Shown here: positions 1-64,000 of the stretch, one piece after another
Numbering within the stretch: position 1 is the stretch's first letter
Layout of the letters: every line of letters begins with the position of its first letter
Origin: Candidatus Atribacteria bacterium
Lineage (GTDB): Bacteria; Atribacterota; Phoenicimicrobiia; Phoenicimicrobiales; Stramentimicrobiaceae
Direction: 5' to 3'
NCBI GenBank assembly: GCA_018402425.1
Contig: JAGYIZ010000001.1
Span: forward strand, 1-64,000
DNA: 64,000 bases
Made by a program: the position numbers and the translations under genes
The notes under the pieces: model-generated
Told to the model about the DNA's origin: nothing
What the model saw: the letters and a program-made list of their open reading frames with translations, nothing else
Database searches by the model: none

Positions 1-64
1 TTAAAAGAGTTGGGAATTTATTCATAAAAACAGAATTATGGAGATATAAAAATAGTTTAACTGT

Positions 65-1162
65 TTAGTGACCTTCGAATTCTTCTATTAAATTTTTAAT
101 CAGTTCCTTGACCGGGATAATTTCATTAATTCGATAGGCATTTGCCCCTGCAAAGGCAAAGCCATTTTCAAAATCACCTTTTTGAGCATGAGTCAAAGCA
201 GAAGCGATACAATAGGGTGCTGTCTTAAAATCACAGGTTTTCAGACATTTCCAATAGCATCTAAAGGGTTTTTTCTTCCCTTCAAAAACCTCTTGTAAAA
301 ATTTATTCTTAATTGCTCTACCCGGTAATCCTACAGGGCTATTGATGATTACAAGGTCATTTTTCTTGCAATCAAGGTAACTCTGTTTAAACTGTTGAGA
401 GGCATCGCATTCTTCAGTAGCAACAAATCGTGTAGCCATCTGTACTCCCTGAGCCCCCATTTGAAAGTAGTGAAAAATATCTGCACCGGTATAGATGCCA
501 CCGGCTACAATAACAGGAATTTTCTTGTTAAACTCTTTCTCAAACGGTTTTAATACGGAAATAATTTCGGGTAATGTTTTTTCCAGGGTATAAGCAGGAT
601 TATCAATTTGTTCTCTTTTAAAACCTAGATGCCCTCCTGCCAAAGGACCCTCCAATACAACGGCATCAGGAATATAATGATAATTTTTTTGCCAATACTG
701 GAAGATTATCTTTGCAGCACGGGAAGATGATACAATAGGAATAACTTTTGGTTTTCTTTCACCCGTATTTTTATTTTTTGGAATCAATATATCCAAATCC
801 CTTAAAGGCAATCCTGCTCCCAGTAATACCATGTCTGCCTTTTCTTCAACTGATATCCTTACCATATCCTGGAAATCAGAAAGGGCTACCATAATATTAA
901 TACCGATAACCCCATCGGTAACTGCTCTTGCCTTTCTAATTTCTTTGCGTAAAGCTCGTTGATTAGCTTGCTTAAAATCAGTATTAAAATCGGGTTCCAT
1001 CATTCCAATCCCGGCCGTAGCTATTACACCTCCACCACCGGCATTGGCCACGGCAGAAGCTAAATCGGATAAAGAAATACCAACTGCCATACCGCCCTGA
1101 ATAATAGGAACCTTAATTGCCAAATCTCCGATTTTCAGTTCGGGCATTTTTCTTTGTTTCAT
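65..1162 (-). CDS. NAD(P)H-dependent FMN oxidoreductase (nitronate monooxygenase/FabK-like)
   Basis: This 365-residue protein is a TIM-barrel flavoprotein of the nitronate monooxygenase/FabK superfamily (COG2070). Visible motifs are the N-terminal VPIIQGGMAVG strand, a GPLAGGHLG segment that carries the family's active-site His, VIVAGGIYTG, and the phosphate-binding GAQGVQMATRF. A C-terminal Cys-containing segment (WKCLKTCDF, APYC) is absent from the true FabK encoded upstream. I start at the ATG at 1162. A longer in-frame start at 1246 would overlap fabZ by 77 bases and add a non-conserved basic leader. It is the last gene of the fab operon, eight bases after fabZ. The substrate is unknown: it could oxidise nitronates, or act on acyl-ACP or a lipid-related substrate given its position. 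Confidence 0.85.
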   Translation of the reverse strand: MKQRKMPELKIGDLAIKVPIIQGGMAVGISLSDLASAVANAGGGGVIATAGIGMMEPDFNTDFKQANQRALRKEIRKARAVTDGVIGINIMVALSDFQDMVRISVEEKADMVLLGAGLPLRDLDILIPKNKNTGERKPKVIPIVSSSRAAKIIFQYWQKNYHYIPDAVVLEGPLAGGHLGFKREQIDNPAYTLEKTLPEIISVLKPFEKEFNKKIPVIVAGGIYTGADIFHYFQMGAQGVQMATRFVATEECDASQQFKQSYLDCKKNDLVIINSPVGLPGRAIKNKFLQEVFEGKKKPFRCYWKCLKTCDFKTAPYCIASALTHAQKGDFENGFAFAGANAYRINEIIPVKELIKNLIEEFEGH

Positions 1163-1169
1163 ATCAAGA

Positions 1170-1622
1170 TTATTTTCCTTTACTAAAATCTTTTTCTTTA
1201 TTTTCAATGGCAAAAATAAGTTCAGCTTCAACAGCCACTTGACCACTTACGGTAGCAATTGCCTTGCCCAGCCCAAACGGTCCTTTCCTTTTAATAATTT
1301 GTGTCTCTAATCTCAAACAATCTCCAGGAACAACCTTTCTTTTAAACCTGGCCTTGTTAATGCCACCGAAATAAACCAATTTACCCTTATTGTTCTCTTC
1401 TATTAAAATTGCAACTGCACCTACCTGGGCCAAGGCTTCAATCATCAATACCCCGGGCATCACCATCTCGCCAGGAAAATGTCCCTGAAAAAAATATTCA
1501 TTTACGGTCACATTTTTATAGCCAATTGCCTTTTCACCGGGAATAATCTCCTCAACCCGATCAATAAATAAAAAGGGGTAACGATGTGGAATTATTTTTT
1601 GAATCTCATTACAATTTAACAA
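1170..1622 (-). CDS. fabZ: 3-hydroxyacyl-[acyl-carrier-protein] dehydratase FabZ
   Basis: FabZ removes water from 3-hydroxyacyl-ACP in the elongation cycle of type II fatty-acid synthesis. The 150-residue hot-dog fold protein has the family signature: IPHRYPFLFID near residue 11, then GHFPG with catalytic His48, VMPGVL, and MIEALAQ with catalytic Glu62. Length is normal. The start is TTG at 1622, with AAGGAG ten bases upstream lying over the end of fabF; fabF stops only one base before this start, which fits translational coupling. There is no fabA/fabB pair nearby, so unsaturated fatty acids, if made, need another route. Confidence 0.96.
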   Translation of the reverse strand: MLNCNEIQKIIPHRYPFLFIDRVEEIIPGEKAIGYKNVTVNEYFFQGHFPGEMVMPGVLMIEALAQVGAVAILIEENNKGKLVYFGGINKARFKRKVVPGDCLRLETQIIKRKGPFGLGKAIATVSGQVAVEAELIFAIENKEKDFSKGK

Positions 1623-1623
1623 T

Positions 1624-2886
1624 TTAAGTTAACTCCTTACACTCCTTATTTGATTGCCAATTTTTTAATAAAATACTTACATTATGTCCTCCGAATCCAA
1701 AAGAATTGGATAGGGTATATTCCAAATCCCTGTTTCTTCCCTCTTTTGGTACATAATCTAAGTCACATTCCGGATCCGGGTTTTCCAAACCGATAGTTGG
1801 GGGTATAAAATGATCCTGCATTGCTTTTATACAGACAATTGCCTCAATTGCACCTGCTGCACCCAACATATGTGCGGTCATGGATTTGGTAGAACTGACC
1901 GGTACAGAATAGGCATGCTCATCAAAGACATTTTTAATTGCTTTCGTCTCACAAAGATCATTATAAAGTGTACCTGTACCGTGTGCATTAATATAAGATA
2001 TTTCCGCCGGGGTCACTCCTCCCTCAATAATAGCTTTTTCCATGGCTCTTGCACCGCCTTCTCCATTCGGATCCGGTGCGGTAATATGATAAGCATCACA
2101 GGTAGCTCCACAGCCAACAATCTCAGCATAAATCTTTGCCCCTCTTTTTTGGGCATTCTCCAATGTTTCCATAATCACAATACCTGAGCCCTCTCCCATG
2201 ACAAAACCGCTTCTCTCTACATCAAAAGGCAGCGAAGCTCGTTCGGGTTGATTATGAGAACACAATGCACCCATGGAAGAAAAACCGGCTACCGACAGAG
2301 GAGTTATGGCTGCTTCTGTCCCACCACATAAAATGACCGGTGCAATACCCTGCTGCAGCAAGCGGTAGGCATAATGAATAGCCGAAGCACCCGATGCACA
2401 GGCAGTCACAACAGTTTCACAGATACCTTTTAAACCATACTTTATTGCTACATTAGCAGAGGCAATATTGGAAATGGCCATAGGGATAAAAAACGGAGAG
2501 ACTCTTTTCGGACCTTTTGTGACAATCTTTTCATTTTCTTTCTCCACGGTGGAAAAACCACCAATCCCCGTTCCGAGGATAACACCCCAATCATTTCCGG
2601 AATTCTCATTAATCTCCAAACCGGAATTTTTTATCGCTTCGTCTGCAGCAATCATGGCCATCTGGGTAAAACGGTCCATTCTTTTTCTTTCTTTAAAATC
2701 CAAAATATTTTGTTTATCTATATCTTTTACTTCTGCGGCAATCTTGACTTTAAAATCAGAGGTATCAAAAGATTGTATAAAATCAATTCCACAGTGACCT
2801 TTTTTGATATTTGACCAGAAAGTCTCAATTTCATTGCCAATCGGTGTCACGGCACCCATTCCGGTAATTACGACTCTATGTTTCAA
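1624..2886 (-). CDS. fabF: 3-oxoacyl-[acyl-carrier-protein] synthase II FabF
   Basis: FabF is the elongating condensing enzyme that joins malonyl-ACP to a growing acyl-ACP. The 420 residues show the full thiolase-fold KAS II pattern: nucleophile Cys163 in VTACASGAS, His302 in NAHGTGT, Lys334 and His339 in STKSMTAHMLGA, and the C-terminal GFGGHN loop. The start is TTG at 2886 with a GGTG-type ribosome site upstream; translation begins MKHRVVITG, as expected for the family. It lies 15 bases after fabG. In many Firmicutes acpP sits between fabG and fabF; here there is no room for it. Confidence 0.97.
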   Translation of the reverse strand: MKHRVVITGMGAVTPIGNEIETFWSNIKKGHCGIDFIQSFDTSDFKVKIAAEVKDIDKQNILDFKERKRMDRFTQMAMIAADEAIKNSGLEINENSGNDWGVILGTGIGGFSTVEKENEKIVTKGPKRVSPFFIPMAISNIASANVAIKYGLKGICETVVTACASGASAIHYAYRLLQQGIAPVILCGGTEAAITPLSVAGFSSMGALCSHNQPERASLPFDVERSGFVMGEGSGIVIMETLENAQKRGAKIYAEIVGCGATCDAYHITAPDPNGEGGARAMEKAIIEGGVTPAEISYINAHGTGTLYNDLCETKAIKNVFDEHAYSVPVSSTKSMTAHMLGAAGAIEAIVCIKAMQDHFIPPTIGLENPDPECDLDYVPKEGRNRDLEYTLSNSFGFGGHNVSILLKNWQSNKECKELT

Positions 2887-2901
2887 TTATTAACACCACC
2901 C

Positions 2902-3651
2902 CTATATCTCCATTCCACCGTCAATCCGAAAAACTTGTCCGGTGATATAATTTGCTTCATCTGACACTAAAAAATTTACCATATTAGCCACTTCTTCGGG
3001 TAATCCGAATCTTCCCAAAGGTATCCTGGATAGGATTTTCCCCTTCTGATCATCTGATAACTGGTTCGTCATATCTGTCTTTATATAACCAGGAGCAATG
3101 GCATTCACTGTGATATTTCTTGTCCCTAATTCCTTAGCAACTGATTTGGTAAAACCAATAATCCCTGCCTTGGAAGCAGCATAATTAGCCTGCCCGGCAT
3201 TTCCGGCAATCCCTACAACAGACGATATATTAACAATTCTCCCATAACGACCCTTCATCATTATCTTGCTGGCATATTTAGTACAATGAAAAGTACCAAG
3301 CAAATTAACGGCAATAACCTGACTAAATTCATCCTCTTTCATTCTTAATAACAGATTATCCCTGTTAATGCCGGCATTATTTACCAAAATATCCAAACGA
3401 TTAAAATTCTCCAGGGAAGATTGAATCACTTTCTGAGCATCATCCGGATGACTGACATCCCCCCGGACAAGAACACAATGACCACCTAAATCAGCTATTT
3501 TCCTGGATAAATCTAAAGCTGCTGCCTCATTTTGATAATAATTAATTATCAGATTGGCTTCTGATTTGGCCAAACGTAACGCAATAGCCCTGCCAATCCC
3601 CCGGACTGCACCGGTTATAACTGCTGTCTGACCAGTTAATGCACTTGACAT
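2902..3651 (-). CDS. fabG: 3-oxoacyl-[acyl-carrier-protein] reductase FabG
   Basis: This NADPH-dependent short-chain dehydrogenase reduces 3-oxoacyl-ACP. Motifs visible are the Rossmann TGAVRGIGRAIA, NNAGINRDN, catalytic Ser in NISSVVG, YAASKAG with Tyr and Lys, and the FabG-type ending DGGMEI. The chosen start is the ATG at 3651 with GGAG nine bases upstream. A GTG at 3660 lies directly against that GGAG and is less likely. The start overlaps the end of fabD by 16 bases. Length (249 aa) is typical. Confidence 0.96.
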   Translation of the reverse strand: MSSALTGQTAVITGAVRGIGRAIALRLAKSEANLIINYYQNEAAALDLSRKIADLGGHCVLVRGDVSHPDDAQKVIQSSLENFNRLDILVNNAGINRDNLLLRMKEDEFSQVIAVNLLGTFHCTKYASKIMMKGRYGRIVNISSVVGIAGNAGQANYAASKAGIIGFTKSVAKELGTRNITVNAIAPGYIKTDMTNQLSDDQKGKILSRIPLGRFGLPEEVANMVNFLVSDEANYITGQVFRIDGGMEI

Positions 3652-4589
3652 AAACGACACTCCAATAATTTCAGGGTTTTATTTAATGATTGAATATCTT
3701 CTACATTGCTAACAGTTAAATCCCTATCAATTTTCTTTAAAAAACCACTAAGGACTTTACCCGGACCGATTTCTATAAATGTATCGACTCCATCCTGAAT
3801 CATTTTTAGAATACACCTTGTCCAGAGAATAGGGTACATTACCTGATCCGTCAATAATCCCTTAATCTTCTCTTTTTTCTCGATGTAATCAGCGATAACA
3901 TTACTGATAACCGGAATCTGAATATCTCCTATTCTTATATTATTAAGCTCTAGTGCCAATCTATCAGATGCCGGGCGAAGCATAGATGTATGAAAAGGAG
4001 CACTAACCAGTAATGGAATTACTTTTTTTGCCCCTTCCTCTCTGGCAATTTCTCCAGCTAAATCAACTGCCCCTACTTCACCACCTATTACAACCTGTCC
4101 TGGGTAATTATAATTTGCTGGCTCGACAATCCCTTTCCAGCTTGCTTTGAGGCACACTTTTTCTACCATCTCATCATCTAAACCTAAAATAGCCAACATC
4201 TTACCCATTCCTACCGGTACTGCCTCCTGCATATACTGACCTCTTTTTCTAACCAACTGAACTGTTTCCCCAAAATCAAGTGCTCCTGCACTAACCAGGG
4301 CTGAATATTCTCCTAAACTTAAGCCAGCAGTAATATCCGGTTTAATTCCGTATTCCTGTAAAACTCTTAAAGCAGCAATGCTGGTAGTTAAAATAGCAGG
4401 CTGCGTATTTTCTGTTTTATTTAAATCCTGCGAAGTTCCTTCAAAACAAAGTTTTTCAATTTCCATATTAAGAACTTCTTTTGCTTTTTGATATACTTTC
4501 CGGCAGGAAGAAAAATTTTCAAAAAGTTCTCTGCCCATACCAACATATTGAGCACCCTGTCCGGAAAACAAAAATGCGGTTTTTCCCAT
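3636..4589 (-). CDS. fabD: malonyl-CoA:ACP transacylase FabD
   Basis: FabD transfers malonyl from CoA to acyl carrier protein. In 317 residues it shows FSGQGAQYVGMGR at the N terminus, nucleophile Ser91 in GLSLGEYSA, and catalytic His200 in SAPFHTSML. Start ATG at 4589 has AGAGGTG upstream. It lies six bases after fabK and overlaps fabG. Confidence 0.96.
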   Translation of the reverse strand: MGKTAFLFSGQGAQYVGMGRELFENFSSCRKVYQKAKEVLNMEIEKLCFEGTSQDLNKTENTQPAILTTSIAALRVLQEYGIKPDITAGLSLGEYSALVSAGALDFGETVQLVRKRGQYMQEAVPVGMGKMLAILGLDDEMVEKVCLKASWKGIVEPANYNYPGQVVIGGEVGAVDLAGEIAREEGAKKVIPLLVSAPFHTSMLRPASDRLALELNNIRIGDIQIPVISNVIADYIEKKEKIKGLLTDQVMYPILWTRCILKMIQDGVDTFIEIGPGKVLSGFLKKIDRDLTVSNVEDIQSLNKTLKLLECRLCQVH

Positions 4590-4595
4590 TACTTT

Positions 4596-5570
4596 TCACC
4601 TCTTTATAGTATCAGTATATTTTTCCTGTATTAGAGCAGACTTTTCTATTATTTGAGTTTCGGCTTCAGAAAATATCTCTTCAATAATTTCCCGGCAGCT
4701 TTGTTCTTTATGAACTAAACCGGAAATTTGGCCTGCCATAATAGAGCCCATTTCCATATCGCCTTCCCGGGTAGCACGATAAAGTGAGCCTTTCCCTAAT
4801 TCTTCATATTCTTCAAAAGAAGTTTCTTTCATTCTCTCCAATTGCTGAAACTCACGTGCCAGCTGATTTTTAATGACCCTAACCGGGTGACCTGTGGCTC
4901 TGCCAGTTACAATTGTGCTGGTATCTTTTGCCTGTAAAATCTTTTCTTTGTATGCTCTATTAATAGTACATTCATAAGCAACAAGAAAGCGGGTCCCGAT
5001 TTGCACACCTGAAGCCCCGAGCATGAGCGCTGCAGCTAATCCGCGACCGTCTCCAATCCCTCCGGCAGCAATAACCGGAATATGAACAGCGTCAACTACC
5101 TGGGGAATAAGTGACATAGTCGTTAATTCGCCTATATGTCCCCCTGCTTCACCGCCTTCAGCAATCAGGCCATCCACTCCCATCTTCTCCATTCTCCTGG
5201 CTATTGATACAGATGGAATAACCGGTAATACCTTAATTCCATTATCCTTCCAACTGGAAATATATTTACCCGGACTTCCTGCCCCGGTAATAATTACTTC
5301 AATCCCTTCTTCAATCGCCACTTTACTGATTTTCTCTGCATCGGGATTTAACAACATGATATTGAGAGCAAAAGGCTTTTTAGTTAAAGACCTGGCTTTT
5401 CTAATTTCTTTTCTTATCCATTCCTCTGGAGCATATCCGGCAGCAATAACACCTAATCCACCGGCATTTGATACAGCTGAAGCCAGTTCGGCATCGGCAA
5501 CCCAAGCCATACCTCCTTGAATTAAGGGATATTTAATATTTAATAGCGTATTAACAGATGTATGTATCAT
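4596..5570 (-). CDS. fabK: FMN-dependent enoyl-ACP reductase FabK
   Basis: FabK performs the last reduction of the elongation cycle using NAD(P)H and FMN. The 324-residue protein has YPLIQGGMAW, EGGEAGGHIGE with His145 at the position of the pneumococcal active-site His, VIAAGGIGDG and GVQIGTRF. AAGGAG precedes the ATG. It sits between fabH and fabD as in streptococci and many Clostridia, and the window shows no FabI- or FabV-type reductase. It is a paralogue of the flavoprotein at 65-1162, but this copy is the one that fits FabK in length and context. Confidence 0.94.
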   Translation of the reverse strand: MIHTSVNTLLNIKYPLIQGGMAWVADAELASAVSNAGGLGVIAAGYAPEEWIRKEIRKARSLTKKPFALNIMLLNPDAEKISKVAIEEGIEVIITGAGSPGKYISSWKDNGIKVLPVIPSVSIARRMEKMGVDGLIAEGGEAGGHIGELTTMSLIPQVVDAVHIPVIAAGGIGDGRGLAAALMLGASGVQIGTRFLVAYECTINRAYKEKILQAKDTSTIVTGRATGHPVRVIKNQLAREFQQLERMKETSFEEYEELGKGSLYRATREGDMEMGSIMAGQISGLVHKEQSCREIIEEIFSEAETQIIEKSALIQEKYTDTIKR

Positions 5571-5589
5571 ACATAATCTCCTTGTTACA

Positions 5590-6577
5590 TTACATAGTCC
5601 AATTTAACAGTATTGCTCCCCAGGTTAATCCTCCGCCAAAACCAACCATAATAATTCTATCTCCATCATAAATCATCTTTTTTCGAACCATTTCGTCTAA
5701 TGCCAGAGGGATACTGGCCGCTGAAGTGTTACCAAAATGATTCATATTTTTATAGAATTTTCCTGGAGGTACTTTTAACTTTTTAGCTACATTATCTATA
5801 ATCCGGTAGTTTGCTTGATGAGGAACAATATAATTTATATCATCAATGGTGAGTTTATTATCTGCTAAAATTATTTCAATACTTTTTAACATAATATGGG
5901 TAGCAAATTTAAATATTTCTTTTCCGTTCATATACATATATGAATGATTTTCTATCTTTGAATGATTTTTAAAAAAAGGATTTCTTAGAGAAACTGCCGG
6001 AATGGTTAAAAAACCTTCCAAATCTCCCTGAGAACCGGTATAAGTAGAAACAATACCTTCTTTTTTACTCTTTTTTAATAGCGCAGCTCCTGCACCGTCT
6101 CCAAATAAAACACAGGTATTTCTATCATTCCAGTCCAGTACTTTCGATAATATTTCTGCTCCGATTACTAAAATACATTGACTCTGACCTGATTTAATAA
6201 ATTTATCTGCAATCTGTAAACCATATATAAATCCTGTACATCCGGCAGAAATATCAAAACTTGGTATATCTTTCAGTCCCAGTTCTGCTTGAACCAAACT
6301 GGCTGTAGAAGGAGTAAAAAAGTCAGGTGTAATTGTGGAAAGAATAATCAAGTCGATTTCATCAGGTTTTATATTTGCCTGCTCTATAGCACGTTGTGCT
6401 GCCTTAAGGGCCAGTTGCGTAGTATTCTCTCCGGTAGACATCCTTCTTTCTTCAATACCCGTCCGGCTGGTGATCCATTGATCTGAAGTATCAACAATAT
6501 TTTCTAATTCTCCGTTTGTAACTATTTTCTCAGGAACATAGCCCCCTAATCCAATAATTTCGCTATGAGCATTTCAT
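5590..6577 (-). CDS. fabH: 3-oxoacyl-ACP synthase III FabH, frame break at codon 2
   Basis: FabH starts fatty-acid synthesis by condensing acetyl- or branched acyl-CoA with malonyl-ACP. The conserved reading frame runs from about 6573 to 5590 and has the usual N terminus (GLGGYVPEKIVTN, DTSDQWI, RTGI) and a triad matching E. coli numbering: Cys112 in SAGCTGF, His252 in PHQAN, Asn282 in NHFGNTSAAS. The first in-frame ATG, at 6441, would delete 44 conserved residues. An ATG at 6577 with AAAAGGGAA just upstream is clearly the intended start. It is out of frame by one base because the codon after it reads AAA where AAT GCT is needed, that is, one extra A. This is either a consensus error or a real lesion. 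It is first in the operon. Confidence 0.88.
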
Positions 6578-6633
6578 TATTTCCCTTTTGTATGCCTATT
6601 TAAAAATAGATAGATAATATTTTTATTTAATAA

Positions 6634-6662
6634 TAACTACTATTAGTTGATATTAGTAGTTA
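6634..6662. promoter_or_regulatory. Palindromic operator candidate downstream of the fab promoter
   Basis: Perfect 9-bp inverted arms, TAACTACTA at 6634-6642 and TAGTAGTTA at 6654-6662, are separated by 11 bases, so the arm centres are 20 bp apart, two helical turns. It lies just downstream of the predicted fabH start point, where a repressor would block transcription. FapR or FabT regulate such operons in Firmicutes, but neither consensus is clearly matched and no regulator gene is adjacent. The function is inferred. Confidence 0.5.
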
Positions 6663-6675
6663 ACTATGTAACAGA

Positions 6676-6704
6676 AGTATATAGGTGATTTTACTTTGTG
6701 TCAA
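6676..6704 (-). promoter_or_regulatory. Sigma-A type promoter of the fab operon
   Basis: On the minus strand there is a perfect -35 TTGACA (6704-6699), a 17-bp spacer and a -10 TATACT (6681-6676). The predicted start is near 6669, giving a leader of about 90 nt before fabH. Confidence 0.75.
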
Positions 6705-6731
6705 CATTAAAATAAATATTGTTAAAAAATT

Positions 6732-6759
6732 TTGCTAAAGTCAGTCTATCCATTATAAT
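6732..6759 (+). promoter_or_regulatory. Promoter candidate for the HOGA-like aldolase gene
   Basis: TTGCTA at 6732-6737, a 16-bp spacer and a perfect TATAAT at 6754-6759 lie 65 bases before the gene. The divergent fab promoter is only about 30 bp away. Confidence 0.55.
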
Positions 6760-6824
6760 AAATACATTAAGAGATACTTGATTCTAAATATATTTATTAA
6801 TTTGTATACCAGGAGGTATTTGTT

Positions 6825-7724
6825 TTGCATAAAATGAATTTAAACGGTATTTATCCACCCATTGTCACTCCTTTTCTCAAAGAAGATGTAGCCTATCACT
6901 ACTTGACAAAAAATATTGAAAAATTAAATAAGAGTGGCATTAAAGGTATAGTAGTTCTTGGATCTAATGGAGAGAATGTATTCCTTTCTGAAGAAGAAAA
7001 AATTGAAGTTGTGCAAACGGTCATCACATCTGCGTCTAAAGAGATGACAATTATTGTTGGTTCCGGGTGTGAATCGACTCGGGAGACTATACATCTTACT
7101 AATAAAATGGCCAAGTTAGGTGCTCATGCCGCACTAATTGTTACACCTTCTTATTATGGCAGTAAAATGAACGATGAATCATTAATAAATTATTATTCCA
7201 ATGTTGCCGAGAAATCAGAAATCCCTATTTTGCTCTATAATGTTCCCAAATTTACCGGAGTTAATGTAAGCAAAGAAGCGGTGTCAACACTGTCAAAACA
7301 TCCTAATATCGTTGGCATTAAAGATAGTAGCGGTAATGTCAATCAACTGGGACAATATCTTAATCGCGTTGATTCTGATTTTAATGTTCTGGTAGGCACA
7401 GCAGGGGCTTTGTTCGGAGCGCTTACCCTGGGCTGTAAAGGCGGCGTACTTGCTCTGGCCAATATTGTCCCGGAAAAATGTGTAGAAATTTATCAATTGG
7501 TACAAGAAGGGAAGATAAAAGAAGCTCGGGACTTACAACTCCGGATGATTCCGGTTAACTATGCCATAACGGCCACATATGGTATCAGCGGTCTGAAATA
7601 TGCTATGGATTTATTAGGATATCAGGGAGGAGAAGTGAGATCTCCTTTACTGCCAGCCAAACCTGGGGAACAGGAAAAAATCAGAAATATTCTTTTGGAG
7701 GCAAAACTAAAAATAATCCAGTAA
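6825..7724 (+). CDS. DapA-superfamily aldolase resembling 4-hydroxy-2-oxoglutarate aldolase
   Basis: This is a 299-residue class I (Schiff-base) lyase of the N-acetylneuraminate lyase/DHDPS fold. The lyase Lys is in VGIKDSSGN, the Tyr in LLYNVPKFTG, and the pyruvate-binding loop reads GSNGEN rather than the GTTGE of dihydrodipicolinate synthase. From memory, GSGCEST, VTPSYY, HPNIVGIKDS and LLGYQGG resemble mammalian HOGA1 more than DapA, suggesting cleavage of 4-hydroxy-2-oxoglutarate or a similar 2-oxo acid. The start is TTG at 6825 with AGGAGG eight bases before it; the later ATG at 6834 is too far from that site. It stands alone, so there is no pathway context. Lyase of the family: sure; substrate: moderate. 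Confidence 0.8.
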   Translation: MHKMNLNGIYPPIVTPFLKEDVAYHYLTKNIEKLNKSGIKGIVVLGSNGENVFLSEEEKIEVVQTVITSASKEMTIIVGSGCESTRETIHLTNKMAKLGAHAALIVTPSYYGSKMNDESLINYYSNVAEKSEIPILLYNVPKFTGVNVSKEAVSTLSKHPNIVGIKDSSGNVNQLGQYLNRVDSDFNVLVGTAGALFGALTLGCKGGVLALANIVPEKCVEIYQLVQEGKIKEARDLQLRMIPVNYAITATYGISGLKYAMDLLGYQGGEVRSPLLPAKPGEQEKIRNILLEAKLKIIQ

Positions 7725-7960
7725 ATATCGCACCCGCGTAGCGGGTGGCTTTAAGAACCTCTAAAAGGATTTAACTTTTTAGATCTTTTTCTTTCGATTT
7801 TTTTTATTTAACCTTTAGCTATAATATTCCTTAAGCAATAGTGCTTCCAACTTTGGACTTCAGGTGAAAAATTGTCATCTAGCTACTCTTAGTCTTTTTA
7901 TAGTAAAACCAATTTATTTAACCATTACCACCTTCTAAGAAAGTGGTAATGGTTAAATAA
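7719..7960 (+). repeat. Dispersed structured element, copy 1 (full length)
   Basis: This 242-base element begins CAGTAAATATCGCACCC, whose TAA is the stop codon of the preceding aldolase gene. It continues into a CCCGC/GCGGG hairpin and GGCTTTAAGAA, then a T-rich centre. It ends in an 18-bp perfect inverted repeat (7914-7931 with 7943-7960, loop of 11). Both ends and parts of the middle recur at 33954-34211, and the left end recurs at 26508. It has no coding capacity. Terminal hairpins without long terminal inverted repeats suggest a non-autonomous IS200/IS605-type element or a structured RNA; this is inference. Confidence 0.75.
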
Positions 7961-7993
7961 ATAATACACCAATTGAAAATGGATAATGCTAAT

Positions 7994-9958
7994 CTAATCT
8001 TTTGAAGAAATATGCCCTATTTTTTCTTTTTTGTCTATTAATATCTCCCATTGGGTAATCAGTTTATCCAGTTCATGATTAGTCTGATGCAAATCTATCT
8101 TAAGGTCCTGGACCATTGCAGAATTTTGCAATATTTCCTTTCGGCATAATTGTTCTTCAATAACGGCCTTTTGCTTATCCAGGCGATGAATTTTTTCTTC
8201 TATTGGCTGTAAATCTTTTTCTATTTCTTGTATTAATTGGTATTGTCGGTTCCTCTGTTCGGCTTGAACTCTTTTTTTCTGTTTTTCAATCGAGCTTGGT
8301 TTTAACTCTTTCTCATCTTTTATAAGATGAATTGTTTCTTTTTCCTTTTTTTCTAGAAGCATCTGGCGTTTTTGAATAAAATAAGAGTAATTACCGGGAT
8401 AGACATAAATTTTTCCTTCTTTTATCTCAACCACTTTATTGGCAAGCTGGTCCAGAAAAAAACGATCATGAGAAACAATAAGAATGGTTCCCTGGTATTG
8501 TTTTAAAGCCTGATGAAATATATGTTTTGTTCTGATATCGAGGTGATTTCCAGGCTCGTCCAAAATAAGAAAATTTGATTCATCCAATAACAATTTTGCC
8601 AAAGCCAGTCTGGATTTCTCTCCTCCGGATAACTGATTTACTAATTTATAAACACTGTCACCTGTAAAGAGGAAAGAACCTAAAAGATCTCTCTTTTCCT
8701 GATCAGTTAGTTTTTTACCATTTTTATCAATTTCTTCCCAAACAGAATGTTTATAATTCAAATTTTGTGCACTTTCCTGTGAAAAGAAGGCAATTTTCAC
8801 CTGGTAACCCCAATCCACTATACCTTCCCTGGGAAATTCAACTCCACTGATAATTCTTGATAATGTTGACTTGCCTGCACCATTAATACCGGTTAAAGCA
8901 ACCCGGTCACCTCGATGGATAGTAAGATCAACATTTTGAAAAACTGTTTTTTCTCCATATCCCTGACAAACATTTTTTAATCTTGCCACTTCTTCACCAC
9001 TTCTGGGGGCAGATGCAAACTGGAAATTAACTCTATGCAGAGATGTTTGTTTCTTGATTGGTCCAAGTTTTTCTAACATTTTAATTCTACTTTGAACCTG
9101 AGAAGCCTTGGTGGCTTTATAACGGAAACGTTCAATAAAACTTTCCAGATGGGCCTTTTTTTCTTGCAAGTGTTTTTGGTTTTTTTCCTGAATTTCTTTC
9201 TGTTTATCTTTTTCCATTAAGTAAAAACTGTAATTTCCTTTATAAAAGGTAATTTTTTGTTCAGCTAATTCTACGGTTTCCGTGACAACTTTATCCAAAA
9301 AATAACGGTCATGAGATATGACTATCAATGTTCCGTTAAAATTTGTTAACCAGTTTTCCAACCACTCCAAACTTTCGGTATCCATATGATTAGTCGGTTC
9401 ATCGAGTAATAAAATATCAGGTGAACTGACCAGTAATCCGGCTAGCACTACACGCATCTTCCATCCACCTGAAAAGGAAGAACATGGTTTTAACCAGTCC
9501 TGTTCGGTAAAACCCAATCCTTTGATGATGCTTTTTGCCCTTGCTTCAAAACTGTATCCCTTTTTATTCTCAAACTGGTTAGATGTTTTTTCGTACCGCT
9601 TGGAAACTCTTTTGAAATCTACAGTTGCTGAATTCATTCTTGACAGTTTTTCCTGATATTTTTTCATTTTATTTTCCAGTTGGACAATTCCTGCTATCTC
9701 TTGTAGGTAATCTCTAAGAAGATAATCTGAAAGAACAATTAAATCCTGGGGTAAATAACCTATCTTGTGATTGGCAGGTAAAATAACATCGCCTTCATCA
9801 GCTTCATGTTGCCCTGTTATAATCTTAAAAAGCGTAGTTTTGCCCGCACCGTTATCTCCTATCAACCCTACCCGACTACCAGCGGGAATTTGCCAATTCA
9901 AGTCATCAAATAGTGTTTTATCCGGAAAATCAACCTTAATATGTCTTAAAATAATCAT
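7994..9958 (-). CDS. ABC-F family ATPase (Uup/YdiF-like)
   Basis: This 654-residue soluble protein has two ABC ATPase domains and no membrane segments, the ABC-F layout. Domain 1 has Walker A GDNGAGKTT near residue 36, signature SFSGGWKMR and Walker B LLLDEPTNHMD. Domain 2 has GINGAGKST, LSGGEKSR and FLILDEPGNHLD. A charged linker separates them and the C-terminal 100 residues look like a coiled coil, as in Uup and YdiF. ABC-F proteins act at the ribosomal E site on stalled or damaged ribosomes, or protect against ribosome-targeting antibiotics. This one resembles the housekeeping group. It is monocistronic. Confidence 0.88.
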   Translation of the reverse strand: MIILRHIKVDFPDKTLFDDLNWQIPAGSRVGLIGDNGAGKTTLFKIITGQHEADEGDVILPANHKIGYLPQDLIVLSDYLLRDYLQEIAGIVQLENKMKKYQEKLSRMNSATVDFKRVSKRYEKTSNQFENKKGYSFEARAKSIIKGLGFTEQDWLKPCSSFSGGWKMRVVLAGLLVSSPDILLLDEPTNHMDTESLEWLENWLTNFNGTLIVISHDRYFLDKVVTETVELAEQKITFYKGNYSFYLMEKDKQKEIQEKNQKHLQEKKAHLESFIERFRYKATKASQVQSRIKMLEKLGPIKKQTSLHRVNFQFASAPRSGEEVARLKNVCQGYGEKTVFQNVDLTIHRGDRVALTGINGAGKSTLSRIISGVEFPREGIVDWGYQVKIAFFSQESAQNLNYKHSVWEEIDKNGKKLTDQEKRDLLGSFLFTGDSVYKLVNQLSGGEKSRLALAKLLLDESNFLILDEPGNHLDIRTKHIFHQALKQYQGTILIVSHDRFFLDQLANKVVEIKEGKIYVYPGNYSYFIQKRQMLLEKKEKETIHLIKDEKELKPSSIEKQKKRVQAEQRNRQYQLIQEIEKDLQPIEEKIHRLDKQKAVIEEQLCRKEILQNSAMVQDLKIDLHQTNHELDKLITQWEILIDKKEKIGHISSKD

Positions 9959-10212
9959 ATCTTAAAAACTTCTCTAAATATTATACTTTCTATATAATTT
10001 ATAATAGAATAATGAGCTTTTTTTGCAGCCGCATACCGTTTTAAGCAAAGCAATGTTTTTTTTCAAATGACTCCTGCAAAGGGTCTCCCCCCGTTAAAAT
10101 CAATAATAACAATCATAAAAACTATCCTTTATATCAAAAATCAAAATCATTATAAGATTAAAAGGGTAAATTTTAAATCGGGACTATTGTTTCTATATTG
10201 AGAAGATTGGCT
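9959..10212. other. Intergenic region without a gene
   Basis: This 254-base A+T-rich gap lies between the speE end and the ABC-F start, both read leftward. A TATAAT on the minus strand (9986-9981) may be the -10 of the ABC-F gene, but no convincing -35 is seen. No ORF or structured RNA is evident. Confidence 0.4.
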
Positions 10213-11079
10213 TTAATTACCCTGCTTAATGGATTTAAAAATGTCTTTGGAAAAAGCAGGAAGCATAAACGCAGCACGATGAATATCAGTATGGTAATAT
10301 TTTAAATCAGGCAACTGATTTGCTCTTTCGGACACTAAATGGTCAAGAGGATGATATTTCTTAGAACAAAAACTAAAACCAATCATACCACTGGGATAAG
10401 TCGGAACCATAGTATAATAATAATAAGGTATAGGAAATATTTTTTTTATGAATCGAAAAGTAGATTTAATAAAATCAGTATGCCAAAAAAGGGATTCTAA
10501 CTGGGTAACTGCAATTCCATCTTCTTTTAAAGCCCGAAAGAGAAAATGGTAAAATTGCTCGGTAAACAGGGTAGTCCCCGGACCAATTGGATCGGAAGAA
10601 TCAACAATAATTATATCATATTGATTTATCCTATTTTCCAAAAATTTTGCACCGTCCTCAAAAAAGGTATGCACTTTCTTATGATTAAAACTGTTAGCCA
10701 GTTTTGGAAAATATTCACGGCATATTTCAATAACCATTTTATCAATTTCACATACATCCACTCTATTTACTGAGGAATGTTTAATAATCTCACGAACAGT
10801 TCCACCGTCTCCTCCACCAATCACTAAAATATCTAGCGGCAAAGGATGAACACAAAGAGGCACATGGGCAATCATCTCGTGATATCCGGCCTCATCAGCC
10901 TCGGTGAGCATAATAATACCATCATTAATTAATACCTTGCCAAAAGCAGGGGTCTCAACTACACAAATTTCCTGAAAAGAGGAAATAACTTTTTTCAGGA
11001 CGTTATCACCTTTTATCTGTAGATAACGTCCTTTTTCTTTTTCGTATTGATCTCCAAACCACAATTCTAACTTACTCAA
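10213..11079 (-). CDS. speE: Polyamine aminopropyltransferase (spermidine synthase)
   Basis: SpeE transfers the aminopropyl group of decarboxylated AdoMet to putrescine or a related diamine. The 288 residues include the N-terminal beta domain (LWFGDQYEKEKGRYLQIKG), the AdoMet-binding VIGGGDGGTVRE, DVCEIDKMVIE and the substrate-contacting VDSSDPIGPG with the conserved Asp. The start is TTG at 11079 with AAGGAAG eight bases upstream. It follows the two speD-type genes by five bases, forming one operon. Confidence 0.95.
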   Translation of the reverse strand: MSKLELWFGDQYEKEKGRYLQIKGDNVLKKVISSFQEICVVETPAFGKVLINDGIIMLTEADEAGYHEMIAHVPLCVHPLPLDILVIGGGDGGTVREIIKHSSVNRVDVCEIDKMVIEICREYFPKLANSFNHKKVHTFFEDGAKFLENRINQYDIIIVDSSDPIGPGTTLFTEQFYHFLFRALKEDGIAVTQLESLFWHTDFIKSTFRFIKKIFPIPYYYYTMVPTYPSGMIGFSFCSKKYHPLDHLVSERANQLPDLKYYHTDIHRAAFMLPAFSKDIFKSIKQGN

Positions 11080-11084
11080 GATGA

Positions 11085-11477
11085 TTACTTCCTTAAGGTA
11101 TAATAAATTCTAATGTCTTTTGCTTTAAAATATTTTTGTGTAAAATCAGCAGCTAGCTGTGGATCATAATATTTACAGCTAAAAATATCAATATAGGCAT
11201 GGTTTGTTAAATTGGCAAAATGACCTGATATCAAAGATGTTTCAATCAATTGAATCATAGAATATCCTGCTACTCTTTCATCTTCACCAAAATTAACTAC
11301 CTGGGTATCACCAAATTTTTTCATTTCTATCAACTGACATAACTCATCTACATAACGCTTGATAGCTTCCGCATCCCGTATTAAATCAGGATTACAATGA
11401 TGCAAATCAATACTGGTAAGTAAACCCCATATATTATCTTTGGTATATTTTTCTTTTAATTCTTTTAACTTTTCCAT
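11085..11477 (-). CDS. Divergent AdoMet decarboxylase paralogue (SpeD-like)
   Basis: This 130-residue protein sits between speD and speE, one base after speD and five before speE. It aligns with class 1b AdoMet decarboxylase over the active-site region. Ser81, His86 and Cys101 (in SLISGHFANL and YIDIFSCKYYD) have exactly the spacing of Ser63, His68 and Cys83 in the neighbouring SpeD. The Glu before the pyruvoyl-forming Ser is Thr80 here, and the Trp-Pro-Glu after the His is lost. It may be a regulatory, prozyme-like partner of SpeD, a decarboxylase for another amine precursor, or an aminopropylation accessory. The relationship is my alignment by eye; the function is inferred. Confidence 0.7.
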   Translation of the reverse strand: MEKLKELKEKYTKDNIWGLLTSIDLHHCNPDLIRDAEAIKRYVDELCQLIEMKKFGDTQVVNFGEDERVAGYSMIQLIETSLISGHFANLTNHAYIDIFSCKYYDPQLAADFTQKYFKAKDIRIYYTLRK

Positions 11478-11478
11478 T

Positions 11479-11877
11479 TTAAAAAACCCCCACTTTTGGA
11501 GAAACTTTTCTATTTATTTTTATCGGAAAACGAATATTTCCTCTTCTCATTTCTGTTACTGATACAGTCTTAACATTCAGCTCTTTTTCAATATAATCCA
11601 GTGCCTTCTGACTATCAACACTATGTCCGCAAGTAAAAATATCCAAAGCAGCATAGCCATATTCCGGCCAGGTGTGAATGGTAAAATGGGATTCAGCAAT
11701 AATAATAACACCACTGACTCCCTGTGGGGCAAATTGATGAAAAGATGTTTTTAGAGCAGTGGCTCCGGAAATACGAACTGCCTCTTCCAACACCATTTCC
11801 AATTTACCAAGATCATTCAGTTTCTCTGAATCACATTCATACAATTCTACCAAAAGATGATTTCCTAAATAATCCAT
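11479..11877 (-). CDS. speD: S-adenosylmethionine decarboxylase proenzyme
   Basis: This 132-residue class 1b enzyme (also called SpeH) self-cleaves between Glu62 and Ser63 in AESHFTIHTWPE to form its pyruvoyl cofactor, then decarboxylates AdoMet for polyamine synthesis. Catalytic His68 and Cys83 are present and match Thermotoga maritima numbering. It is first in the speD-speD'-speE operon; AGAGGG precedes the ATG. No arginine, ornithine or agmatine enzyme is nearby, so putrescine comes from elsewhere. Confidence 0.95.
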   Translation of the reverse strand: MDYLGNHLLVELYECDSEKLNDLGKLEMVLEEAVRISGATALKTSFHQFAPQGVSGVIIIAESHFTIHTWPEYGYAALDIFTCGHSVDSQKALDYIEKELNVKTVSVTEMRRGNIRFPIKINRKVSPKVGVF

Positions 11878-12037
11878 TTTTTCTGACCCTCTTATTTACA
11901 TTAAAATTATCTATGAACTAAAATAAAATAACAGAAAAATTTCTAAAAATCAATCTTTTTTTAGAATAATTGCATTATCTCCCACCAAATATAGCTATAT
12001 TGCTCCTTCTACTTTTTCTAAACACCTTATGGCTCTA

Positions 12038-12739
12038 TTAATCAACCAAATCAAGGGCTAATTCAACCATTTGGTTAAAGGTTTTTTCTCTTTCTTCTGA
12101 ACTGGTTTCTTCGCCTGAAATTAAGCTATCACTGACAGTCAAAATAGAAAGTGCCATTACTTTGAATTTTGCTGCTATTGTATACAGTGCTGCTGTCTCC
12201 ATTTCTACAGCAAGCGCACCATAATTAGCCCAGAGCTGCCAATGATTAGGATCATCATGGTAAAACATATCGGTTGTCAATACACTGCCGATTTTTACAG
12301 CTAAATCTCTTTGTTCGGCAATAGATACAGCTTTTCTTATTAGCTGATAGCAGGCAGTTGGTGCATAGTCCTTCCCATTAAAGCGAATCTTGTTTATACT
12401 GGAATCAGTGGATGCACTCATGGCTAATATAATATCACGAACTTTCACATCAGGTTGGAGGGAGCCACAACTGCCAATCCGAATTAGATTACCTACTTGA
12501 TATTGATTAATTAATTCATGTAAATAAATAGAAATCGAAGGTATGCCCATCCCGGTCCCCTGAACAGATACTAATTTTCCCTGATAACGTCCTGTAAAAC
12601 CATACATCCCCCTCACCCTGTTATAGCAATACACTTCTTCCAAATAATTTTCAGCAATATATTTTGCTCTCATAGGGTCTCCCGGCAATAATACAGTTGG
12701 AGCTATATCTCCTGCCTCAGCACCAATATGTATACTCAT
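12038..12739 (-). CDS. deoD: Purine nucleoside phosphorylase DeoD-type
   Basis: DeoD splits purine (deoxy)nucleosides with phosphate. The 233-residue protein has the hexameric-type pattern: [22 protein letters not shown] at the start (shown here in part), [25 protein letters not shown], and VEMETAALY with the ribose-contacting Glu. I start at the ATG at 12739 because AGGAGG lies seven bases upstream and the product then has the family's usual N terminus. A further in-frame start at 12829 would add 30 unconserved residues. Confidence 0.95.
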
Positions 12740-12983
12740 TTTAACCTCCTGATAAAATATATTAACAGATTTAGAAATATCTTTTTTAAAAATAATCTCA
12801 TTGATGAACCTATATAGAAAAATTACCATGTTTAACCTGTGATTTCAATTTATTTTTACTACATCTACATATTTTGTTTTTGAGACATCTGATAATGTAC
12901 CTCTTTATTCATAGTGACATTTTATCAAGATAATTAATAAGGTGACATTATCATAAAATATTAACAATATTTTCGAAATATCC

Positions 12984-13011
12984 TTGACATTATAAAAAAC
13001 AGTGCTATAAT
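12984..13011 (+). promoter_or_regulatory. Consensus sigma-A promoter
   Basis: Perfect TTGACA (12984-12989), a 16-bp spacer and perfect TATAAT (13006-13011). The predicted start is near 13018. This is the best-matching promoter in the window. Confidence 0.75.
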
Positions 13012-13017
13012 ATTTCT

Positions 13018-13107
13018 GGTTTGATTAAAATAAACCATTAAATATTCTTTTCATTTTTATACCTCCTTTCAAACCCGTTTTGCTTTTTAAGGCAAAACGG
13101 GTTTTTT
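13018..13107 (+). ncRNA. Candidate small RNA or pgsB leader attenuator
   Basis: Transcription from the consensus promoter would give a roughly 90-nt RNA. It would have a 5' hairpin (GGTTT at about 13019-13023 with AAACC at about 13032-13036), an unpaired ACCTCCTTTC stretch (13061-13070), and then a strong terminator. The CCTCC stretch can pair with Shine-Dalgarno sequences, as in C-rich-motif Firmicutes sRNAs such as RsaE/RoxS. Alternatively it is a leader whose terminator controls pgsBC. No known family is recognised. Confidence 0.5.
13071..13107 (+). terminator. Intrinsic terminator upstream of pgsB
   Basis: A perfect 13-bp stem, AAACCCGTTTTGC at 13071-13083 with GCAAAACGGGTTT at 13092-13104, loop of eight, runs into six T. 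It lies between the promoter at 12984 and pgsB, so read-through or a second promoter is needed for pgsB. Confidence 0.85.
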
Positions 13108-13180
13108 ATTTCTATTTACAATTCAATAATTTTCAGTTAGCATTAAGAAATCATTAACATAAAAAGGTAGCACACTTTAA

Positions 13181-14362
13181 ATGTATCTTTTAACAATTTT
13201 TACAATTTTAATACTTCTACTGGGATTTTTAGAATATTATTTTCACCAAAAAAGAATTAACAAGATTCCTATTCGTATTCATGTTAACGGAACCCGGGGG
13301 AAATCGACTACCGTAAGACTGATTGCTGCCAGCCTAAGGGAAGCAGGATATCGGGTTTTAGCTAAAACAACTGGAACATCTCCTAGAATTATTCTGGAAA
13401 ACGGACAAGAAGAAACAATTAAACGTAAAGGTGCTGCCAATATTATTGAGCAAAAATATTTCATTAAGAAAGCAGTGGTAAAAAATTGTAATGCCATAGT
13501 TATAGAATGTATGGCAGTTCACCCGGAAAACCAATGGGTAAGTGAGCATCAGTTAGTCAAATCCACAATTGGAGTAATTACCAATGTCCGAGAAGATCAC
13601 CAGGATGTTTATGGTCCTTCTTTAAAAGATTGTGCTGAAGCCCTAAAGTTAACCATCCCCAAAAAAGGTTATCTGGTAACCGCTGAAAAGAAATTTTTTT
13701 CTCTATTTCAACAACAAGCTAAAAAATTAAAAACACAATGTCTTCTAGCTGATCCGAATAAAATGATTCAAGATGAGAATGTAAAATCAGAAAACTTTTA
13801 TTTTAGAGACAATGTAGCCATTACCCTTCAAATAGGGAACCTCTTAGGTATTAATAAAAAAACTATTCTGCATGGTATTTCCAAAGCAACTCCTGATCCG
13901 GGAGCTTTGACTATCTACCAATTGGAGCAAGATAAAAAGCAATTATGGTTTATCAACGCATTTGCCGCCAATGACAGGGAATCAATACTAATAATCTGGG
14001 ATAAAATCAATCAATTATTACCAAAAAAAATGGATGATTCCCAAAGAATAGCAATCATAAATCATCGTGATGACCGTATTACCAGGACTCTTCAATTTGA
14101 TAAAATATTAACTCGAGACCTTCGTTTTGATTATTTAATGTTAGCCGGGCCTACCAGTAGATTGAGTGAGAGAAAATTACTTCAATTTGGTTATCCCTCT
14201 AAACAAATTTATCGAATCAATAAGAGAGAAACGGCATCTGATGTAGTAAAAAAAATATTCAGGCTAAGCAAAAAAAATATTATTGTATACGGGTTAGGCA
14301 ATACTCGTGGTTTTGGTATGGAAATAATGGAATACCTAAAAGAAAAGGGAGACAAGATATGA
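13181..14362 (+). CDS. pgsB: PgsB/CapB-type poly-gamma-glutamate synthase ATPase subunit
   Basis: PgsB-family proteins are Mur-ligase-like amide ligases that polymerise glutamate. The 393 residues begin with a membrane helix (about 1-20), followed by the nucleotide loop VNGTRGKSTT near residue 37, NVREDHQDVYG and a C-terminal VYGLGNTRGFG. It overlaps pgsC by four bases (ATGA). The PgsA and PgsE partners are absent in this window. Other PgsBC-like pairs make different products, so the polymer is uncertain. Confidence 0.88.
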   Translation: MYLLTIFTILILLLGFLEYYFHQKRINKIPIRIHVNGTRGKSTTVRLIAASLREAGYRVLAKTTGTSPRIILENGQEETIKRKGAANIIEQKYFIKKAVVKNCNAIVIECMAVHPENQWVSEHQLVKSTIGVITNVREDHQDVYGPSLKDCAEALKLTIPKKGYLVTAEKKFFSLFQQQAKKLKTQCLLADPNKMIQDENVKSENFYFRDNVAITLQIGNLLGINKKTILHGISKATPDPGALTIYQLEQDKKQLWFINAFAANDRESILIIWDKINQLLPKKMDDSQRIAIINHRDDRITRTLQFDKILTRDLRFDYLMLAGPTSRLSERKLLQFGYPSKQIYRINKRETASDVVKKIFRLSKKNIIVYGLGNTRGFGMEIMEYLKEKGDKI

Positions 14363-14802
14363 TTTATCAAGCAATCGGAATCGGTATTGCAATAGGCTTT
14401 CTATTCTATGAATTAGTTGGATTATCACCCGGAGGAATTGTAGTACCTGGTTACATTGCCTTATTTATAGATCAGCCTTTGCGTATCATGGTTACCGTTG
14501 CTATTGCCATTCTAACCTACTATATTGTTTCTTTTTTATCCAACTATCTCATACTTTATGGTAAAAGACGGTTTCTAAGTATGATACTTATTAGCTTTCT
14601 GGTTAAATGGATTGTAGAAAGTTTTATTTTTCAATTCCCTGTTACTAATATTGAAATACAAAGCATTGGCTATATCATTCCTGGCTTATTGGCTAATGAG
14701 ATGAAGAGACAAGGAATTATCCCAACCTTACTAGCAATGTCTATTGTAGCAATACTGGTTCGTCTAATTTCTTTATTTATTTCTTTATTAGTTATATATT
14801 AA
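14359..14802 (+). CDS. pgsC: PgsC/CapC-type poly-gamma-glutamate synthase membrane subunit
   Basis: A 147-residue, strongly hydrophobic protein with about five membrane segments and the PgsC pattern GLSPGGIVVPGYIALF near residue 24. It is translationally coupled to pgsB by a four-base overlap and is the expected membrane partner for the ATPase. Length matches the family. Confidence 0.88.
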   Translation: MIYQAIGIGIAIGFLFYELVGLSPGGIVVPGYIALFIDQPLRIMVTVAIAILTYYIVSFLSNYLILYGKRRFLSMILISFLVKWIVESFIFQFPVTNIEIQSIGYIIPGLLANEMKRQGIIPTLLAMSIVAILVRLISLFISLLVIY

Positions 14803-14836
14803 AACAAGGGTATGGCAATTGCCATACCCTTGTTTT
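14801..14836. terminator. Bidirectional terminator after pgsC
   Basis: A perfect 36-base palindrome (AAAACAAGGGTATGGCAA and its complement) overlaps the pgsC stop codon. It has A/T tails on both sides and separates pgsC from the leftward dipeptidase remnant. Confidence 0.85.
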
Positions 14837-14877
14837 TGGGTATCTTATATTTAACTATACAACTTTGATGTATTATA

Positions 14878-15240
14878 TTACTCAATTGGAGTTAAATTAT
14901 CTTCTTGTACAACAAGGCGTTGATACCATTCAGGCAATTTAATACTTCCGGTTTTTCGTTGACCATCTTCGATGGTATAGATTTTAAAATGATTATATTT
15001 TACAAAGAGGTCATCACCTAATTCCCACCAGGCATCAACTACCTGATTGGCATTGTCTATACAATAATCAGTAAGATATTCCCTGGCTTTTTCAGGATCC
15101 TCTAGATACAGATCATATGCTTTCATATCTACTGAAGATGTGTGGGTCAAAGCATCGCCTTCCCATTTATAACGGGCTTCTTTGACATCTTCTATTAATA
15201 CATCATAGGCAACTGCCGTATGGAAATCAACATAATCCAT
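14878..15240 (-). pseudogene. C-terminal remnant of a C69-family dipeptidase
   Basis: The 120-codon frame resembles only the last part of C69 (PepD-type) dipeptidases: a DPEKAREYLTDYCIDNANQVV segment (19 residues of it conserved) followed by DAWWELGDDLFVKYNHF. Those enzymes are about 450-550 residues, and the N-terminal nucleophile Cys domain is missing, because the neighbouring esterase gene ends 28 bases upstream. It is probably a degraded gene end, though expression as a short protein cannot be excluded. The assignment is from recalled family sequence. Confidence 0.6.
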
Positions 15241-15267
15241 AGCCTTAAACGAAAATATGATTTAATA

Positions 15268-16200
15268 TTATTTATCTGATAAACCTCTCAGCCAATCAAG
15301 AATTACGGGAAAAACAGGATCATTTTCTTTTCCCAGGTCATAATCAATGGAAACATGATCCTTGTTAGGAAAATGAAATATAGTCGCATTGTAACCATAT
15401 TCGCATAACTTCTGGGCAAAGTTTTCATTTACTGTTTTTGATATTTCTCTACCATCGGCTACCAATAATAAAAAAGGTGGAATTGTCTTTCCTTCTTTAA
15501 TGTGATTAATCGGAGAGGCTATCTCCCAATCCCGGGGATTATCTCCAAAAGCCCAGGAGAAGAGATATTGGTTTTCCGGTTCTGCAGAAAATAATGAGGG
15601 AAGATAATAAGCAGCACTATCTATCCCAATAATTCCATTAATATCAGAAGGCTTCAAATTGAAGGTAGCTAAATATTGTTCATCAAGTGTTATCAAAGCT
15701 GCCAGATGTCCACCCGCTGAATGCCCCATAAGGTAAATCTTTTCCGGATCACCACCATATTCCTGGATATGATTCTTTACCCAGGAAAAGGCATGGGCAA
15801 CATCCTGTGCATGGGCCGGAAATTGATGATCTGGTGAAAGACGATAATTTATACTAATATAAATATAACCCTGGGAAGTAAAGGACTTTGCTTTATAACT
15901 CAACCCTCCTTTATCTCCTAATACCCAGGTACCACCATGTATATAAATAATAACAGGACAGGATTGGCAATCTTCTGGTTGATATATATCCAGGAGATGG
16001 GATTTACTTTGGTTATCGTGTTCATAAGTATCTTCGGCATAGTTAATGTCAGTATGGATTTGTACATGATTCCACTGAATTTGTGCCAGACAGATTTGAC
16101 TAAAACAAAGAAAAAAGAAGATAGTAAATATCAATATTAAAAAAAGATACTTTTTATTCTTTCTTCTTTTTACCATCTTATCCAACTTTGTATTTTGCAA
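15268..16200 (-). CDS. Secreted or membrane-anchored alpha/beta-hydrolase (esterase/lipase type)
   Basis: This 310-residue carboxylesterase of the HSL/BD-FAE group (COG0657) has an N-terminal signal or anchor helix (about 18-40, ending CLAQ). It has oxyanion motif YIHGGTW, nucleophile Ser in GHSAGGHLA, an acid residue near LLLVADGRE, and catalytic His in NKDHVSID. The substrate is unknown; related enzymes deacylate short esters. It is monocistronic, beside the dipeptidase remnant. Confidence 0.85.
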   Translation of the reverse strand: MQNTKLDKMVKRRKNKKYLFLILIFTIFFFLCFSQICLAQIQWNHVQIHTDINYAEDTYEHDNQSKSHLLDIYQPEDCQSCPVIIYIHGGTWVLGDKGGLSYKAKSFTSQGYIYISINYRLSPDHQFPAHAQDVAHAFSWVKNHIQEYGGDPEKIYLMGHSAGGHLAALITLDEQYLATFNLKPSDINGIIGIDSAAYYLPSLFSAEPENQYLFSWAFGDNPRDWEIASPINHIKEGKTIPPFLLLVADGREISKTVNENFAQKLCEYGYNATIFHFPNKDHVSIDYDLGKENDPVFPVILDWLRGLSDK

Positions 16201-16296
16201 TATGTATTTTAATGTTTGTGTATCAAAATGTGGGCTAATCGAGGTTTTATAAATTTGGACTTTGCTAAACCGAATAACTAAGCTGGTCTTGATACT

Positions 16297-16334
16297 AACA
16301 AAGCAGGTGGAGAATTTCCCCCACCTGCTTTGTT
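16297..16334. terminator. Stem-loop between the esterase and desulfoferrodoxin genes
   Basis: A perfect 14-bp stem, AACAAAGCAGGTGG (16297-16310) with its complement at 16321-16334 and a ten-base loop, lies just past the desulfoferrodoxin stop codon. Only a short T tract follows on the minus strand. Confidence 0.7.
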
Positions 16335-16342
16335 ATGAACTG

Positions 16343-16723
16343 TTATTGTTCGTATTTCCATAATTTGTGAACATTACAGTACTCTCTGACTTTTTGCAAC
16401 CCTTCTACATCCTCAAATTCTGCTTCAGGTGCATCTCCCGGTTTTAGGAATTTTTTACATGCACCTTTATCAGTGATAACCTGTATCCATTCAATGTAAT
16501 GTTTTTCTTCCATAGGATGAATGGTAGAGCCAACTACAACTTTAATGCCATTTTCGGTTTCTTCGACAACCGGGACATGTTTTTCCTTAGCCTGCTCAGC
16601 AGTCTGCTCTTCCATTAACTCCATAGGTTCACCGCAACAGACCAGTTCACCTTTACCACCATGTAGAACTTCTACAATATTTCCGCAAATATTACACTTA
16701 TAAATTTCATATTTCTTAGCCAT
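16343..16723 (-). CDS. dfx: Desulfoferrodoxin (superoxide reductase)
   Basis: This enzyme reduces superoxide to peroxide without making oxygen, a typical anaerobe defence. The 126 residues contain the N-terminal rubredoxin-like site (Cys10, Cys13, Cys29, Cys30) and the catalytic iron site (His49, His69, His75, Cys116, His119), all ligands matching the Desulfovibrio protein. I start at the ATG at 16723; AGGAG lies ten bases upstream, and the GTG at 16732 is closer than ribosome spacing allows. It is last in the perR-ferritin-prx-dfx operon, whose other members can dispose of the peroxide and iron. Confidence 0.96.
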
Positions 16724-16737
16724 CTTCAACACACTCC

Positions 16738-17394
16738 TTATAATTTTTTATGGCAAAGCCACCAGTCATAACATTCAAATTCCTTGCTCTTAAGTCTTTC
16801 CTTAGCAGTTTTGACATCACTGGCAGGAGGAATAATTACATGGTCACCAATTAATCCATTGTTTGGCCAATCAGCTGGCATGGCAACCTTATTCTTATCA
16901 GAAATTTGCATAGCTTTCACTACTCGAACAATCTCATCTATATTTCTTCCTAATTCCTGGGGATAGTAAAGAATAATTCTGATAATACCTTTGTCATCAA
17001 TGACAAAGACAGCACGGACAGTATTGCTTCCCTTACCAGGATGAATCATCCCTAACATTTTTCCGACCTTCCCATCATCAGCAATAATAGGGAAAGGAAT
17101 TTCTACACCCAGGTTTTCTTCAATCCATTCTTCCCATTTAATATGGGCATAAACCTGGTCAATTGAAAGCCCCATTAATTCACAATTTAGTTCCTTAAAT
17201 TCATCTACTCTTTTAGCAAATGCTACAAACTCAGTGGTACAAACGGGGGTAAAATCACCCGGATGACTAAATAGTACCAGCCATTTCCCGGCATAATCAT
17301 CAGGAAGATTCTTAACTCCATGTGTAGTAACAACCTTCATTTTCGGCAATGGGTCACCTATTAAAGGCATTCTATTTTCATTAACATTTTCCAT
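16738..17394 (-). CDS. Peroxiredoxin, Prx6/1-Cys type
   Basis: A thiol peroxidase of 218 residues that reduces hydrogen peroxide and organic peroxides. The peroxidatic Cys lies in [14 protein letters not shown] near residue 50; the family Arg is in NTVRAVF. The long C-terminal arm ([14 protein letters not shown]) marks the Prx6/AhpC-archaeal group, and two further Cys near the end (FECYDWWLC) could act as resolving residues. It lies between the ferritin-like gene and dfx, so likely takes the peroxide made by superoxide reductase. Confidence 0.94.
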
Positions 17395-17460
17395 TTTTTA
17401 TATTTCTCCCTTTTAGTTAATTATCTATTCATATTGCAATTCACTAATTATTATCAAAAA

Positions 17461-17946
17461 TTACATCAAGCCCATATCTTCGGATAAGGCTTCTAGATCT
17501 TCTTCATGTTCAACTTCATCTTCTAAAATACTCAAAACCATCTGATAAGTAATAGGGTCTTTATCTTTGACCATTTTTGATAACTTCTGATAAACATCAA
17601 TAGCACATTGTTCGCCTTTAATATTCTGTTCAATCAATGTTTTAACATTGGGATCACTGGGTTTTGCATATCCACAGTTAGTGACTTTGTACCATTCTTC
17701 CGGACTTAAGATAGGAGTACCACCTAATTGTAGAATCCTTTCAACCAGCATTCCTGCATGTTCCAGCTCTTCATTAGCATGTTCTTCCAATTCAGCTACT
17801 ACCGCACCCCTCATTGGCCCCTTGGCTACTTTTGCTCCAATCCAATACTGATAATAAGCCAGCCATTCATCTGCCAATGCCTTATTCAGCTCCTCAATTA
17901 ATTCATTAACATCCACACCTACAATTTCTCTTCCTCTTGTTCCCAT
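17461..17946 (-). CDS. Ferritin-like diiron protein, Dps-like (thioferritin type)
   Basis: A 161-residue four-helix-bundle protein with two carboxylate/His half-sites, ADEWLAYYQYW and EEHANEELEHAG in the first half and QNIKGEQCAIDVY and EDEVEHEEDLE in the second. Cys91 and Cys114 fit the Cys pair of Dps-like thioferritins (DPSL) of archaea and anaerobes, which oxidise iron with peroxide and store it. It lies 28 bases after the PerR-like gene with AGGAGG before its ATG. Membership of the DPSL group is by motif only. Confidence 0.82.
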   Translation of the reverse strand: MGTRGREIVGVDVNELIEELNKALADEWLAYYQYWIGAKVAKGPMRGAVVAELEEHANEELEHAGMLVERILQLGGTPILSPEEWYKVTNCGYAKPSDPNVKTLIEQNIKGEQCAIDVYQKLSKMVKDKDPITYQMVLSILEDEVEHEEDLEALSEDMGLM

Positions 17947-17974
17947 AATGAACCTCCTTAATATTATTATTTTT

Positions 17975-18445
17975 TTATTTTTTCATGTCTCTGAGACATG
18001 CCGGGCATATACCTTCCAGCACAATATTTTGCCTTAAAACTTTGAACTTCTTTTTAACATTTTCCGGTACTTTAATTTTATCATATTCCGGGCATTCAAA
18101 ATCAATAATTTTTTTACAATGCAAACAGCGAAAATGGTAATGTTTTTTTAAATTTGCATCAAAATGTCTGGCTCCATAACCACCTTCCACTATTTTTACC
18201 AGACCTTTATTAACCAAACAAAGCAAGGTCCTATTTACAGTATCGAAAGATATATTGGGAAATTCTTTTCTTACTTTTTTATATATAATTTCAGCAGTTG
18301 GATGTGAATCAGATTCTACTAAACAATTAAAAATTTTTAAACGTTGTGGGGTAATCCTAAAACCATAATTTTTTAATTTTTCTTTACAATAAACTTCAGC
18401 ATTTTCCATTTTTTTTATCCACTTCTCAACTAAATTTTTACTCAA
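17975..18445 (-). CDS. Fur-family regulator, PerR-like
   Basis: A 156-residue metalloregulator with the winged helix (YGFRITPQRLKIF, DTVNRTLLCL), a regulatory metal site made from HPTAEI, FDANLKKHYHF, and two Cys pairs (CLHC, CPAC) for structural zinc. It heads an operon of oxidative-stress genes, which supports PerR over iron-sensing Fur; a separate Fur lies at 28678. The start is TTG at 18445; an ATG at 18409 is an alternative that would give 144 residues. It probably represses itself through the repeat overlapping its promoter. Confidence 0.88.
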   Translation of the reverse strand: MSKNLVEKWIKKMENAEVYCKEKLKNYGFRITPQRLKIFNCLVESDSHPTAEIIYKKVRKEFPNISFDTVNRTLLCLVNKGLVKIVEGGYGARHFDANLKKHYHFRCLHCKKIIDFECPEYDKIKVPENVKKKFKVLRQNIVLEGICPACLRDMKK

Positions 18446-18483
18446 TGAGCTTCTTTTGAAATACTCAAAAATTTATCTTAACT

Positions 18484-18521
18484 GTATTTATTACTATATA
18501 GTATTTATTACTATTTGTCAA
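18484..18521 (-). promoter_or_regulatory. Promoter of the oxidative-stress operon with tandem operator-like repeat
   Basis: The minus strand has TTGACA (18521-18516), a 17-bp spacer and TATAGT (18498-18493). A 14-base direct repeat, GTATTTATTACTAT on the plus strand at 18484-18497 and 18501-18514, overlaps both elements with 17-base periodicity and includes the palindrome ACTATATAGT. It is a good candidate for binding of the PerR-like product; it is not a canonical PerR box. Confidence 0.6.
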
Positions 18522-18563
18522 TAATAAATATATAAAAACTTGATTTTTTTTTGGTTAGTAGTA

Positions 18564-18572
18564 TGCTATAAA
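18564..18572 (+). promoter_or_regulatory. Extended -10 promoter candidate for the MFS gene
   Basis: TGCTATAAA, an extended -10, lies 28 bases before the MFS start. A TTGATT at 18540 is 21 bp upstream, too far for normal spacing, so this promoter would rely on the extended element. Confidence 0.4.
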
Positions 18573-18600
18573 AGAATGAAATTGAAAGATAAAATCTATT

Positions 18601-19782
18601 ATGTTTAAAAATCAAAAAAATATTCAACTAAAACTTAGTGCTTTAGGTCATGCCTATAATGATGCCTATCATTTTATAATACCTTTGCTTTTACCCTTCT
18701 TTCGCCAGGAATTCTCTTTTACTTATCTTCAATCAGGCCTTATTCTGACAATTCATGTGGCACTACGTTCATTGTTTTCATTGATATTCGGCTCATTAGG
18801 TGACCGCTTTAACCATAAACACCTCTTTATTTCATTTGGCTTTGTTCTATCATCTATTCTTTTAGGAAGTGTAATCTGGATAAGTAGCTTTCCTTTGGTT
18901 ATAACTGTGCTATTGCTTATGGCAATAGGTGTGTCTACTTTCCATCCTCTGGCAACTGCTATGGTAGGTGAAAAAGCTAAGCCGGGTAAACAGGGTCATG
19001 ATCTAAGTCTCTTTTCTGCAGCCGGCACGCTTGGTTTATCTATTATGAGCCTCTTATTTGGATGGCTTGTTCAGTTATGGGGCTGGAGAATGGCATGTCT
19101 GGTAATCTCTTTACCGGGCTTTCTATTAGCCTGGGGATATGCCCAGTTGAAGAATGAAATACCTACCCATGATAGCAAACCAACTAAATTAACACACAAA
19201 ATTCTGTTTGTTGTTTTCTTCATTGGTCACGGTTTACGCAACCTGGGAACATGGGCTATACTTTCTTTTCTGCCAACCTATGCAACTGATTACATTGGCT
19301 TGAAACCGGGTATTTCAGCATGGGTCATCAGCATATTCTTTGCCGGCGTTCTAACAGGAAGTTTATTGATGAGTAGAATACTTGACCAAAAAAGTCCCCT
19401 TAAATTTGTTAGTTTTGCCACAATTTTAGCTGCCTTACTTATTTTTATTCTTACCTATTCAACTATGCCAATAATTATGGGATTTTTAGTTGTTTGCATC
19501 GGGCTATCACAAGGTTTTTACTTCCCTGCTCAGAATACCTGGCTAACCCAGGTCAGCTCAAATCAAACTCGAGGAAAACTTTTTGGCTTTACAATCTTTA
19601 TTGAAGGTTTATCAGCTACTATTGCACCTTCCCTCTACGGCTGGCTGGCAGATAAATTTGGATTGGTCTATGCATACCGCCTGGCTTCTATTCCAATTTT
19701 CATTAGTTTCTTCTTTTATCTAGCACTTTATCATATGGTAAAAAAATCTCAAGATAGTCATTTAAGGGCCGCTTCATCTTAG
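18601..19782 (+). CDS. MFS transporter, fosmidomycin-resistance (Fsr) like
   Basis: A 393-residue twelve-helix major facilitator. The N terminus LSALGHAYNDAYHF followed by PLLLPFF resembles the Fsr/fosmidomycin resistance subgroup, and the loop GSLGDRFNHK is the MFS motif A equivalent between helices 2 and 3. It would export or import a small molecule across the inner membrane; the substrate is not known. Single gene, divergent from the PerR-like operon with 155 bases between. Confidence 0.82.
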   Translation: MFKNQKNIQLKLSALGHAYNDAYHFIIPLLLPFFRQEFSFTYLQSGLILTIHVALRSLFSLIFGSLGDRFNHKHLFISFGFVLSSILLGSVIWISSFPLVITVLLLMAIGVSTFHPLATAMVGEKAKPGKQGHDLSLFSAAGTLGLSIMSLLFGWLVQLWGWRMACLVISLPGFLLAWGYAQLKNEIPTHDSKPTKLTHKILFVVFFIGHGLRNLGTWAILSFLPTYATDYIGLKPGISAWVISIFFAGVLTGSLLMSRILDQKSPLKFVSFATILAALLIFILTYSTMPIIMGFLVVCIGLSQGFYFPAQNTWLTQVSSNQTRGKLFGFTIFIEGLSATIAPSLYGWLADKFGLVYAYRLASIPIFISFFFYLALYHMVKKSQDSHLRAASS

Positions 19783-19965
19783 TAAATAGAATATTTTTCA
19801 AAATTGCTACCAAAATAATACCTAAAAATAGTAAAATATACTATAATAATAAGATATGGTAAAATAAACTTGTAAACTGTATTGTGCTATCCTGCATAAT
19901 TTGATTAAGAAATATTGTCATAAAGACATAAAAGTATACACAAGGATTTTGAACGGGAGAATCAA

Positions 19966-21240
19966 TTGGTTAAAAATAGATTTTTTAACTTCTATCATAT
20001 TTCTATATTTTTTCTATTCATGGTAATATCATCTGTTCTTATTTGTTTTCCCAATTCCGTGCTGGCAGAAAACCAATCTATTGAAGCTCTCTATTTCCAG
20101 GGAGTTCATCTGTTAGAAAATGAAAATAAATATGATGAAGCATTGAACGTCTTTCAAAAAATATTGAATATCAACCCTGATTACCCACAGGCACATTTTC
20201 AGATAGGTGAAATCCACCGATTAAGCAATCAACCAAGAAAGGCAAAAATATACTATCAGAATGCTATTAATTTAAAGTCTAATTATCTCTCAGCCTACTA
20301 TAATTTAGGACTGGTTGAACTGGAATTAGAAGAATATTCCAATTCTTTAGAATCTTTCAAAGAAACAATTAGGATTGACCCGGAATATCCTGATGCCCAC
20401 TATGGCCTGGGGTTAACTTACTTAAAATTAGAACAACTAAATCAGGCCATTGACTCCTTCCAGCAGGCATTACTGCTCAACCCGGATGACTTTCAATTTC
20501 AATACGGATTAGGGATAAGCTATAAACAGGCAGGAGAATATCAGGAAGCAATTCAAGCACTGAATCAAGCACTGGCTCTCAAACCAGACTTTGGGGAAGC
20601 TTTCTACGAATTAGGACTTATTTATCGTGCCCTGGAACAGTACACAGATGCAGTTAGTGCTTTGGAAAAGGCGGCTCACTATTTACCCGAACAATCTGAT
20701 CGGATTTACTATAAAATTGGAATGATTTACCAAAAACTTGAAAGATACGACCAGGCAATTGAAGCATTAGAAAAAGCAACACTAAATAACGAAAAATTTA
20801 CCGATGCCTATTATTATCTGGGATGGTTCTACAATCAAAAGGCACAATATGACCAGGCAATTGAAGCCTACCAAAAGGTTATTGCTTTGAATCCTGGCTA
20901 TCCTAACGTCTACTATAATTTGGGTTGGGTATACAACGAAACCGAGCAATATCAGAAGGCAGTTGAAACATTTAAGGAAGCAATTAAACAAACACCCGAT
21001 GATGCTGATGCTCATTATGCATTGGGTTGGAGTTATGGAAAATTACAAGATTACGAACAAGCCAAAAAATCATTTCAAGAAACAATTAGGATTCAACCTG
21101 ATTATGTATATGCCCACTATGGTTTAGGTATCGCTTATTTGTCTTTAGGGGAAAGAAATTCAGCTCTGGAAGAATATAAAATATTAAAAGAACTCGATAA
21201 TGAAATAGCAAATTTATTATTTGACCAAATTTATCCATAA
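19966..21240 (+). CDS. Secreted or periplasmic TPR-repeat protein
   Basis: This 424-residue protein has an N-terminal signal peptide (about 1-35, ending SVLA) and then about eleven consecutive 34-residue tetratricopeptide repeats up to the C terminus, visible as recurring patterns of A/S-YYNLG and Y-QAIEAY-K-L-LNP. No other domain is present, so it probably serves as a binding scaffold outside the cytoplasm. The start is TTG at 19966 with GGGAG six bases before. A second TPR protein is at 32772. The partner is unknown. Confidence 0.88.
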   Translation: MVKNRFFNFYHISIFFLFMVISSVLICFPNSVLAENQSIEALYFQGVHLLENENKYDEALNVFQKILNINPDYPQAHFQIGEIHRLSNQPRKAKIYYQNAINLKSNYLSAYYNLGLVELELEEYSNSLESFKETIRIDPEYPDAHYGLGLTYLKLEQLNQAIDSFQQALLLNPDDFQFQYGLGISYKQAGEYQEAIQALNQALALKPDFGEAFYELGLIYRALEQYTDAVSALEKAAHYLPEQSDRIYYKIGMIYQKLERYDQAIEALEKATLNNEKFTDAYYYLGWFYNQKAQYDQAIEAYQKVIALNPGYPNVYYNLGWVYNETEQYQKAVETFKEAIKQTPDDADAHYALGWSYGKLQDYEQAKKSFQETIRIQPDYVYAHYGLGIAYLSLGERNSALEEYKILKELDNEIANLLFDQIYP

Positions 21241-21358
21241 ATAGTAAAATTTAAATATTAAAAAAATTAATATAGATACTCAAGTCCTTATTGATTTGTC
21301 CAATTTTATTTGAGATATTTTCCTAATAACATTAGAATAAACAACTAAGAGGAATGCA

Positions 21359-22429
21359 ATGTTTAACAATTTTCTACAACAAATTTATTTCAATAATCGG
21401 GTCATTGACTATATTATCGCCTTGGCTATTTTTTTCCTGGCAATATTAACCATTACCATTTTAAAAAATTTCTTGCTTAAAATATTAAGGTCGTTTGCCC
21501 AGAAAAGTACTACTATTATTGATGACCACTTTATGGAAGCCTTTCAGAAAAAAATGCGCACTTTCCTTACTCTACTTTATTTTGGCTCCTTTTACCTGGG
21601 TATTTACCAACTAAAAATACCTCCGCTATTAGAAAAAATTATAAATATATCCCTGGTTGCTTTGCTTATTTTTTTTGGAGTTAGATTCCTCCTATCTATC
21701 ATTAGTTATGTCCTGGAATCTTACTGGATTAAGAAGGAAGCTGACGAAACACGGATTACTGCAATTAAGGGTATTGAAACTTTCTTAAAAATTATTATCT
21801 GGACTATTGCAGTTATTATATTATTAGATAATCTTGGAATTGAAGTTTCTGCATTAGTCGCCGGTCTTGGTATCGGTGGTATAGCAATTGCCCTGGCAGC
21901 TCAAAGTATTCTGGGTGACTTATTTAGCTACTTTATTATATTTTTTGACCGTCCTTTTGAAATAGGAGACTTTTTGATTATCGGAGAATATTTAGGTACT
22001 ATTGAACATATTGGCATAAAAACGACCAGGATCCGTAGTCTGGGCGGAGAAGAGCTTATTTTTTCCAATACAGACTTGGTAAATTCCCGTCTACGTAACT
22101 ATAAAAGGATGAAAAAAAGACGTGTTCTGTTTAAATTTGGTGTCATTTATCAGACAAGTCTGGAACAGTTAAAGGAAATTCCAGTCATCGTTGGTGAAAT
22201 TATAAAACAAGCTCCCGGAGCAACCTTGGACAGAGTTCATTTTGCCTCTTATGGTGATTTTAGCCTTGACTTCGAAGTGGTCTATTACGTCAACGGCAGA
22301 GACTATAACAAATACATGGATATTCAGCAGGAAATTAATTTTAAGATAAAGGAAGAATTTGAAAAACGAGGAATTGAATTTGCCTATCCCACACAAACTC
22401 TTTTCCTATCCAAAGAAAATGAGAGTTAA
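21359..22429 (+). CDS. Small-conductance mechanosensitive channel, MscS family
   Basis: A 356-residue channel that opens on hypo-osmotic shock. It has four or five N-terminal membrane helices, the pore helix pattern AGLGIGGIAIALAAQSILGD near residue 170 with Gly/Ala packing, then FDRPFEIGDFL and the cytoplasmic beta and alpha/beta domains. First of a set of membrane and ion-homeostasis genes (LapA-domain, CorA). Confidence 0.92.
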   Translation: MFNNFLQQIYFNNRVIDYIIALAIFFLAILTITILKNFLLKILRSFAQKSTTIIDDHFMEAFQKKMRTFLTLLYFGSFYLGIYQLKIPPLLEKIINISLVALLIFFGVRFLLSIISYVLESYWIKKEADETRITAIKGIETFLKIIIWTIAVIILLDNLGIEVSALVAGLGIGGIAIALAAQSILGDLFSYFIIFFDRPFEIGDFLIIGEYLGTIEHIGIKTTRIRSLGGEELIFSNTDLVNSRLRNYKRMKKRRVLFKFGVIYQTSLEQLKEIPVIVGEIIKQAPGATLDRVHFASYGDFSLDFEVVYYVNGRDYNKYMDIQQEINFKIKEEFEKRGIEFAYPTQTLFLSKENES

Positions 22430-22458
22430 CTCAATTTTCTTATGAGAATAATAAATTT

Positions 22459-22749
22459 ATGATTAATAAGGAGGATATTGTGCAGGCATACTTGTTTATT
22501 GCAGCTTTAATTGCTGTATTAGCTGTTATTTTTGCCTTACAAAATGCCATACCGATCACAGTTAGCTTTCTCATCTGGCGAGTGGAAAGTTCCCTGGCAT
22601 TAATTCTTATTATGGCTTTTATTGCCGGATTAATTACCAGTTTCTTATTCAATACCTTGACCCGTATCAGGCGAACACGCTATGACTCTGATCAGAAAGA
22701 GAAAAAAATTGAGCAAAAAGAACAAGAGTCTTCCGAAGATAATGGATAG
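22459..22749 (+). CDS. LapA-domain (DUF1049) membrane protein
   Basis: A 96-residue protein with two membrane helices (about 10-30 and 45-65), the motif FALQNAIPITVSF near residue 28 and a charged Lys/Glu-rich C-terminal tail. This is the LapA/DUF1049 layout. In E. coli LapA works with LapB to control lipopolysaccharide synthesis, but the family also occurs in organisms without that pathway. It lies between mscS and corA. Confidence 0.82.
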   Translation: MINKEDIVQAYLFIAALIAVLAVIFALQNAIPITVSFLIWRVESSLALILIMAFIAGLITSFLFNTLTRIRRTRYDSDQKEKKIEQKEQESSEDNG

Positions 22750-22797
22750 GAACAATAATAAATAATTGTCAAATAATCAAAAAAGAGGGTGTCTTAA

Positions 22798-23862
22798 TTG
22801 CCAAAATTTTTTAAAAAAAGAGGCAAATCAGCAGGTTTGACTCCGGGAACGCTGGTACATATCGGCGAAAGATTAATGGAAAAACCAAAAATTTCTATAA
22901 TTGATTATTCCCCCGGCAAGTTAGAAGAAAAAACAGTGGAAAGCATCGAAGAATGTTGTGCTTACCAGGAAAAACCAACTATTACCTGGATTAATATCGA
23001 TGGTATTCATCAAGCCAATATTATCGAACAAATCGGTCATTCCTTCCAGATACATCCTTTAACACTGGAAGATATCATGAACACTTCACAGAGGCCTAAA
23101 ATAGATTACTTTCCAAGTTATATTTTTATTGCTCTTAAGATGTTTTATTGGGATGAGGCTGAACAAGAAATTGCTATTGAACATATTAGCCTTATCTTAA
23201 CTGACCATACAGTTCTATCCTTTCAGGAAAGAGAAGGTGATGTTTTTAACTCAGTTCGAGAAAGAATAAAGAACAAAACTGGTAAAATTAGAAAAAGTGG
23301 TGCCGATTATCTTGTTTATACACTACTTGATTCTATCGTTGACCAATATTTTCTCATTCTGGAAAAATTAGGAGATAAAACAGAATTATTAGAAGATGCT
23401 CTGATTAAGCAGCCCTCTCCGGAAAATCTCCGGGTCATTCAGCAGGGTAAAAGAAATTTAATATTTTTAAGAAATGCAGTCTGGCCTCTCAGAGAAGTTA
23501 TCAATAAGTTAGAAAAAGATGAATCTAAATTGATTCAAAAAAATACCAAATTATTTTTACGGGATGTCTATGACCATACCATCCAGGTAATTGAAACAGT
23601 GGAGGCATTAAGGGATATGGTTTCAGGTTTAATGGATATCTACCTATCCAGTGTAAGCAATAAAATGAATGAGGTTATGAAAGTATTAACCATTATTGCC
23701 ACTATTTTTATCCCCTTGACCTTTGTAGCCGGAATTTACGGGATGAATTTTCATTATATGCCTGAATTATCCTGGAAATGGGCTTATCCCGTTACTCTTT
23801 TGGTCATGTTTCTAATTGGATTAGGAATGTATTTTTTCTTCAGGAAGAAAAAGTGGTTATGA
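22798..23862 (+). CDS. corA: CorA-family magnesium/cobalt transporter
   Basis: A 354-residue CorA channel subunit with a large acidic N-terminal cytoplasmic domain, a long stalk helix, and two C-terminal membrane helices joined by the hallmark YGMNF motif near residue 318. The basic C-terminal end FFRKKKWL is typical. The start is TTG at 22798 with AGAGGGTG upstream. Confidence 0.94.
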   Translation: MPKFFKKRGKSAGLTPGTLVHIGERLMEKPKISIIDYSPGKLEEKTVESIEECCAYQEKPTITWINIDGIHQANIIEQIGHSFQIHPLTLEDIMNTSQRPKIDYFPSYIFIALKMFYWDEAEQEIAIEHISLILTDHTVLSFQEREGDVFNSVRERIKNKTGKIRKSGADYLVYTLLDSIVDQYFLILEKLGDKTELLEDALIKQPSPENLRVIQQGKRNLIFLRNAVWPLREVINKLEKDESKLIQKNTKLFLRDVYDHTIQVIETVEALRDMVSGLMDIYLSSVSNKMNEVMKVLTIIATIFIPLTFVAGIYGMNFHYMPELSWKWAYPVTLLVMFLIGLGMYFFFRKKKWL

Positions 23863-23899
23863 ACCTGAAAGTATAAATATCTTTTCCTGAGAACTTCTA

Positions 23900-24571
23900 T
23901 CATTTATTCTTTTTAGACGCCTTTTGTTTAGTAATTAATTGATCAATTTTTTTATTTTCTCCTACCAGGATTAGATTTTCATTTTCACTAATGGTATGTT
24001 TGGGAGTAGGCGAAAAAGTAAACTGATTCCCCCGGCGAATAGCCAGCAAAGTTACACCATATTTTCCCGGTAGATCCAGCTCTTCTAATGTTTTTTCACA
24101 AAAAACAGGTAAGGCAGCTATTTCAATTAGACTATATTTCTGGGATAATTCCATCTGATTTTTGACATTGGGCATAATTAAACTTCGGGCAATTCGAATC
24201 CCTTCATCTCTTTCCGGGTAAACTACCCGGTCTGAACCTATTTTTTCCAGCACTTTACCGTGTAAGAGACTATTCGCCTTGGTAATAACATGTCTTACAC
24301 CGATTTCTTTTAACATGATGGTAATAAGAATACTTGCTTCCAGGTCTGTTCCCAGACTGACAATAGCGGCATCAAAATTCTTTACCCCCAATTCCTTTAA
24401 CACCTTTTCATCAGTAATATCGACTTTGACAACCTTGGTTAAGACATCTTTTAAAAGATCTACTTTTTCTAAATTATTATCAACACCCAGCACTTCATGG
24501 CCCAACTCAACGAGCTCGGTAGCTACGGCTTCTCCAAAACTTCCTAAACCAAAAACCACAAATTGTTTCAT
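23900..24571 (-). CDS. ktrA: Potassium uptake regulatory subunit KtrA/TrkA
   Basis: A 223-residue RCK protein: Rossmann domain with GLGSFGEAVA near residue 8 and the acidic VDNN end of strand 2, then a TrkA-C domain. It binds nucleotide and gates the membrane subunit encoded by the preceding gene. It follows ktrB by 41 bases. The single RCK repeat fits KtrA rather than the two-repeat TrkA of enterobacteria. Confidence 0.92.
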   Translation of the reverse strand: MKQFVVFGLGSFGEAVATELVELGHEVLGVDNNLEKVDLLKDVLTKVVKVDITDEKVLKELGVKNFDAAIVSLGTDLEASILITIMLKEIGVRHVITKANSLLHGKVLEKIGSDRVVYPERDEGIRIARSLIMPNVKNQMELSQKYSLIEIAALPVFCEKTLEELDLPGKYGVTLLAIRRGNQFTFSPTPKHTISENENLILVGENKKIDQLITKQKASKKNK

Positions 24572-24612
24572 TTTCTTCTATTTACCTCCATTAAGATGAA
24601 TTAGTTTTCATT

Positions 24613-25959
24613 CTATCCCACCATAACACGATCTTTGGGATATTGAATTGATTCTTCCTGTCTATTTATCATTAATGACAGGGCTAAAGCAAGAGGTCCT
24701 AATCTACCAAAAAACATGGTTAAAATTATAATTATCTTCCCGGGTAATGACAGTGACCTTGTTATCCCTGTAGATAAGCCAACTGTTCCAAATGCAGAAA
24801 TTATTTCAAAAAAGAGCTTAATAAAATCAACACTCTCAAAATAAGACAAAAATAAAGTCATCACCGTTATCCAGCTCATAGAGAGCATTAATATCACCCA
24901 GGCTTTATTCACAACATCATCTGCTATCTGTCGCCGATAGATATAGAGATTATTCCTTCCTTTTAAAGTATAGTACATCCGTAAAAACAATATGCAGAAT
25001 GTGGTTGTTTTAATACCTCCACCGGTTGAAGTTGGTGATGCACCTATAAACATGAGTACAATCAGAAGAACTAGGGCTGCGTTACTCATCAGTCCTATGG
25101 GGATTGTATTAAAACCCGCTGTCCTGGCAGTAGCAGACTGAAAAAATGAACTTAATAATCTGCCTTTAAGTGAATATGGTTGAATAGTATCTAAATTTTG
25201 ATTTTCCAAGAGAAGGATACCAACGGTTCCTAAAACCAAAAGAATTATAGTCGTTACAATAACCAGCTTACTGTGTAATGATAATCTTTTTCGTTTGGGA
25301 TATTCAAAAAATTCGACCAACACCAGAAAGCCAATCCCTCCGAAAATAATTAAAATAAGGAAGATAAGATTGATCCCCGTATTAGAGGTATATGCTTGCA
25401 AACTGTCACTAAATAATGAAAACCCGGCATTACAGAAAGCAGAAACGGCATGAAAAAAAGAAAGAAAAAGAGAGGAGTGATTACTGCTGAACTGATGCCA
25501 GTTTAAATACAAAAAGAGTGTTCCCAGTCCCTCAAAGAAAAAGGTAAAAAGTAAAATATACTTTGCCAAACGAACTAATCCGCCAATAGAAAACTGGTTC
25601 AATGATTCCTGAATAATAAGTCGCTGTCGAAGAGAAATTTTTTTCCCGAGCAGAAAAGCAAACATGGTTGAAAATGTCATGATTCCCAATCCACCAATTT
25701 GAAAAAGGATAAGAATAACCCATTGCCCGAAGAGAGAGAAATCACTACCGGTATCCAGTACAATTAAACCCGTAACACAGGTAGCCGAGGTAGCTGTAAA
25801 TAATGCATCAATCCATTCTATGGGCTCTTCTCCAGCAGAAGCCCCATCAAAATGAAGCAAAAAAGTACCAATAATGATGGTAAATAAAAACCCTAAAACC
25901 AATATCTGATTAGGAGATAGATCTATTTTTTTTCTCAAACTGAAATGCTCTGAGTTCAC
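24613..25959 (-). CDS. ktrB: Potassium uptake transporter subunit KtrB/TrkH
   Basis: A 448-residue membrane protein with four M1-P-M2 repeats. The first selectivity-filter segment TSATCVTGL and later TARTAGFN, TSTGGGIK and FGTVGLS carry the conserved filter glycines. It forms the K+ (often Na+-coupled) pathway and is controlled by KtrA, encoded just downstream. The start is GTG at 25959. Confidence 0.92.
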   Translation of the reverse strand: MNSEHFSLRKKIDLSPNQILVLGFLFTIIIGTFLLHFDGASAGEEPIEWIDALFTATSATCVTGLIVLDTGSDFSLFGQWVILILFQIGGLGIMTFSTMFAFLLGKKISLRQRLIIQESLNQFSIGGLVRLAKYILLFTFFFEGLGTLFLYLNWHQFSSNHSSLFLSFFHAVSAFCNAGFSLFSDSLQAYTSNTGINLIFLILIIFGGIGFLVLVEFFEYPKRKRLSLHSKLVIVTTIILLVLGTVGILLLENQNLDTIQPYSLKGRLLSSFFQSATARTAGFNTIPIGLMSNAALVLLIVLMFIGASPTSTGGGIKTTTFCILFLRMYYTLKGRNNLYIYRRQIADDVVNKAWVILMLSMSWITVMTLFLSYFESVDFIKLFFEIISAFGTVGLSTGITRSLSLPGKIIIILTMFFGRLGPLALALSLMINRQEESIQYPKDRVMVG

Positions 25960-26119
25960 ATTGTTCTCAATTCTATCAATAATCTTATCTCCATCATTAT
26001 AACATACTTCATTTTATAACGGGATAGCTCGAATTTTTTCTATTGAAAAATAAGCAAGGACTCCCTACAATAGTAACTATAGTTTTATTCATTCATTTTT
26101 TAAAATAAAGGGGAATTAA

Positions 26120-26485
26120 GTGCTAAAAACTGTATTATTGACTACTATTGTTAATTATATTTCGACTATCATTGGTATTGTGGCAGTAATTATTATTACC
26201 TGGGGCGCTATTCTTGTTTTCCTGGACCTAATCAGATTGGAAATATCTCGTTTTAAAGGCAAAAAACCTTATTATAAACGTGCTGTTCTTCGACACCGTT
26301 TTGGTTCTTATTTGCTGCTTGGCCTGGAATTTCTAATAGCGGCTGATATTATCCTTACTATTACCCATCCAAATCTGGAAGAAATTGCTATTTTGGCAGG
26401 TATTGTTGGCATCAGAACAGTCATCAGTTATTTTCTCGATAAAGAAATGGCTTACTCAGACAAACATCCTACTCAAGACAAATAA
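26120..26485 (+). CDS. DUF1622 membrane protein
   Basis: A 121-residue protein with three predicted membrane segments and the DUF1622 core LLLGLEFLIAADII followed by VGIRTVISYFL and a short charged tail. Family function is unknown. GTG start at 26120 with AAGGGG nine bases upstream. A partial copy of the dispersed repeat begins 23 bases after its stop. Confidence 0.8.
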   Translation: MLKTVLLTTIVNYISTIIGIVAVIIITWGAILVFLDLIRLEISRFKGKKPYYKRAVLRHRFGSYLLLGLEFLIAADIILTITHPNLEEIAILAGIVGIRTVISYFLDKEMAYSDKHPTQDK

Positions 26486-26507
26486 TTTAATTTTTTACTT
26501 AAACTAT

Positions 26508-26562
26508 CAGTAAATATCGCACCCGTATAGCGGGTGGCTTTAAGAACCCCTAAAAGAGGTTT
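26508..26562 (+). repeat. Dispersed structured element, copy 2 (left end only)
   Basis: The left 55 bases match copies 1 and 3: CAGTAAATATCGCACCC, the CCCG/CGGG hairpin, GGGTGGCTTTAAGAA and the CCTAAAAGAGG stem. The hairpin loop differs (TATA instead of CGTA or CATA) while the stem is kept. The right end is absent and the feoB stop codon lies at its edge, so it may have trimmed or replaced the feoB 3' end. Confidence 0.7.
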
Positions 26563-28425
26563 AAAAATAATTGCAAATATAGTTCTTTTTACTGCCGATT
26601 TCTTTGATTAAAACAGCAATAGTTGCCACACAAGGCACATAAAAAAGAACAAAGATGGTGAAAGTCATAATCTGAGTACCACTCATCACAGTACTGATAT
26701 CAGTTGCTCCCAATGCCTGAACCAGCATAACCATAGACAATTCTTTTCTGAGCACTCCAAAGATTAATGTTACACCTACTGCTACCGGTAATCCTAACAA
26801 TAAAGTAACCGGTGATATTAGTTGATTAATAAATCCTTCAAAATTCCAGTGTTTTAATAAACTTAAAACAACGCTACCAATAATTAGCAAAGGCCAGGCA
26901 ATTACAATAAATTCTTTCATTCTTAGCCATACCTTGGATAATAATATCTTTATTGAAGGTACATGATATGCAGGTATTTCCAGAATCATTCCAGGAGTAA
27001 TTTCCGGCATAATATTAGAAAGAATTTTCCCGGCTATAGCTACTACAACAATATTAAAGATAAAGACAAAAATTGCAGCTTTCGGTCCAAGATAAAAGGC
27101 AACTAAGCCAAAAATAATAGTTATTCGAGCAGCGCAGGGAATCATGGTAGTCAGCACAGAAGTAATAAAACGGTCTCTCTCTGATTCCAAAATTCTAGTA
27201 GCCATCACGGCCGGAACTGTACATCCATAGCCTAAGATAAGAGGAATTATTGCCTTTCCATGAAGACCAATCCGGTGAAGAAAGGTATCCATCAGATAAG
27301 CAACCCTGGGTAAATATCCGGTATCTTCCAAAAATGCCAGTCCCAATAAAAATGGGAAAAGGAAAGGAAGAACAATAGCAATACCTCCGGCCAGTCCTTG
27401 AACAATACCACTAACAATATGGTACAGCAAAGAATCAGCACCTAGGGTTTCTTCCGCATAGGGCAAAAACTTATAAAAGAAATCCAGCAATGGCTCTTCA
27501 AATAATGCTCCAACATAAAAAACGAAATTAAAAAATAGATACATAATAACTACTAAAAAGATATAGCCGAAAACAGGATGCATTAAAACACTATCCAGAT
27601 AATTTCTAATTTCTTTTTTGGGCTTAGAAAGTTTAACCACTGACTCATAAAGCTGCATGGACAGATGATGACGTTCAGAGGAAATTACCTCATCTGAACT
27701 CCTATCGCGGCATTTTTCTAACTGAAGCTGATAACCTTGTACAGCCTTGATAAATTCCATATCTTTTTTCTTAATCTCATCAATAAAATGCTGGTCATTT
27801 TCCAATAATTTTGTCGCTAAAAAACGATGGGTAACATTGAGCTTTTTACTATATTTTTTTTCCTTTATATGCTCGATTAGATCTTGAATGACCTGTTCTA
27901 CATCTTTGCTAAAAGTTAGGAATTCACTTTTTACCGGCTTATGACCCATCTTAAAGGTAGTCTCAAATAATTGATTGAGTCCCCAGCCTTTATGTGCTAT
28001 GGTAGTTACAACCGGAACACCTAATAAGCGTGACAACTTATCGATATTAATAATAATTCCTTTTGCCTCAGCTTCATCAATCATATTAAGGCAAATCACC
28101 GTGGGTAAATTTAGTTCCAATAGTTGTAATGTCAATTCCAAACCCCTGCCCAACAGTGAGCATCAATAGCATTAATAACTTCATCAATTCTTCTCTGAGT
28201 AAAATATTTTCGAGGGCTTCCAATTCCAGCCAGATCAAAAGAGGTCATTGAATAACTTCCTGGCAGATCAACTATTTCACTGGTCATGCCTTGAAAAGTC
28301 ATTTTACTGAGACTGTATTTAACTGTTTTACCCGGGAAATTTGAGGTAATAGCCTTATATCCGGCTACATGATTAAAAATAGTGCTTTTACCGCAATTAG
28401 GCTGTCCTACCAAAGCAATTCTCAT
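26561..28425 (-). pseudogene. feoB: Ferrous iron transporter FeoB, single frame break
   Basis: FeoB imports Fe2+. The N-terminal G domain has GQPNCGKST, NFPGKTV, DLPGSYS and (after the break) NMIDEA; the C-terminal part has Gate motifs (PFLFPFLLG, GYGCTVPA, RDRFITS) and about eight membrane segments. The frame shifts between about 28159 and 28161, inside the stretch encoding INAIDA before the region GRGLELTL: one base is missing (GAT GC_ TCA). Repairing it gives about 621 continuous residues. Translation of the two halves as separate proteins is unlikely. It may be a consensus error; all other motifs are intact. Confidence 0.85.
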
Positions 28426-28655
28426 GATTCTACCTCCACCAATACTTTAGTGGCAATCCCTCTCCCCAAAGCAACCTGATTTCCATGTATATTCACCAAA
28501 ACAGGACCTCTCATGAAACCGCTTTTTTGCAATAACATTACATCTCCGGGATGAATTCCTAAGCAACTTAATCTCTGTCTTATCCCTAGTCCACCCCTGA
28601 TTCTAGTAACTCTAACCTTACTACCTGCCTTTACATCTGTTAAACTAACTATCAT
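28422..28655 (-). CDS. feoA: FeoA-family iron transport accessory protein
   Basis: A 77-residue SH3-like protein with GLGIRQRLSCLGIHPGD near residue 22 and the ending IATKVLVE, characteristic of FeoA. It overlaps feoB by four bases and lies between fur and feoB in one operon. FeoA binds FeoB and supports iron transport. Confidence 0.92.
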   Translation of the reverse strand: MIVSLTDVKAGSKVRVTRIRGGLGIRQRLSCLGIHPGDVMLLQKSGFMRGPVLVNIHGNQVALGRGIATKVLVEVES

Positions 28656-28677
28656 CTTTAATGTAACCTCTTATTAT

Positions 28678-29148
28678 TCAATTTTTTTCCTTTTTCGAAT
28701 GGGTAACCTTTATATTTAATTTATCTTGACATTCTTTACAGTAACCTTTAATCCCCAAACGATGTTCGGTTGCTACAAATTGGTACTTATGACAAATCTC
28801 ATCCTGTAATTTTTCTACATCTTCATTATAGAACTCAATAATTTTTCCACAGTTGATACAAACCATATGATCATGACGCCGTTTATTGTAAATTTTCTCG
28901 TATAACACTTTTTCCCTACAGTGTAATGTTTCCATAATAAGACCACTATCAACTAATAATGGGATAGTCCGATATACTGTGGCCAGAGATACATCTGATT
29001 TTTGCTTTCTTAGTTGCTGATATATATCTTCTGCATCAAAATGCTTTTGAAGTTTTACGATTGCTTCAATAATTTCTTCCCTCTCTGGTGTGTATTTTAA
29101 ATCTCTTTCTTTTAAAAAATACTTAAATCTTTCTTTATAACTAAGCAA
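28678..29148 (-). CDS. fur: Ferric uptake regulator family protein
   Basis: A 156-residue Fur protein with a winged helix (KYTPEREEIIEAI, SLATVYRTIPLL), metal ligands in RRHDHMVCINCGK and a second Cys pair CKEC. I place the start at TTG 29148, seven bases after AGGAG. A TTG at 29184 lies inside the Fur box and predicted start point of transcription, so it is unlikely. It heads fur-feoA-feoB, which fits iron-dependent self-regulation of ferrous iron uptake. Confidence 0.88.
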   Translation of the reverse strand: MLSYKERFKYFLKERDLKYTPEREEIIEAIVKLQKHFDAEDIYQQLRKQKSDVSLATVYRTIPLLVDSGLIMETLHCREKVLYEKIYNKRRHDHMVCINCGKIIEFYNEDVEKLQDEICHKYQFVATEHRLGIKGYCKECQDKLNIKVTHSKKEKN

Positions 29149-29167
29149 ATCCTCACTCCTGATGTAA

Positions 29168-29184
29168 TTGAGTATCATTCTCAA
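29168..29184. promoter_or_regulatory. Fur box
   Basis: TTGAGTATCATTCTCAA (minus-strand reading TTGAGAATGATACTCAA) is a near-perfect 7-1-7 palindrome that matches the Fur/PerR-type TGATAATnATTATCA pattern in most positions. It overlaps the predicted transcription start of the fur-feoAB operon. Confidence 0.75.
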
Positions 29185-29188
29185 TAAT

Positions 29189-29216
29189 ATTTTATTACAT
29201 AATCACATTTTGTCAA
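29189..29216 (-). promoter_or_regulatory. Promoter of fur-feoAB
   Basis: Minus-strand TTGACA (29216-29211), a 16-bp spacer and TAAAAT (29194-29189); predicted start near 29182, within the Fur box. Confidence 0.65.
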
Positions 29217-29418
29217 GACAGAAAATTATAAAAATGTAAATATTTATTATTTTTGCAGAAATTTCTTTATAAAATCTCTTTAAAATGGATGGAGGGGGTT
29301 TGAATTAATGTTTGCCTGCCAATGAATAAAAATCTCTGTTATTTAGTATCTGATTTAGAATATCCAAATCATCTTTACTTTTTTTACCAGTGTACAAATC
29401 TTATTTCTCATGCCTTAT
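29217..29418. other. Gap between fur and the DUF89 pseudogene
   Basis: On the minus strand a 32-codon stretch ending at 29305 (ending SLAGKH) is open and has a codon pattern like coding DNA, but it lacks a good start and is not recognised. It may be the tail of another broken frame. Nothing else is seen. Confidence 0.3.
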
Positions 29419-30338
29419 TTATTCTTTACTTTCAGTAGCCTCAATAGGTAGTATCTTCTTTTTTTCCAAACTATTTTCCAGAACAAAATCGCCTATATTA
29501 CAGCAAGGTGCACAGCGTGACCGGACATTTGGCAATTAACAAAAAGAATAAAGGATTTGGTTCACCGGAAAGTGCTTCATAGTTTCCCTGTCCTTTGCTA
29601 ATTATCATTTCTGCCTCATCAAAAATACGTATAAATTCTGGAGACAATAGTCCAAAACAACTCCCGGGGAATCCGCACCACATGAAATAATATTAGCATA
29701 ATGATTAATGCCACAAAAAATTGCATCATCAACAAGCGCATCATTTAAGACTGGTTTCCCTTTCACCACATAAATAACATTTTTATGGTAATAAGTTACC
29801 AGATATTCTATTAGGATACGATCAAAGACTACTTCGCCAGAATTATCAGCAAGATAAAGAACTGAATCAACATCTAATAGGTGTTGACGGAAGAAAAGTA
29901 ATCAAAATGTTCTCCATCACTATTTACCTGTGAATCAAAGTCAATTCTTAGCATTTTATTAATTTTTTCACTAATACTATCAAAGCCTTCTATTCCAAAA
30001 TCAATGATATTGCCGATAATTGACAATCTAATGGCTGTTAAAAGCTTATTTTCTGCATCCTTCATTTTGATTTTCATTTCCGGGTACATCTTTAAGGCCA
30101 TTTTATTACTTTCTTCTTTAATTTCTCTGTAAGGATCTTTCTTACCGGTTACTTTGCTAATCATGGTATAAATTTTACTTCCCATCTCTGCTGGTGTTGT
30201 ATTCAAGGAAAAATGAGGGATTATCTCAGATAAGTTGTTTAATACCTCTCTTTGGACCTCCTCACTGGCACCAGATATTCTCGCAGCCTTGAGTGCCTGC
30301 TGATAAAAACAGGGAATACAGTCTAAATAACTTTTCAT
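29419..30338 (-). pseudogene. DUF89/ARMT1-family metal phosphatase, several frame breaks
   Basis: The N-terminal 154 residues are open (MKSYLDCIPCFYQQALKAAR, with the family's CxxC; then a helical domain). Conserved C-terminal segments follow in other frames: LYLADNSGEVVFD just after 29880, GPGSCFG-like SPGSCFGLLSPEF, ISKGQGNYEAL, and AKCPV before 29520, then GDFVLENS. At least three indels are needed to join them (near 29878, 29690 and 29519). Intact members (COG1578) are metal-dependent damage-control phosphatases that hydrolyse sugar or cofactor phosphates. A real pseudogene or poor consensus are both possible. Confidence 0.75.
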
Positions 30339-30379
30339 TTTTTGCTCCTCACCTAAACATTATATTATTAACACTCATC

Positions 30380-30577
30380 CTATAATCGTTTATCAATTGT
30401 TCCATCTGGCATCATATTATCTGGATGGTATTGACCTCTTTCCTGCATCTTTCTTCTAAGACAACACCAATATTCTGATTTGCAGTATTGTTCCACCCAC
30501 TTTTTATCAATTAAATTTTGCTCTGTATAGCGCCTTATTAGACGAAGCAAACCAATGGCAGGTTTCCTGTTATTCAT
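30380..30577 (-). CDS. Small conserved-looking protein, unrecognised
   Basis: A 65-residue frame with two features that look conserved: SEYWCCLRRKMQ with adjacent Cys, and the C-terminal HPDNMMPDGT. It lies between the DUF89 gene and the Mrp-type gene, which share low-oxygen or metal themes, and ends 41 bases before the start of the DUF89 gene. I do not recognise the family; a metal- or cluster-related role would be guesswork. Confidence 0.6.
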   Translation of the reverse strand: MNNRKPAIGLLRLIRRYTEQNLIDKKWVEQYCKSEYWCCLRRKMQERGQYHPDNMMPDGTIDKRL

Positions 30578-30617
30578 TAAAATTCACCTTCTTATAAGTA
30601 GATAAAAATATTTCTCT

Positions 30618-30659
30618 CTTAACTATAAAGAAAATTAGATAATTTTCTTTATAGTTAAG
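30618..30659. repeat. Perfect 42-base A+T-rich palindrome
   Basis: Two perfect 20-bp arms (30618-30637 and 30640-30659) flank a two-base centre, starting CTTAACTATAAAG and ending with the complement. It lies between the Mrp-type gene and the small protein gene. It could be an operator, or an RNA hairpin that ends or shields the transcript; no G+C-rich stem, so terminator function is doubtful. Confidence 0.7.
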
Positions 30660-30697
30660 AATAAGAGCCAGGTTTTTCTTTGCCTTATCTTATCTAA

Positions 30698-31569
30698 TCA
30701 TAGTTTAATCTGAGAAATAATGGATTGAATTATTTTCTCAAAAGCCTGACTTGTTTCACTTTCCTTATTGCTGCAAATAAAAGGTTGACCCTCATCTGCA
30801 GACTTAACCATTTGTACATCGATGGGTATTGCGCCCAGAAATGGTACCTTAAAATCACTTGCTGCTTTCTTCCCTCCCCCAGTCATAAATAAATCAATCT
30901 TTTCTCCGCAATTAGGACAACGAAACCCGCTCATATTCTCAATAATTCCCAAAATAGGAATATTAATATCTCTTAAAAATTAATACATTTTCGTGAGTCA
31001 GATAAGCTTAATCTCCTGAGGCGTAGTTACTATAACACCACCGTCTAACTCGGGTATAAGTTGACAAACAGATAGCGGCTCATCTCCGGTACCGGGAGGA
31101 GAATCGATAATCAAAAAATCGAGGTCACCCCAACTGACTTCAGCTAAAAACTGTTTGATTGCTATTCCTTTTAAAGGTCCTCTCCAAACCGGCAGATGTC
31201 GGGCGATTCTATCAATGAAGCCATAGAAACAGCTGACAGATTTTCTCTAACCTGTATTGGTTTAATCTGTCCGTTACTGTAAGTTAATTTTTCTCCTTCA
31301 AATCCTAACATCTTGGCTACAGAAGGTCCGTGTAAGTCGGCATCCAGCAAGCCAACCCGGTATCCTTTCTCGGCTAAAGCACAGGACAAATTTACGGAAA
31401 CCGAACTTTTCCCGACACCTCCCTTATTTGACAAAACTAAGATTTTATGTTTAATATTTGCCATATTCTGCTTTAATTTTTCGGCCATTTCCTTGTTACT
31501 CTGTTCTCTTTTCTTTCTCATTTCTTCTTGGGCTCTTTGCTGTGCTGCTTTAGTATTTACATTATCCAA
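30698..31569 (-). pseudogene. Mrp/NBP35-type P-loop iron-sulfur carrier, two frame breaks
   Basis: Segments of one Mrp-family ATPase: an N-terminal charged helix, P-loop LSNKGGVGKSSVSVNLS with the deviant Walker A, DLHGPSVAKMLG, then (other frames) [22 protein letters not shown], and the C-terminal NMSGFRCPNCGEKIDLF with the cluster-binding CxxC. The joins need indels near 31185 and near 31000. I place the start at TTG 31569 with AGAGGAAG upstream; a longer frame to 31635 lacks a ribosome site. Intact relatives load Fe-S clusters onto apoproteins. The motifs are well kept, so a consensus error is plausible. Confidence 0.8.
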
Positions 31570-31644
31570 TATTTTACTTCCTCTTCTTTCCTCGTCTTGA
31601 AATATAAACATAGAATAAAATAAATCTGCTAACACTTAAATTGT

Positions 31645-32691
31645 TTACATATAATCGATACTAATTTGAGAAAGCCCGGAATCGACATTAATATTTAGTT
31701 GGTATTCTGAGTCATTATAATTTTTTGAAATATATGTATTGTTTTTCTGTATTTGAAAGTCTTTATCCAGTTCTTTCATGCTTATTCCGGTGTCCAAACG
31801 AAGGATAACTCCTACGTTAGCTGGAATGGTTATATCAATTTTAGATACCCCGGAATTAATATTGATATCGCTATTATATTGCGGAGCAATAATTTTGATA
31901 TCAGATGCCCCGCTTTTAATGGTAAATTGCTCTACTTTAAATTTGGATAAATCATAATCTATAGTTGTAGCGCCTGTTTCAAGAAAAATATTATAAATTA
32001 TTTCTTTGTTAAGTTTTAAGTCGATATGATTTTTAGGGTTGCGAAATTGTTTATCGGGTTCTGATAGAAAATTGTGGTATATGTGAATATTAGCTTCGTG
32101 GTCTGAAATTGAATAATCTTCGATTGGTTCAAATTGCGGGTAGCGGTAGCTTACCTGACATTGGTAAACCAGAGGAGTAGGGAATTCAAGGTTAAAAGCT
32201 CCGATATCATAACTCAAGTGGAGATTGACTTTCTCTACACTGGGCACCATTTCTGTGTCTTCTCCAACAGCTTCTTCTTCATCGACATAGGAGGGTTCTT
32301 CGTCTGTTGATTCAGTAGCAGATTCTGTTGTAATTTCTTCCATAGCAGCGTCTTCTTCAGGCTCCTGTTCAACTTCCTTGATTACAGAGACCAGTTCAAC
32401 CTCCCTTTGAAATGTTTCAACTTCAGTAACTATCCTGCCTTCCAAGTGAAGGTCAACACCCATATAACCGGCACTAACCCCGATGATAATTCCTGCCACT
32501 ATAACCAGCGGAGCAAGCCAGGAAAGTCTTCTTCTAAAGATTAAGCTAATTCCGAGACTGACCAGGAGTAATGGCCAAAGTCTAAAGATGTTATACCAGA
32601 CAGACCATTCCAGTATATTAAGATTGTTTAATAAAAGAATAACACCGATAAGAATAATTGCTAAACCTTTAAGAAATTGTGTTCCATTCAT
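31645..32691 (-). CDS. LiaF-like membrane protein with toastrack (DUF4097-like) domain
   Basis: A 348-residue protein with three or four N-terminal helices (LAIILIGVILLLNNL, NIFRLWPLLLVSLGISLIFRR, LAPLVIVAGIII), resembling the LiaF/LiaI TM domain. Next is an acidic Glu/Thr/Ser linker (about residues 107-150), then a beta-solenoid-like C-terminal region with repeated LxLxTGxxxIDxD and IKSGASDIKI patterns as in toastrack/DUF4097 domains. LiaF-type proteins sense or relay envelope stress; no two-component system is adjacent. Function is inferred. Confidence 0.75.
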   Translation of the reverse strand: MNGTQFLKGLAIILIGVILLLNNLNILEWSVWYNIFRLWPLLLVSLGISLIFRRRLSWLAPLVIVAGIIIGVSAGYMGVDLHLEGRIVTEVETFQREVELVSVIKEVEQEPEEDAAMEEITTESATESTDEEPSYVDEEEAVGEDTEMVPSVEKVNLHLSYDIGAFNLEFPTPLVYQCQVSYRYPQFEPIEDYSISDHEANIHIYHNFLSEPDKQFRNPKNHIDLKLNKEIIYNIFLETGATTIDYDLSKFKVEQFTIKSGASDIKIIAPQYNSDININSGVSKIDITIPANVGVILRLDTGISMKELDKDFQIQKNNTYISKNYNDSEYQLNINVDSGLSQISIDYM

Positions 32692-32771
32692 TTTTAGATC
32701 TCCTCTCTAAATTTGTTAAGGGGATTTATATTAAAATAATCAGTTAATTAACAAAAGCATTAAATTGTTTT

Positions 32772-33893
32772 TTATTTTTTAGTTATTTTTGACCAACTGT
32801 TAGCGATTAGCAAGTCAATTAATCTTTGTCTATCGGATAGATAATCAGGGTTGAGTGATAATGCAGTTTCTGCTTCTCTTAGTGCATTTTCATAATCCTG
32901 ATTTCGATAATAAGTCAGGCCTTTCTTATAATGAGCTTGAGCTAAAATATCCTGAGCATTTGCCATATTGCTGGCTAGTTCATAGTGTTTAAAGGCTTCT
33001 GGAAGGTTGCCTTCATGATAATATATATCACCTATTTCAATAAAAGCTTCCGCGAAGGTATCAAAGTTAAAGTTATGGTCTCCCAGAGGATATATTTTCT
33101 GGGCTAATTTTTTTTCAATGATTGCACGATCGTACTGATGATTTTTTAGGTCAATTTCTCCTTGATAGAAATAGGCCAGGGCAATTGACCTTTTATCATC
33201 TTCAAATTGTGTTGCTTTTTGATAAGCTTGTTGGGCTTTTTCTAATTCATTGTTATTACGATAATAGTTACCTAAGTGCAGATAGCAATAAGCATCAACT
33301 TGATAAGCAATAAGTTTTTCCATAATCCGAGGACGAGGTTGAGAATACCCCATTTCAACGAATCTTTCATTAGCCTTAATTAGTTGGTGGTCATCAAGGT
33401 AAAGCTGTCCTAATTCAGCATTTAATTGTTGGTGATTAGGAATCAGTTCAACTACTTTTTCGTATTGTTCAATAGCTTTTTCCAATTCTCTCTGTTCTTT
33501 ATATACCAAGCCTTTAATATAATAGGCATAGGCATTAGCAGTATCATTGGCAGTCAGCTGATCTAAAATATTTAAGACCTGGCTATACTCTTCTGCCTTG
33601 AATAGAGCGTAACTTAGATTTACCAATGCCATGGTATTGGAGGAATCAATTTCTAATACTTTTCTATATTCTTCCTGGGCTGGTTGATACAGTTCCTGAT
33701 TCATAAAGAAATTTCCTACATTAATGTAGGTGTAGGCATCTGGTATGATAGTTTTTTCTTCTATAATGGACTGCAGAAGTTCTTCTAACTGGACATTGTT
33801 ATCTGTGTTTGCTAAAACAGAAAAACTTGATAGAAGAATGATAAAAAAGAGAAGACATACTGACATGATTCCTTTTGTTCCTGTGATTTTCAT
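32772..33893 (-). CDS. Exported TPR-repeat protein
   Basis: A 373-residue protein starting at ATG 33893, with AGGGGG nine bases upstream; a longer frame to 33974 would run into the dispersed repeat. It has a signal peptide (about residues 1-28, ending SVLA, then NTDNN) followed by about eight TPR-type repeats (VNLSYALFKAEEYSQVL, YYIKGLVYKEQRELEKAIEQY, ALREAETALSLNPDY). It is unrelated in detail to the TPR protein at 19966. Probably a protein-protein scaffold in the envelope; the partner is unknown. Confidence 0.85.
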   Translation of the reverse strand: MKITGTKGIMSVCLLFFIILLSSFSVLANTDNNVQLEELLQSIIEEKTIIPDAYTYINVGNFFMNQELYQPAQEEYRKVLEIDSSNTMALVNLSYALFKAEEYSQVLNILDQLTANDTANAYAYYIKGLVYKEQRELEKAIEQYEKVVELIPNHQQLNAELGQLYLDDHQLIKANERFVEMGYSQPRPRIMEKLIAYQVDAYCYLHLGNYYRNNNELEKAQQAYQKATQFEDDKRSIALAYFYQGEIDLKNHQYDRAIIEKKLAQKIYPLGDHNFNFDTFAEAFIEIGDIYYHEGNLPEAFKHYELASNMANAQDILAQAHYKKGLTYYRNQDYENALREAETALSLNPDYLSDRQRLIDLLIANSWSKITKK

Positions 33894-33953
33894 TACAAAT
33901 ATCCCCCTAAATATTTTTAAGATAAAAATAAAAATTTCTAAAAAACCAAATAA

Positions 33954-34211
33954 CAGTAAATATCGCACCCGCATAGCGGGTGGCTTTAAGAAGCCTCTAA
34001 AAGAGGCTTAAGTTTTTATTAGACAGTTTTTTCTCTGCTCTTTTCTCTTGATCTCTTGACTATCTTTTAAAAGAGCCCTTTCATACTATTTTTCGTCTAT
34101 TTAGGATTTAAGGTAAAAATATTTCAGTTAGTATAGCTTTATCTTTATGGTAAAACCATTTTATTTAACCATTACCACCTTCAAAGAAGGTGGTTTTTTA
34201 TGGTTAAATAA
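33954..34211 (+). repeat. Dispersed structured element, copy 3 (full length)
   Basis: A 258-base copy. Left end CAGTAAATATCGCACCC with the CCCGC/GCGGG hairpin, then a perfect AAGCCTC/GAGGCTT stem (loop TAAAA). Right end: TTATTTAACCAT (34161-34172) paired with 34200-34211, enclosing CCACCTTC/GAAGGTGG. The middle aligns with copy 1 (GGTAAAA, TCTTTATGGTAAAACCA). Relative to copy 1 the sequence has drifted while the end stems persist. It lies between the AOR 3' end and the TPR gene start. Confidence 0.75.
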
Positions 34212-34213
34212 AT

Positions 34214-34256
34214 AAAAAGAAAAGAAGGCAGTGATTACTTGCCTTCTTTTCTTTTT
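34214..34256. terminator. Terminator after the AOR gene
   Basis: A perfect 17-bp stem (34214-34230 with 34240-34256, loop of nine) with A tracts on one side and T tracts on the other, 48 bases past the AOR stop codon. It works on paper in both directions. Confidence 0.8.
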
Positions 34257-34303
34257 ATCCTAATTTGTAACAAAAATAATATAAACTCTATAAAATTAGA
34301 GAA

Positions 34304-36460
34304 TTATTGATTAGCTTTATAATTCTCCCAAACTTCCAACACTTCGGGAAAATCAATTTTTAGTTTTTTGATGGTCTCCAGATTAGGTACGCCATTCTCA
34401 TCCCATCCCTTTCTCTGGTATACAACATCACACAGTGATTTATATTGACTCTCTCTGTAACTTCTTAAGGCTCTTAGCTTTTCCTCAACTGTTTTCCCTT
34501 CGGTTGAAAATCCTACTTTTTCTTCCAATTGTTTATCATATAATTCGACATTTGAATCATATTCCTTCATAGTTACCGGACCCATTGCACGATAGGGAAT
34601 TGCATCATTTTTTCTTGTTCCAAAACCCATCTTTAAATTTAGCAATCTCTGGAAATTATGCACTGCTTCCGATTGTTTAATAATATCTTCTGGGGAAATC
34701 TTTTTCCCGGTTACTCCTTCAAATATCCAGCAATAATTTTCTACGTGTTCCGGTACTTTAGCAGCTGCAATACCTGAAAATATTTTCTTATTATCAGCCG
34801 GTTCAATGTCATTCCAGGGAAGCTTGCAAAGCCCTACCAGGGAAAACCAGGTCCGAAATAGTGGAAAATAATACAAAGCTTCTGCTTTATCCTCAAAGGT
34901 AGGAATCTGATTGTTCACCTGGTCCATAAAAATCAGCCAGGATTCATCATGCTGCGGTCCTTTGTTGGCAATGCCGTATCCACCCTGCTGAGCAAGCGAT
35001 TCTTTGGTTCCGTATTCAGAAAATTCCATTCCTTTGCATTCCATTCCAATGTCATTTAAAAAATTCTCATCTGCCTGATAATGTTCGGCAAAATATTTCT
35101 TGCATCGACGCACTCCCTGGCCGGCAATTTTTCCAAAACCTTCTCCCTGGGCAATTTGATGGATAAGTTCTAACAGGGCATTACTGTTGCCGAATGTTAA
35201 ATCCAACCCCCCGGTTCTCTCTTTATTTAAAATACCATTTTCATAACATTCCATTAGAAAAGCAATGGTAGTGCTCACCCCAATGGTGTCCAAGCCATAA
35301 TGGTCACAATAAAAATTAGCCTCTAAAACAACATCCGGGTCAAAACATCCACAGTTACCACCAAATCCGGCTGCTGTCTCATATTCAGGTCCGTCAACTA
35401 TTACTTCTTCTCCTTTTAATGGACCGGTTTTCAGTTTAAATTGATCAACGGCATGGGAACAGCGTAAATTACATCCTATCCAGCAGGAATCACCTGGTTG
35501 CTTCTGTGAAAAACGATTCAGCCAAACCTTATTACTTATATTTACTGCCTGGGGATGTGAACTGAATTGATAATTATGAACAGGTAAACAGTTATGGTTA
35601 TTCATGTGGTCTAAAAGATTGGCAGTGCCGGTTTCACGCATACCATTCTGAATATGGTCTAAGGAAAGTATTTCTTTTGTTAAACGCTGCCCTGCTTTTT
35701 TTAATAATTCAGGATTAGCTGGATTGTTGCTACTTCCCTTTACACCTTTATATTTAACAACAATGGCAGCTATTTTTTTATTTCTAAGAACTGTTCCTGT
35801 ACCGCCTCTTGCTCCCTGTTTATAACGTATTTTTTTACGGCCACGATCATACCAGCTAAAATTTAGGATTCCCAACAGTGCATTTTCTGCTCCCTGGCCA
35901 GCAGACACGACACTGATATTGCTCTTATCTTCTTCGCTTTCTGCAAAATGTTCAGTCAGTTTCTCTGCTAAAATATAAGAATTGGTTTCCTCGTATGGAG
36001 ACACCTGTACTTTAATTTCACCTTTATTTCCATCAATAAATATAACTACATCCTGCTCAGCCTTACCTTGAATCTCTAAGGCATCCCATCCCGAAAATTT
36101 TAACAATGGGGCAAAATAACCACCAGCATTGTTGTCATTAGCACTTCCGGTTTCAGGGGAAATACTGACTACATGACTCTTACCACAACCCGAATATTGG
36201 GTTATCCCGCAAATTGGTCCAGTACAAAACACCAATTCATTTTCCGGGTCATCCCACTTTGTCTCCGGCTTCACTGCCTGCCATAGGTACCATAAACCAT
36301 AACCACGACCACCGGTTAACACTTCTTTCACTTTTGCAGGAACAGTTTTAATTTTAGCCTTTTTGTCGGATAAATTAAGATAAAGGACCTTATCCGTATA
36401 ACCTTTATTTACTTTGGCTGGCTGGTATTGAGTTGACATCAGCAAACGTTCTTCAGACAT
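34304..36460 (-). CDS. Aldehyde:ferredoxin oxidoreductase family (tungstopterin enzyme)
   Basis: AOR-family enzymes oxidise aldehydes to acids with ferredoxin, using a tungsten bis-pterin cofactor and a [4Fe-4S] cluster. The 718-residue protein has the N-terminal domain (GGRGYGLWYL, TGPICG), cluster Cys326, Cys330 and Cys334 in DSCWIGCNLRCSHA, a late Cys in GLCKLPWND that would be the fourth ligand, and pterin-binding GPEYETAAGFGGNCG. AGGAGG lies six bases before the ATG. The Cys spacing (x3, x3) differs from the CxxC start of the Pyrococcus enzyme. It is probably co-transcribed with the GTPase gene upstream (68-base gap). Substrate unknown. Confidence 0.9.
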   Translation of the reverse strand: MSEERLLMSTQYQPAKVNKGYTDKVLYLNLSDKKAKIKTVPAKVKEVLTGGRGYGLWYLWQAVKPETKWDDPENELVFCTGPICGITQYSGCGKSHVVSISPETGSANDNNAGGYFAPLLKFSGWDALEIQGKAEQDVVIFIDGNKGEIKVQVSPYEETNSYILAEKLTEHFAESEEDKSNISVVSAGQGAENALLGILNFSWYDRGRKKIRYKQGARGGTGTVLRNKKIAAIVVKYKGVKGSSNNPANPELLKKAGQRLTKEILSLDHIQNGMRETGTANLLDHMNNHNCLPVHNYQFSSHPQAVNISNKVWLNRFSQKQPGDSCWIGCNLRCSHAVDQFKLKTGPLKGEEVIVDGPEYETAAGFGGNCGCFDPDVVLEANFYCDHYGLDTIGVSTTIAFLMECYENGILNKERTGGLDLTFGNSNALLELIHQIAQGEGFGKIAGQGVRRCKKYFAEHYQADENFLNDIGMECKGMEFSEYGTKESLAQQGGYGIANKGPQHDESWLIFMDQVNNQIPTFEDKAEALYYFPLFRTWFSLVGLCKLPWNDIEPADNKKIFSGIAAAKVPEHVENYCWIFEGVTGKKISPEDIIKQSEAVHNFQRLLNLKMGFGTRKNDAIPYRAMGPVTMKEYDSNVELYDKQLEEKVGFSTEGKTVEEKLRALRSYRESQYKSLCDVVYQRKGWDENGVPNLETIKKLKIDFPEVLEVWENYKANQ

Positions 36461-36527
36461 TACAAACCTCCTGAATATTTATTTTTTATTACTCAATATA
36501 GTATATATTATTATATCTTCCCATTTT

Positions 36528-37847
36528 CTATCCGGAAAATTTATGTTGCAATATATCTTGTAAATCAGGCTTCCCGATTTCCTGTAATTCATATCTTACT
36601 CTGACATATTTTTTAGCAATTCTCATGACTCTACTTAAATCAATTGGCGTACCTATAATCACCAGTTCAGCATCGCTATTATTTATAGTGGCTTCCAATT
36701 CCTTAATCTGTTCCTGGCCATAGCCCATTGCTGGTAATAATGTACCAATAAGGGGGTATTTTTGATAAGTTTTTTTTATGCTGCCCACAGCAAAAGGTCT
36801 GGGATCAATAATTTCCTTAGCACCATATTTCTGTGCAGCAACCACACCTGCACCAAATTTCATTTCACCATGCGTTAAGGTTGGACCATCTTCAATAACA
36901 ATTACCTTTTTACCTCTAATTGTCTCTGCCTGCTCGACTTGAATAGGTGAGGCTGCCTCAATTAATATTGCTTCTGGTGCCAGTAAATAAATATTTGTCC
37001 TTAATTGTGCAATGTTTTCCGGATTTGCAGTATCAATTTTGTTAATTACCACAATGTCTGCCATTCTTAAGTTAACTGCGCCCGGATAATAGGTTGTTTC
37101 ATGACCAACTCTATGGGGATCGGTAACTACAATGTGTAGATCCGGCTGATAAAAAGGAATATCGTTATTGCCTCCGTCCCATACAATTACATCAGCCTCT
37201 TTCTCGGCTCGCTGTAAAATTTCACCATAATCTACACCGGCATAGACAATATTGCCCAAATCGATATGGGGTTCATATTCTTCCCGCTCTTCTATGGTAC
37301 ACTGATATGAGTCCAAATCATTATAAGTTTCATAACGCTGCCAAATTTGTTTGGTTAAATCCCCATAGGGCATAGGATGTCGGATCACTACTACTTTTTT
37401 ACCCATTTCTCTTAATATTTGGGTTACTTTACGGGTAGTCTGACTTTTCCCGCTCCCGGTTCTGACTGCACAAATAGAAACCAGGGGTACTTTTGCCTTT
37501 AACATAGTATTTTTAGGACCCATCAACCTGAAATCAGCCCCTTCTGACAAAACCATCGAAGCTCTTTCCATAACATACTGATGTGGTAAATCACTATAAG
37601 CCAGAATGACCTGATCGATATTGTATCGCTGAATTAAGTCAGGCAAATCCTCCTCGGGGAAAATCGGTATACCGTCAGGATAAAGTGGTCCGCTTAATTG
37701 GGCTGGATATTTTCGCCCGGCGATATCAGGAATCTGTGTAGCAGTAAAAGCTTTCACATGATAATCATCATTATTGCGAAAAAAAACGTTAAAATTATGA
37801 AAATCTCTCCCTGCAGCCCCCATAATAACAATATTTTGTTTTTTCAA
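36528..37847 (-). CDS. COG2403-type predicted GTPase / cyclic 2,3-diphosphoglycerate synthetase-like
   Basis: A 439-residue protein with an N-terminal Rossmann-like region (IVIMGAAGRDFHNFN), a P-loop AVRTGSGKSQTTRK near residue 130, VVINKID and DGPTLTHGEM. This is the COG2403 family, whose archaeal relatives include cyclic 2,3-diphosphoglycerate synthetase; in bacteria the role is unsettled. Its position directly before the AOR gene raises the possibility of a link to aldehyde metabolism or pterin maturation, but that is inference. Confidence 0.8.
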   Translation of the reverse strand: MKKQNIVIMGAAGRDFHNFNVFFRNNDDYHVKAFTATQIPDIAGRKYPAQLSGPLYPDGIPIFPEEDLPDLIQRYNIDQVILAYSDLPHQYVMERASMVLSEGADFRLMGPKNTMLKAKVPLVSICAVRTGSGKSQTTRKVTQILREMGKKVVVIRHPMPYGDLTKQIWQRYETYNDLDSYQCTIEEREEYEPHIDLGNIVYAGVDYGEILQRAEKEADVIVWDGGNNDIPFYQPDLHIVVTDPHRVGHETTYYPGAVNLRMADIVVINKIDTANPENIAQLRTNIYLLAPEAILIEAASPIQVEQAETIRGKKVIVIEDGPTLTHGEMKFGAGVVAAQKYGAKEIIDPRPFAVGSIKKTYQKYPLIGTLLPAMGYGQEQIKELEATINNSDAELVIIGTPIDLSRVMRIAKKYVRVRYELQEIGKPDLQDILQHKFSG

Positions 37848-37998
37848 ACAGAATCACCTCTTCTCTTCTATATGTTCTAATTGTAATATTTATAGAACAA
37901 GAAATCAATTTCTTTTGCTAATCTAATTTAAAATAGAAAAAATATAGCATTTATTTAGGCTCAATTTGTAGAAATATAAAAAATGGGATAAAAGAAAT

Positions 37999-38048
37999 AG
38001 ACATCTGTCTTACTTATTGTAGAGAATAATAAATAAGACAGATGTCTA
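37999..38048. terminator. Stem-loop after the lysine transporter gene
   Basis: Perfect 15-bp arms TAGACATCTGTCTTA (37999-38013) and complement (38034-38048) with a 20-base loop, followed on the plus side by AAAAAA. It lies just past the transporter stop codon at 38077. Confidence 0.75.
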
Positions 38049-38076
38049 AAAAATATAATAAATTATTATGTACTGA

Positions 38077-39750
38077 TTATTCTGACTCTTTTTCTACAAA
38101 TTCCTCTAGAGGAAATTTTATACCCAATTGATTAGCAGAGATAGAAGACAATAAATAGACAGCAAGATAAACTAAAGCAAACCCAACAATCAAATCAATA
38201 ATGACAGGAACTCCAAGTCCGGCAAGAATATAACAAAATGCAGCAATTAAGGCAACAGTAATAGCATAAGGTATCTGAGTCCTGACATGATCAATATGGT
38301 CAGACCCGGCAAAGGTCGAAGACATTACTGTAGTGTCAGATATTGGGCTACAATGATCTCCCATTACAGCTCCGGTTAAGACACTGGAAATTACAATTGG
38401 AAGAACAGCACCTACACTTACTCCCAGAGGAATTACAATTGGTGTAACGATAGCCATTGTTCCCCAGGACGTACCGGTAGAAATAGCAATAAGGGCTGAA
38501 ATAATAAAAGTCAAAATTGGTAGCATTACCGGGGATAAATAGCTCCCTAAAGCTCCTACAATATATGGAGCAGTTCCCAATTCATCACATATGCTCCCGA
38601 TTGACCAGGCTGTAATTAGAATTAATGTTGCATAAACCATCATTCGTGCCCCGTTCATAAAGGAATCCATTATTTCTGCTACAGTTGCTATTTTTTGAAC
38701 TATGTACATAATCATAGCTACAATAAAAGCAATAAGTGTAGCCAGCAAGATGGCAAACATGGAATCTGCATCAGATATAGCCTGGGAAAATGATTCCGCT
38801 TCACTACCACCACCGGTTGCCCACATAAAATAAAATGACAAGAGAACCAATAGAATGATTGGTACCCACAGGTTTGTTGCCTTTAAAGAAGCTTTTGGAG
38901 CCACTTTTAATTCTGAGGTACCTGCCAAGGGCCTGGAATCTTTTGCCCATAACTCATGGGTAGTTCTGGCACGATATTCTGCCTTTAACATAGGACCAAA
39001 GTCTCTCCCGGTATAAGCAATAACACCAACCATAATAATAGCAAAAATAGAATAAAAGCTATAGGGAATACTGTTTAACCATAAAAAATATGGTGATAGT
39101 TCAATGCCTTCAGGAAGAGAATCTCCAATTAAACCAACCTGATATCCAATCCAGGTAGAAATTAGAAATATAGAAGAGACAGGAGCAGCAGTCGAATCTA
39201 CAATATAGGCAAGCTTTTCTCTTGAAATATGATATTTATCAGAAAGAGGTCGAAATAAATTTCCGATAAAGGCTGAATTTGCATAGTCATCAATAAAAAT
39301 CACAATTCCACCCAACCAGGAAAATATTTGTGCCATTTTAGAATTGTGGGCTTTCTTGGCTAATGATTCCAAAAAAGCCTGTCCTCCGCCTGAGAAGAAA
39401 ATCATGCCCATCAAACCACCGACTACGAAGAAAAACAAGATAATACTGGCATTCCAGGAATCAGCCACTGATGATACCAGAGTACTGGCTGTAGTATTGA
39501 CACCTGCCCATAAATTGCCATTATGCAGTATTGTCGCACCAGCCCAAACAGCAATAAATAAAGATATCAAAGCCTCTCTCAAAATCATACAAAGAGTAAT
39601 AGCCAAAATAGGAGGAACCAAAGACCAGAACCCGAAGTTACCTGTGCTCTCTTCTTCAACAGCCCAACCTGTTAAGGACAAGAATAATGTAATCATAATC
39701 ACAAAAAATATTATGATAAAAATTCGATTAAAATTGTTTTTCTTAATCAT
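38077..39750 (-). CDS. NhaC-family transporter, probable lysine transporter (LysW type)
   Basis: A 557-residue membrane protein with about twelve helices, an N-terminal signal-like helix, and NhaC-family signatures such as TGTSWGTMAI, GDHCSPISDTTVMSS and FIDDYANSAFIGN. NhaC proteins are usually called Na+/H+ antiporters, but a subgroup (LysW) is controlled by lysine riboswitches and is predicted to import lysine. The lysine riboswitch upstream assigns this one to that group. AAAGGAA precedes the ATG. Lysine specificity is inferred from regulation. Confidence 0.85.
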   Translation of the reverse strand: MIKKNNFNRIFIIIFFVIMITLFLSLTGWAVEEESTGNFGFWSLVPPILAITLCMILREALISLFIAVWAGATILHNGNLWAGVNTTASTLVSSVADSWNASIILFFFVVGGLMGMIFFSGGGQAFLESLAKKAHNSKMAQIFSWLGGIVIFIDDYANSAFIGNLFRPLSDKYHISREKLAYIVDSTAAPVSSIFLISTWIGYQVGLIGDSLPEGIELSPYFLWLNSIPYSFYSIFAIIMVGVIAYTGRDFGPMLKAEYRARTTHELWAKDSRPLAGTSELKVAPKASLKATNLWVPIILLVLLSFYFMWATGGGSEAESFSQAISDADSMFAILLATLIAFIVAMIMYIVQKIATVAEIMDSFMNGARMMVYATLILITAWSIGSICDELGTAPYIVGALGSYLSPVMLPILTFIISALIAISTGTSWGTMAIVTPIVIPLGVSVGAVLPIVISSVLTGAVMGDHCSPISDTTVMSSTFAGSDHIDHVRTQIPYAITVALIAAFCYILAGLGVPVIIDLIVGFALVYLAVYLLSSISANQLGIKFPLEEFVEKESE

Positions 39751-39927
39751 TGTTCGAAATATTCCTTTCTAATATTTTTTTACTGGATTTGAACTTTTGA
39801 ACTAAAATGTGCAAAATAATAAAATTATTTACTCACATCAATATTATCAACCCCCTTTTTGATGTGTTCTAAAAAAGACTATTTTGGAAATCAATTAGTT
39901 CCTTATCCTTACTATTATGTTACAATT

Positions 39928-39966
39928 AAAAAAAGCAATCAACAAGCGCTGAGCTCATCGATTGCT
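39928..39966 (-). terminator. Riboswitch expression-platform terminator
   Basis: On the minus strand, AGCAATC (39966-39960) pairs with GATTGCT (39940-39934) around an imperfect inner hairpin, followed by seven T. It lies about 45 bases past the lysine aptamer, so lysine binding would favour termination before the transporter gene. Confidence 0.8.
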
Positions 39967-40009
39967 CTAAATAAATAACAAACTTTCTTTTTACCTCCCT
40001 CTTATATCT

Positions 40010-40200
40010 CCTCGATGAGATAGCGCACCATCAGAGACCGGAAATTTCCCCTGATGACAGTACTATGATTGTTGACCATAGTCCCAGCCTGAATGTTAGA
40101 GCAATGATTTTCAGACTTCGGCGAAGACCCCTTCCCTGATAAATCATTGCAGCTCAGCTCATTATCAATACTCTTGATCGTTCGCGCCTCTACCCCACTT
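40010..40200 (-). promoter_or_regulatory. Lysine riboswitch (L box) aptamer
   Basis: Read on the minus strand, the conserved blocks occur in order: GGGTAGAGGCGCGAAC, AAGAGTA, GGGAAGGGG with the hairpin CTTCGCCGAAG, ATCATTGCTCTAAC, CAGGCTGGGACTATGG, ATAGTACTGTCATC, and the closing GGTGCGCTATCTCATCGAGG. These are the hallmark elements of the five-helix lysine aptamer. It governs the NhaC-family transporter. Positions are estimates to within a few bases. Confidence 0.94.
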
Positions 40201-40239
40201 CAGATAAAAAGTGAGGCAATTCAATATTTAATTTTCTTC

Positions 40240-40268
40240 AAATTAGCATAATAAAATTAGAAAGTCAA
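40240..40268 (-). promoter_or_regulatory. Promoter of the lysine riboswitch transcript
   Basis: Minus-strand TTGACT (40268-40263), a 17-bp spacer ending in TGC, and TAATTT (40245-40240), an extended -10. The start would be near 40233, about 30 bases before the aptamer. Confidence 0.5.
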
Positions 40269-40321
40269 TTCTTTTACGCATAATTCATATTTTTTCTATT
40301 TTTACTTCTTGATTACTTTTG

Positions 40322-40460
40322 AACACTTATCTTGGCTCCTGATTGCACTTGTTCAAAAATTTTGGCATCTCCAATAATTTTTCCAAAGACATTCACAGAA
40401 CTTGCTGCCCGAATATTATTACCCCGACTGGCAGGAGTTTTACCAAAGAATATACGGTTA
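40322..40460 (-). pseudogene. Coding-like remnant of an unrecognised gene
   Basis: A 48-codon open stretch on the minus strand without an initiation codon, ending at a stop near 40322. It reads FFGKTPASRGNNIRAASS, then NVFGKIIGDAKIFEQVQSG. The biased, protein-like composition suggests the tail of a lost gene downstream of the alcohol dehydrogenase. I could not place the family. Confidence 0.35.
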
Positions 40461-40471
40461 TAATTAATTTA

Positions 40472-41749
40472 CTATCTCATATTTTTTATTACCGTAAAAT
40501 CTCCGGTTTCCGCAGCTTCCAGAATGGGTCCCATATATTCATCAACTAAATCTGCATTCAATGGTATAGGCATATTCTTTAATTTCATATCTAATTGTGG
40601 ATTTTTGGCAGCTTCTAATGCCCTTTTAACGTGTTTTTCACTAAATTCAGGAATATCCGTTAATTTATAGGGGGCACCGATACTCTTATTAAAATTAACC
40701 AGACCTTCAGCAATTGAAATGCCAAGATTTCTTCCTGAAAGTTTATCAATATCCTCAGAAATAAAATTATTTCTTTGCAATACCTGTCCTATTACATGTA
40801 ACTGTCTTTCAATCGCTGGTGCAAAGAATACAGTATAATAAGGATTCATAATACCACATGCTCTGCCATGGCTGGTAATATCAACAAGAGAGAAACTGGT
40901 AAGGTGAGCGCCATTAGTTCCACCAACCATGATAGCGTATCCACCTAAATCAGTTGCTAAACCTAATGCTTCCCTGGCTTCTAAGTTTTCAGGATTTTCG
41001 ATTGCTTTTTTGGTATTCTGGAAAATTAATTCCAGGGCAGTTGAAGTAATCTCACTGGTTAACTCAAATTTATCTTCTCCTGCTCCGTAAAAGACCTCTA
41101 AAGTATGGGCAATACCATCCAAAGCCCCATCAATTGTTAAGGATTTAGGCATACTTGCAGTGACTGAATAGTCAAATACCGGTCTTTGTGGAATAATTGC
41201 CTCATCAACAATCAATTTCTTCTGTCCGGCTACCGGATCAGTAATATTACTATATTTAGTTAAATGAGCAGCTGAACTTGATGAAGTTTGAATTGCAACA
41301 AATGGCCATAATGTTTTATTTGAATCTTGTAAAGCACTGCTAACTAAGCCTGTTCCCAAATAATCATCAATTTCAGGACTGTGCAAACCAAGAGTCGCCA
41401 ATACATTGGCTGCTTTAACACAGTCAATATTACTACCACCACCAAAAGCAATAACACAATCAGGCTGATAATGTAGAATATAACTTTCTATGCGATAAAC
41501 ATCTTCTCTAGGAGTATTAGGCCTAGAACCAGGCACAATCCGGTTACCTGCTAATTGGACATTATTTTCTCTTAGATATTCAACAATCTTTTCAATTTCA
41601 TTTTTTTGGTGAGTTTGATTTGCTACCAACAATGCCTTTTGACCATACTCAGAAGCAAGTTTGCCAATTTTATTTAGAACATCTAAACCATGGGTATAAC
41701 TATTACCTTTAAATTTATCTATTAATTCATATGCTTTGTCTTTAAGCAT
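40472..41749 (-). CDS. Iron-containing (type III) alcohol dehydrogenase
   Basis: A 425-residue dehydroquinate-synthase-like dehydrogenase. The N-terminal domain has the NAD-binding FGGGSNIDCVKA near residue 100. In the C-terminal domain, DGALDGIAHTLE and GAHLTSFSLVDITSHG supply the metal-binding Asp and three His, although the His usual two turns later in the AHxMAHPLG motif is Phe here. It would reduce an aldehyde or oxidise an alcohol or hydroxy acid. It ends a cluster of catabolic genes and shares the strand with them, 88 bases after the lyase gene. Confidence 0.85.
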   Translation of the reverse strand: MLKDKAYELIDKFKGNSYTHGLDVLNKIGKLASEYGQKALLVANQTHQKNEIEKIVEYLRENNVQLAGNRIVPGSRPNTPREDVYRIESYILHYQPDCVIAFGGGSNIDCVKAANVLATLGLHSPEIDDYLGTGLVSSALQDSNKTLWPFVAIQTSSSSAAHLTKYSNITDPVAGQKKLIVDEAIIPQRPVFDYSVTASMPKSLTIDGALDGIAHTLEVFYGAGEDKFELTSEITSTALELIFQNTKKAIENPENLEAREALGLATDLGGYAIMVGGTNGAHLTSFSLVDITSHGRACGIMNPYYTVFFAPAIERQLHVIGQVLQRNNFISEDIDKLSGRNLGISIAEGLVNFNKSIGAPYKLTDIPEFSEKHVKRALEAAKNPQLDMKLKNMPIPLNADLVDEYMGPILEAAETGDFTVIKNMR

Positions 41750-41837
41750 TTTAATTCCTCCTTTATCAGAACCAATATTCTTAGCAAAAAATACTATGGC
41801 TACATATTAAAATATCACGATTTGGATTAAAAATTGA

Positions 41838-42722
41838 CTAATTGATACTAACATTATTAATAATTTCTTTCAATTTTTCTCTTGCCTCGGCAGTCAAAGG
41901 CTTAATCGGATTTAAAGTATTCCCTACATCAATCCCTCTTAATTTTAATCCTTCCTTCATAATAACCGGGAAACTACCAAGCGAAAATGCCATACGTAAA
42001 GGTGCCAACTTAAATTGCGCATCCAATGCAGTCTTATATTCCCCTTTTTGATATAACTCATAAATAGAAACTACTAATTCAGGAACAATATTAGCTGTCG
42101 CGGCAACACTGCCATGACCACCATAAGCCAAAAATCCATAGATTAATGTATCTCTTCCTGCCAGGACAGCAAAACCTTTTCCTGTACACCGAATAATTTC
42201 TGCAGCCTTGCTCATATCTCCACTACTGTCCTTAATCCCGACAATATTATCAATACTGCTCAAACGAATTATTAATTCCAAGCTTAAATCAACGCCTGTT
42301 CTTCCTGGGTTATTATAAAGAATAATGGGTAAATCAGTACTAGAGGCAATTTCTTTATAATGTGTATAGAGCTCTTCTTCGTTTGGACTGATAAAATATG
42401 GCGTAATAACCGATAAAGCATCAACTCCTATTTTAGTAGCCATCTCAGTTAATCTAACGGATTCTTTGGTAGTAATAGCCCCGGTACCTGCATAGACCGG
42501 CACTCTGTTATTAGTTGCTTCCAAGACAGTTTCAATTACTTTTCTTTTTTCATCAAAGTCAATACCATAACCCTCTCCAGTACTACCCAGTGGAAAAACA
42601 CCATGCACTCCTGCATCAATCAGATAATTGTTCATTTTCTTAAGTGTCTTACAATCAACTTTTTCTTCTTCATCAAATGGTGTAATCATCGGAGGAATTA
42701 TTCCTCTTACTTTAAAAACCAT
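41838..42722 (-). CDS. DapA-superfamily lyase (KDG aldolase / DHDPS-like)
   Basis: A 294-residue Schiff-base lyase with LGSTGEGYGI near residue 45, YNNPGRTGVD with the catalytic Tyr, and Lys in GIKDSSGD. It differs from the lyase at 6825. The neighbourhood (dehydrogenases, LarA-like protein, flavoproteins) suggests breakdown of a sugar acid or keto acid rather than lysine synthesis. Specificity cannot be read off. Confidence 0.85.
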   Translation of the reverse strand: MVFKVRGIIPPMITPFDEEEKVDCKTLKKMNNYLIDAGVHGVFPLGSTGEGYGIDFDEKRKVIETVLEATNNRVPVYAGTGAITTKESVRLTEMATKIGVDALSVITPYFISPNEEELYTHYKEIASSTDLPIILYNNPGRTGVDLSLELIIRLSSIDNIVGIKDSSGDMSKAAEIIRCTGKGFAVLAGRDTLIYGFLAYGGHGSVAATANIVPELVVSIYELYQKGEYKTALDAQFKLAPLRMAFSLGSFPVIMKEGLKLRGIDVGNTLNPIKPLTAEAREKLKEIINNVSIN

Positions 42723-42755
42723 TCTTTGCTCCTTTTTACTTTTTTAACTATTATC

Positions 42756-43649
42756 TTATTCTTCCTTCAACGAAACCCCATTCATCTTCTCATAGAACAG
42801 GGCCAGTCCGCCATGGTCTACCTCTGTGTGACCTTCTGCCATCAGGGTCTGCATCATCTCCATGACCTGGGCAGTCAGTGGCATGGCATTATGTAAGGCC
42901 TGGCTGGTAGATAGGACATTGGTCAGGTCTTTGACATGTAGCTTCATACGAAAGCCGGGATCATAGTTGGCTGAGAACATCCGGGGAGCCTTGTCGGTAA
43001 AACACTGGCTGCCGGCCAGTCCTCCCTTTATGGCATCAAAGATGCGCTTGGGGTCTACTCCGGCTTTCTTGCCTAAGAGTAGAGCTTCTGCTACTACGGC
43101 GATATTTACTGCTACTATTGACTGGTTGACCAGTTTGGTGGTCCCTCCGGCACCGATGTCACCTACCAGGACCGGATTGCCTAGGATATCCAGGATGGGC
43201 TTACAGGTATCGAAAGTGTCTTCTTTTCCACCGACCATGATGGCAAGGGTTCCCGATCGGGCTTTCTCCTGTCCTCCGCTTACCGGGGCATCAAGCATCT
43301 CTACTCCCTTTTCTTCCAGCTTCTTGGCTATATCCTGGGAGACCAAGGGGGCAATGGAGCTCATGTCGATGAGTATCTGTCCGGAGGAGAGACCTTCTGC
43401 TATACCTCCTTCTGCAAAGACGGCTTTTTGGACATCCGGGGAATTGGGGAGCATGGTTATGATAATATCACAATTGGCGGTTACATGGGCATTGGAGGTT
43501 CCCTTCTGGGCTCCAGCTTGGGTAATCTCCTCTAATGGTTTTTCATTCAGGTCATAGGCTATCAGGGGATAGCCTGCCTTGATGAGATTTTTGGCCATGG
43601 GAAGGCCCATGATGCCAAGACCGATAAATCCTATTTTTGGTTTAGACAT
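42756..43649 (-). CDS. 3-hydroxyisobutyrate/tartronate-semialdehyde dehydrogenase family
   Basis: A 297-residue beta-hydroxyacid dehydrogenase: NAD-binding GFIGLGIMGLPMAKN at the start, substrate-binding DAPVSGGQEKARSG near residue 120, and the catalytic Lys in GAGGTTKLVNQ. It would interconvert a 3-hydroxy acid and its semialdehyde. By eye the gene is close to half G+C, with CC- and GG-ending codons, against about one third for its neighbours, which suggests recent transfer or a special constraint. It sits 33 bases before the lyase gene. Confidence 0.88.
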   Translation of the reverse strand: MSKPKIGFIGLGIMGLPMAKNLIKAGYPLIAYDLNEKPLEEITQAGAQKGTSNAHVTANCDIIITMLPNSPDVQKAVFAEGGIAEGLSSGQILIDMSSIAPLVSQDIAKKLEEKGVEMLDAPVSGGQEKARSGTLAIMVGGKEDTFDTCKPILDILGNPVLVGDIGAGGTTKLVNQSIVAVNIAVVAEALLLGKKAGVDPKRIFDAIKGGLAGSQCFTDKAPRMFSANYDPGFRMKLHVKDLTNVLSTSQALHNAMPLTAQVMEMMQTLMAEGHTEVDHGGLALFYEKMNGVSLKEE

Positions 43650-43824
43650 GGTTTGTGTCTCCTTTCTCTGACTAAAATATACTTTAATAATATTCTATCT
43701 TAAAACCATCAAAATTAAAAATTTTAACAACTAATTATGATAATTTTGTTAGTTTAATTGAAAGAAGAAAGCAGGATGAGTAATTTTAATTATTTAATTT
43801 AATCAACAATAAACAAATATTTCT

Positions 43825-45090
43825 TTATAGATTCAATTTTAGCTCACCCTGTTTATTAAAATTTAATTGGCGGCTGTAATCTTCACATACAATACTTTTA
43901 TTATTCTTCAAATCATCCCAAACTATTTTTGAAACATATATTTTTTCTAAATCTAGAGTATTTTTGATAATAATAATTTTTAGTTTCTGTTTTCTAAAAT
44001 CACCCAAAACCTTTAAACATGTTGTTATGGCATCTTTTTCTGTAGGAAACACCATTGGAATTCTGGACTTCCACAAAAATCCACTGGTAATTGAATTAAT
44101 ATAAGTCGTTTTAAAATCAATTTTATTATATAATTTTTTTGTTATTGCGGTTGCCCATCCTATTCCATGAGCATTGCCGTTACTTTCAGCAGAGAGGTCT
44201 AAAACTAGAATCTCTTTTATTCGAGGTATTGACAAAGTATCACTTCCTCCAATGGCAGCATCAGCAATACCTCCAACAATATTTGAATCCATGCCTGTAC
44301 CACTGATATTCTTCCCAATTTCCCTAATAATCAAAAGATCAATATTATTTACAGGAAGGTAAGGTAAAATTTTTTTAGACTTTATCAATAATTGTTGATC
44401 AATATTTTGAAAATTATCAGGGTTAGCTGCAGATATTTCTAAAATTCGATCATAAGAATTTTCTAGTATACCAATCCCTCCAATAATCGGCAGTTCCTCA
44501 ATTATTTTGTTGGAAAAAAGCATAATATTCCTATGTAAACTTTCAATTCCCAAAGAATGAATTAAACTTGCACCTTTATGATGGCCTAAGCCAATTGCTA
44601 TCATCTTATGCAGACCACTTTCAATAGAAGCCTTGAAACTGGTATGTACTTTAATTCGATTAACAACCAATATTCCATCTAATGACTTTACCAAATCATT
44701 TATATATACCGGCAAACCACTATCTAAGTGTCCTATCACAAAAGAGCTATCACTTGCCCTAACAGGAGCACCTATGTTTTCCTCAGTAATTCCATAATGT
44801 CTTAAAATTTCTAATTGTCCCTGTTTTGTAGCACCACCATGGGAACCCATTGAAGCAATAACAATTGGAGATCCACCACATTTTTTTATTTCGTTAGAAA
44901 TAATAGATATAATTTCATTAATTCTGTCAATTCCTCTACTACCTGCAGTAATGCCAATTTTCATTCCCGGTTTTATTTTTTGACAGATATTTATTTTTTT
45001 AATCTCGCCTTGAATCTTTTCCTCAATATTATCTAATTCTTGAGTTTTAAAAGTTTGTCTAATTAATCTCATTTCAATATCAATACTCAT
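43825..45090 (-). CDS. LarA-superfamily protein (nickel-pincer isomerase-like)
   Basis: A 421-residue protein with an N-terminal GSRGIDRINEII motif and MGSHGGATKQGQLE near residue 80, then HTSFKASIESGLHKM and GLGHHKGA with His residues at the cleft. This matches my memory of the LarA homologues (formerly DUF2088/DUF362-like) that racemise or epimerise hydroxy acids with a nickel-pincer cofactor. No larB/larC/larE cofactor genes are in the window. Fits a hydroxy-acid or sugar-acid catabolic cluster. Confidence 0.65.
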   Translation of the reverse strand: MSIDIEMRLIRQTFKTQELDNIEEKIQGEIKKINICQKIKPGMKIGITAGSRGIDRINEIISIISNEIKKCGGSPIVIASMGSHGGATKQGQLEILRHYGITEENIGAPVRASDSSFVIGHLDSGLPVYINDLVKSLDGILVVNRIKVHTSFKASIESGLHKMIAIGLGHHKGASLIHSLGIESLHRNIMLFSNKIIEELPIIGGIGILENSYDRILEISAANPDNFQNIDQQLLIKSKKILPYLPVNNIDLLIIREIGKNISGTGMDSNIVGGIADAAIGGSDTLSIPRIKEILVLDLSAESNGNAHGIGWATAITKKLYNKIDFKTTYINSITSGFLWKSRIPMVFPTEKDAITTCLKVLGDFRKQKLKIIIIKNTLDLEKIYVSKIVWDDLKNNKSIVCEDYSRQLNFNKQGELKLNL

Positions 45091-45107
45091 ATTTACCCCA
45101 TCAATGA

Positions 45108-45476
45108 CTATAGTACTTTTTTTCTTACCTTCCGGGTTGCCACAAGATCTGCATGTTGTCCTAATACATCTGAAATAATCACCTGTCCAATTTCCACTGG
45201 TGCTTCGACAACAAGTTCATGTGTTTTTTGAGCAACTTGTTTTATATATTTTTTGGGGATTGGTTTGTTTGTTTTAACACTAACCAGCTGATAGTCTCCA
45301 TTTCTGCATTTAACCGAACCGACAAAAGTTCTTAAGGGGTTTTTGATTTCATTCTTAATAAACTCTTCGCCTTTTTTACATTGAGCGCCTTCGATATGTT
45401 TTATTTGCTGCTCATTATACTCTGCTGTAATGCGGCAGCTATTTGGGCAGACAATACAAATAAATTCTTTCTTCAT
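45108..45476 (-). CDS. DUF1667 protein (GlpC-like accessory of flavin dehydrogenases)
   Basis: A 122-residue protein with an N-terminal CIVCPNSC motif and a further Cys in GAQCKKG, typical of DUF1667, which travels with NADH-oxidase-like and GlpA-like flavoproteins. It probably contributes a metal or Fe-S site for electron transfer. Its start overlaps the stop of the upstream oxidoreductase by one base. Confidence 0.8.
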   Translation of the reverse strand: MKKEFICIVCPNSCRITAEYNEQQIKHIEGAQCKKGEEFIKNEIKNPLRTFVGSVKCRNGDYQLVSVKTNKPIPKKYIKQVAQKTHELVVEAPVEIGQVIISDVLGQHADLVATRKVRKKVL

Positions 45477-46708
45477 TAGTTCAACTCCACCTTTAAATGT
45501 TTAATATCAGAGAGTTCAGAAGAAGTTAATTTAATTCTAATCATTTCTGCAGGATTAACTCGGATAAAGGATTTCTCTTTAATAATACGATTATCATTTT
45601 TAAAAACTATTTGCTTTTTTTTACCAGGTTTTTTAACTCTAAACGAAAAAACAGTATCATCTAAATATTGAATACGTTGTGGTAACACATATCGTAGCCC
45701 TTCGCCTATCTCAATGGCTATGTCGTTTTTGGGTTTTAAAAAGCTAGAAAGATATTTCTCTACTCCGCAGGCAATATGTTCTGCTTCCAGAGAAACATTA
45801 TCCACGATATCGTGTACCTGCAGAACATTACCACAGGCAAATATGCCTTTTACTGTGCTTTGACCATATTCATCTACCAATGCACCGCCGGTTAAAGAAT
45901 CCAGTTGTATTCCTGCCATCTTGCTTAGTTCATTTTCTGGAATAAGGCCTACAGATAAAAGCAAAGTATCACAAGGTACCTCTTGACAGGTTGATAAGAT
46001 AACTTTTCCATTATGGTCTACTTCAGCCATGGTAATAGCTTCTACCCTTTTATTTCCCTTTATATCAACCACTGTATGATTCAGATAAAGAGGGATATCA
46101 AAATCAGAAAGACATTGATTAAAATTACGCGGCAACCCACTTCCATAGGGTAGCAATTCTAAAACCATTTTGATTGTAGCCCCTTCTAGCATTAATCGGC
46201 GTGCCATAATTAAACCAATATCTCCAGAGCCAAGTATCACCACTTCCTTGCCAATCATATAATTATGTATATTAATAAGATTCTGAGCTACACCTGCAGT
46301 ATAAATCCCTGTGGGTCTAGTACCTGGAATCCCGATTGCTCCTCTGGTTCTTTCTCTACAACCCATTGCCAGGATAATTGATTTTGCTTTGTATTTTTTT
46401 AATCCTGATTTGTTTACTACTGTTAACACTTTTTGACTTGTTATATCAATTACCATGCTATCGAGAAGATATGCTATTTCTTGTTTTTCCACCTGGTCCA
46501 CATACTTCTGGGCGTATTCGGGTCCAGTATAAGAATGTTGAAACTTAATTAATCCAAAACCATCATGAATACATTGTTTTAAAATTCCACCAAGGGCAGA
46601 TTCTCTCTCAATAATAAGAATATCTTCGATTCCTTTATCTCGACAAGCAACAGCAGCAGCCAATCCAGCCGCTCCCCCACCAATAATCACAACATCTTTA
46701 TTAATCAT
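45476..46708 (-). CDS. NAD(P)/FAD-dependent oxidoreductase (NADH-oxidase-like)
   Basis: A 410-residue two-dinucleotide-fold flavoprotein: N-terminal FAD site IIGGGAAGLAAAVA, second site VVILGSGDIGLIMARR, and FACGNVLQVHD closing the FAD domain. It forms a set with the GlpA-like protein (four-base overlap upstream) and DUF1667 (one-base overlap downstream), the arrangement seen in Firmicutes and Thermotogales for anaerobic glycerol-3-phosphate or related hydroxy-acid oxidation. Confidence 0.85.
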   Translation of the reverse strand: MINKDVVIIGGGAAGLAAAVACRDKGIEDILIIERESALGGILKQCIHDGFGLIKFQHSYTGPEYAQKYVDQVEKQEIAYLLDSMVIDITSQKVLTVVNKSGLKKYKAKSIILAMGCRERTRGAIGIPGTRPTGIYTAGVAQNLINIHNYMIGKEVVILGSGDIGLIMARRLMLEGATIKMVLELLPYGSGLPRNFNQCLSDFDIPLYLNHTVVDIKGNKRVEAITMAEVDHNGKVILSTCQEVPCDTLLLSVGLIPENELSKMAGIQLDSLTGGALVDEYGQSTVKGIFACGNVLQVHDIVDNVSLEAEHIACGVEKYLSSFLKPKNDIAIEIGEGLRYVLPQRIQYLDDTVFSFRVKKPGKKKQIVFKNDNRIIKEKSFIRVNPAEMIRIKLTSSELSDIKHLKVELN

Positions 46709-48198
46709 AAAGCTGGCTCTCCATTACTACGATTTCCAGTTAACATATAAGATTCTGATCCTCTTAAAAGAAAATCATCCCATTTATAGTTATATTTCTC
46801 TTTTAATAATTCCATAATCCTGGTCTGGCAATATCCGCCCTGACATCGCCCCATCATGGCTCGTGAACGATATTTAATAGAAATGAGACTCCTAGCCCCT
46901 AACGGATTGTCTATCGCCTGTAATATTTCTCTTTTGGTTACCTGTTCACATCGGCAGATAACTTCTCCATAATCAGGATCCTGTTCGACAAGCTTTCTTT
47001 TTGTCTCCTCATCCTGTTCTTCAAAACGAAGAATCCCTTTTCGATAAGGATTAAAATCGGGATTAGTAGATAATTTTTCTTTTTTATCAATCATTGCAAC
47101 TACTTCTTTAGCAATAGGATAAGCAGCAGTTAATCCAGGTGATTCTATGCCAATTAAATTAATCATATTAGGTACTTCTTCACTTTCTTCTATTACATAA
47201 TCTCTGTATCCTCCCTGTGATGGAGGCGTCTGTTTAGATCTAATTCCGGCATAATTCCTAATAAAGTACTTAGGAGAAATAGCTGGTAAAAACTTTTGAG
47301 CTTCTTTGCACAATTTAGAAAGAACTTCCATTGTTACGGCATAGTTGTTACGTTTATTAGTATCAATATATTCATTACTTGGACCTATTAAAACATTTCC
47401 ATCAACTGTTGGGGTAAGATGAATTCCTAGACCACCTTCTTCAATGTGAGGAACAGGATAAATCAAATGGTTCATAAGAGATGAGGCATTTTTATCAAGA
47501 ACATAATACTCACCTCTACAGGGATAAATACGATAGCGATCAATACCTGCCATCCTGGCAATCTTATCACAGTACACTCCAGTACTATTAATAAGATAGT
47601 CAGTTATAAATTGCTTATTTTGGGTTTTAAGGACAAACTCACCGCTAGATTTTTTTTCAATATTTTCTACTTCAGTATTAAGGTAAAAGTGAACGCCATT
47701 TTTTAGAGCATTTTCTGCCAAGGCAATAGTATAAAGATAGGGAGAGGTAATAGCTGTTTCTGGAGATAAAAGAGCTGCAACACCTCGAACATTAGGCTCT
47801 AATTTTCTAATTTCTTGTTCATCAATAATATCCAGGTTTTTTACACCATTGCGTTCACCCTGCTTTTTTAGTTTTTTTAATCCTGCAATTTCACTATTAT
47901 TTTTGGCAACAACTAATTTACCCGTCTTCTTAAAAAGTACGTCTAATTCCTGAGCTATACTATGAAATAATTGATTACCCTCTTCACAGTACTTGGCCAT
48001 CAGGGTTCCGGGTTGATTATTAAAGCCCGCATGAATTACCCCGCTATTACGACAACTAGATCCCCATCCTACATCGCTTTCTTTTTCCAATACAGCAATT
48101 CTTACTTTAAATCGGGATAATTCACGGGCAATGGAACAACCTACAACACCTGCACCAACAATAATTGCATCGAACTGATTTTCTGTGTTTTTATTCAT
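46705..48198 (-). CDS. FAD-dependent hydroxy-acid/glycerol-3-phosphate dehydrogenase (GlpA-like)
   Basis: A 497-residue DAO-fold flavoprotein. The FAD-binding GAGVVGCSIARELSR lies at the N terminus, with GSSCRNSGVIHAG around residue 50. A C-terminal BFD-like [2Fe-2S] domain has ICRCEQVTK and MGRCQGGYC. That domain makes it a GlpA-type dehydrogenase feeding electrons into the neighbouring flavoprotein. The substrate could be sn-glycerol 3-phosphate or an L-2-hydroxy acid. It is first in the 48198-43825 operon. Confidence 0.85.
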   Translation of the reverse strand: MNKNTENQFDAIIVGAGVVGCSIARELSRFKVRIAVLEKESDVGWGSSCRNSGVIHAGFNNQPGTLMAKYCEEGNQLFHSIAQELDVLFKKTGKLVVAKNNSEIAGLKKLKKQGERNGVKNLDIIDEQEIRKLEPNVRGVAALLSPETAITSPYLYTIALAENALKNGVHFYLNTEVENIEKKSSGEFVLKTQNKQFITDYLINSTGVYCDKIARMAGIDRYRIYPCRGEYYVLDKNASSLMNHLIYPVPHIEEGGLGIHLTPTVDGNVLIGPSNEYIDTNKRNNYAVTMEVLSKLCKEAQKFLPAISPKYFIRNYAGIRSKQTPPSQGGYRDYVIEESEEVPNMINLIGIESPGLTAAYPIAKEVVAMIDKKEKLSTNPDFNPYRKGILRFEEQDEETKRKLVEQDPDYGEVICRCEQVTKREILQAIDNPLGARSLISIKYRSRAMMGRCQGGYCQTRIMELLKEKYNYKWDDFLLRGSESYMLTGNRSNGEPAL

Positions 48199-48394
48199 TA
48201 CTGTTTCCTTGCTATATCAAAATTACTTTATCTGTACTGCTTTATTAATAAAATTTAAAGAATGCTTTAATTATTTATATATTTATAATTTTCAGAATCG
48301 TTATTAATTAATTTAACCTATTGTTCCTGATCTATTTCATTTATGGTTGATTCTTTGCTCTCTCTAAATGTCTAATCAAATTACTTAACACTAA

Positions 48395-48983
48395 TTTTTC
48401 ATTTTTCTTTGAATTGCATGAATAATTGCTATGTGTTCTTCAATTGATTGAGAAAAGAATGATTGTCAATAAGAAAAAACCGCGCAGCCAATGAACTTTT
48501 TCCTGTATAGAGGCTAATAACTTAATTAACATTTGGTTGTTACAATGTTGGACCAATAAATCATGAAATTCTTTGTCTAAAGATAAATATTCTAAACGAA
48601 CAGATTTTTCAGATGATTCTAATTTAAATCGTTCAAATTTTGTGGCTATCTGGTTTGGTGTCTGATGACTGCCTCAAAGATTTCTGAATAGCAAGGGATT
48701 CAAGTGTTCCCTGATTTCAAAAATATCTTCTTCTTTTCCGAAAAGAGAAATTACTTTAGCGCCTTTTCTGGGTAAAATTTTAATAAAACCATCTCTTTCC
48801 AGCTGGGTCAGAAATCACTTCTCTAATTGGGGCACGACTAATTTCCATAGCATCTGCTAATTCCTCATTCTCTTAACCAGCTTCACTGGCTTTATATTGC
48901 CTTGAATAATTTGTTTTTATATTTTCATAAGCAATTTCTTTAATTGAAGATGGGCATTCTAAGTCTTAAAAATGTTCTTTCAT
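48395..48983 (-). pseudogene. GntR (FadR/FCD subfamily) regulator, frames broken
   Basis: Minus-strand segments in more than one frame match one GntR regulator: AYENIKT and IIQGNIKP near the start, ELADAMEISRAPIRE (the recognition region), then LERDGFIKILPRKGAKV and ISLFGKEEDIFEI. In-frame stops and missing bases interrupt it at several points (an early TAA just after MKEHF, others near 48880 and 48815). It stands beside the catabolic cluster, which it may have controlled. The rest of the 48199-49229 gap shows no gene. Confidence 0.7.
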
Positions 48984-49229
48984 TTTTATCTGTCCTTATT
49001 CGTAATTATGAAATAAGTTAAATTTATTCTATATCGTATACTGTAGATTGTCAACAATCTACAAGAACATTTTCAATATAATGTTAAAAATTAAGTTTTT
49101 AAATGATCTGAAAACTAAAAAGATATGATGCTTAAGTTTATAATTTTTCAAAAATCTAACATATGCAGATTAGAACCTTTTGAGGGATTATGTAATTATA
49201 AAACTAATTTTTCATAATATTTCTTACAT

Positions 49230-49926
49230 TCCAGGTAGCCTTTTTACCTCATCGGGTTTAGTAATTCCTGGAAATTACCTGATTGGACAATCTTACCGGT
49301 TTGAATAACATATCCTCATTAGCGATCTCCAGTGCTTCCTGCGCTCTGCTCCACCAGTAATACTGTAGTCCCTCGTTGGTTAATTCTAACAATCGTCTCC
49401 ATAACAGTTTCAACCAATGAAGGCATTAAGCTAATGATAGTTCATCCAACATCAAGCTCAGGATTAGACATTAAACCTCTGGCAATGGCCAGCATTTGCT
49501 GTTCTCCTCCACTCAGGGTTTCCGCTATTTGCTTTTTCTTTCTTCTAGAATAGGGAAGAGTTCCAGAATTTTGCTCTTTTTCTTCTCTCAACCTCATCAC
49601 GATCATTTTCAATATAAGCTCTAACTCTAAATTCTCCACACTGTTAATTTAGCAAATAATCTCGGCCTTCCAGTATATAGCTGATTCCTTTCCGGATAGT
49701 CATATTGGCTGGCAAATGAGAAATATCCTTGTCTTTAAATTTAATCGTTCCTGATTTTGGATGAATCAGGTAGCAATCGTTTTCATGATGGTGCTCTTAC
49801 CAGCACCGTTTGCTCCTACAATGAAACAGCTCTTTTCTTTTTTACTTCAAATGAGATACCAAAAATAACAAGGACATTATCATAAGCACAATGAATATTA
49901 TCAACTCTCAGTATAGTTTTAGACAT
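49230..49926 (-). pseudogene. livF: Branched-chain amino acid ABC transporter ATPase LivF, broken
   Basis: Starts MSKTILRVDNIHCAYDN at 49926; Walker A IVGANGAGKST is intact, then frame changes occur. ISYILEGRD and LSGGEQQMLAIARGL with the ABC signature and Walker B region MSNPEL lie in different frames. The gene is recognisable over its full length but cannot be read through. Confidence 0.8.
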
Positions 49927-49929
49927 GTT

Positions 49930-50672
49930 TTTCTCCCTCTTGCTAACGTACTGAAACTTCTTGCTGTATTTTTTACCCAAATAGCTTCAATTACGCGTTC
50001 ATTTTGAATAACGGCCTTAGGAATTGATCTTCAGCTATTTTTATTCCTCCTGAACTACAACAACCTTATCAGCAATTGGCATAATTGCTTCCATAATATG
50101 TTCAACAACTAAAAAGTAATACCTTTACTCCTTAAATTCTTAATTAAATTAACTTGATTCATTGACTTCGGTAGAAGTGAGGCCAGCCATACATTCATCC
50201 AGCATTAACAATTTTGGACCGTTGCCAATGCTCGAGCCAACTCAACCCGCTTTTTCAGCCCAGCCGCAGATCACCAGCTCGTACATCTTTCATTTTTGAT
50301 AAATAACAAAGATCTATACATTGTTCAGCAATTTCACTGGCCTGCTAAAACCATTTTCTCTTAGATAAGCTCAATCAATACATTATCAAACACAGACATC
50401 TCTTTGGGAATTGAACAATCTGAAAATGTACGAACCGCACCGAGCGAGCTACTTTGAGGGGATAACATAGTTATGTCAGAACCATCAAAAACAATCTTAC
50501 CATTACTGAGTTTCGCCATCATGCGGTTATACAATTAAAAATTATTGGTCTTACCTGCGCCATTAAGACCAATCAACCCCTGTAATACCTTCTTCTACAT
50601 CAAGGAAACTTTATTGTTTGCTACAGGAACAAATTTTTAGTTATTTCGTGAACTTCTAATAATGACAATTTG
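49930..50672 (-). pseudogene. livG: Branched-chain amino acid ABC transporter ATPase LivG, broken
   Basis: Segments LSLLEVHEITK at the start, then GLIGLNGAGKT with an immediate frame loss, and farther on signature and Walker B fragments and the LivG-type ending before livF. Several single-base indels are required. The Walker A reads LNGAGK where PNGAGK is usual. Confidence 0.75.
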
Positions 50673-50696
50673 ATTTTACCCCCACAATTATTAATA

Positions 50697-51692
50697 TCAG
50701 ATTCGGATGAAAATTATTTTCTGGTTTTTATAATTGATATATTCATTAACTAATCCCATATTCCACTTAGGCTGCCTCACCATAATTAGAATAATAAGTA
50801 AGCCAAACAACATTAAATCAATGCCACTTCCCAGACCACCCCACAGAACACGCGTATATTCCACCTCTGGGGTATTAAAATCATTACACCCAATGGACCA
50901 TAAAAATACAGAAAGCACCTCAATATTGTTACCAATACAAAAACCATCGATACCTGTAGTGACATGACATTGAAGGGGTCTACCCGTAAGTTATACTGGA
51001 CAAAAAAGCACCACAAAAAGCTGCCAGAAATGCAGAAAGTGCCATAGCAGAAAGTTTCACTAATGTACTATTGATGCCAGTTGCCTCAGCGGTTTCACCG
51101 GTGCTTCCCCTTACCGCCTTGGTAATAACCATCGGTTTTTTTCAATATAACGAACGGTACTAAAAATGACAACAAATAATATTAAGCACCATAATAATAA
51201 GGTATTTTGGTTCTATACCACGCCAAAATTTTCAATGATATCAACCAAAGATAATCAAGCCCAATACACACCCACGTTACCCAATACCAAACCATAAATA
51301 GACGATTAAATATTTCAACAATAGCGAAGGTAGCAATAGCAAAGTAATGGCCTTTTAATTTAAAGCGAGGATGGCTGATTAGTACAGCAACTACCGCATA
51401 GCAATAGGGCTCCAATAATTCCCGGCCATGGTGTTAATTAAATTGACAACTGCCATTCCGGCACCATAGCGCCAATCCCAAAAAACTGAGTGCCCGAAAG
51501 AGACCTGCCCACCATATCCTCAATAATATTCCATGCTTGGTATGCTGGCATACAATAAATCAGAATAAGAACATGTTGGGTAAGAACTGTTTTGCAGAAA
51601 CTAGGGGAATAAACGGCAGTATGATTAAAAATATAATCAATATATACCAAGATAAATCCTGTTTTATTCTTATTTTTCTCACTAATCACCAT
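50697..51692 (-). pseudogene. livM: Branched-chain amino acid ABC transporter permease LivM, broken
   Basis: Starts MVISEKNKNKTGF at 51692. Recognisable pieces are GQVSFG-like text near 51490, HPRFKLKGHYFAIATFA around 51370, and the C-terminal YTRVLWGGLGSGIDLMLFG before 50697. These sit in different frames with indels near 51480, 51420, 51180, 51010 and 50890. Hydrophobicity is preserved throughout. Confidence 0.78.
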
Positions 51693-52542
51693 CAAAAATC
51701 CTTTTGGTTTAAACATGATTACTACTAGATATGGCCGAACAACAACATATTTAAATACAGGTGCGATATAAAAACCGCCAAAGGCTTCCACCAAACCAAT
51801 AGTCAATGCCGCTAGCAATGCACCCGACATACTACCAAATCCACCCATAGCAACACATACGAAGGCAGTCAAACCGAACAATCCACCCACTTCCGGATGA
51901 ACTGCCAAAATGTAAGATGGCAATAAACCGCCTGCTATGCCTACATGTTCCACCTATACCAAAAACCAGAGCAAAAATTCTTTCAGTTTTAATTCCCATC
52001 AGCTCAGCTGCCTCTTTATCCATGGCAGTTGCCTGGATTGCCCAACCAAGTCTTGTACGTTTGATAATATAATAGATGATAAAAACAACCACCAGGGCAA
52101 ACATACTTGTTATCAGTTGGGGCATCGGTAAAACAACATCACCCAGGATTATGCTTTTGCCTTCTAAAATAGTATCATTCAAAAGACGAAAATTGGGAGA
52201 GAATCTATTCAGTGCAAAGTTCTTTAAAACCATTGACAAGCCAAAAGTTGCCAGCAAAGCAGAGAGAGGAGGTCCACTAAGACAATGATGAATAATTAAC
52301 TTATAGGTCAAATAACCAAGAATAAAGCAGAATACTCCTGATGCAACCCAGGAAATTATCGGATCAACATTTACAAGAAAACCTAGCCAATAACTAACAT
52401 ACATGCCGGCCATCAAAAACTCACCATGGGCAAAATTCAAGACATCCATCACACCCCAGATTAAGCTCAATCCCGAGGCTACCAGGGCATAAACCATACC
52501 AGTCAATAACCCATCAATAGCTACCTGAAAAAATATAGACAT
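51682..52542 (-). pseudogene. livH: Branched-chain amino acid ABC transporter permease LivH, two frame breaks
   Basis: The first 195 residues are continuous (GLSLIWGVMDVLNFAHGEFLM, the LivH hallmark, is near residue 24). The frame changes near 51950 to read GIAGGLLPSYILAV, GGFGSMSGALLAA, and ends KPKGF with a T run one base short: with six T instead of five the gene would end KPKGFFDGD-stop at 51682. The apparent fusion to livM is produced by this break. Confidence 0.85.
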
Positions 52543-52576
52543 TTAGATATCTCCTTTTATTTAGCAGTACAATCCA

Positions 52577-52618
52577 CGGTGGTAAGAATAAACATCTATT
52601 AATTTATTCTTACCACCG
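52577..52618. terminator. Stem-loop between livK and livH
   Basis: A perfect 16-bp stem (52577-52592 with 52603-52618, loop of ten) without a T tail on the minus strand. In liv operons such a hairpin typically lets livK accumulate over the permease genes by partial termination or mRNA protection. Confidence 0.65.
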
Positions 52619-52670
52619 CAATTTTTGGTCTATTTTTGTATGTTTATCTTATCACTATTGCCTGGTTTAA

Positions 52671-53939
52671 TTAACGTTCATCCCAGGGAATCATAGGGAA
52701 TACAATATCATGTGTTGCTAAATCAGCTGGGAATACGCGTTTGTATTCTCCTCCCTGTAACTGAGTCATCATGCTCATTGCTTTTGAATTCTGACCGCCT
52801 TCTACAAAAGCTACTTTTCCACCCATTGATAAAGGAGATTCCCATTCGTGTGCATATAAAGTCTCGCTGACTTTATCATAATCCAGAGTGCCAGCTTCTT
52901 CAATAGCCTGGGCTAAAATAAAGGTTGCTACAGCTTCTTGAATAGAATCACTATCAAAAGGTACACTTGGGTCAATTAATGTCTTGTAAATATCTTCAAC
53001 AGCAGCAACTGCAGGCATCAACTCGGCAAATTCAGGTGAATAACCAGTACCACCCATAAAGTAATTGGCATCATCACCAAGCTGTTCAGTAATAACCGGG
53101 TCCTGATAACCGGTACAATAATTCATACAGATTTTTGGCAGCCAATTCATCTGTTTCATCGTTTTAACCCATAGAGTGTAATCTCCACCTAAACATGCAC
53201 CAAAAACGGCATCAGGATTCTTGGCCTTTAAAGTTTGCACTTCACTATTCATGTTTGTCGCACCAGGGCTAAATGGAACATCAGCAATCACCTCAAACCC
53301 AGCCTCTTCTGCAGCTAATTTACCTTCATCAGCAGCATGCTTACCAAATTCAGTATTCTCATATATAATCCCGATGGTATGTAAATCAGCATCTTGAGTT
53401 TCATTCATCCATTCCATGACATCACAAAATTCAATAGACTCTGTCTTATCAGTTGGAGCCATGCGGAAGAAATATTTCAGTCCACGTTCAGTCAAAGCAG
53501 CTGAACTGGAACAACCACACATGAAAATTTTCCCCTGTCTCTCCGCTACAAAACTTGCCGGGTTCGTACAAGCACTATTATAACTTCCTACAATGGCATA
53601 TACATTTTCTTGATTGAATAATCTTTCTGCTTCAGTTTTAGCAATATCAGGTTTGGCTTGATGATCGGCATGTACTAAAACAATTTTATATCCATCAAGA
53701 ATGCCTTCCTGTTCTGCTAAAGGCACATCGCATTCGGGATGTGAATTATTAATGACTTCAACAGCAGTTTCAACAGCAGTCTTGCAACGACTCCCTGCCA
53801 AAGCACATGAACCGGTTAATGGGAAAAGAGTACCAATCTTAATTATTTTTTCTTGTGCAAAAGCAACACTACTTATCAAACTAAACATCAAAATAATTGT
53901 CAGGAAAACAAGCAAGCTTTTTTTTGTAAAATTATTCAT
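52671..53939 (-). CDS. livK: Branched-chain amino acid ABC transporter substrate-binding protein LivK
   Basis: A 422-residue periplasmic or lipid-anchored type I binding protein. Signal peptide about residues 1-29 (ending AFAQ), then KIGTLFPLTGSCALAG and IVGSYNSACT, typical of the Leu/Ile/Val-binding family. AAGGAGG lies seven bases before the ATG. Unlike its partner genes it has an intact frame. Nearby KorDABC and Ptb/Buk suggest that the ligand is a branched-chain or related amino acid. Confidence 0.92.
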   Translation of the reverse strand: MNNFTKKSLLVFLTIILMFSLISSVAFAQEKIIKIGTLFPLTGSCALAGSRCKTAVETAVEVINNSHPECDVPLAEQEGILDGYKIVLVHADHQAKPDIAKTEAERLFNQENVYAIVGSYNSACTNPASFVAERQGKIFMCGCSSSAALTERGLKYFFRMAPTDKTESIEFCDVMEWMNETQDADLHTIGIIYENTEFGKHAADEGKLAAEEAGFEVIADVPFSPGATNMNSEVQTLKAKNPDAVFGACLGGDYTLWVKTMKQMNWLPKICMNYCTGYQDPVITEQLGDDANYFMGGTGYSPEFAELMPAVAAVEDIYKTLIDPSVPFDSDSIQEAVATFILAQAIEEAGTLDYDKVSETLYAHEWESPLSMGGKVAFVEGGQNSKAMSMMTQLQGGEYKRVFPADLATHDIVFPMIPWDER

Positions 53940-54391
53940 TTTATTCCTCCTTGAATCTTTTTAAATAGCTATTTAAACAATTAAGAATATTACTAATGTT
54001 CTATAGTTTTTTTATCACTCCTCCTCTCTAATTCTGATTTAATATTAAGAAGAGCTGTACATGTAATGGAATGTTATCACTATCAAATCTTTAATTAGCT
54101 CTGTTAAAATTCATAATTTTTGCAAAAAAAAATAAGAAGCAATTAACTTAAAACAGAAAAATTCACTAACAGAAGATAATTATAATCAAAAAATTGAGAA
54201 AATGTAGCTCTTTTCGTTGAGGTTAAGGTGAAAAATGAATTTTTTTGTTAAAAATCATGTTAAATAATCCAATCAAATTTATATTTAATTATCCAATTAC
54301 CTTATATGTAAATATTATACCTAAAATAATTTTCTTTTTCAAAATTAATTTATGAATATTTTAGCTAAAATTATTTTTTCACTTTGACTGA
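53940..54391. other. livK upstream region
   Basis: This 452-base gap contains a minus-strand promoter (54314-54342) and a leader of about 365 nt. An AGGAGG at about 54029-54024 is followed only by a GTG too close for initiation and a stop five codons on. I see no recognised riboswitch, though the leader length is unusual. Confidence 0.5.
54314..54342 (-). promoter_or_regulatory. Promoter candidate for livK
   Basis: Minus-strand TTGAAA (54342-54337), a 17-bp spacer and a perfect TATAAT (54319-54314). The predicted start near 54307 gives a long leader. Confidence 0.6.
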
Positions 54392-54940
54392 TTAAGTTAA
54401 TAACCAAAAACCACGCTCTATTGCTGCCATATTCAATTTTTTAATCTTCGCATTAGAATATTTATTCTTCACTGCATTGACTAAAGACGATTTTTTTATA
54501 AATTTTGTTTTTCCAACTATAAAAGCCAGAGCAATAATATTGATAGTCTGCAAAGAACCAATCTCAAAAGCTATATCAGAAAGAGGGAAAGAAAATATCC
54601 TCCCCATATTTTCATCAATTTGGTCTACTTCATTCTTGTTAACAACTAAAATAGTATCTTTAAAGATTTTATTTTTAATTTTTGGATATGCCTTATTATG
54701 CAGGACCAATATTACATCAGGATGCTGGCATTCATAAAAATCAATAAATTCCTTTCCAATCAACACATCCGATTTAGCAAAAGTTCCCCTTGCTTCAGTG
54801 CCATAGGTGCATGTCATTGTGGCGAATTTGTTTTCATAACAACTGGCTGCTTCCCCAAGAATGATACCGCTGGAGACATTTCCCTGTCCACCAACACCAC
54901 TAATAATAATTTCAAAATAGTCTTTTTCGTAATATGGCAT
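54392..54940 (-). CDS. korC: 2-oxoacid:ferredoxin oxidoreductase gamma subunit
   Basis: A 182-residue gamma subunit of the pyruvate/2-oxoacid:ferredoxin family: GVGGQGNVSSGIILGEA near the start, TYGTEARGTFAKSDV, and the C-terminal AIERGF. With KorA, KorB and KorD it oxidatively decarboxylates a 2-oxoacid to acyl-CoA. Its start lies 65 bases after korB; it completes the korDABC operon. Confidence 0.88.
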   Translation of the reverse strand: MPYYEKDYFEIIISGVGGQGNVSSGIILGEAASCYENKFATMTCTYGTEARGTFAKSDVLIGKEFIDFYECQHPDVILVLHNKAYPKIKNKIFKDTILVVNKNEVDQIDENMGRIFSFPLSDIAFEIGSLQTINIIALAFIVGKTKFIKKSSLVNAVKNKYSNAKIKKLNMAAIERGFWLLT

Positions 54941-55005
54941 ATGGAACTCCTTCTCAACTTATATATGACAATCTACGTAATATAAGAGAAATTAGCTATA
55001 TAAGT

Positions 55006-55812
55006 TCACTTATTTATCTTTTTTCGATAACGCTGTATGTATCCTTCAATATTTTGATCATTATATTCGCCAACTATAATTTTATTTTCCAACTCTTTTG
55101 GAGACAATTGTTCTGCTTTTTTAATATTTATCGTTCTTTGTTTTATATCTTTAATCATCCCCACAGCATTATTCATTTTATTATACTTTCCGTAATGTGT
55201 CGGGCAAATACTTATGATTTCTATAAAACGAAAGCCATACTTCTTTTTAATAGCTTTACTAATAAACTTCTGGATCATTCGGGGGTTAGCAATGGTAGTT
55301 TTGGCAACATATCCGGCGCCGGCGCTTTTTACCAAAGAAGATACATCAAAACCATCTTCTACGTGTCCAGTTCTGGAAGTCGAGGTAATTGAACTATACG
55401 GAGTTGTCCCGGAATACTGACCACCAGTCATTCCATAATTCAGATTATTGGACATAACCACAATGATATCAATGTTACGTCTAGCTGCATGAATTAGATG
55501 ATTACCTCCAATAGTAGCGCCATCACCATCCCCTACCAGGGCAAATACATTCAATAATGGATTCGCTAATTTAACCCCTGTAGCTACTGGTATTGCTCGG
55601 CCATGTGTTCCATGAAAGGCATGAGTTGTCAAATAATCATCAGCCTTCCCCCAGCAACCAATTCCGGTCACAGCAACAATATCCTTTTTCTTTAAATTAT
55701 TTTCTTCCATAGCTCTGGTCATTGCAGCAAAAATGATTCCATTCCCACATCCGGGACACCAAAAAAAAGGTAATAATTCTTTCTTTATATATTTTTTACC
55801 ATTATATTTCAT
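55006..55812 (-). CDS. korB: 2-oxoacid:ferredoxin oxidoreductase beta subunit (TPP domain)
   Basis: A 268-residue thiamine-diphosphate subunit. CPGCGNGI with cluster/TPP Cys is near residue 18, FHGTHGRAIPVATGVK follows, and the Mg/TPP motif is GDGDGATIGGNHLIH near 95 with NNLNYGMTGGQ. It overlaps korA by four bases. Confidence 0.93.
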   Translation of the reverse strand: MKYNGKKYIKKELLPFFWCPGCGNGIIFAAMTRAMEENNLKKKDIVAVTGIGCWGKADDYLTTHAFHGTHGRAIPVATGVKLANPLLNVFALVGDGDGATIGGNHLIHAARRNIDIIVVMSNNLNYGMTGGQYSGTTPYSSITSTSRTGHVEDGFDVSSLVKSAGAGYVAKTTIANPRMIQKFISKAIKKKYGFRFIEIISICPTHYGKYNKMNNAVGMIKDIKQRTINIKKAEQLSPKELENKIIVGEYNDQNIEGYIQRYRKKINK

Positions 55813-56957
55813 TTTGCAATTTCCTTATAGAGAACATTTAGGATATCTTCCGGTTGAATACTAATTCCTCCTAATTTATTGATACCGATAACTGGTATAT
55901 CCTTAGAATATTTGATTATCTCTGATTTTAATTGACCTAGTGATAATTCCGGAATCAAAACAAGCCTTACTTTAGAGATAAATGATTTAATTATATCTAT
56001 TGGAAATGGCCATAATGTCTGTAACTGTAAAACACCGACTTTAATACCTTCTTCTCTAGCCTTTTTCATAGCAGCCATAGCAGGTCGAACGCTACATCCG
56101 TAGGAAATCATTAAAATATCAGCATCACTGGTATTAAATTTCTTAAATAGCGAAATTTCCTCTTTATATCTCTCAATCTTATTAATTAAGCGATAAACCA
56201 ACTGTTCATGGTTGTTAGCATCAGCAGAGGGGTAACCATCAATTCCATGTCCCGAACCATTTGCCCTGGCAATAAAAGAACTACCGAAGGGGGCAAAAGG
56301 AGGAACCAAATCTTCATCAGTTTTATATGGTTGAAATTTCTCCGGCTGACCAGTCGCCTTTTTTCGATTGACAATTTCAATTTTATCTCTTTTCGGTATT
56401 TCAACCGTTTCATACATCTTGCCTATAATCCCATCCAAAACAAGAAAAACCGGGCAGCGAAAACGCTCGGAAAAATTAAAAGCCTGGATGGTTAAATCAA
56501 AGCATTCCTGTACAGAAGCTGGAGAAAGTGCAATAATCATATGATCTCCATGAGTGCCATGCCTGATTTGAAGAAAATCTCCCTGGGCAGGCTTTGTAGC
56601 TAAACCGGTACTGGGGCCTGCTCGCTGCACAGTTATAATAACACAAGGGGCTTCCACCATACACGCCAAACCAATATTTTCGCCCATTAAAGATATTCCC
56701 GGTCCACTGGTTGCTGTATAGGCTTTAACACCGGTCATACTGGCTCCGATTACTGCTGCAATACTACCAATCTCATCTTCCATCTGGATATATGTACCCC
56801 CCACATCAGGTAGAGAAACAGAGGCATGTTCTGCAATTTCAGAAGAAGGAGTGATAGGATAACCGGCAAAAAATCTTGCACCTGACATAATTGCCGCTTC
56901 TCCAACAGCAATATTACCCTGTAAAAAATAGCGACCTTCTTTACTGGCAAACATCAT
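55809..56957 (-). CDS. korA: 2-oxoacid:ferredoxin oxidoreductase alpha subunit
   Basis: A 382-residue subunit with the substrate-pocket GYPITPSSEIAE near residue 31, QMEDEIGSIAAVIGAS and SGPGISLMGENIGLA. This is the KorA (2-oxoglutarate/branched-chain) type of separate alpha subunit. It overlaps korD by four bases and korB by four. Sequence alone does not separate 2-oxoglutarate from 2-oxoisovalerate use; the ptb-buk neighbours favour the latter. Confidence 0.93.
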   Translation of the reverse strand: MMFASKEGRYFLQGNIAVGEAAIMSGARFFAGYPITPSSEIAEHASVSLPDVGGTYIQMEDEIGSIAAVIGASMTGVKAYTATSGPGISLMGENIGLACMVEAPCVIITVQRAGPSTGLATKPAQGDFLQIRHGTHGDHMIIALSPASVQECFDLTIQAFNFSERFRCPVFLVLDGIIGKMYETVEIPKRDKIEIVNRKKATGQPEKFQPYKTDEDLVPPFAPFGSSFIARANGSGHGIDGYPSADANNHEQLVYRLINKIERYKEEISLFKKFNTSDADILMISYGCSVRPAMAAMKKAREEGIKVGVLQLQTLWPFPIDIIKSFISKVRLVLIPELSLGQLKSEIIKYSKDIPVIGINKLGGISIQPEDILNVLYKEIAK

Positions 56958-57166
56958 TTATTGGGTTTCCCTTCTTTAATTTCATTACTAATATCAATTG
57001 CCATATCCGGACACATCATTATACACATATCACAATAAATACAATCATCAGGATTAACAACCTGCGGCCCTTCCAATTCATTAAATTTAAAAACCTGTTT
57101 AGGGCATACAAAGGCACAAATACCACATTTCTTACATAAAATCCGATCAATATTTATCTTTGCCAT
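56954..57166 (-). CDS. korD: 2x[4Fe-4S] ferredoxin subunit (KorD)
   Basis: A 70-residue ferredoxin domain with two CxxCxxCxxxCP motifs (CKKCGICAFVCP near residue 10, CIYCDMCIMMCP near 42). It passes electrons from the oxidoreductase to free ferredoxin. It lies 47 bases downstream of ptb and starts the four-gene kor unit. Confidence 0.93.
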   Translation of the reverse strand: MAKINIDRILCKKCGICAFVCPKQVFKFNELEGPQVVNPDDCIYCDMCIMMCPDMAIDISNEIKEGKPNK

Positions 57167-57213
57167 TTATATTTTCCTCATACTGTTAAAACATAATTCC
57201 TTAAAAATAAGGT

Positions 57214-58137
57214 TTAAGATAATTTTTTATTTTCAGCTATTGCCTTGGCCAATAAAATGGAATAAAATCTTCTTTCAGCAGAGTCAGAACGGGAGTTAAT
57301 CATTATCGGAACTTCCGCACCAAAAACAATTGCTCCGGATTTTGCTTTTCCATGAATTTTCAAACTTTTCCCCAAAATGTTTCCCGCTTCCAGGTCAGGA
57401 ACCAGCAGCATATCAGGATCTCCTGCTACTATAGGTTTATGAATACCTTTGTCTGTAGCAAACTCTGAATTAATGGCCACATCATAAGATAATGGACCAT
57501 CTATAATAAAATGCTCAATCTGCTTGCGTTCAGCCATTTTTGCCAGACAAGCAGCATCAATAGTTGTCTGCATACCCGGATTAACAACTTCTACAGCTGC
57601 TAAAACAGCTACTTTTGGTTTAATAATTCCTAAAGCATACCACAAGGGATATGAATTATTGATAATATCAATCTTTTCTTTCAATCCTGGATTCGGAATA
57701 ATGGCAATATCAGTAATTCCGATTAATTTATGATAAGAAACCATTTCAAAAAGAGTAAGATTAGAAAGAAGTGGGGAAACTTTGAGACCATATTCTTTAT
57801 CCAGAATAGCCTTTAAAAAAATATTTGATTTTATTTTTCCTTTTGCCAGAATATGAGCATCTCCATCTTTTATTAACTTAATTGCTATTTGGGCTGCATC
57901 AAAAGGGGTCGGCGCATTTTTTATTTGATAATTTTTTATGCCTTCACCCGAATCCAATAGGATTTTTTCAATTTTTTGGGCATCTCCTACCAATATCGGA
58001 TCATAAATAATACCTTTTTTTAATGCTAACTTTATGCCTGTTAATACCTTTTCATCTTCAGCTGAGACAACTACAATTCTTGAAGGTTTTAATCTTTGAA
58101 CAACTTTTTCTAACTGACAAAAACTTTTTATGGTCAT
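57214..58137 (-). CDS. ptb: Phosphate butyryltransferase family
   Basis: A 307-residue acyl-CoA:phosphate acyltransferase with AHILAKGKI near residue 95, GITDIAIIPNPGL, and the C-terminal VFGAEVPIMINSRSDSA. Length and the adjacent butyrate kinase gene favour phosphate butyryltransferase over phosphotransacetylase. It converts acyl-CoA (butyryl, isobutyryl or isovaleryl) to acyl phosphate. It lies three bases after buk and 47 bases before korD, in one operon. Confidence 0.9.
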   Translation of the reverse strand: MTIKSFCQLEKVVQRLKPSRIVVVSAEDEKVLTGIKLALKKGIIYDPILVGDAQKIEKILLDSGEGIKNYQIKNAPTPFDAAQIAIKLIKDGDAHILAKGKIKSNIFLKAILDKEYGLKVSPLLSNLTLFEMVSYHKLIGITDIAIIPNPGLKEKIDIINNSYPLWYALGIIKPKVAVLAAVEVVNPGMQTTIDAACLAKMAERKQIEHFIIDGPLSYDVAINSEFATDKGIHKPIVAGDPDMLLVPDLEAGNILGKSLKIHGKAKSGAIVFGAEVPIMINSRSDSAERRFYSILLAKAIAENKKLS

Positions 58138-58140
58138 TAT

Positions 58141-59259
58141 TTATTCTTTCTCCTCAGGTTGCCTATATTTAATCGGCCAATTCAAATAATCTTCCCTGCC
58201 GGTCAATACTCTTGCTACTGTTTCTGCCAATGCCTCATTTTCATTGCTACCTGGATATAGATAAATATTAGCTAATTTTTTAATCTTTTTCTTTAATCCA
58301 CTAATTAAAAAATTGTCATGGGCTAAACCTCCGGTAATGATAATTCCATCCATTTCAAAATTAAGAACCGAAGCCATTGCCGCGATTTCTTTCCCTATCT
58401 GGTAAATCAGAGCATAATATATTTTTTGTACTTCCTGGTCACCTTGTTTTGCCCTTTTCTCTAACTCTACCATATTCTTGCTTCCCAGATAGGCATAAAC
58501 CCCTCCTTCACCGTATAATTTCAGTAATAAGGATTCTCTTGTGTATTTCCCCGAAAAACAGGCTTCTAATAAGGGGATGGGAGGAACACCCCCTGCTCTT
58601 TCCGGGGTAAAAGAGGCTGATTCCATTCGATTATCGTTATCAATAATTCTCCCCTTATTTATAGCTGCAATGGAAAAACCTCCTCCCAGATGTGCAATGA
58701 CACATCGTATTTTATTAAAATCCTTACCAATTTTTTCGGCAAATTTATGTCCGGTAGCCCTTATGTTCAAAGCATGAACAAAACTAAATCTGGGAAAATC
58801 AGGAGATCCGGATATTCGGGCAACTGGTGATAACTCATCCACACTGACTGGATCGACAATATAGGCAGAAACACCATAATACTGGGCAATTCGATAGGCT
58901 AGTGGTGCACCTAAATTGGATGCATGCTGATAAACCGGCGTATACAAAGAAAACTCTACCAGTTGCTCATTAATTTTAATGGCTCCACTGGGAACCGGTG
59001 TTAACATACCTCCGCGACCGGCACAGGCAATTATTTTAGTATTTTTTGGTAAATATCTTTCAATAAAATACCTAATGTGTTTTTCTCGATAATCAATTTG
59101 ATCACTGATATTAGGGAATTGATTAATCTCTTTATCGGGATGCTTAATGATTTCTTCAATTATTCTTTCTATCTTTTTATCATGCAGGTAAAATAAAGCA
59201 CATTTGGTGCTTGTAGAACCAGGATTAACCGTAAAAATTACCCCATCGTTCTTACTCAT
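58141..59259 (-). CDS. buk: Butyrate kinase
   Basis: A 372-residue acetokinase-fold enzyme: NPGSTSTKCALF near the start, GRGGMLTPVPSG near residue 83, HLGGGFSI and the adenosine-binding ITGGLAHDN. It makes ATP from an acyl phosphate. AAGGAG precedes the ATG. Combined with Ptb and KorDABC, one ATP is gained per 2-oxoacid converted to acid. Confidence 0.93.
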   Translation of the reverse strand: MSKNDGVIFTVNPGSTSTKCALFYLHDKKIERIIEEIIKHPDKEINQFPNISDQIDYREKHIRYFIERYLPKNTKIIACAGRGGMLTPVPSGAIKINEQLVEFSLYTPVYQHASNLGAPLAYRIAQYYGVSAYIVDPVSVDELSPVARISGSPDFPRFSFVHALNIRATGHKFAEKIGKDFNKIRCVIAHLGGGFSIAAINKGRIIDNDNRMESASFTPERAGGVPPIPLLEACFSGKYTRESLLLKLYGEGGVYAYLGSKNMVELEKRAKQGDQEVQKIYYALIYQIGKEIAAMASVLNFEMDGIIITGGLAHDNFLISGLKKKIKKLANIYLYPGSNENEALAETVARVLTGREDYLNWPIKYRQPEEKE

Positions 59260-59274
59260 CTTTCTCCTTTTGTT

Positions 59275-59457
59275 TTAACGCAAACGATAAATTTTAATTC
59301 CCAAATGCTTTTTATTCTCAATCGCCTGGGCTTTAATTTTATTGATATACTTAGCAGGTTTATAATAAATGTATATAGTAAACCCAATAAAAAGAATAAT
59401 TAATATCCCCCAGATAATTAAATCCAACTTTAGAAATGCCGGAATATTGTTAATCAT
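59275..59457 (-). CDS. Small single-pass membrane protein linked to SSS symporter
   Basis: A 60-residue protein with one membrane helix (about residues 13-31) and a basic C-terminal tail. It overlaps the end of the symporter gene by eight bases and has AGAAGG before its ATG, so it is made together with the symporter. Its layout resembles the small accessory proteins that accompany some sodium:solute symporters. No family motif identified. Confidence 0.7.
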   Translation of the reverse strand: MINNIPAFLKLDLIIWGILIILFIGFTIYIYYKPAKYINKIKAQAIENKKHLGIKIYRLR

Positions 59458-60946
59458 TCTTATTACCTTCTTTCTCTTCTAAATCTCTTCTAAAATTGAT
59501 AAAGGGGGGCAACTCATTCGAAGTCTGAGTAGTCCACCTAGAATATAAACTTATTATTACAAAGGTAATTAAACTTAACAGGGCACACCAGACAGATATA
59601 TGTAATTTGAAATAGGCCTGAAAATTGATTGGAAGACTAAATTGATACATAATTCCACCGACTAAGGCTACCCAAAGACTGTAGAAAGCAGCATCAGGGT
59701 GAGCTCTCCGCCACCATAAACCAAAAGCTACACAAATCATTAAAGCTCCTCTTATGGAATATACAAAAAAAGCCTGCTGAAGGATTTTAGGTAAGGTCAT
59801 TGCCCCAAAAGCTGAACTAATGCCAATGATTAAAATCCAAATTCGGGTCCAGCGTGATAAATAACGATCATCGGTATTCGGATGAAGCCACCTTTGCCAG
59901 ATATCTTTAGACATAATTGATGCACAGCCGAAGAGTATGCCGGCAACAGTAGAAATCAATGCAGCAAAAATACCGGCAATGCCAATTCCACCAATGATTG
60001 GATGGATATTCATTAAGGTTGCCCCTAAAGCCAACTTAGGATTAGTCGTTAAACCTGCTGCGCGGGCATATAAACCCATAGAGCCAGTCCAGATGCTTAA
60101 AGGTAAAATCAAGATAGCTGCCAGCACCGGAGCTAAGCGGGCTACCTTCCAGTTTTTAGCACCAAAAGAATAGTTAATAGTAGCTTGGGCAGCAGGAATT
60201 CCTAAAACGCCCCCTAAAAAATAACCCAGGACTGCCATGCCTCCAAGACTAAAGGGACTAAACAGACTAACAGCATCCAGACCTGCTCCGTTAAGAGCAT
60301 TTGCCAAACCGGCATAACCAGCAACACCTGCTGAAGTAGATAGAAGAGGAATTTCTTTTTGCATCACCCACCAGAAAGCAAGAGGAATTCCGGTTCCAAT
60401 GGTAAACATAAATGCTACACTGGTAAAGGCTACCGACCACATACCTGCAGCTAGCAGATAAACAGTCATGGCCAGACCACAGATTAATACACTTATTTGT
60501 AAATTCAGACCGGTGACACTCGCTACCAGGGAACCAAGGGCAGTCATCTGAATAATGGTAAAGAACCAGTATCCTACTACATTAAGAACAGAAGCAGCTT
60601 TCCAGGTCTTAATGTCATACAGATAGTAAAGGTATTCCGGTACAGTCACGACATTGTATTTGCGATAGTAATGGGCAAAGGCAAAGCCAAAGAGCATAAG
60701 ACCACAAGCTGATGCAATATGATACCATATTACGCCCATCCCCTGATTAAAGGCTACCTCGGCTGTTCCGATTGTTCCCAGACCACCCATGTATTCAGAC
60801 GCAACAGAGACTGCCACAAACATGACCCCAAGATTTCGACCGGCTACCAGAAGATCCTCAGAGGCCTTGACTTTACGTACAGCTAAAATCCCCAAAAAAA
60901 TAATAAAGAAAAAATAGATGATTAGAATAATTAACTGAATCGACAT
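59450..60946 (-). CDS. Sodium:solute symporter (SSS family)
   Basis: A 498-residue protein with about thirteen membrane helices. Features of the LeuT-fold SSS family are the EDLLVAGRNLG motif near residue 30, EYMGGLGTIGTAE in helix 1-2, and helix-8 IGGIGIAGIFAALISTVAG, which carries the Na+-site Ala/Ser/Thr positions. The substrate (proline, pantothenate, a sugar or an organic acid) cannot be read off. It is flanked by two small membrane protein genes. Confidence 0.9.
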   Translation of the reverse strand: MSIQLIILIIYFFFIIFLGILAVRKVKASEDLLVAGRNLGVMFVAVSVASEYMGGLGTIGTAEVAFNQGMGVIWYHIASACGLMLFGFAFAHYYRKYNVVTVPEYLYYLYDIKTWKAASVLNVVGYWFFTIIQMTALGSLVASVTGLNLQISVLICGLAMTVYLLAAGMWSVAFTSVAFMFTIGTGIPLAFWWVMQKEIPLLSTSAGVAGYAGLANALNGAGLDAVSLFSPFSLGGMAVLGYFLGGVLGIPAAQATINYSFGAKNWKVARLAPVLAAILILPLSIWTGSMGLYARAAGLTTNPKLALGATLMNIHPIIGGIGIAGIFAALISTVAGILFGCASIMSKDIWQRWLHPNTDDRYLSRWTRIWILIIGISSAFGAMTLPKILQQAFFVYSIRGALMICVAFGLWWRRAHPDAAFYSLWVALVGGIMYQFSLPINFQAYFKLHISVWCALLSLITFVIISLYSRWTTQTSNELPPFINFRRDLEEKEGNKND

Positions 60947-60967
60947 AACCGACTATGTCCTTTCTTA

Positions 60968-61126
60968 TTAAATAGCCATAAAGGTGAGAATGATTCCTAA
61001 GATAAAGATTATTAGATAGAACAACAAAAAGGGCTTATCGGTTTGGTCGAATAGAATTATTTGTTCCGTTTCATCAGAAATAGATTTTTCATCTTCTAAA
61101 AAGTCTTTTCCGAGAGAATTTGAAAT
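60968..61126 (-). CDS. Small membrane protein with non-standard (ATT) start upstream of the symporter
   Basis: A 52-codon frame, open from a TAG upstream, has no ATG, GTG or TTG start. AGGAGG at 61139-61134 is positioned eight bases before an ATT codon (61126), so ATT initiation is the simplest reading; a lost base is another. The product has an acidic N-terminal half (LEDEKSISDETEQ) and one membrane helix (residues about 33-50) ending FMAI. It ends 21 bases before the symporter start. Codon pattern and spacing support a real gene. Confidence 0.6.
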   Translation of the reverse strand: MSNSLGKDFLEDEKSISDETEQIILFDQTDKPFLLFYLIIFILGIILTFMAI

Positions 61127-61303
61127 AACCTTATCCTCCTATCACCAAATATATTAATTATGTAAATTATATTTTGGCCACTTTTTCTGTCTAAAAGGAA
61201 ATAAAAACATTTCATTGTTCTTATTTCCTTGATAGTATTTAATAATATATTATCAGTAATTATTAATATTTCAAAATAATTTCTAACTTATCAGGAATAA
61301 AGT
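61127..61303. other. Gap between the symporter unit and pckG
   Basis: This 177-base A+T-rich gap carries the AGGAGG of the small protein (61134-61139). No ORF or hairpin terminator was found after pckG. Confidence 0.4.
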
Positions 61304-63129
61304 TCAAGGAGAAACTACTGCTTTGCCATGTTCTTCTCTTGTCTTGTGTAATCTTTCTATTTGATTTTCCAATTCTTTATTAAATTCAGTATCTGTCATA
61401 GTGATGTTTGAGAAAACATTCTGCATTCTACTCATCTTTTCCAGATATTTGTCAATTCTCAGAGAAAATTGCTTAATATAATCTTCTTTAGCATATTCTC
61501 TGTTCAATTCCTGGAGAAAAAGACTTTTTAAATCTTCATAAAGAGGAATTCTTCCTACCGGTGTTTCGATGGCCTCAAATTCACCATGAACCCTGCCTTC
61601 AGCCCAAACCATCCATACTACTTTGTCAATTTTTGCATTCAGGAAGTGACCTGCTCATCCTTTAAAAAATAATTAGTCGCAAATATCTTTGGCACTCTTG
61701 TGAGATTTTCTTTAAAGGATAAATGATTCTTTATATAATCTGCAAAAGGAATTGAAATAAAATCAAGATTGGCCATGGGATTGTGTTTTCTAACCCCCTG
61801 CTTGCCAAGAGTTGCAGCAGTTGTTTCTGATTCAATTGTGGCTCCTATAAATACACCGTGATCCCAATTTAGCGATTCCACTATTGGCATCGAGGTATCT
61901 GAATCTCTACCTCCATAAACAAAACCATCAACAGGTACTCCTTCTGGATTTTCTGCCTCTGGATCTATATTTTTTAATTCACCCAATCGGATGGTATATC
62001 TTGCATTCTTATGTGAAGGGTCAATTTCATTGTCGTGCTCGTCTTTCTTCCCCGAATACCATTTCCCGCTATAATTAATACCTTCCTCAGGAAGATCTTT
62101 TCCCATTCCCATCCAGTAAGGGATACTATCCTTTATGAGAACATTGGAAAAAATAATTTCACGTTTTGTTGTTAATGCCTGATAAATTACCGGGTCATCT
62201 TCCGGGTTAACATCTGCGATAATACCGAAAATCCCTTTTTCCACATTTGCTGCCCTGACCTCACCGTTAATTTTCTTCATATAAGCGATATCATCACCGA
62301 CAATGGATTGTCCCGGTAACATGGCGGTGCTGGTTTTACCACAGGCGCTGGGGAATGCACCGGTAAAATAGGTAGTTCTTCCATTTTTACCATGAACTCC
62401 CATAATAAACATATGTTCTGCCAGCCATCCCTCTCCAGAAGCTTTATTAATAGCCAAACGGAAGGCTAGTTTTTTTAATCCTATGGAATTACCGGCATAT
62501 TGGTTGTTTACTGAATAAACACTATTTCCCTCTAAATCTATATATATTCGTCTCTTATCGATATCTATGCTAACATTGTTTTCCAATCTTCCGGCAGAAT
62601 GTAAAAAGAAGAAAAATTGATTAGAACCATTTAAGTCCTTAAATCCCTCGTAATTGTTTCTATAAAGCAAGTCTTCACTATGTGCTACATAAGCAGAATC
62701 AGTAATCTGTAAGGCAGGAATAGAAAATGAAGAATGCGTTGGGCCTAGAGAAAAGAAACGTACCAGCATCTCTTTTCCCTTCATGCTCCCCTTAAAATAA
62801 GATTTGACTTCTTCTAATCCCTTATCCTTGTCAATAGAGTTAAGGTCAATACCCCAATCTATCTTCTCAGATACAAGATAACGAGTATTCTCTTTGTCTC
62901 TACCCTGGTCATGATAACCATCAAAATGAACAGTGTGACCTTCCAATCTTAACTTTTCTTCCTCTTTGCTCTTTAAAGCCAGCTCTCTTACATATTGAAT
63001 ATCTTCCGGAGCATCGGTAACCACTGTTATCTTTTCCGGTTGGCATAGTATAATTGCCTCTTCCACTCTTTGAATAACATAAGGGTTATTTAAAGCTTCG
63101 AGTTTCTTTTGGTTTATTTCATCCATCAT
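61304..63129 (-). pseudogene. pckG: Phosphoenolpyruvate carboxykinase (GTP), single frame break
   Basis: PEPCK-GTP interconverts oxaloacetate and phosphoenolpyruvate. The first 496 residues hold the kinase P-loop FPSACGKTSTAM (259-270) and the family loops FVYGGRDSDTSMP and DHGVFIGATIES. The frame is lost near 61650: the stretch coding DEQG should have GGG, where the sequence has two G. Restoring it gives GHFLNAKIDKVVWMVWAEGR, which joins the downstream 100-residue C terminus (61304-61612) into about 608 residues. A homopolymer-length error is the likely explanation; otherwise the gene is complete. Confidence 0.88.
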
Positions 63130-63281
63130 ATCCTTGGCCTTCCTTCCTCTTTTGAAATAAATAAATCAGGACATTTTATAAGTTCACTGATTTATAACTA
63201 TTATCTATAATAATAAAGAATTAGCTAAATAGTCAAGAAAAAGCAAGAAATACCTTATTATTTAGAAATAAATTTTCTAAA

Positions 63282-64000
63282 TTACTCATTAGGCATCACT
63301 TTATTCAGAATAATACCCACCAATGCGCCTAAGGCCATTCCTTCAATTTCAATTTGCCCGTTTCCCAATGGAATTGGTATTGAGACTCCACCTAAAGATA
63401 AAATCAGGATAGTTGCTGCAATTATCAAATTGCGTGATTTTTCAAGATTAACTTTGTTTTCTACTACTGTTCGCACTCCTACAGCTGCAATCATTCCAAA
63501 TAAAATAATGGAAATGCCTCCAATTAATGCTCCGGGAATCGTAGCAATAATCGCTCCTAATTTTGGCACTAATCCAATAATGATGGCAAATACTGCCGCA
63601 ATGCGCATTACAATCGGGTTATAGACTTTGGTTAAGGCTAGAACACCTGTGTTTTCTGAATAAGTGGTATTGGCTGGTCCGCCAAAAAAGGCCGATACTG
63701 AAGTTGCCAGGCCATCACCCAACAATGTTCTGTGTAAACCAGGGTTTTTAACGAAATCTTTTTCGGCTGTTGCTCCAATTGCCAGCACATCTCCAATATG
63801 TTCAATTACAGTTACCAGTGCCACCGGTGCCACAATCATGATGGCATTCCAATTAAACTTCGCAATAGTAAACTGCGGAAATCCTAACCATTTTGCCTCA
63901 GCAACCGATGTAAAATCAACCAAACCAAATATTATGGCAACAATATAACCAATCACTATTCCCAGCAGAACAGGAATAACTTTTAAGAAACCCCGAGTAT
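63282..64000 (-). CDS. NCS2 uracil/xanthine permease, 5' part outside window
   Basis: The minus-strand frame is open to the window edge, so about 240 C-terminal residues are present. GDGLATSVSAFFGGPANTTYSENTG is the NCS2/UraA signature, with further helices and GALIGGISIILFGMIAAVGVR. It is probably a uracil permease. The missing N-terminal half lies beyond position 64000. Confidence 0.9.
   Translation of the reverse strand, partial: TRGFLKVIPVLLGIVIGYIVAIIFGLVDFTSVAEAKWLGFPQFTIAKFNWNAIMIVAPVALVTVIEHIGDVLAIGATAEKDFVKNPGLHRTLLGDGLATSVSAFFGGPANTTYSENTGVLALTKVYNPIVMRIAAVFAIIIGLVPKLGAIIATIPGALIGGISIILFGMIAAVGVRTVVENKVNLEKSRNLIIAATILILSLGGVSIPIPLGNGQIEIEGMALGALVGIILNKVMPNE

Follow-up and report, generated by a model that had tools for sequence, protein, structure and literature searches.

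A predicted ornithine-to-spermidine operon from an Atribacterota bacterium, with a probable SpeDC-type ornithine decarboxylase gene between speD and speE

SpeDC is a pyruvoyl-dependent L-ornithine decarboxylase homologous to the AdoMet decarboxylase (AdoMetDC) SpeD. It was described by Li, Liang, Phillips and Michael (2023, J Biol Chem 299:105005; PMC10407285), who searched for genomes that contain speD without speE or that encode two SpeD homologues and found that one class of the additional homologues has this activity. The family is estimated to have at least 1,000 members, and four residues in the central region, glutamine (Gln), threonine (Thr), phenylalanine (Phe) and tyrosine (Tyr), are diagnostic for it (PMC10407285). 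Genes for SpeDC are found in clusters with speD and speE, one of them in Ca. Atribacteria. In particular, the SpeD2 protein of Ca. Atribacteria CG08_land_8_20_14_0_20_33_29 (PIU25646; 127 aa), whose gene clusters with speE and another speD, decarboxylates ornithine with a kcat/Km of 820 M-1 s-1, and its activity on arginine and lysine is undetectable (PMC10407285). SpeD-SpeDC fusions with two active sites are present in Desulfotignum phosphitoxidans and Ca. Omnitrophica OLB16 (PMC10407285). Moreover, SpeD has given rise to the SpeDA arginine decarboxylases, which are little diverged from it and likewise cluster with polyamine genes (PMC10407285).

The locus analysed here lies in a window of 64,000 nucleotides (positions 1 to 64,000 of contig JAGYIZ010000001.1) from a Candidatus Atribacteria genome that is 78.6% complete. 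Three consecutive genes on the minus strand encode an AdoMetDC proenzyme of class 1b (speD, 11479..11877; 132 aa), a predicted pyruvoyl-dependent L-ornithine decarboxylase (speDC, 11085..11477; 130 aa) and spermidine synthase, a polyamine aminopropyltransferase (speE, 10213..11079; 288 aa, TTG start). SpeE scores 307.8 bits with TIGR00417 (cut-off 249.55) and 325.7 bits with PRK00811 (cut-off 260). A single base (11478) separates speD from speDC and five bases (11080-11084) separate speDC from speE, so that the order and gaps reported in a preliminary description of this DNA agree with the coordinates; in related genomes, too, the frames of speD and speDC meet within a few bases. No Rfam families were found near the operon, and promoter and terminator scans at the operon gave signals not clearly above those of shuffled sequences.

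A deoD-type purine-nucleoside phosphorylase gene (12038..12829, minus strand; PRK05819, 364.6 bits, cut-off 230) precedes speD on this strand, with 160 bases between the two; it is treated here as a neighbour and not as a member of the operon, and its product might aid methylthioadenosine recycling. Further along the window, at 13181-14802 on the plus strand, a gene for a Mur-ligase-like protein is followed, with a 4-base overlap, by one for a CapC protein, a pair that looks like the PgsB/PgsC poly-gamma-glutamate capsule genes.

Both SpeD and SpeDC belong to the Pfam family AdoMet_dc (PF02675; cut-off 25 bits), with scores of 145.5 and 84 bits, respectively. The AdoMetDC equivalog TIGR03330 (cut-off 75.65 bits) accepts SpeD at 150.9 bits, whereas SpeDC reaches 36.5 bits, and this sub-cut-off score together with a Thr-Ser site places SpeDC outside the SpeD equivalog. 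Compared directly by BLASTP, the two proteins are 21% identical (E = 1e-5). When 75 homologues are aligned, Ser81, His86 and Cys101 of SpeDC coincide with the catalytic Ser63, His68 and Cys83 of SpeD, confirming that the spacing is the same in both neighbours. The three residues are invariant in a 40-row alignment (A1) and are retained across the whole SpeDC group wherever the sequence covers those positions. The catalytic region reads IETSLISGHFANLTNHAYIDIFSC in SpeDC versus IAESHFTIHTWPEYGYAALDIFTC in SpeD, which, with Ser63, His68, Cys83 and the ESHFTIHTWPE motif intact, has a full active site. In SpeDC, Thr-Ser replaces Glu-Ser, a Glu is present one place further upstream, and His-Thr-Trp-Pro-Glu is gone; the alignment thus bears out the earlier observation that the paralogue has lost the cleavage Glu and Trp-Pro-Glu.

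The residues that correspond to the published SpeDC signature are Gln76, Thr80, Phe87 and Tyr95 (positions -5, -1, +6 and +14 relative to the catalytic Ser), matched to the four published residues by their order and exclusivity; a Tyr at +24 is also conserved. They are present in 35, 34, 35 and 34 of 35 SpeDC homologues, and 33 SpeDs have other residues at all four positions. The Thr-Ser found instead of Glu-Ser would, as read from the alignment, be the Thr of the SpeDC signature. The absence of Trp-Pro-Glu plausibly belongs to a change in the substrate site.

The single-chain AlphaFold2 model of SpeDC (pLDDT 93.8) has the AdoMetDC fold. Its best PDB matches are Thermotoga maritima AdoMetDC (rmsd 1.5, E 8e-11), and it superposes on the T. 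maritima and Aquifex enzymes at 1.5-1.8 angstrom. A PDB sequence search with the single protein returned nothing useful, and a profile search recovered the AdoMetDCs. The class 1b enzyme of T. maritima (PDB 1tlu, 1tmi, 1vr7; rmsd 1.5-1.8) shares with SpeDC the fold and the positions of the catalytic residues, its Ser63, His68 and Cys83 being matched by Ser81, His86 and Cys101. However, the two proteins are only ~19% identical, T. maritima AdoMetDC has Glu-Ser and Trp-Pro-Glu where SpeDC has Thr-Ser and lacks Trp-Pro-Glu, and the predicted substrate of SpeDC differs from AdoMet.

The SpeDC of the window falls into a single ancient clade. In a tree built from 70 homologues, whose rows exclude the assayed SpeDC sequences (PIU25646, BAJ63311), all 32 SpeDC-type copies form one group (support 100/100) far from SpeD. 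Among named organisms, the nearest relatives of the window are Ca. Atribacteria. It is encoded at 18 loci of the genome collection (57-81% identity), spanning Atribacterota, Spirochaetota, Desulfobacterales, Nitrospirota, Ca. Marinimicrobia and a PVC bacterium. SpeDC is under strong purifying selection, with a dN/dS of 0.03-0.10 against its relatives in a nucleotide comparison; on these values a pseudogene was rejected and the match to SpeD is taken to go well past what chance would give. A recent duplication inside the genome was rejected because the branches between the groups are very long and the homologue is common to several phyla (Spirochaetota, Nitrospirota, Thermodesulfobacteriota and others). 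A phage origin was also discarded: the phage collection yielded only a protein of Sinorhizobium phage phiN3 (28%), which is reported to be a bona fide AdoMetDC (PNAS 2023 paper). Among the homologues, one from Ca. Marinimicrobia (L015) is placed on a long branch and has Glu-Ser-Ser for Glu-Thr-Ser and Phe for Tyr; its substrate may differ from that of the others. At five loci of Desulfobacterales and related MAGs (L007, L008 and L010-L012), speDC has no adjoining speD or speE. In L007 the gene immediately downstream of it encodes a MobA-like nucleotidyltransferase, and similar-looking genes follow it at the other four.

Canonical arginine and ornithine decarboxylases and the enzymes that convert agmatine to putrescine were not detected in the genome. 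Its sole PF02784 enzyme is the diaminopimelate decarboxylase LysA (461 bits, cut-off 297.9), whose gene neighbours one that reads as dapF. Searches of this 78.6% complete genome for arginase/agmatinase, agmatine deiminase and PvlArgDC found none of them, and OKR_DC_1 gave only short sub-threshold fragments. Relatives with the same gene pair and completeness of 100% (G042), 98% (G045) and 96% (G047) agree, each having at most one PF02784 match and no agmatine enzymes. The genome does have ornithine metabolism: it contains two OTCace-family genes, and one of the two reads as that of ornithine carbamoyltransferase.

Across the phylum, the adjacent speD/speDC pair occurs in 17 of 50 genomes, all of them in two families (f1 and f2). 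Only three of these 17 (G027, G036 and G039) have two PF02784 matches: in G027 and G036 the matches are partial and cover different positions of the profile, and in G039 they are two LysA-like proteins. In the sister families f3-f6, most genomes are without the pair and have a second PF02784 enzyme, a PLP decarboxylase. The three shorter enzymes of this kind that were examined (382-403 aa) all fall short of the lysA cut-off; they are probably ornithine decarboxylases or related enzymes. One genome of a further family (G026, f7) has the pyruvoyl arginine decarboxylase PvlArgDC and an arginase-family enzyme in place of the pair. Given this distribution, the putrescine routes of the phylum look alternative to one another and exclusive by family, which is expected if SpeDC supplies putrescine. 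In families f3, f4 and f6, the SpeD copy beside speE (L039-L048) is without the catalytic Cys (DIFLQA, DVFLGA or DVFVGS for DIFTCG) but retains both Glu-Ser and His-Thr-Trp-Pro-Glu. Often these genomes also contain a second, unlinked SpeD copy (L053, L055, L056, L063, L064), in which Ser/His/Cys are intact and Thr-Phe-Pro replaces Thr-Trp-Pro. Either copy may be the AdoMetDC, which makes this arrangement odder than that of the operon.

The best explanation, to which we assign a probability of about 0.94, is that the locus is a complete ornithine-to-spermidine operon in which the SpeD paralogue is SpeDC and makes putrescine from L-ornithine. We infer its self-cleavage, substrate and product from the assayed relatives. 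SpeDC would cleave itself between Thr80 and Ser81, and Ser81 would become the pyruvoyl group that enables the decarboxylation of L-ornithine to putrescine. By the same chemistry, SpeD would convert AdoMet to decarboxylated AdoMet, from which SpeE would move the aminopropyl group to putrescine, yielding spermidine. The entire path would thus be encoded in one operon and would proceed without a PLP enzyme.

Three roles had been considered for the paralogue in the preliminary description, and it is the decarboxylase with a new substrate that the SpeDC signature and the assayed relatives favour. A prozyme-like activator, that is, a dead paralogue that binds and activates SpeD as in trypanosomes, would fit the fixed adjacency to speD in the 17 genomes, the loss of Glu-Ser and Trp-Pro-Glu, and the dead SpeDC-like domain of the published V. 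vadensis fusion. The Trypanosoma brucei prozyme is also an AdoMetDC paralogue and a distant fold match (PDB 5tvm, the AdoMetDC/prozyme complex). However, it is a dead eukaryotic protein, whereas SpeDC keeps the triad, as does its whole group, and sits in a family whose assayed members are active ornithine decarboxylases alone; the adjacent SpeD, for its part, keeps a full active site. In 18 other genomes, obtained by a separate search, speD adjoins speDC in 5, lies elsewhere in 8 and went undetected in 5, the last being possibly incomplete MAGs of unstated completeness with no other PF02675 protein. SpeDC relatives that are unlinked to speD, or whose genomes showed none, tend to argue against an obligate prozyme, and we regard this role as exceedingly improbable. 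The retained triad, the unlinked and apparently speD-free occurrences and the published single-protein activity led us to reject both the prozyme and the fixed heteromer.

An obligate heteromer of SpeD and SpeDC, both active, draws on the tight linkage, with frames that nearly touch in related genomes, and on the natural fusions with two active sites, which, like the operon, bring the two activities together immediately ahead of speE. The fusions are single chains, however, and the window contains two adjacent genes. Moreover, singleton and separately purified SpeDC proteins are active alone, and a fusion retains ornithine decarboxylase activity with S79A and AdoMetDC activity with S229A (PMC10407285). 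The shared pathway suffices to explain the linkage, and with SpeDC also found unlinked to speD or where none was detected, such an assembly is very unlikely. It is also very unlikely, if slightly less remote, that the separate chains of Atribacterota form a mixed dimer coupling the supply of putrescine to that of decarboxylated AdoMet; nothing in the present data calls for one, and if true, it would be the equivalent, in two genes, of the fused SpeD-SpeDC proteins, the proposed ancestors of the eukaryotic enzyme. As to the substrate, an arginine decarboxylase of the SpeDA type would share with SpeDC its origin from SpeD and its clustering with polyamine genes. However, no agmatinase or agmatine deiminase is found in the genome (78.6% complete), SpeDA is little diverged from SpeD whereas the window protein bears the SpeDC signature, and the assayed Atribacteria relative is inactive on arginine (PMC10407285). 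Arginine is thus an extremely doubtful substrate.

The preliminary description knew of no bacterial operon with this arrangement; speD-speDC-speE clusters, including one from Ca. Atribacteria, had in fact been published (PMC10407285). The published SpeDC and the protein studied here share the signature, their size (127 and 130 aa), a gene cluster that includes speD and speE, and the phylum; both genomes are without another detected ornithine or arginine decarboxylase, and no difference between the two was found in these features. As the enzyme family and the gene order were published in 2023, and one of the assayed enzymes came from this phylum, the find is an ordinary one. Automatic naming lags behind, since NCBIfam gives SpeDC only a sub-threshold AdoMetDC match. 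The operon is a further clear example in which SpeDC takes the place of PLP-dependent enzymes in making putrescine.
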